From a virus, in the IMG/VR virus record IMGVR_UViG_3300031801_000037, positions 1 to 20,544 of that record: a stretch of 20,544 bases of DNA. One strand, given 5' to 3'. Under the pieces are notes generated by a model that was not told the DNA's origin, ran no database searches, and worked only from the letters and a program-made list of their open reading frames with translations. Of the stretch, positions 1 through 20,544 are shown in pieces (position 1 is the stretch's first letter; the number at the start of each line of letters is the position of its first letter). The translations under genes were made by a program, and so were the position numbers.

Positions 1-2917
1 GTAAACCTCCTGCAGTTGGATTATTATACGGACCAGCAGTACTATACAATGCATATGGATTTGTTGTTAATGATCCTGCTCCTGCATCTAAACAAGCTGT
101 TAATATTGCACAACAATTAGTGGGAGAAGTATCTTTACCTAAATACTCTATTTGAGGCATTATAGTTGCTGAACCTGCTCCAAATAAGAAGAATATAAAT
201 GCTCCTGAATCTGCTACTGGAGCTATATTACGTACTTGGAAGATTGCTGTTGGTCTACATGTAGGAGGTGCTCCTGCATTATATCTTGCTACGCCTCCAG
301 GTGTTAAACCTGCATGCCATGTTCCTGTTCCTACTCCTGTCTGTAATGACTGAAGAGCATCCCAATCATAGTCAAATACAGCTGGATTAGGTTGAGCTAA
401 GAAACCATTTGCCAAAGCAGCATCATGATATGGTATTGGTACTCCTGTGCTTCCTTCATTCCAGAATATCATTGTAAAATAATTATCTGGACTAAGAGAT
501 GCATTTGGTCCAGGAACTCCTGCACCTAACCAATTGGAAGGTAAAATTTCAAATGGTTGATATGCTAGTGGAGGTGCTGCTAATCCCCATCCTAAATCTA
601 TTCCTAATGTAGCACAACTTAAAACTTGTGCACTAGATGAACACACAATAAATAGTTGATTAGAAGGTGGTCCAGGACAGGCAAGTGCATTTGCTGCATG
701 CCATGCTTGTACTTCTGTAGCAATATCTGCAGCATCAGCTACACTTACTGTATCAGTATTAATTACAAACCATAGATCAGTAACTATATCTACAGGTGGA
801 TTAACTGTTCTTATCTCTACTTGCATAAGTGCTTCAGCTTGACCACAACCTGGTGTAGTAACAATGATTGTAAATGAATCATTTTGGGTATCTGTACCAC
901 CATGAGTGTAAACAGTTTCTCCAGTAAGTGCATTACATACAGCTACTCCAGCTGCTGGATTTGTTCCTATTTGATAAGATGATGGAGCAAATACTGTTGA
1001 TACAGGTAATATTGTAGCTGATCCAGCTATTGTACATTCAAATGTTGCATCATCTAATATAGTAGTAGGACAATCACAACAACATTGTACTTGGTTTAAT
1101 TGAAAACCAGGAGCTGGTCCTAAATCCCAATTAGCAAATATATAATAATCTATAGTTGCTCCTGTAGTATATACATCTACAAGCCACCATGAAGAATTAG
1201 GAAAACTTATAATAGGACCTCCATCACATGAAAGTTCATTTGTTCCTAAATCTGTTCCTACTGGAGTATTAGTCTCTACACCAGGAATTGGAAGACTTAA
1301 AAATTCAACTTCAGGATCCATATTAGCATCATCACCAATTTGATAAGAAGATATTAATCCAGGTGTTTGTCTTGTACCTATAGCCAATCCAGGGAAAGGA
1401 AATGCTGCAGGACCTACAAATCCTCCTGGAAGTAAAGGTGTTGGAGAACAATTTATAGCTGGTGTAGTAAATATACCTGCTTGACATATTACTTGAGATG
1501 CAGGAGTACTAGTAGGATACATAGTTATTACAGCCTTATATGTCTTTGTATGACTTAATCCTCCAAATACTCCTGAACATAATGCTAATCCTGGATTAAC
1601 AAATGTTTCAGGACCACCTGCTGAAACATTTGTTGCATTATCAAAAATCTCTATTTGATATGTTACATCATCAGTAGTTGTTCCATTAAATCCATAAGCA
1701 CATGTTACAGGAGTTGGTGTAAGTGTTACAGGAGAAGGACATATTAAATATGCTGCTACAGTTTTTATAACTGTTTTTGTACATACATTAGGTCCATCAT
1801 TAACACAAAACTCTACTGTAACAGTAAAATTTGTTAGATCTAATGAAGATACATCTATATCTTGTCCTGCTGCAGATGCTTCATTTTGAACAGGTTGTAA
1901 TGTAACTACTTTTGTATGACCATTTTCATCATTTACTGTAACTACTGATCCTACATTAGGTTGACCATAATTACAATCTTGTATAGGTGGTGGAAAATCA
2001 GATAAATTCCAATTTATGTTTAATACTCCTGCACCAACCATTTGTGCAGTAAAATCATAAATAATTCCTTCACATGGTTTAGGACAACAATTTGCCATCA
2101 TTCCTAACATAGCCATATGCATATCACATACTACTACCCAAAGATCTTGTGTTGATTGAGCTAAGTTTGATGGTGCATCTATCCAATCTGGATATTCACC
2201 TGGATATTTTGCATTTGGATTATTAAGTGTATAATTAGCTGATGATATACATTGAGCTGCTAATGCAGGATTTATATCATTATCTATTGTTCCAACATAT
2301 GGAATATATCCACAATATGCTGATTCTAACTCATGAAGTATCAGATCCATTGGAAAGAGTGAGATATTATCACCCATCACACATACAGACTTCATTGTTG
2401 GTAACTCAAGATTAGTCTCACAACAATGAGTTTTAATCCAATCTATATCTGTTTCATTAATAGTTATTTGTGTTTGTAATGAATTAAGTGTATCTCTTAC
2501 TATACATACATAATTTGCTAGTTCATTAGCAAAGTCACATATAGGTAATTGAGTAATTAAAGGATCTAGTAAGATATGTGTAGCAAAGCAATTAGGAACA
2601 GAGCATATTTGTTCTTCTGTTGTTCCTGGTGTTAAATTACATATATATGTTATAATAGCTCCTGTGATTCCTTGAACTGTTTGATCAAAAGGAGGTAAAG
2701 TATCTAAACACTTTATATCTACACTTGTCATATCAGGATCACATAGACATGTGCCTTCTAGGATATCACATAACAGTTCAGCCATTTTAGCTGTTACATC
2801 ACTTATAGTATCTCCATTACATATTTCTATACAAGGGATATCTGGACCTTGCCAAATTACACAATTTGAGGAAATTGGATCACATGGACTTGTTCTCCCT
2901 GAATTTGTTGGTATCAT
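1..2917 (-). CDS. Giant Cys-rich multidomain tail/appendage protein (3' end outside window)
   Basis: I translated this frame by hand. It starts at an ATG preceded directly by an in-frame TAA and stays open for 972 codons to the window edge, so the protein is incomplete. Residues 1-120 carry about 11 cysteines and a motif (VIWQGPDIPCIEIC, then GDTISDV) of a type I associate with Bacteroidota phage tail proteins. Residues about 280-500 look like beta-rich Ig/FN3-type modules. Residues about 620-705 form another Ig-like stretch with a CCCDC cluster just before it. Residues about 710-905 resemble a degenerate vWA-like domain (DLWFVINTDTVS, then a helix, a LFIV strand and VADSGAFIFFL); the usual metal-site DxSxS is not intact. 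It is last in the visible structural series and has its own promoter-like motif. I infer a host-contact appendage or tail protein. The vWA reading is tentative. Confidence 0.85.
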   Translation of the reverse strand, partial: MIPTNSGRTSPCDPISSNCVIWQGPDIPCIEICNGDTISDVTAKMAELLCDILEGTCLCDPDMTSVDIKCLDTLPPFDQTVQGITGAIITYICNLTPGTTEEQICSVPNCFATHILLDPLITQLPICDFANELANYVCIVRDTLNSLQTQITINETDIDWIKTHCCETNLELPTMKSVCVMGDNISLFPMDLILHELESAYCGYIPYVGTIDNDINPALAAQCISSANYTLNNPNAKYPGEYPDWIDAPSNLAQSTQDLWVVVCDMHMAMLGMMANCCPKPCEGIIYDFTAQMVGAGVLNINWNLSDFPPPIQDCNYGQPNVGSVVTVNDENGHTKVVTLQPVQNEASAAGQDIDVSSLDLTNFTVTVEFCVNDGPNVCTKTVIKTVAAYLICPSPVTLTPTPVTCAYGFNGTTTDDVTYQIEIFDNATNVSAGGPETFVNPGLALCSGVFGGLSHTKTYKAVITMYPTSTPASQVICQAGIFTTPAINCSPTPLLPGGFVGPAAFPFPGLAIGTRQTPGLISSYQIGDDANMDPEVEFLSLPIPGVETNTPVGTDLGTNELSCDGGPIISFPNSSWWLVDVYTTGATIDYYIFANWDLGPAPGFQLNQVQCCCDCPTTILDDATFECTIAGSATILPVSTVFAPSSYQIGTNPAAGVAVCNALTGETVYTHGGTDTQNDSFTIIVTTPGCGQAEALMQVEIRTVNPPVDIVTDLWFVINTDTVSVADAADIATEVQAWHAANALACPGPPSNQLFIVCSSSAQVLSCATLGIDLGWGLAAPPLAYQPFEILPSNWLGAGVPGPNASLSPDNYFTMIFWNEGSTGVPIPYHDAALANGFLAQPNPAVFDYDWDALQSLQTGVGTGTWHAGLTPGGVARYNAGAPPTCRPTAIFQVRNIAPVADSGAFIFFLFGAGSATIMPQIEYLGKDTSPTNCCAILTACLDAGAGSLTTNPYALYSTAGPYNNPTAGGL

Positions 2918-2950
2918 TTAATATATTTTTTATGGCTATTCATCTATATA

Positions 2951-2960
2951 TAATATACAA
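2951..2960 (-). promoter_or_regulatory. Promoter-like motif TTGTATATTA upstream of giant tail gene
   Basis: Exact copy of a 10-base motif that also occurs at 4720-4729 and 6066-6075. It ends 33 bases before the ATG at 2917. A TTGACA hexamer (2967-2972) and TATATA (2945-2950) lie around it with a 16-base spacer, but Bacteroidota housekeeping sigma normally reads a different signal. I infer a phage-specific promoter or a leader element. The stop codon of the preceding 327-residue gene lies just upstream, at 2969-2971. Confidence 0.4.
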
Positions 2961-2968
2961 AAGTTTTG

Positions 2969-3952
2969 TCAAACAACCAAGTTACATAATAATAAATCTA
3001 CAAAACGGAATGCACCATTTTGCCACTCTTCTTCCTGACTAGGTGTTCCTGTACAATATTCACATGTTGAAGCTTTATACAACTGAAATATAGGTTTTTC
3101 TCCTGGTTGCATAGCTTCTAATGCACATCCTGGAAAACCATCATCACCATAAACTGGAATAGTTACTGGAAAGGTTGTAACTTCTATTACTCCCACCAAT
3201 GCTCCTGTAGTTGGACTATATGCAGCTACCCAATCTCCTGAAACAGCTGTTGAACCTCCTATTTCTACAGCTGTAAAGAACCAAAATGCTTGTTGAGTTG
3301 TTACACACAAATCATTAGGATTCCATAATATAGGCCCACTTTCCTGATCACAAAATGGAGGTAAAGGTGGATTAGGTAATTCTTCACATATAAGTTTCAC
3401 ATCCTCACATGGTTCTTTTGGACACTCTTCTTCTGCTGTTATAGTAATTTTCATTTGGGAACATAAACCTGTTGTTTTAAAACAATAACACAGATCTAAT
3501 ATATGAGAGGATTGTGTTGATGCATTTAATATTCTTGTACGTAAAATACCATCTGCATTAGTAACACCTCTATTACCTCCATCTATATAAATAGGATAAT
3601 CTTCTATAGGATCTCCATTTTGGTTTACTACTTCTATATAGAGACAAGTAGTATCCAAATCTATACATAAACCTGTTCCAAGTGCTGTACCACAATCTTT
3701 TACACCCCATGAAGGTAAAATAGTTCCTCCTCCATGAATCCAAGTTTCTTCTTTATATTTTTTAGTAAGATATACAGGTGATCTTAATTCTTGCCAATCA
3801 CATAATTCTTTCTGTACAGTTAATTTATCTACATTTAAAGGACAACAATATGTAATTCCAAATCTTTCAGACCTAAACTGTTTAAATACAACATCAGAGA
3901 ATTTTTGTTCTATTTCTATTTTCTTAATGATTGATTCTTCGTGCCCTATCAT
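2969..3952 (-). CDS. Cys-rich virion/appendage protein with Ig-like and adhesin-like domains
   Basis: This 327-residue protein has about 18 cysteines and no signal peptide or membrane segment. Residues about 100-145 (LYIEVVNQNGDPIEDYPIYI, then a G-rich turn and TNADGILRT) look like a carboxypeptidase-regulatory or Ig-like beta sandwich. After a Cys/Pro-rich linker, residues about 220-310 (QAFWFFTAVEIGG, GDWVAAYSP, GDDGFPG, MQPGEKPIFQLY) resemble a repeat-type beta domain common in Bacteroidota surface and phage proteins. The first Met is used because the next is near residue 167. It overlaps the 68-residue gene upstream by 29 bases, so the two are probably translationally coupled. It ends in TGA. 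I infer a tail or appendage component that works with the giant gene downstream; the exact role is unknown. Confidence 0.85.
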   Translation of the reverse strand: MIGHEESIIKKIEIEQKFSDVVFKQFRSERFGITYCCPLNVDKLTVQKELCDWQELRSPVYLTKKYKEETWIHGGGTILPSWGVKDCGTALGTGLCIDLDTTCLYIEVVNQNGDPIEDYPIYIDGGNRGVTNADGILRTRILNASTQSSHILDLCYCFKTTGLCSQMKITITAEEECPKEPCEDVKLICEELPNPPLPPFCDQESGPILWNPNDLCVTTQQAFWFFTAVEIGGSTAVSGDWVAAYSPTTGALVGVIEVTTFPVTIPVYGDDGFPGCALEAMQPGEKPIFQLYKASTCEYCTGTPSQEEEWQNGAFRFVDLLLCNLVV

Positions 3953-4130
3953 ATTTATTTATTCTTTCATTTTTTCTGATATTACCTGGTTTATTATTAA
4001 CAGGTCTAGCTACATGTGTAGCTTTTGTAGATGTTTTTCTTAAACATGATTTATGTACTATTGAACCATCTGGTGCTTTTGTCTTTTGACACCCACAGGT
4101 AAAACTTTTATTACAACGAGCACATTTCAT
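3924..4130 (-). CDS. Small Cys-rich zinc-ribbon-like basic protein
   Basis: A 68-residue protein with cysteines at 3, 6, 12, 14 and 29 and a histidine at 27 (CARC, then CGC, then HKSC), followed by a strongly basic tail rich in Arg, Lys and Asn. The spacing suggests a small metal-binding knuckle. It lies 10 bases after the 182-residue gene and overlaps the 327-residue gene by 29 bases. The tight coupling, and the Cys pattern shared with its neighbours, support a real gene. Possible roles are a small virion or assembly factor or a nucleic-acid binder; the sequence does not decide between them. Confidence 0.75.
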   Translation of the reverse strand: MKCARCNKSFTCGCQKTKAPDGSIVHKSCLRKTSTKATHVARPVNNKPGNIRKNERINKYDRARRINH

Positions 4131-4140
4131 CTATTTTTAT

Positions 4141-4689
4141 TTAACAACAAACATCACATGTAATCTTTGTTAACTTCTTTTTAGCAAAATCATATAATTC
4201 CATTCCTTCATTTGGACTCTGGCAATATTCCACTTTTGCTTTTGCTGCATCAATAAGTGTTCTAATATACTTCATTTGTGCTAATAATTGTTGTTTAGTT
4301 GAAGTTGGCTCACAAGGAGTTATATCTAATTCACATAATTTTTTATAATATGTATTTAGTATAGTAGTAGTTCTTAAAAAATTATATTCTACATATACCT
4401 TATTATTTGGAGAAACACTATATCTTATAATATAGATACCATCAGGTAATGTTGATCTTTCAGTACTACAATTTGTTGTCTGAAGATCTAATGCACATGC
4501 ATTAATATTTAGATCAAATCCTGGTTCAACCTTAATTAATGCAGGTTTGTTATATCCAGGAGGAGTGATTAATAATTCTGGACAGTCTATTGCTAAATCA
4601 GTTGAATATTGACTTGTATCTATTATTCTAAAAATTTCACAATTTGCTACTTCAGGAACTTCTAAGCTGAGAATATGTTTAGATGCCAT
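4141..4689 (-). CDS. Cys-rich structural protein, function unknown
   Basis: A 182-residue protein with 10 cysteines that ends in CDVCC. The N-terminal part (about 1-110) is beta-rich, with a pattern of HILSLEVP, IFRIIDTSQYS, LLITPPGYNKP and a DGIYIIRYSV strand. The C-terminal part (about 125-175) is helical. I recognise the general style of Bacteroidota phage structural proteins but cannot assign a named family. It follows a terminator and a promoter-like motif, so it probably heads the transcript that continues into the 68-, 327- and 972+-residue genes. Likely a tail or connector component by context. Confidence 0.8.
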   Translation of the reverse strand: MASKHILSLEVPEVANCEIFRIIDTSQYSTDLAIDCPELLITPPGYNKPALIKVEPGFDLNINACALDLQTTNCSTERSTLPDGIYIIRYSVSPNNKVYVEYNFLRTTTILNTYYKKLCELDITPCEPTSTKQQLLAQMKYIRTLIDAAKAKVEYCQSPNEGMELYDFAKKKLTKITCDVCC

Positions 4690-4719
4690 GTATTTCTTTT
4701 TTTACGTTGCCTATACATT

Positions 4720-4729
4720 TAATATACAA
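4720..4729 (-). promoter_or_regulatory. Promoter-like motif TTGTATATTA upstream of 182-residue gene
   Basis: Exact copy of the recurring motif, 30 bases before the ATG at 4689 and just downstream of the terminator at 4745-4781. It is preceded by a run of T (TTTTTTG). A terminator followed at once by this motif is the layout expected for the start of a new transcription unit. Confidence 0.45.
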
Positions 4730-4744
4730 AAAATACTACAATTA

Positions 4745-4781
4745 TAAAATAAAAAGGGTAGGAGTTTTAGCTCCCACCCTT
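4745..4781 (-). terminator. Intrinsic terminator after the 399-residue gene
   Basis: The minus-strand RNA forms an 11-bp stem from AAGGGTGGGAG and CTCCTACCCTT with a 6-base loop, followed by TTTATTTTAT. The stem pairs fully only in the minus-strand RNA, because one position is G-U there but A-C on the plus strand. That fixes the direction. It lies 26 bases past the stop codon at 4807. Confidence 0.88.
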
Positions 4782-4806
4782 AATATTACAGAAATCAAGT
4801 ATAAAC

Positions 4807-6006
4807 TTAAGAAGGACAACTAGTAGTTGCACAATCTTCTTCTACCTCAATTATGAAGTCATTTCCTGTTGCTGCTGCAATTGCTTCCATTAAGGTAGCT
4901 ACTGTTGCTGCTTCAGCTGAATCACATAAAGTAGAAATTGAGTATAGGTATTGATCATTGTCAAATACACCTGTAGGATTATTAAAACGTGGAACATTAT
5001 GTAACAGATACCATCTGTCATATAGTCCAGCTCTATTTACAGCTGATTTAATATCATCAGATCCTTCAATCTCACGAATCCTTGCACTATCTTGGTTTCC
5101 TTGATTATATGGATTTTGCATATAATTCTCAGTCATAAGAATGTCTCTAATAACAGTTTCTCCTAACGTATTAGGCATCAAACCAGGAGTATAAGTATAT
5201 GTTGCACAATCCTCATAACATGCATCACCACTTTCATCAATGAACATACCAGTTAAACTAACAGGTTCTTTGTAGTAATGATCAGTTGTTCTGAATGAGC
5301 AATCTCCAAATCTGGTATCTACGTATGCTCCTGTGATAGTAATTTTAGCACAGTTAAGTGCAGTAGGATCAACTGCTAAAGGTACATATGCATCAATATC
5401 TGGAACTGCTGTATAAGTTACACCACCATCAATAGATGTTTCTACAGTGATCTCAATGAATGGTTGTACAATTGGATCATGCACCAATGCTTTGGCAATT
5501 TCACCTAACACCCACGTTGGATCTAAATATTCCTGACCTTCTACACAACAATAGTTTCCTGTATCCACAGTTGCATATGCATTGTGGTTTAAGAAACGTA
5601 ATGCAGGAGAACCTTTAACATCTAGTCTAAACATGGGATCTTCTCCACAAGGAAAACATGCATCACATGATTCAATAACCAATACTGCATTAGTAAGGTC
5701 ATTACAACATGTATGCCAGATCTTTGTAACATATTTCAGGTTTATACCCTTAGATTTTGTTGATTCTAAATAACCTCCGTGACCAGGGTTATTACCAATA
5801 GTATCTTGAGTATGCAAACTACCTTGAGCTAACATTAAATGTTTTCCTGTAAAAGCTGTAACAGCTGCTACATCAAGAACACCATATGTTTCACCATCAA
5901 GTACTGCAAATTCTCCAGAAGTTAAATCCTGTGAAGAGTCAGCTAAATCAGTATCAACTGAATTTGCTAAAAATGCTTTTTGAAAAGCGTGATTAAAATA
6001 AGCCAT
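4807..6006 (-). CDS. Cys-rich virion structural protein (tail/connector candidate)
   Basis: A 399-residue soluble protein with about 14 cysteines, in clusters HTCCND, ESCDACFPCGED, NYCCVEG and a C-terminal DCATTSCPS. The opening (MAYFNHAFQKAFLANS) and a motif near residue 75 (GGYLESTKSKGINLKYV) recall a structural protein of Bacteroidota phages that I cannot name with certainty. The middle is beta-rich and holds TVETSIDGGVTYTAVPD. The gene stands alone between tandem promoter-like motifs and a strong terminator, and its codon use is less AT-biased than its neighbours, so I infer a high-copy virion protein, for example a tail ring or tube. No catalytic motif is visible. Confidence 0.85.
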   Translation of the reverse strand: MAYFNHAFQKAFLANSVDTDLADSSQDLTSGEFAVLDGETYGVLDVAAVTAFTGKHLMLAQGSLHTQDTIGNNPGHGGYLESTKSKGINLKYVTKIWHTCCNDLTNAVLVIESCDACFPCGEDPMFRLDVKGSPALRFLNHNAYATVDTGNYCCVEGQEYLDPTWVLGEIAKALVHDPIVQPFIEITVETSIDGGVTYTAVPDIDAYVPLAVDPTALNCAKITITGAYVDTRFGDCSFRTTDHYYKEPVSLTGMFIDESGDACYEDCATYTYTPGLMPNTLGETVIRDILMTENYMQNPYNQGNQDSARIREIEGSDDIKSAVNRAGLYDRWYLLHNVPRFNNPTGVFDNDQYLYSISTLCDSAEAATVATLMEAIAAATGNDFIIEVEEDCATTSCPS

Positions 6007-6029
6007 AATTCTTAAATTTTATAAATAAA

Positions 6030-6039
6030 TAATATACAT
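6030..6039 (-). promoter_or_regulatory. Second, variant promoter-like motif ATGTATATTA
   Basis: Differs by one base from the TTGTATATTA motif 27 bases upstream and ends 23 bases before the ATG at 6006. Two copies in one leader suggest tandem start sites for the 399-residue gene. It is weaker evidence than the exact copies, because AT-rich intergenic DNA can produce such matches by chance. Confidence 0.3.
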
Positions 6040-6042
6040 AAT

Positions 6043-6058
6043 GCCTACACCTGTAGGC
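6043..6058 (-). promoter_or_regulatory. Perfect 6-bp hairpin in the leader of the 399-residue gene
   Basis: GCCTAC and GTAGGC enclose the loop AGGT (minus strand). The hairpin lies between the two promoter-like motifs. The sequence after it (ATTATGTATATT) is not a clean U-tract, so it may be a weak terminator for the 233-residue gene, a 5' stabilising hairpin, or an operator. Confidence 0.5.
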
Positions 6059-6065
6059 CCATATT

Positions 6066-6075
6066 TAATATACAA
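6066..6075 (-). promoter_or_regulatory. Promoter-like motif TTGTATATTA upstream of 399-residue gene
   Basis: Exact copy of the motif, 60 bases before the ATG at 6006, in a 120-base gap that holds no gene. Confidence 0.42.
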
Positions 6076-6126
6076 TTAATTTTCTTAATTGCATAACTTT
6101 TATACTTCTTTTTTCATAATGAGTTT

Positions 6127-6828
6127 TTAATTAGATCTTTCAGCTTGTTGTTGACCTCTTTGATATTGATTTATTTCATCAATATCTCCTGCCATTAAGG
6201 ATGCAGCTTCATCAATGATAAGTTCTACTATATCATCTTTAAATTGACTTTGTACATCTATAGTAGTAACAGCACCAGTATATGGATCAACACAACCTAA
6301 AATTTCAATATTCAATGGTTTTTTATAATAAGTAAGTACAGGTTTTACTATTGTAAAATCTCTTCTATAAACTCTAATAGTATTGTCTATTAATGTGCAA
6401 AATGTTTCTGCCCATTCAAAATCTGGTCTTTTTAAAGGATCTCTTAATAATAACTCTACATTAGCTTCTTCTGCTAAATAACATGTTAATGTAATAGGAT
6501 CAGGACAACATTCTGAAGTTGCTTTTGTACTCACTCTTTTATATTCTAAATAACGTGAAGGAAAATTTGTACCCTCAAAGTAAGTATCTGTAACATTTCC
6601 TGTAAGCTGAAGTTCATCTAATAATATCTGAAGGTCATCAACACGTCTTTTTGACATCTCATCCCCTTCTTTATAAATATTACCACCATGTAATTGCCTT
6701 CTGCACCATTCTATTTGTGCTTTATTAAATGCTTCAACTATTTGCCAGCATTCTAAATTATCATAATCACTACTTGATAATTTATTAAGACGTTCTTCAA
6801 CTTTTATTCTTATAGTATTATTATTCAT
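6127..6828 (-). CDS. Head-to-tail connector / ring protein (putative)
   Basis: A 233-residue protein with a helical N-terminus (about 5-75: RIKVEERLNKLSSSDYDNLE, ECWQIVEAFNKAQIEWCRR, KRRVDDLQILL) and a beta-rich centre (about 85-180). A C-terminal helix ends the protein (QFKDDIVELIIDEAASLMAG, then DIDEINQYQRGQQQAERS). This layout fits phage connector or tail-stabilisation proteins (P22 gp4 / T7 gp11 type) and recalls a conserved crAss-like virion protein. It would sit below the portal and join head to tail. The start is 6 bases after the stop of the 342-residue gene. It is the first gene in the series with raised cysteine content (7). The function is inferred. Confidence 0.8.
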   Translation of the reverse strand: MNNNTIRIKVEERLNKLSSSDYDNLECWQIVEAFNKAQIEWCRRQLHGGNIYKEGDEMSKRRVDDLQILLDELQLTGNVTDTYFEGTNFPSRYLEYKRVSTKATSECCPDPITLTCYLAEEANVELLLRDPLKRPDFEWAETFCTLIDNTIRVYRRDFTIVKPVLTYYKKPLNIEILGCVDPYTGAVTTIDVQSQFKDDIVELIIDEAASLMAGDIDEINQYQRGQQQAERSN

Positions 6829-6834
6829 ATCTCA

Positions 6835-7863
6835 TTATGCATTCCAATACTCTTCTACTTTAGTCATAAGACCAAATAGAGTTTCTTCATTTAATGGATT
6901 TTTTAAGAAATCTACTACTTCACTAGGTCTTTTACCTAATTTAACTTGTGTATGAAGATCTTCAATGAAACCATTACCTTTCATGCTTATCATTTTATAT
7001 GATAATGCATCTTTAACTAATGCTCTTATTTTAAGATCTTCCATACTTTCATTAGATATAGTTAAGAAAGTTTCTGCAGCTCTTCTTTTATTTTTCTCAA
7101 TACCAGTTCCATTTATATATGCATCCATATTCTCATATATAATATCATTTGGAGTAGTTTTAATATATTGAGTACTTTCTGCATCAATTACTTTTGCAAC
7201 ATACATTAGTTTAGTGACATTAGAATCATATAGTTTTTGAAGTTCTACTAATGCTCTATTCCTTACTTTAGTAAGTTCTGTTCTTGTTACCAGAGTATCT
7301 TCTTGTCTATCCAAATAGAATTTAGGTGGTTGACTAGCAGATTTAGCTGCTTTTAAAGATTTACCTACTAATGAAAATCCTCCAGCATTAATAGCAAAGA
7401 TTTTAATAAGATCATATGGATCTTTAATAGGATCTAAATAAACTGGATCATTTCCACATCTTAAAGTAATACGTGACCAAAACTTATCATTATCAGGTTT
7501 TAAAAGTGTCACCTTATTCCAGAATTCAGGATCTGTTGGTTCAATAACATTAGCAGCCAGTTCTCTTTCTAACTGAGCTACAGTCTCTCTTATTTCCTTA
7601 ATCTTTGATTCTTGTTTTTCTTTTGGTAACATCTTTACATCTGGAGCAAACTCATTCAGTCCAGTTACAAATCTTTTGATACCATTAAGTTCTAAACAAG
7701 CTAATTGCTCTTCATGGTATACACCATCATATAGTGCCATTCCATAATTCTCTAATCCCATATTTTGTTTCTGAGCATCAAAAAATGGACGTATTGCTAA
7801 TGTTTTCTTTTTACCTTGCTGATACTTCTCTACAATTGTAAATTCTTCTGTTTCTGTTTTCAT
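6835..7863 (-). CDS. Structural or assembly protein conserved by context, role unknown
   Basis: A 342-residue, mostly helical soluble protein without cysteine clusters. One Cys follows LTLKP-type sequence near residue 136 (LRCGNDPVYLDP), and there is a coiled-coil-like stretch near 80-105 (KEKQESKIKEIRETVAQLER). The C-terminal half is helical and Lys/Glu-rich. It lies between a fibre-like gene and the connector candidate, and its stop is followed 6 bases later by the next ATG. Candidate roles are an auxiliary capsid, portal-vertex or cargo protein. I see no enzyme motif and do not assign one. Its leader contains a duplicated AACCAACAA. Confidence 0.8.
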   Translation of the reverse strand: MKTETEEFTIVEKYQQGKKKTLAIRPFFDAQKQNMGLENYGMALYDGVYHEEQLACLELNGIKRFVTGLNEFAPDVKMLPKEKQESKIKEIRETVAQLERELAANVIEPTDPEFWNKVTLLKPDNDKFWSRITLRCGNDPVYLDPIKDPYDLIKIFAINAGGFSLVGKSLKAAKSASQPPKFYLDRQEDTLVTRTELTKVRNRALVELQKLYDSNVTKLMYVAKVIDAESTQYIKTTPNDIIYENMDAYINGTGIEKNKRRAAETFLTISNESMEDLKIRALVKDALSYKMISMKGNGFIEDLHTQVKLGKRPSEVVDFLKNPLNEETLFGLMTKVEEYWNA

Positions 7864-7885
7864 TATTGTTGGTTTTGTTGGTTTA
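7864..7885 (-). repeat. Duplicated AACCAACAA leader before the 342-residue gene
   Basis: The minus-strand leader reads TTTAAACCAACA followed by AAACCAACAATA and then the ATG, so AACCAACAA occurs twice in tandem. The same single unit (TTAAACCAACAATATT) precedes the ATG of the scaffold-like gene at 11836. No Shine-Dalgarno sequence is present at either gene, so the element may be a translation-initiation enhancer. Confidence 0.45.
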
Positions 7886-7895
7886 AAAAATTGAT

Positions 7896-8540
7896 TTATT
7901 CTCTTTTAGCTGCATGCCATTCATTTGCTCCTATTTTTGTTACTATTACAGAAGTATAAGTTTTTGTCAAAATAAGAATGAAAGAACTTCTTATAACAAC
8001 AGGTGATCCTGATTCTCCCACTACTCTTAAAGTAGCAAGACCTGGACCTGTAGGAGATGCCATTACTATTATTATTTTTGTACCTATATCATAATCAAAT
8101 GTTGCATCCTCTGGAATTTCCAAAATATTAACTCCTGTAAGATCAAAACATGTCCATAATACAAATTTATTTTCCCAATCAAATGGTATTACTTCTGGTG
8201 TTGCTAAAGCAGTATGATTAACAATATTATCAACTGGATTTGGATCAGTCCAACTTACTTTAAGAACTTCTCCAAGAGGCCCTCCTCCAGCAGTTCCTAT
8301 ATTAATATCTCCTACACCTATTATCTTATCTTCTAAATATGCTGGTGTATCTCCTGCTGATACAGCTACCTGTTCATCAGAACCTGCAGGAATAGTATTT
8401 AAAGCTCTTTGAACATTCCTACGTTGTTGATCTAAGTGTTTGAATCTAGTTACATAAGGCATACGTCCTGGTACTTTTTTTATATTAGTCATTGCATAAG
8501 ATTTTCTTCCATTATTTTGATCATTATCAAAAGTTCTCAT
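7896..8540 (-). CDS. Head-fibre or tail-fibre-like small structural protein
   Basis: A 214-residue protein with no cysteine in its first half. The N-terminus (about 1-50) is basic and probably helical (MRTFDNDQNNGRKSYAMTNI, then VPGRMPYVTRFKHLDQQRRN). Residues about 58-95 contain DTPAYLEDKIIGVGDINIGT, close to the D-x-P-x-Y-L-x-D-K motif that recurs in trimeric phage fibre necks. The C-terminal 100 residues are beta-rich and end in an EWHAAKRE tail, as in small fibre heads. It lies 31 bases after the 81-residue gene. The two may form a capsid-decorating fibre. Assembly partner and location are inferred. Confidence 0.8.
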   Translation of the reverse strand: MRTFDNDQNNGRKSYAMTNIKKVPGRMPYVTRFKHLDQQRRNVQRALNTIPAGSDEQVAVSAGDTPAYLEDKIIGVGDINIGTAGGGPLGEVLKVSWTDPNPVDNIVNHTALATPEVIPFDWENKFVLWTCFDLTGVNILEIPEDATFDYDIGTKIIIVMASPTGPGLATLRVVGESGSPVVIRSSFILILTKTYTSVIVTKIGANEWHAAKRE

Positions 8541-8556
8541 ACTGAGTTACCCCAGT
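8541..8556 (-). promoter_or_regulatory. GUAA-tetraloop hairpin abutting the start codon of the 214-residue gene
   Basis: The minus-strand RNA ACUGGG-GUAA-CUCAGU forms six pairs (one G-U) closed by a GNRA-type loop. Its last base is directly next to the AUG at 8540. There is no Shine-Dalgarno sequence. It could limit or direct ribosome loading. Confidence 0.5.
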
Positions 8557-8571
8557 ATAAGTTTGCAATTA

Positions 8572-8817
8572 CTATATTACAATTTTCAGTACACCAGCAG
8601 TATGATATAAATCACCTACTACTAATAAACCTATTGTTTTTGCATCTGCATTAGTAGCATATTCATTTCCTGGTAAACCTGCATCTTTAATCCAGTTAAT
8701 CACATCATTAACATGAGCTAATTTTGCTAATCCCCCTGAACCATACTTACCTGTTTTTGCTACAGCTTTTAATGTTGCATCTGGAGTAGTTGCTGTTAAG
8801 TCTTTTATCTGTGCCAT
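8572..8817 (-). CDS. Small head-fibre/capsid accessory-like protein
   Basis: An 81-residue protein. The N-terminal half is helical (about 20-45: GGLAKLAHVNDVINWIKD). The C-terminal third contains YATNADAKTIGLLVVGDLYH followed by TAGVLKIVI, a compact beta motif of the A-x-A-x-x-x-G-L-x-x-G-D-L-Y type seen in small virion proteins of Bacteroidota phages. It is the first gene after the capsid gene and its terminator, and its ATG is about 20 bases past the terminator U-tract. It ends in TAG followed at once by TAA. I infer a capsid-bound or fibre-base subunit acting with the 214-residue protein. Confidence 0.78.
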   Translation of the reverse strand: MAQIKDLTATTPDATLKAVAKTGKYGSGGLAKLAHVNDVINWIKDAGLPGNEYATNADAKTIGLLVVGDLYHTAGVLKIVI

Positions 8818-8837
8818 TTTACACCAATTTAATAAGT

Positions 8838-8874
8838 TAAAAAAAAAAGAAAGGGAGAAGATTCAACTCCTCCC
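8838..8874 (-). terminator. Intrinsic terminator after the major capsid gene
   Basis: The minus-strand RNA folds GGGAGGAG against CTTCTCCC (8 pairs, one G-U) with loop TTGAAT. A long T-rich run (TTTCTTTTTTTTT) follows at 8838-8852. The wobble pair exists only in the minus-strand RNA, which fixes the direction. It lies 14 bases past the capsid stop codon and just before the next gene, so it probably sets the capsid gene apart at high dosage while letting some transcripts read on. Confidence 0.88.
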
Positions 8875-8887
8875 CGTCCCCCTTAAA

Positions 8888-10504
8888 TTAGAATGAGCCT
8901 CCCGTAATAGGATTCCTCATAACAATTTTCAATACTTTGGTTGGATCCTTAACCCAGATAGCTGGCATGGTCTGCGTCATATAGACACGGTAACCATTGA
9001 ACTGTCCAGAAGAGGAGAAACCTTGGCTTCTTCCCATATAATCCATTGTACCATTTTGATAGAACCATTTCAATTGGTTATCCCAAGAAAGTTTCAACAA
9101 GTAAATGTTGTCATTTCCTTCATCAGTGACATCAAAGATCACAAAGCTATAAGAGCTAAGAGGTCTTCCGTCAATCAGAGGATTCTCAATATCATTAGTA
9201 TGTAGGTTATCAAAAGCTGGATTTAATACAAACTTAACGTTAGCTAAGAATGGGATAGTATAACTAGTATACGCAAACCCATAATCTAAATCCATTCCTT
9301 TACCTGTTACTGCTCCTACATCAGAAGCATTAACAACCATACCACTACCAAATACCTCATTGGCAATTGATTTGTTCACTAATTGCATTCCACCAATTCC
9401 TGTTTGTACAATTAACTTACGTTTAGGATCTGGTCCTTGGAATTCAACTTTACCTTGATAGAAGTTATATAGTTCAGTTTTGAACATATCTAAAGTAAAT
9501 GAAGATTTATTATATACCCTTTTGAAAGAGTTATCTAACTGTCTCCATAAACCAACAGACATCCTGATATCATCTGGACCATCTTGTTTAACTCTACCAC
9601 CATGACCCCACATTAAGTAGGTTTCAATGTCATTAGCAATTTTAGATAAATGAGCTGCTTCAAGATTTGTTAAGAAAGTTCTTGTTAACTTTCCATCTTC
9701 AAATGCTTCTCTTGCACCTGCTTTACCTAAATTAGTTACTAAGTCTTCAATAGTTGATACTGAAGGATTAGCATCTTGATCAAAATTTCTCCAGATCTCT
9801 GTTACAGGTACTGTACCATCTGCATTCATACCACCTTTGATCATAAGATCAGCACGGCTTGAAATTGAATAATGTACATGAGCTTCTGCTCCTCCTACAA
9901 AGTTGTAGAACTCACGGAAACCAGATCCTGTCTCAATGTCTGAGAATCTTTCACCATATTCTCCTCTGGCAGAACCTTTTCTAAAGTACTTAGTACCAGA
10001 TTCTAAAAACCTATCATCCATAAATGCTGCATTATCATTATTGACAAGCTGTACAGTATAGATATATCCATCTCCTGCAGGAATAATATCATCTGCAGTG
10101 ATGTATAATTCAGAACCATTGTACTTGTCATAAGTGATAATATCACCATGTCCAAATGTTCTTTTGGATAATTTAATTTTGAATGTTTGTCCATCCACAC
10201 CCTTGTGTGTATTGTTACATTCAATATCTACCACTATAAAGGGTAGATCCTGTGCAATAGGGGTTTGCCACTTATACTCACCACGTGCATTGTCCACCAT
10301 AATTGTATTCTTACCACCAAACGAAGCCATTTGATAAAGAGGCATCTCCACTTTCTGTGTCATTGCCCATAAATCAACTGGTCCCAAATCCATAGGTTCA
10401 GCAGAACCTAGAAGTTGAGTTAGATGATATGAATCAATATGAGAACTAGTTTTGTAGTTAGTGTCTCGCAGGAAAATCCCATTGTTTAAAACTGGAGTTG
10501 CCAT
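8888..10504 (-). CDS. Major capsid protein (HK97-fold, crAss-like)
   Basis: A 538-residue protein with one cysteine. Its size, order (TerL, portal, scaffold-like, then this gene) and segments such as GTKYFRKGSARGEYGERFSD and GSGFREFYNFVGGAEAHVHY match my recollection of crAss-like phage major capsid proteins. These form the icosahedral shell with the HK97 fold. No prohead-protease cleavage site is obvious. The gene uses more C- and G-ending codons, and CGN arginine codons, than its neighbours, which fits very high expression. It is followed at 14 bases by a strong terminator. The start at 10504 gives the N-terminus MATPVLNNG. There is no Shine-Dalgarno sequence. This is the most abundant expected product of the window. 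Confidence 0.9.
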   Translation of the reverse strand: MATPVLNNGIFLRDTNYKTSSHIDSYHLTQLLGSAEPMDLGPVDLWAMTQKVEMPLYQMASFGGKNTIMVDNARGEYKWQTPIAQDLPFIVVDIECNNTHKGVDGQTFKIKLSKRTFGHGDIITYDKYNGSELYITADDIIPAGDGYIYTVQLVNNDNAAFMDDRFLESGTKYFRKGSARGEYGERFSDIETGSGFREFYNFVGGAEAHVHYSISSRADLMIKGGMNADGTVPVTEIWRNFDQDANPSVSTIEDLVTNLGKAGAREAFEDGKLTRTFLTNLEAAHLSKIANDIETYLMWGHGGRVKQDGPDDIRMSVGLWRQLDNSFKRVYNKSSFTLDMFKTELYNFYQGKVEFQGPDPKRKLIVQTGIGGMQLVNKSIANEVFGSGMVVNASDVGAVTGKGMDLDYGFAYTSYTIPFLANVKFVLNPAFDNLHTNDIENPLIDGRPLSSYSFVIFDVTDEGNDNIYLLKLSWDNQLKWFYQNGTMDYMGRSQGFSSSGQFNGYRVYMTQTMPAIWVKDPTKVLKIVMRNPITGGSF

Positions 10505-10534
10505 AATTGATTAATTTAATTTAGTTAATAATGT

Positions 10535-11836
10535 TTAAAATCTTTTAAAAATGTTGTTGTTATTCTGTCTTGGAAGTTTTCTTTTAGCTGGTCTAGAATT
10601 TTCTTCATCTTCTACACCTAATGAACTTCCTGTCTTATTAGATTGAGCAGTTTTTAATTTTCTTACTGTATTCTCTACTGACTCTTGTGCACCTTTTGCC
10701 ATTATCTGATGTTTGTATCCTTCTGGATCTTGTAATAACCATAAGGCTTCTGAAACTAACTGATAGTTAGGTTCAACAAATTGATATTTTTCTAAGAGGT
10801 GTCCTAATAAGTTTGTATTTTTTCCACTAATAGATGGATAATTTGGTTGTACTAAACCATTATATAACATAGCTTGTACTTTCTTATCTACTTTTAAATC
10901 TCCTAACGTACCATCTTTAAGAGTAGTATAGACATTATCCATATATTGTTGAGATGCTTTTTGTTGTTGTTCAACCTTATGTTCCTGTTCTTGTAATCTT
11001 TGTGCAACAATAGATTCCTGCATCTTATCTAATTTAGGTTTAAACTTAGATGCTTGTGTTTCCAGTTTTCCTAAATCTTTCCATATTTCTATTTCTTCTG
11101 ATATTTCATTTGCATCTCCATATCCAGTAGCAGATAGATATTGATTAATGATCTTTTCCTGATCCTTTTCATTTTTAATATCTAACTCTCTTGTTTCTTC
11201 TACTGTAGCTAATGCAGAAAATAAACCTTTAAGATCTTGTCCACCATCTGCTACATATCTTGCTGCAATTTGAAGTTCTTGAGGTAAACTTTCAAAAAAT
11301 TGTTGTGGAGTTTCACGTCTAATCTTATTTGCATGATCATCAAAATTAGCAGTGATTAATTCCTCCCAATCTTTTACTGTATAATCATCCATAGATTTAT
11401 CATCATCAAATGGAACAATTTTTTCATCTTTAATCAACTTATCAAATACAGCTGAAATTCCTGAAACCTTTTTACTTCTTGTAAATACTTCTTCTCCTTC
11501 AATTGTCTCAGGACCATCTACTGCATCTATAGCTGCAAATGCTTCATTTGTTTCTTCTGTAGTTGGTGCAGGTTGAGTTTCTTCAGTAGACTCTTCAGCT
11601 TCAGCTACAGGTTCCTCTTCTTTTACTTCTTCCTTTTCTTCAATTTTATCAGCTACATTTGTAGGTTCATTTAAAAAAGAAGGATCAATATTTTCCCGTC
11701 CTGTGAAAACATTTGGTTTTTTGGGTTCTTCAGGCAAAGTAATAGTATCTGCACCTGGTGCACCATTAAAGATCTCATCAAGATTTACATCTTCCTGAGT
11801 GACCTTTGTCTCTACTGTTTTAGTTTCTGTACTCAT
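10535..11836 (-). CDS. Putative capsid scaffold protein
   Basis: A 433-residue protein with no cysteine. Residues 1-120 are very acidic and low-complexity (long Glu/Ala/Thr-Pro stretch at about 65-105). Residues about 120-400 are helical with Gln-rich coiled coil around 270-300 (VAQRLQEQEHKVEQQQKASQ). The last 20 residues are basic (SRPAKRKLPRQ, then IFKRF). An acidic, helical, Cys-free protein with a basic tail between portal and capsid genes is typical of scaffolds, whose basic C-terminus docks on capsid subunits. Its stop is 30 bases before the capsid ATG and a promoter-like site precedes it. A non-scaffold internal head protein is the main alternative. Confidence 0.85.
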   Translation of the reverse strand: MSTETKTVETKVTQEDVNLDEIFNGAPGADTITLPEEPKKPNVFTGRENIDPSFLNEPTNVADKIEEKEEVKEEEPVAEAEESTEETQPAPTTEETNEAFAAIDAVDGPETIEGEEVFTRSKKVSGISAVFDKLIKDEKIVPFDDDKSMDDYTVKDWEELITANFDDHANKIRRETPQQFFESLPQELQIAARYVADGGQDLKGLFSALATVEETRELDIKNEKDQEKIINQYLSATGYGDANEISEEIEIWKDLGKLETQASKFKPKLDKMQESIVAQRLQEQEHKVEQQQKASQQYMDNVYTTLKDGTLGDLKVDKKVQAMLYNGLVQPNYPSISGKNTNLLGHLLEKYQFVEPNYQLVSEALWLLQDPEGYKHQIMAKGAQESVENTVRKLKTAQSNKTGSSLGVEDEENSRPAKRKLPRQNNNNIFKRF

Positions 11837-11850
11837 AATATTGTTGGTTT
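11837..11850 (-). repeat. AACCAACAA leader element before the scaffold gene
   Basis: Single copy of the TTAAACCAACAATATT leader that also precedes the 342-residue gene, where it is doubled. It lies directly before the ATG at 11836. Confidence 0.4.
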
Positions 11851-11871
11851 AAGTTTAATTTATGATGTCTG

Positions 11872-11896
11872 TATTATACAATATAGTTCAAATTTA
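11872..11896 (-). promoter_or_regulatory. Promoter-like region upstream of the scaffold and capsid genes
   Basis: In the 120-base gap after the portal gene, the minus strand has TAAATTTG (11889-11896), a match to the Bacteroidota -7 element TAnnTTTG. Fifteen bases on comes TTGTATAATA (11872-11881), one base off the motif found before three other genes. No convincing -33 element is seen. The gap holds no gene and no clear terminator. Confidence 0.4.
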
Positions 11897-11956
11897 AGAG
11901 ATAAACCTTAAAAAGTTTAAAGAAAAAATATTTATTCTGTAGTATATAGCTATCAC

Positions 11957-14728
11957 CTATTTTTTACCTTTATCTTTTTTCTTTTCTGTTTTTTTAGGTG
12001 TATCATATTTGTTCTTATTTTCACGTGCAATCTGTAAATTTTTATTAGCTACTTCTTTACGTGTTGCCATTTCTTCTCTGCTTATATTTAATTTAGCTTG
12101 ATTATTTGCATTATCAATGGCTGATTGCTCTCTTTTGAGATTCATTTGCTCTCTATATTGATCTTGTTCTCTTATATCTTTCATAGCATCCTGAAAGTCA
12201 TTCACTTGATTTTCATCTACATCTACTGTAGATCCATACCCTGCTGATCTTATTTCTGCAACAGTAATATCTTTTTTCCTTTCTTTATCATTCTCTTCAG
12301 CTTGAAATTGTAGCTTCATTTTTTCTTCTTCTTGTTTAGCTGCTATTTGTTCTTGTTGCATTTGTTGTTGAGTCTGCATTTGTTCTTGTCTTTCAGCTTT
12401 TACTTTCTCTTCAGAACCTTTAAGAATATCTGTAACTTCTGATATTGAATCAGATTTAATAATACTTCCTAAATCATATATAGATGCTCCTGATGTATTA
12501 TTAGTTAATGCTAATTGTTTTAACTGATCTAGAATAGCTCTATGATTAGTTCTTGTTGTACAAAATATATTAAAATCTCTAAGTAAAAGTTCTGTTCCAT
12601 TTATCTGAAAATTTACTTTTTCTGCTTCTGAATTGATATATGTTAACCTTACACTAGGATTATTACTATAATAATACTGAGCCAGATCAGTTCTCATTTG
12701 ATGAACTCTTGGCATTAAATTATCTGAATGATTAGTAAAATATATTTCTGTTTGGGCATATGATGCCTGTAATGCTTGTGTCACTCCTGTTGCTGTCTTT
12801 TGTGCAATGGGTGTACCCATTCTTTCTGGATTTACTCCTATTGCTTCAAAACATTGTTGTTTAAAATGATTAGCTAACTGAATTCTTGTCATTAATCTAT
12901 TTGTTTGTTCAAGATTTAAAGTTTGATAATGCTGGAAATTAGTTGCATTCTCTGTATTAGTAATAGATGTATCTAAAGGCATCATACCAAAATCCTTCAT
13001 AGCTACATAAGCTTTAGCAAGATTATTCTTTCCCCAATCTTCTCCCATTGAATGACGTGGTAATGCATTCTGATCAAACATAATTACTGTACCTAATTCA
13101 TCAACTAGGATATCAGCTATCTGATTATTAACCATATTATAACCAACCTGATATGCTTTCATTAAATCAACTAAAGAAGTAGATCTTGTATTTCTATCTG
13201 AGAATACTCTACCTTCTAAAGGAAGTTTACATCCATATAAACTATTATCTCCTTTAAACTGAAAAGGTATACGTGTTGGTTTTTGTCTGTTTATTCCTAA
13301 ATAAATAGGATTAAGATTATCTGACATATCTTGTCTCCAGAAAGCAGGTAGATTTGGTCCAATTTTTACACCTCCCCATACTTCATTTATCCAGAGCCAA
13401 TCAATATGTTCTCCTTCTACTAAATTATCTTTTGTTTTATTTTTAAATAAAGATGTATTATAAACAGCTTGAGTATTTATTTTATATGCTTCATCTATAA
13501 TCTCTTGATAAACATGTCCATCTTTTTTAATACATGTTAAATGACCTACCTTTCTTTGAGTTTTCCAATAAATAGTTGAAACTCTCATTAATTCACCTTG
13601 TCCCCACAAATGAACATCATCTCCTTCACTTAATATCCAACTTAATATATCACCTCCTCCTTCTGGAGTTGCTTGCCAATTACTAACAAATTGTCTATAT
13701 GCTAAAGAAGGAGAACCAACATTCCATTCATGTGATCTTGTAGGATCATAAAATGAACCATCATTCTGAACTCCTTGTAATTGATACATTGCTGATCTGG
13801 CTGGATATATACGTTGTAATGACTCCAATTGTTTTTCTGACATAAGATATCCATACCTATCTATAACATCTGATACAGTCATTAAATCTATCTTTCCTGC
13901 CCAATTACTATCTGCTATATATCTAATATCTGGACTTTTTTGGTAAAAGGTTAATACTGGATTCCATAATTCCACTTCATAATCATCTTCTAATAGACGG
14001 AAGTGCCAGAACTCTCTATCAGTAATAAGCATATCACGGAATCCTCTCTCCTCAAGTTCTTTCATTTTAAATCTTTCCTCATCTACATTAAGTTGATGTG
14101 ATGCCCATTCTTCAACCATACTTCTATATGACTTAGAAAAGAAGTCTTCTATTTCTGGTAATGTTTTTAAATTTTCTGGATCTAATTGTTGTTGTGCTTC
14201 TTCACTTCCTGGATCCATTCCCATTGAAACCATCTTCATTACTAATTGCATTTCTGCATCAGCAAGTAAATTTTCTTCAATGAGTGTTCTTTTTTGTTCA
14301 AGCATCTCATTATATGAAGTATCATCAACAGCTCTAAATTGTACTTTAGAAAATCTTTTACTAAATTCTCCTGAAAGAACATTGATTACATTAGGTATAA
14401 TAGGATAGAATTTTAATTCTAATGCTGTTGTATCCTCTTTAGTGAGTATATCCATAACATCTTTATACTCATTATCTTCTTCAACTATATAATCAGTTTT
14501 ATCTATTATACCTTTTGCAAGTTTATAATTCTTTAATAATTTTCTTGAATTGAGTCTTAAAAATTGTAGACCTTGTAATTCTAACCAATCTAAATTCCAT
14601 GCAGTCCAATCTTCATCCTTTTTTTTAGATGATAAGAACTGTAAGGGTTGTGTTAAACTACTGGTTGTTGGATAGCCACTCTCTGCTTTGGCCCCAGCTT
14701 TCATTTGCATTGCATTAAATACCTTCAT
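11957..14728 (-). CDS. Portal protein
   Basis: A 923-residue protein that forms the portal ring through which TerL drives DNA. The N-terminal 700 residues are a mixed alpha/beta core, rich in Trp (for example WTAWNLDWLELQGLQFL near residue 41, and EHIDWLWINEVWGGVKIGP around 445). The C-terminal 154 residues (770-923) are a long Gln/Glu/Lys-rich coiled coil, like the barrel extension of P22-type portals, and end in a basic KKTEKKKDKGKK tail. Size, place next to TerL and four cysteines only fit crAss-like portals. TerL's TAA shares one base with this ATG (TAATG), so translation is coupled. The stop is TAG with no tandem stop; the next in-frame stop is 20 codons on. Confidence 0.88.
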   Translation of the reverse strand: MKVFNAMQMKAGAKAESGYPTTSSLTQPLQFLSSKKKDEDWTAWNLDWLELQGLQFLRLNSRKLLKNYKLAKGIIDKTDYIVEEDNEYKDVMDILTKEDTTALELKFYPIIPNVINVLSGEFSKRFSKVQFRAVDDTSYNEMLEQKRTLIEENLLADAEMQLVMKMVSMGMDPGSEEAQQQLDPENLKTLPEIEDFFSKSYRSMVEEWASHQLNVDEERFKMKELEERGFRDMLITDREFWHFRLLEDDYEVELWNPVLTFYQKSPDIRYIADSNWAGKIDLMTVSDVIDRYGYLMSEKQLESLQRIYPARSAMYQLQGVQNDGSFYDPTRSHEWNVGSPSLAYRQFVSNWQATPEGGGDILSWILSEGDDVHLWGQGELMRVSTIYWKTQRKVGHLTCIKKDGHVYQEIIDEAYKINTQAVYNTSLFKNKTKDNLVEGEHIDWLWINEVWGGVKIGPNLPAFWRQDMSDNLNPIYLGINRQKPTRIPFQFKGDNSLYGCKLPLEGRVFSDRNTRSTSLVDLMKAYQVGYNMVNNQIADILVDELGTVIMFDQNALPRHSMGEDWGKNNLAKAYVAMKDFGMMPLDTSITNTENATNFQHYQTLNLEQTNRLMTRIQLANHFKQQCFEAIGVNPERMGTPIAQKTATGVTQALQASYAQTEIYFTNHSDNLMPRVHQMRTDLAQYYYSNNPSVRLTYINSEAEKVNFQINGTELLLRDFNIFCTTRTNHRAILDQLKQLALTNNTSGASIYDLGSIIKSDSISEVTDILKGSEEKVKAERQEQMQTQQQMQQEQIAAKQEEEKMKLQFQAEENDKERKKDITVAEIRSAGYGSTVDVDENQVNDFQDAMKDIREQDQYREQMNLKREQSAIDNANNQAKLNISREEMATRKEVANKNLQIARENKNKYDTPKKTEKKKDKGKK

Positions 14729-16920
14729 TATCTGAAATTTTTAAAAGGAGTTTTTTTAAATTTCTTTTCACCTATTCTTTTTGTTCTACCTCCCATATTC
14801 CTAAAAGGGTTATACTTTAATTTATATAAATTTTGTGAATTTTCCAACTTATTCCCATCTTCTCTTTCTACTCTTTTCACATAACCTCTATTTGATTGCT
14901 GTACTTTAGCAAATGCTATAAGTGCTGAAAATGCTACAAGTCTATCAACATTAAGCCCTGGAAAATATGCTAACATTTCTTTAATTAACATTTGATCTGG
15001 TATTCTTTCTACTCCAAAGGTAACACTCATTACTTCACCATTCTCATCTGTTGCTTGATCTATTTCTTCTCTTATATATTCAATAGCATAAGATATCAAA
15101 TGACTTTTAAAGAGTGTGCCTGTATTCTTCCAACCATACTCCTGATAAACTGTACTATTAGAACCAAGATCTTTTAAGAATAATATTTGTTGTTTAGGAA
15201 CTAAATACTTTTGTTTTTTTCTTGCAATCATATGCTGAATAAAAAGAGATATATTATTCTCTACTATTGTCCAGGCTTTATACCATTCTATAATTAATTC
15301 AAGTTGTTCATGTGTTTTATTTATATCATCATATCTTCCACACCAAGAAGCTACAATCTTATCCTTTTCTATAAAATGTTCCATTCCACTAGGTGTTTCT
15401 CGTGTAACTTCTACAGGATTCTTGTAAACAAAGATTGAACAGAGTGAGTCAGAAGTAGTTGTCTTTCCTTCTGAGACAGGATCAATAGAAGCAAAATATG
15501 TTAAGAATGGAGGATCTGCAATAGGTCTTTCCCATACTATAAGTGAACCAGTTTTATCTATAGCTTTTCTAGATACTGGAAATTCTGAGATAGGTAATTT
15601 ACTTGTAGTTACTGATTTAATTCCTTTTTCTGTTCTTTCTAGTTTAACCAAATCATATGGATAAGTTTTCTCTTCAATACGTCTTAACTGATGTGATAAT
15701 ACACTTTGAGGAAAGATAGATGCCTTTCTATAGGCAAATGCTTCAGCTATATTAGTTGGCTTCTGGGATATCCTAAGTTGATACTGTTCTGGTGATAGAT
15801 CTTTCTGCCATTGTGCTCTTTCTGTTTTAATAGCTTTTAATGATTGTTCTATAAGTGAATTACCAAATCTATCTATATGAGGAACCATTGACCATTGTTC
15901 TGGAATAAATAATCCTGCTAATCCTATTGTACCTTTATCATCTAAAAGATTTGTTTCTACTGCATAGATATCACTAGCTTCTGGAGATAAGATCATAGTT
16001 TTTAATGGATGACAATGATCCAAATCTCCAACAGATCCAGCAGCTATAAACATTCCAGTGGTTAACATTCCTGAAGACATTGCAGGACGTAAGTATTCAT
16101 ATGTTTCAGACATCTTAGGTGCTATACCTGCTTCTTCATGAAAGAAATACGTACATGGTCCACCTACACCTGTAGTTGCATTCTTTTCAAAAGATGCTCC
16201 CTGAATCTTTGATTTTAATCCTCTAGATGTTTTTCTATTAGCAATCTTTACTTCAATCTGTTGTTGCCATAATAAAACCTTTTCTGGATTACATGGTCTA
16301 TACCAAGCAGTATGTTCATTTAAAAAGGATTTATATTCATCTAAGAATTTCCAAGATCCTTTATCATTTATATAATCTTTCAATGATGCACCTATCTTAC
16401 ATATAGAACCTTCTTCAAACCAAAAAGTATTTAGAAGTTTTGCCATATGAAAATATGATGATGCTATCTGTCTCTTTTTAAGAATAGCTGTATGTCTTTG
16501 ATGCAGTTCTGCTAAGATCTCATAAAGTGCCATATGATATTGTGCATCTCTTATCTTTGCAAAACCATATTTCTTTTCTTCCTTATCAAATATAGGAAGG
16601 AAGTTTAACCACATATAATAGTCACGAGTTATATACCATATATGTTTCTTACCATGATAAATTACACCTCTTCTACATTTATCTTTTTGATCATCCCAAT
16701 AAGTAGTATAATCTTTTGATCTAAAAGGTTTATTACAGTAATAACCATTCTTATTAAAGAACTTTGCTTGTTCATTAAAAAGTAATGAAATTGAACTAAA
16801 ATTATATTGACCTGGTTCTCTGAATAATGTCAATATAAAACTTCTAAAATCTTCTACAGTATTAAAACTTGTAGTAGTCCATTTTCCTTTTTTATATGTT
16901 GGGATATCAGTATATATCAT
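14728..16920 (-). CDS. terL: Terminase large subunit (TerL)
   Basis: A 730-residue packaging motor. The ATPase half has a variant P-loop at 148-156 (KKRQIASSY), a Walker B with catalytic Glu at about 258-265 (YFFHEEAG) and a coupling motif at 290-297 (MFIAAGSV). The nuclease half has the three expected acidic positions: D480 (ASIDPVSEG), E554 (IVENN) and D659 (NVDRLVAFSAL). It cuts concatemeric DNA and drives it through the portal. The gene overlaps the glycosyltransferase gene by ATGA and the portal gene by one base. Length agrees with crAss-like TerL proteins. The last 30 residues are basic (GGRTKRIGEKKFKKTPFKNF). Confidence 0.92.
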   Translation of the reverse strand: MIYTDIPTYKKGKWTTTSFNTVEDFRSFILTLFREPGQYNFSSISLLFNEQAKFFNKNGYYCNKPFRSKDYTTYWDDQKDKCRRGVIYHGKKHIWYITRDYYMWLNFLPIFDKEEKKYGFAKIRDAQYHMALYEILAELHQRHTAILKKRQIASSYFHMAKLLNTFWFEEGSICKIGASLKDYINDKGSWKFLDEYKSFLNEHTAWYRPCNPEKVLLWQQQIEVKIANRKTSRGLKSKIQGASFEKNATTGVGGPCTYFFHEEAGIAPKMSETYEYLRPAMSSGMLTTGMFIAAGSVGDLDHCHPLKTMILSPEASDIYAVETNLLDDKGTIGLAGLFIPEQWSMVPHIDRFGNSLIEQSLKAIKTERAQWQKDLSPEQYQLRISQKPTNIAEAFAYRKASIFPQSVLSHQLRRIEEKTYPYDLVKLERTEKGIKSVTTSKLPISEFPVSRKAIDKTGSLIVWERPIADPPFLTYFASIDPVSEGKTTTSDSLCSIFVYKNPVEVTRETPSGMEHFIEKDKIVASWCGRYDDINKTHEQLELIIEWYKAWTIVENNISLFIQHMIARKKQKYLVPKQQILFLKDLGSNSTVYQEYGWKNTGTLFKSHLISYAIEYIREEIDQATDENGEVMSVTFGVERIPDQMLIKEMLAYFPGLNVDRLVAFSALIAFAKVQQSNRGYVKRVEREDGNKLENSQNLYKLKYNPFRNMGGRTKRIGEKKFKKTPFKNFR

Positions 16921-18605
16921 ACAAATCTATAACCATATCTGGTTTTAATTTTTTTAAATTTTTTCTTTGATTTATCTACTTTAGGTTTAAAAGTGTACAA
17001 TCCCTTTTTTAAATCATTATATGTTAACCCTTCAATATTTCCTATCTTTCTTCCAAATAAACTTAATCCTTTTGATGTAGTTAACATATGAACTAATATA
17101 TTATAATCAAACGTAGCAAATGTCAGAGGATGTTGATGTGTCATTTTTCTATATGTCATTTGTAAACTATCAAGAACATTTTGATGATAAAATGGATCAT
17201 GATGTTTTAAAACATTAATAAAATAACATTCATCAGGAATATGACCTTCCCTAAAAACTGTATCTGTATAATCATTAGCTACTGCTATCTCAGCATGTTT
17301 TCTAGACAATAACATCCATTGTGAACATAAATGAAAATCTTTTAGTTTTTTCATACCTAAAAGTTCTGGTTCTTTTAAAGTATTATGTTTTATCTGTGTT
17401 TTTGTTTTATTAGTTACTATTTTTTGTACCCATGATTTACCATTTAAAGACATTATTTTCTCATAGATATTATGAAATGAATATAAAGGCACACAACTTT
17501 CTGATAATAAAACAAAATATTTATTAGTTTCATCTTTAAGTGCTTCACGTAATAATGAAAGAGTGGCTTTTACTAATCCAACTTTACCCCATTCAGTATC
17601 TACATTATCAGGAACTTGTGCTTGTAATAAAAACTCCTGATCTATATTCTTTATATTTTTACTATGAGCATACATAGTACATCTATCTGAACCATCTTTT
17701 AGAAAGTTATAAATAAGAGATGGTTGATTTAAATCCTCTATAGTAAGAAACATAAAAGCTATTTTAGCTAATTGTGTATCTTGGAATTCTAATGGTTCTT
17801 CATAATCTTTTTTTGGTTTTTCTGGAGTTATAGGAATTTTGATTTTCTCAATTCTAAAGTTTGCATCTTTTTTACCATATTCTGTTTTATCTTCCTCTGT
17901 CCTTACAACCTTGTAATACTTCCTTCTTATTTTAGGTATATTATGCTTTCTTTCAAAATCTATCCAGAATTTTTCTCTTTTTTTCCAATCTTTTATTTTT
18001 GCTAATTCACGTTTACCTCCTTTTTTAGTTGATTCTTTAGGGTTAGTACATTGAACAGCATCTATAATAGCATATCTATCTGATTTATCCCATCCATTTG
18101 CCCAGATATATAAATGATCAATACCCCATCCTATTAATGATGTATCATACATCTTCATTAAATTACTTAATGCTTTCTTTGTAAATAGAGGTGTATTAAC
18201 TTCAATATAATTTGTATATCTAAAAAGATTACCTGGACAATGTTTTGTTATTCTATGAGATATTCTACTTTTTGTATCAAAGGATGGTCCACATATCCAA
18301 AAGCCAAATCTTTCTGACATTATAAATAATGTGTTGATATCTTTTGTACTCATTATAATATCATCATCTACAATAAAGAATCTTTCATATTGACTTAAAT
18401 CTTTTGTTTTATAAATATGTTCAAAATTCTGAAACTTAGATCCTTGTCTCTTTTCAATATAATCTACTTTAGATTTATATCTTTCATATGTTTCTTCATT
18501 ATTTCCATAATATACCACCCATACATCATAATTACGTTTTTTATCTAACCAGATATTATCAAAATTAGTGTTGTCTCCTGCTGATGTAAATACTAAGTTT
18601 TTCAT
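16917..18605 (-). CDS. Fused double glycosyltransferase-like protein (DUF707-like + GT14-like)
   Basis: A 562-residue protein with two enzyme-like halves. Residues 1-200 resemble DUF707 proteins: FFIVDDDIIMS at 76-86 gives the DxD-type metal site (D80-D82), then an Ile-Ser-His-Arg-Ile-Thr motif near 115-120, FRYTNYIEVNTPLFTKKAL and GWGIDHLYIW at 159-168. A charged linker follows (about 200-275). Residues 280-510 resemble the core-2/I-branching GT14 family: YFVLLSESCVPLYSF at 363-377, HLCSQWMLLSRKHAEIA at 425-441 and IPDECYFINVL at 456-466. A basic tail closes it. It would transfer sugars to a still unknown acceptor. It sits 3 bases after the 172-residue gene and overlaps TerL by 4 bases, so it is part of the packaging operon. 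Family assignments are by motif reading. Confidence 0.85.
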   Translation of the reverse strand: MKNLVFTSAGDNTNFDNIWLDKKRNYDVWVVYYGNNEETYERYKSKVDYIEKRQGSKFQNFEHIYKTKDLSQYERFFIVDDDIIMSTKDINTLFIMSERFGFWICGPSFDTKSRISHRITKHCPGNLFRYTNYIEVNTPLFTKKALSNLMKMYDTSLIGWGIDHLYIWANGWDKSDRYAIIDAVQCTNPKESTKKGGKRELAKIKDWKKREKFWIDFERKHNIPKIRRKYYKVVRTEEDKTEYGKKDANFRIEKIKIPITPEKPKKDYEEPLEFQDTQLAKIAFMFLTIEDLNQPSLIYNFLKDGSDRCTMYAHSKNIKNIDQEFLLQAQVPDNVDTEWGKVGLVKATLSLLREALKDETNKYFVLLSESCVPLYSFHNIYEKIMSLNGKSWVQKIVTNKTKTQIKHNTLKEPELLGMKKLKDFHLCSQWMLLSRKHAEIAVANDYTDTVFREGHIPDECYFINVLKHHDPFYHQNVLDSLQMTYRKMTHQHPLTFATFDYNILVHMLTTSKGLSLFGRKIGNIEGLTYNDLKKGLYTFKPKVDKSKKKFKKIKTRYGYRFV

Positions 18606-18608
18606 AAT

Positions 18609-19127
18609 TTACATTTGATCATATGCTAATCCTTGTCCTCCTCTAACTTGACTTTCCTGTTCTTGAAGCATATCTGTAAATGCTCCTTTATAGGATTGTC
18701 TTATTGAATCAAACTTAGAAGCTACATTAGTTAATGATGTAAGATTGCCATCTCTTCCATGTTCAATTGTGGTTGTTTCCATATATCTTGCCATCTTATC
18801 TAATACAGATTTAATACCTTTATATGCTCTAAAGGTTGGAGTTTCATATAATTGCACACATCTCTCAAGAGCATGTGTAATTATAGGATCATCTAATGAG
18901 ATATCTAAGTTAACTTCATCAGTTATAATATCTTCTTTTTCATACTCTGGCAAATTAAAAAATGGATTCATATCTGGACTAGGACAACTCATATAAAACA
19001 AGTATTGTAATATACTCATATGTTCTTTGGGATATTTATCTATAATATTTTTCAGGAATGTTAATGTATAACAATGTTCTGAAGGAATTACTTTCCCATT
19101 TTCTATATCAAATATTCTTACTAACAT
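18609..19127 (-). CDS. Terminase-adjacent protein, small-terminase candidate
   Basis: A 172-residue, largely helical, soluble protein. The N-terminal segment includes LVRIFDIENGKVIPSEHCYT and a helix with ILQYLFYMSCPSPDMNPFF. The C-terminal third is helical and polar (KFDSIRQSYKGAFTDMLQEQ, then a GGQG tail). No DNA-binding helix-turn-helix is clear to me. It lies two genes before TerL, where many phages encode the small terminase that recognises the packaging site, so I list that as a candidate by position only. Its start overlaps the nuclease gene by 20 bases. An unrelated head-assembly factor is possible. Confidence 0.8.
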   Translation of the reverse strand: MLVRIFDIENGKVIPSEHCYTLTFLKNIIDKYPKEHMSILQYLFYMSCPSPDMNPFFNLPEYEKEDIITDEVNLDISLDDPIITHALERCVQLYETPTFRAYKGIKSVLDKMARYMETTTIEHGRDGNLTSLTNVASKFDSIRQSYKGAFTDMLQEQESQVRGGQGLAYDQM

Positions 19128-19947
19128 AATTATCTTTTAACCACATAATAATATTTCTTATTTCATCTTTTAAATAAGGTAATTTATAAATTTTTAAATC
19201 TTCTATCACAGGTTCTCCATTTACTAATTTACTAATAGGATAACCATTCTTATCTGTATCTGCCTGTACAAACTTTACATGTTGTATAGTTAAATCTCCT
19301 ACTTTAAGTTTAGGGTTATGCTTCTTTATAATATACGCATATAAACTCAATTGTATGTTATAATGATTTAAATTACATTCATCAAGATGTTCTAATGGAC
19401 TATACATCTTCTTTGTATTTCCTTCCCAATTAGTATAACCTTTTTCTTTTATTTCTTTATTAGTCTTATAATCTGTTATATTAATTTCACCTTTTACTAT
19501 CTCAACTATATCAGCTTGTCCACAAATTCCTGCAGACTTTAAATAAACTAAATGTTCTGGATAAACTCCTTCTGCAAGTTTCTGATCAGAAGCAATCTTA
19601 ATTCCATTATTATCTATAATAGGTTTAATAATAGGAACTTCTATTCCTTGTCTCTCAATTGTTTTAAAGTCTAATATATCTGTCTCACGTTGATTATGAT
19701 ACCAATTGCCTAAGTTAATAGCTCTTTGTGATTCACCATTCCATGCAGCCAGAATATCTTTTTCTTCCATTCCATACCACTTAGACTTTTTATTCTTTGC
19801 TGATTTTCTTGCTTGAGCTTTAGAATTAAACTTAGGCTTAAACATACTCACAAATGAAGTGACACTGAGCCATTTAATATTCTCCTTTTCAAGATCCTTA
19901 TTTAGACTTTCATATATATGTCCATCTTCTTTAAATATTACTGCCAT
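19108..19947 (-). CDS. PD-(D/E)XK nuclease (RecB/Cas4-like)
   Basis: A 279-residue protein with the RecB-type nuclease motifs in order: H84 in GNWYHNQRE, D146 in GQADIVEI, D159-x-K161 in NITDYKT, and Q199-x-x-x-Y203 in IQLSLYAY. Together they form the metal-binding active site of the PD-(D/E)XK fold, so the enzyme is expected to cut or resect DNA. All key residues are intact. It overlaps the methyltransferase-like gene by 17 bases and the 172-residue gene by 20 bases. Placement next to packaging genes suggests a role in processing or recombining genome ends, although host-DNA degradation or anti-defence is possible. Confidence 0.87.
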   Translation of the reverse strand: MAVIFKEDGHIYESLNKDLEKENIKWLSVTSFVSMFKPKFNSKAQARKSAKNKKSKWYGMEEKDILAAWNGESQRAINLGNWYHNQRETDILDFKTIERQGIEVPIIKPIIDNNGIKIASDQKLAEGVYPEHLVYLKSAGICGQADIVEIVKGEINITDYKTNKEIKEKGYTNWEGNTKKMYSPLEHLDECNLNHYNIQLSLYAYIIKKHNPKLKVGDLTIQHVKFVQADTDKNGYPISKLVNGEPVIEDLKIYKLPYLKDEIRNIIMWLKDNYVSKNI

Positions 19948-20536
19948 TTTCCAAACGTTTAGTAAATTCTTCTGGTGAAATTAGATTTAAAAATAATTTT
20001 CTATATCTTACAAATATAGGATACGTCCAGAAGTATTTATATTTATTTTGATCTAATACTTCTTGTACACCTCTTCTTACAATACCACATCCTTGATCCG
20101 TATTTATTGTAAACATATTTAGATTTGGATTAGTAAATCTTAATTTTACAAATGATTTCCATACAGTTCCATTCCATGATCCTCCATTAGATGTTTCAGT
20201 TTGTCTATGTTTAGATGCTGGATTACAATCATGAATTACTATAGTTCCTTCTTCATTTAATATTTTAAGAGATTCCTTTATATCTATATCCACTTGATAT
20301 TCTTGATGAAGTCCATCTATAAAAATAATATCATACATTTTTTTATTATCCTTAAAAAATTCATCTGATGTCATAGGATAATTAATTTTTTTTGATAATG
20401 GATTAGGATCAACAGCATCCTTATCTGTGACATTAATCTTATCAAAACAATCTTCAGCTCTCCGTACACCTATTTCAAGATAAATTTTATAATCAAACTT
20501 TTTTATTAAACTATTTATGATATCAAATCTTTTCAT
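19931..20536 (-). CDS. Class I SAM-dependent methyltransferase-like protein
   Basis: A 201-residue protein with a Rossmann-type layout: YLEIGV motif I near residues 19-24, YDIIFIDGLHQEYQV around 68-82 (the DGxH loop of Methyltransf_24-like enzymes), and EEGTIVIHDCNP around 94-105. The acceptor is unknown; relatives methylate sugars or small molecules. It is the first gene in the window and has 8 bases of sequence before it, so its promoter is not visible. It shares the operon with a glycosyltransferase fusion, which supports a glycan-related acceptor. Confidence in the fold is good and in the substrate is low. Confidence 0.82.
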   Translation of the reverse strand: MKRFDIINSLIKKFDYKIYLEIGVRRAEDCFDKINVTDKDAVDPNPLSKKINYPMTSDEFFKDNKKMYDIIFIDGLHQEYQVDIDIKESLKILNEEGTIVIHDCNPASKHRQTETSNGGSWNGTVWKSFVKLRFTNPNLNMFTINTDQGCGIVRRGVQEVLDQNKYKYFWTYPIFVRYRKLFLNLISPEEFTKRLENGSNI

Positions 20537-20544
20537 GATTATTG

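Follow-up and report, generated by a model that had tools for sequence, protein, structure and literature searches.

The window analysed here, the whole stretch of 20,544 nucleotides of the metagenomic virus record IMGVR_UViG_3300031801_000037, is a 20.5-kb fragment of a virus of bacteria whose TerL and portal genes relate it to the crAss-like phages. Its right-hand part contains the following features; L010 is a related viral contig with which the linker and the last gene were compared.

11957..14728, minus strand: portal protein (phrog_6547, 1.2e-96)
14728..16920, minus strand: TerL, crAss-like terminase large subunit (phrog_6681, 2.3e-60; Crassvirales matches)
16917..18605, minus strand: fused double-glycosyltransferase ORF (562 aa, ATG start, uninterrupted)
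16917..17030, minus strand: basic C-terminal tail and stop codon of this ORF (TGA within the ATGA shared with the TerL start)
17031..17780, minus strand: C-terminal Core-2/I-branching domain (PF02485, GT14), residues 276-525 (PDE 457-459, RK 519-520, no DxD)
17781..17900, minus strand: interdomain linker, residues 236-275, predicted disordered (low pLDDT, low identity to L010)
17901..18605, minus strand: N-terminal DUF707-like glycosyltransferase (GT) domain, residues 1-235 (DDD 80-82, conserved D163 in GWGID)
18609..19127, minus strand: conserved 172-aa gene bounding the insert slot opposite TerL (synteny among examined loci)
19108..19947, minus strand: exonuclease-like gene (PD-(D/E)XK; phrog_298, 7.7e-23)
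19931..20536, minus strand: Methyltransf_24 gene upstream of the exonuclease (PF13578, 2e-7; comparison with L010)

The crAss-like setting proposed in a preliminary description of the locus is confirmed by the two PHROG matches and by the TerL-portal order, which is that of Crassvirales cr1_1; Crassvirales TerL proteins match at about 25% identity. The overlap of the fused gene with TerL, to which the same description had drawn attention, is present, but it is an ordinary four-nucleotide ATGA (16917-16920), of the kind by which neighbouring phage genes are commonly coupled. The fused ORF itself comprises two GT-A-fold glycosyltransferase domains in one chain, a DUF707-like N half and a GT14 C half, and all motifs named beforehand are found in their places: DDD at residues 80-82, GWGIDH at 159-164, LSESCVPL (LSESC-x-PL) from 367, QWMLLSR (QW-x-x-L-x-R) at 429-435, and PDE at 457-459. 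The protein has no strongly hydrophobic segment or membrane anchor, and thus is probably cytoplasmic. It has no match in PHROGs or NCBIfam, and a PDB search with its single sequence returned nothing meaningful.

The C half is a member of the PF02485 'Branch' family (residues 282-497, 100.4 bits against a cut-off of 23.4, E=1.6e-28). Its fold matches those of C2GnT-L (2gam; VIA Z 17.3, 4.0 A, 248 residues) and of human xylosyltransferase 1 (XYLT1, 6eja; VIA Z 16.8), with 236-248 aligned residues for the two structures, and its PDE at 457-459 is aligned with the PDE of C2GnT-L. The Glu of this motif is the catalytic base of C2GnT-L, and a Glu has a comparable role in XYLT1. A DxD motif is absent from residues 276-525, in agreement with the metal independence expected of GT14. 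The proposed GT14 assignment therefore holds by both Pfam score and fold. The likeness to C2GnT-L and XYLT1 extends to the HMM match, the GT-A fold at VIA Z 16-17, the PDE and the missing DxD, whereas the phage-encoded domain is only about 12-17% identical to them, has no membrane anchor and is joined to a second glycosyltransferase; moreover, the enzyme of the window is probably cytoplasmic, unlike Golgi GT14 enzymes.

The N half is a more distant relative of its family. No DUF707 match was obtained for the full window protein (Pfam, E<=1) or for its N half alone (E<=10), and since the protein lies below Pfam detection we call this domain DUF707-like. By tblastn it matches bacterial proteins encoded on plasmids (E down to 5e-16), and these relatives are DUF707 proteins scoring above the PF05212 cut-off. 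In three fused phage homologues (L012, L013 and L015) a single ORF passes the cut-offs of both DUF707 (28.7-29.7 vs 24.1 bits) and Branch (53-60 vs 23.4 bits). Hence the DUF707 likeness, although not detectable by HMM in the window protein itself, is supported through its tblastn relatives and these three homologues. Residues G10, K57, DDD 80-82, N132, E135 and D182 are invariant across 15 N-half sequences, and D163 is nearly so. The domain has a GT-A fold, with ppGalNAcT2 as the best structural match (VIA Z 14.7, 213 residues), followed by TarP and TarS. For DUF707 (PF05212), a putative GT-A family of plants and bacteria, PMC3522684 describes a DxD motif and a proposed downstream catalytic Asp; the DDD of the window protein fits the DxD, and the Asp of GWGID is compatible with the proposed catalytic residue. 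The differences from DUF707 proper are the score below Pfam detection and the junction with GT14.

An AlphaFold2 model of the whole chain, built from a 24-row alignment (mean pLDDT 82, pTM 0.52), contains two confident GT-A domains at about residues 1-235 and 276-535, in line with the two separate folds anticipated, and a low-confidence linker at 238-265 (pLDDT about 30); with a pTM this moderate, the mutual placement of the domains is not fixed by the model. Two GT-A domains per chain are also found in K4 chondroitin polymerase, LH3, COLGALT1 and LARGE1, and Foldseek aligns both halves of the window protein to such enzymes. However, these belong to other families, and the whole-chain rmsd of 17-24 A indicates that only the two-domain plan is common. 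Among viral models, the top Foldseek matches included Core-2/I-branching proteins of giant viruses and one Caudovirales protein.

A single-sequence scan of viral contigs yielded no confirmed relative of the fusion, and relatives emerged only when alignments were used. The alignment scan with the N half matched 44 viral contigs. In seven of them, besides the window, the fusion adjoins TerL, and all seven have the order exonuclease, 172-aa gene, fusion, TerL, portal. The N halves of L009, L010 and L011 are 82% identical to that of the window and near-identical among themselves, and those of L012-L015 are 51-54% identical to it. A scan with the C half added an eighth fused protein, of 608 aa, in L135 (Branch 79.7 bits; DUF707 16.7 bits, below the cut-off; N-half profile match 2.9e-72). 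This viral contig has no TerL match, and the gene lies near those for GT4, GT2 and DXD-type glycosyltransferases, a formyltransferase, an acetyltransferase-like protein and a methyltransferase. GT14 alone was seen in two other viral contigs (L140 and L142). No GenBank phage was matched by the C half. The sole GenBank phage match, MT836403 (labelled Bacteriophage sp.), was set aside, as it looks like a bacterial polysaccharide locus or scaffold; its genes include an ABC exporter, UDP-galactopyranose mutase and an epimerase.

The DNA is of metagenomic origin, so that two separate genes might have been joined by an assembly chimera or a frameshift artefact. We consider this practically impossible, because the homologues carry the fusion: the plan is identical in eight further contigs, with at least six distinct sequences. 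The fusion is genuine, far beyond chance, and its presence in several phages means that the claim rests on more than one genome. The proposal of two glycosyltransferases in one gene is thus upheld, by the uninterrupted ORF in the window and by the homologous ORFs passing both Pfam cut-offs. In L012 (8793-11427) TerL and portal are split into several frames, probably by sequencing errors, with the fusion ORF intact. We found no description of a DUF707-GT14 fusion in the literature searched, which does not prove that none exists; judged by title and abstract, none of the papers found on DUF707 and glycosyltransferases concerned phages.

Several features might indicate that catalysis has been lost in one domain or in both, leaving a lectin-like or scaffolding part: in L012-L015 SES is changed to SADT, about 22 residues are lost between KSW and CSQ and the C-terminal tail is missing, and evolution is faster in the C half than in the N half. 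Such a loss is nevertheless improbable, as PDE and RK of the C half and DDD and GWGID of the N half are retained in the window, L010 and L012-L015. The fusions of the window and L010 share 70% identity, compared with 92-95% for their exonucleases, 172-aa genes and TerL, and the linker is 46% identical vs 82% for the N domain. The whole fusion has a dN/dS ratio of about 0.31, the N domain one of 0.21 and the C domain one of 0.33. The constraint on the fusion is real but weaker than that on the packaging genes, with the reservation that TerL dS is near saturation and ratios between genes should not be over-read.

The preliminary description regarded the gene as part of the DNA-packaging operon. 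This is overstated: the fusion is missing from nearly all close relatives, and is therefore an accessory insert and no property of the operon as such. The alignment scan found it beside TerL in the seven contigs named above; among the best 80 of at least 600 TerL relatives the only carriers were L009 and L053 (the same contig as L010), which form the window's own clade. In most of the other relatives among these 80 a GroES-like gene separates the 172-aa gene from TerL, and in L054 and L057-L059 the 172-aa gene directly abuts TerL. The GroES-like gene is present in 74 of the 84 loci examined; it is missing from the window, L009 and L010, where the fusion fills its place, and it is present beside the fusion in L012-L015. 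In L015 (9449-9727) this GroES-like (Cpn10) gene stands immediately upstream of TerL.

In the TerL tree the fusion carriers form two separate supported clades, so that two changes are needed. In the N-half tree the fused N halves together make up a single clade (96/92), within which the window and L010 group with L135 (95/89) and not with L012-L015. The C-half tree agrees on the grouping of the window, L010 and L135 (89/86) and leaves undecided whether the fused C halves are a single clade. The simplest reading of these trees is one fusion event followed by transfer between phages, which brought the gene to this slot twice; repeated loss may be an alternative history. As the nearest relative of the window copy is a fused gene in the glycan cluster of another phage, the gene probably travels between phages.

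The 'eukaryote-like' character formerly ascribed to the enzyme is not supported. PF02485 Branch was found in 31 of 395 sampled Bacteroidota genomes (ORFs mostly of about 280-345 aa, one of 430) and PF05212 above its cut-off in three of the 395, and the genome collection has 237 stretches that encode a relative of the N half. Bacterial polysaccharide loci often contain DUF707 relatives, beside genes for a flippase, UDP-galactopyranose mutase and glycosyltransferases. Viral GT14 domains branch apart from the sampled bacterial ones, in a tree whose sample did not include eukaryotic sequences. A bacterial source of the fusion itself was sought and rejected: among the 80 best bacterial DUF707 loci not one has a fused GT14 (A3 profile), and no Branch ORF lies at the sites of the few DUF707 matches in the 395 Bacteroidota genomes. 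The fusion has so far been seen in few phages only and in no sampled bacterial genome.

The above analysis suggests, with a probability of roughly 0.48, that the fusion is an accessory, cytoplasmic, bifunctional glycosyltransferase in an exchangeable sugar-gene slot, whose glycan is most likely carried by virion proteins. In the proposed mechanism, the DUF707-type N domain of a soluble cytoplasmic enzyme (GT-A, DDD metal site) would add one sugar, and the GT14-type C domain (metal-independent GT-A, with the Glu of PDE as base) would attach a second one to this growing glycan, probably as a HexNAc or pentose branch; with two apparently intact active sites per chain, consecutive transfer steps are the simplest assumption. 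The two-step decoration of capsid, fibre or host glycan put forward in the preliminary description is thus plausible. The two active sites are recognised by homology; that both work, act in succession and serve a virion substrate is what we infer. No gene for nucleotide-sugar synthesis was recognised in the window, and the donors would therefore come from the host. The fusion would be accessory cargo between the 172-aa gene and TerL, one item of an exchangeable set of sugar genes (other glycosyltransferases, methyltransferases) around the packaging module. Such genes near the slot do vary from relative to relative: in place of Methyltransf_24, L010 has GT2 and Methyltransf_23 genes, with a rhamnosyltransferase-like gene further away, and L012-L015 have a methyltransferase gene between the exonuclease and the 172-aa gene. 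As L010 has a GT2 gene in its position, the Methyltransf_24 gene of the window is probably another exchangeable sugar-modification gene, and the neighbouring methyltransferase genes suggest that the glycan may be methylated.

A glycan on virion proteins, which would change adsorption or shielding, is by itself a tentative proposal with somewhat less than even odds. It is favoured by the location of the gene within the head/packaging module and by actinobacteriophages, in which glycosyltransferase and methyltransferase genes together are taken as a sign of glycosylated virions (PMC13313380, citing Freeman 2023; see also PMC12619734). Mycobacteriophage virions are glycosylated by phage glycosyltransferases (Freeman 2023, as cited in PMC13313380 and PMC12619734), there reported with methyltransferases in related phages; in contrast, the window belongs to another phage group. 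Against virion decoration it counts that genomic position does not identify the acceptor and that the fusion evolves much faster than the genes around it. The bacterial DUF707 relatives in surface-polysaccharide loci fit equally well with modification of a host surface glycan, such as capsule or lipopolysaccharide intermediates at the cytoplasmic face, which would block superinfection or re-adsorption of progeny. A glycosyltransferase encoded between portal and MCP in Gratiaviridae is proposed to modify the host capsule (PMC8008677); that gene also lies inside the head/packaging module of a gut phage, but the phage family is different and the likeness is one of gene position. We consider the host-directed activity possible yet rather unlikely, as the gene adjoins TerL and portal and is presumably expressed late, leaving less time for a change of the host surface to act, and as the protein lacks a membrane anchor. 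DNA is a well-known target of phage glycosyltransferases (cited in PMC12619734), and the enzyme might glycosylate hypermodified bases, as in T4. This is very unlikely: ten relatives, several of 110-120 kb, have no thymidylate-synthase/hydroxymethylase match in a search whose controls were detected; a Tet/JBP search was also empty, but its controls likewise had no match. To our knowledge, neither GT14 nor DUF707 enzymes act as DNA glycosyltransferases.

To return to virion decoration, a more ambitious form of it, which we regard as doubtful, would be a phage-specific DUF707-GT14 family that arose by a single fusion, spread among unrelated phages and makes a branched O-glycan for the virion proteins of crAss-like phages, from an exchangeable decoration cassette in the packaging module. 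The two glycosyltransferase families are known; what is new is a single chain that combines them, and the accessory slot which it fills in crAss-like phages. Outside actinobacteriophages, hardly any phage glycosyltransferases that act on particles are known, and a mobile two-domain enzyme in a sugar-gene slot beside TerL of environmental crAss-like phages suggests that the glycan coat of these phages, or that of the host, is diversified by enzyme swapping. We found no proven DUF707 activity, and the fusion gives this domain a compact soluble form suited to assay.

Other two-domain arrangements were seen in the same searches. One viral contig encodes a sulfotransferase (PF03567) joined to a GT14 Branch domain (L141:4113-5732). 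A GT2-DUF707 fusion with GT2 first occurs in another viral contig (L041:6738-8531), and a DUF707-GT2 fusion with DUF707 first in a Bacillus genome (L159:5992-7485); judging by these predicted proteins, DUF707 recurs in two-domain glycosyltransferases. Finally, in the close TerL relatives L057 (1672-2844), L058 and L059, a 391-aa ORF between the exonuclease and the 172-aa gene has GT2-like (PF13704) and methyltransferase (PF13489) matches slightly below the Pfam cut-offs, apparently another two-headed sugar enzyme in the same module.
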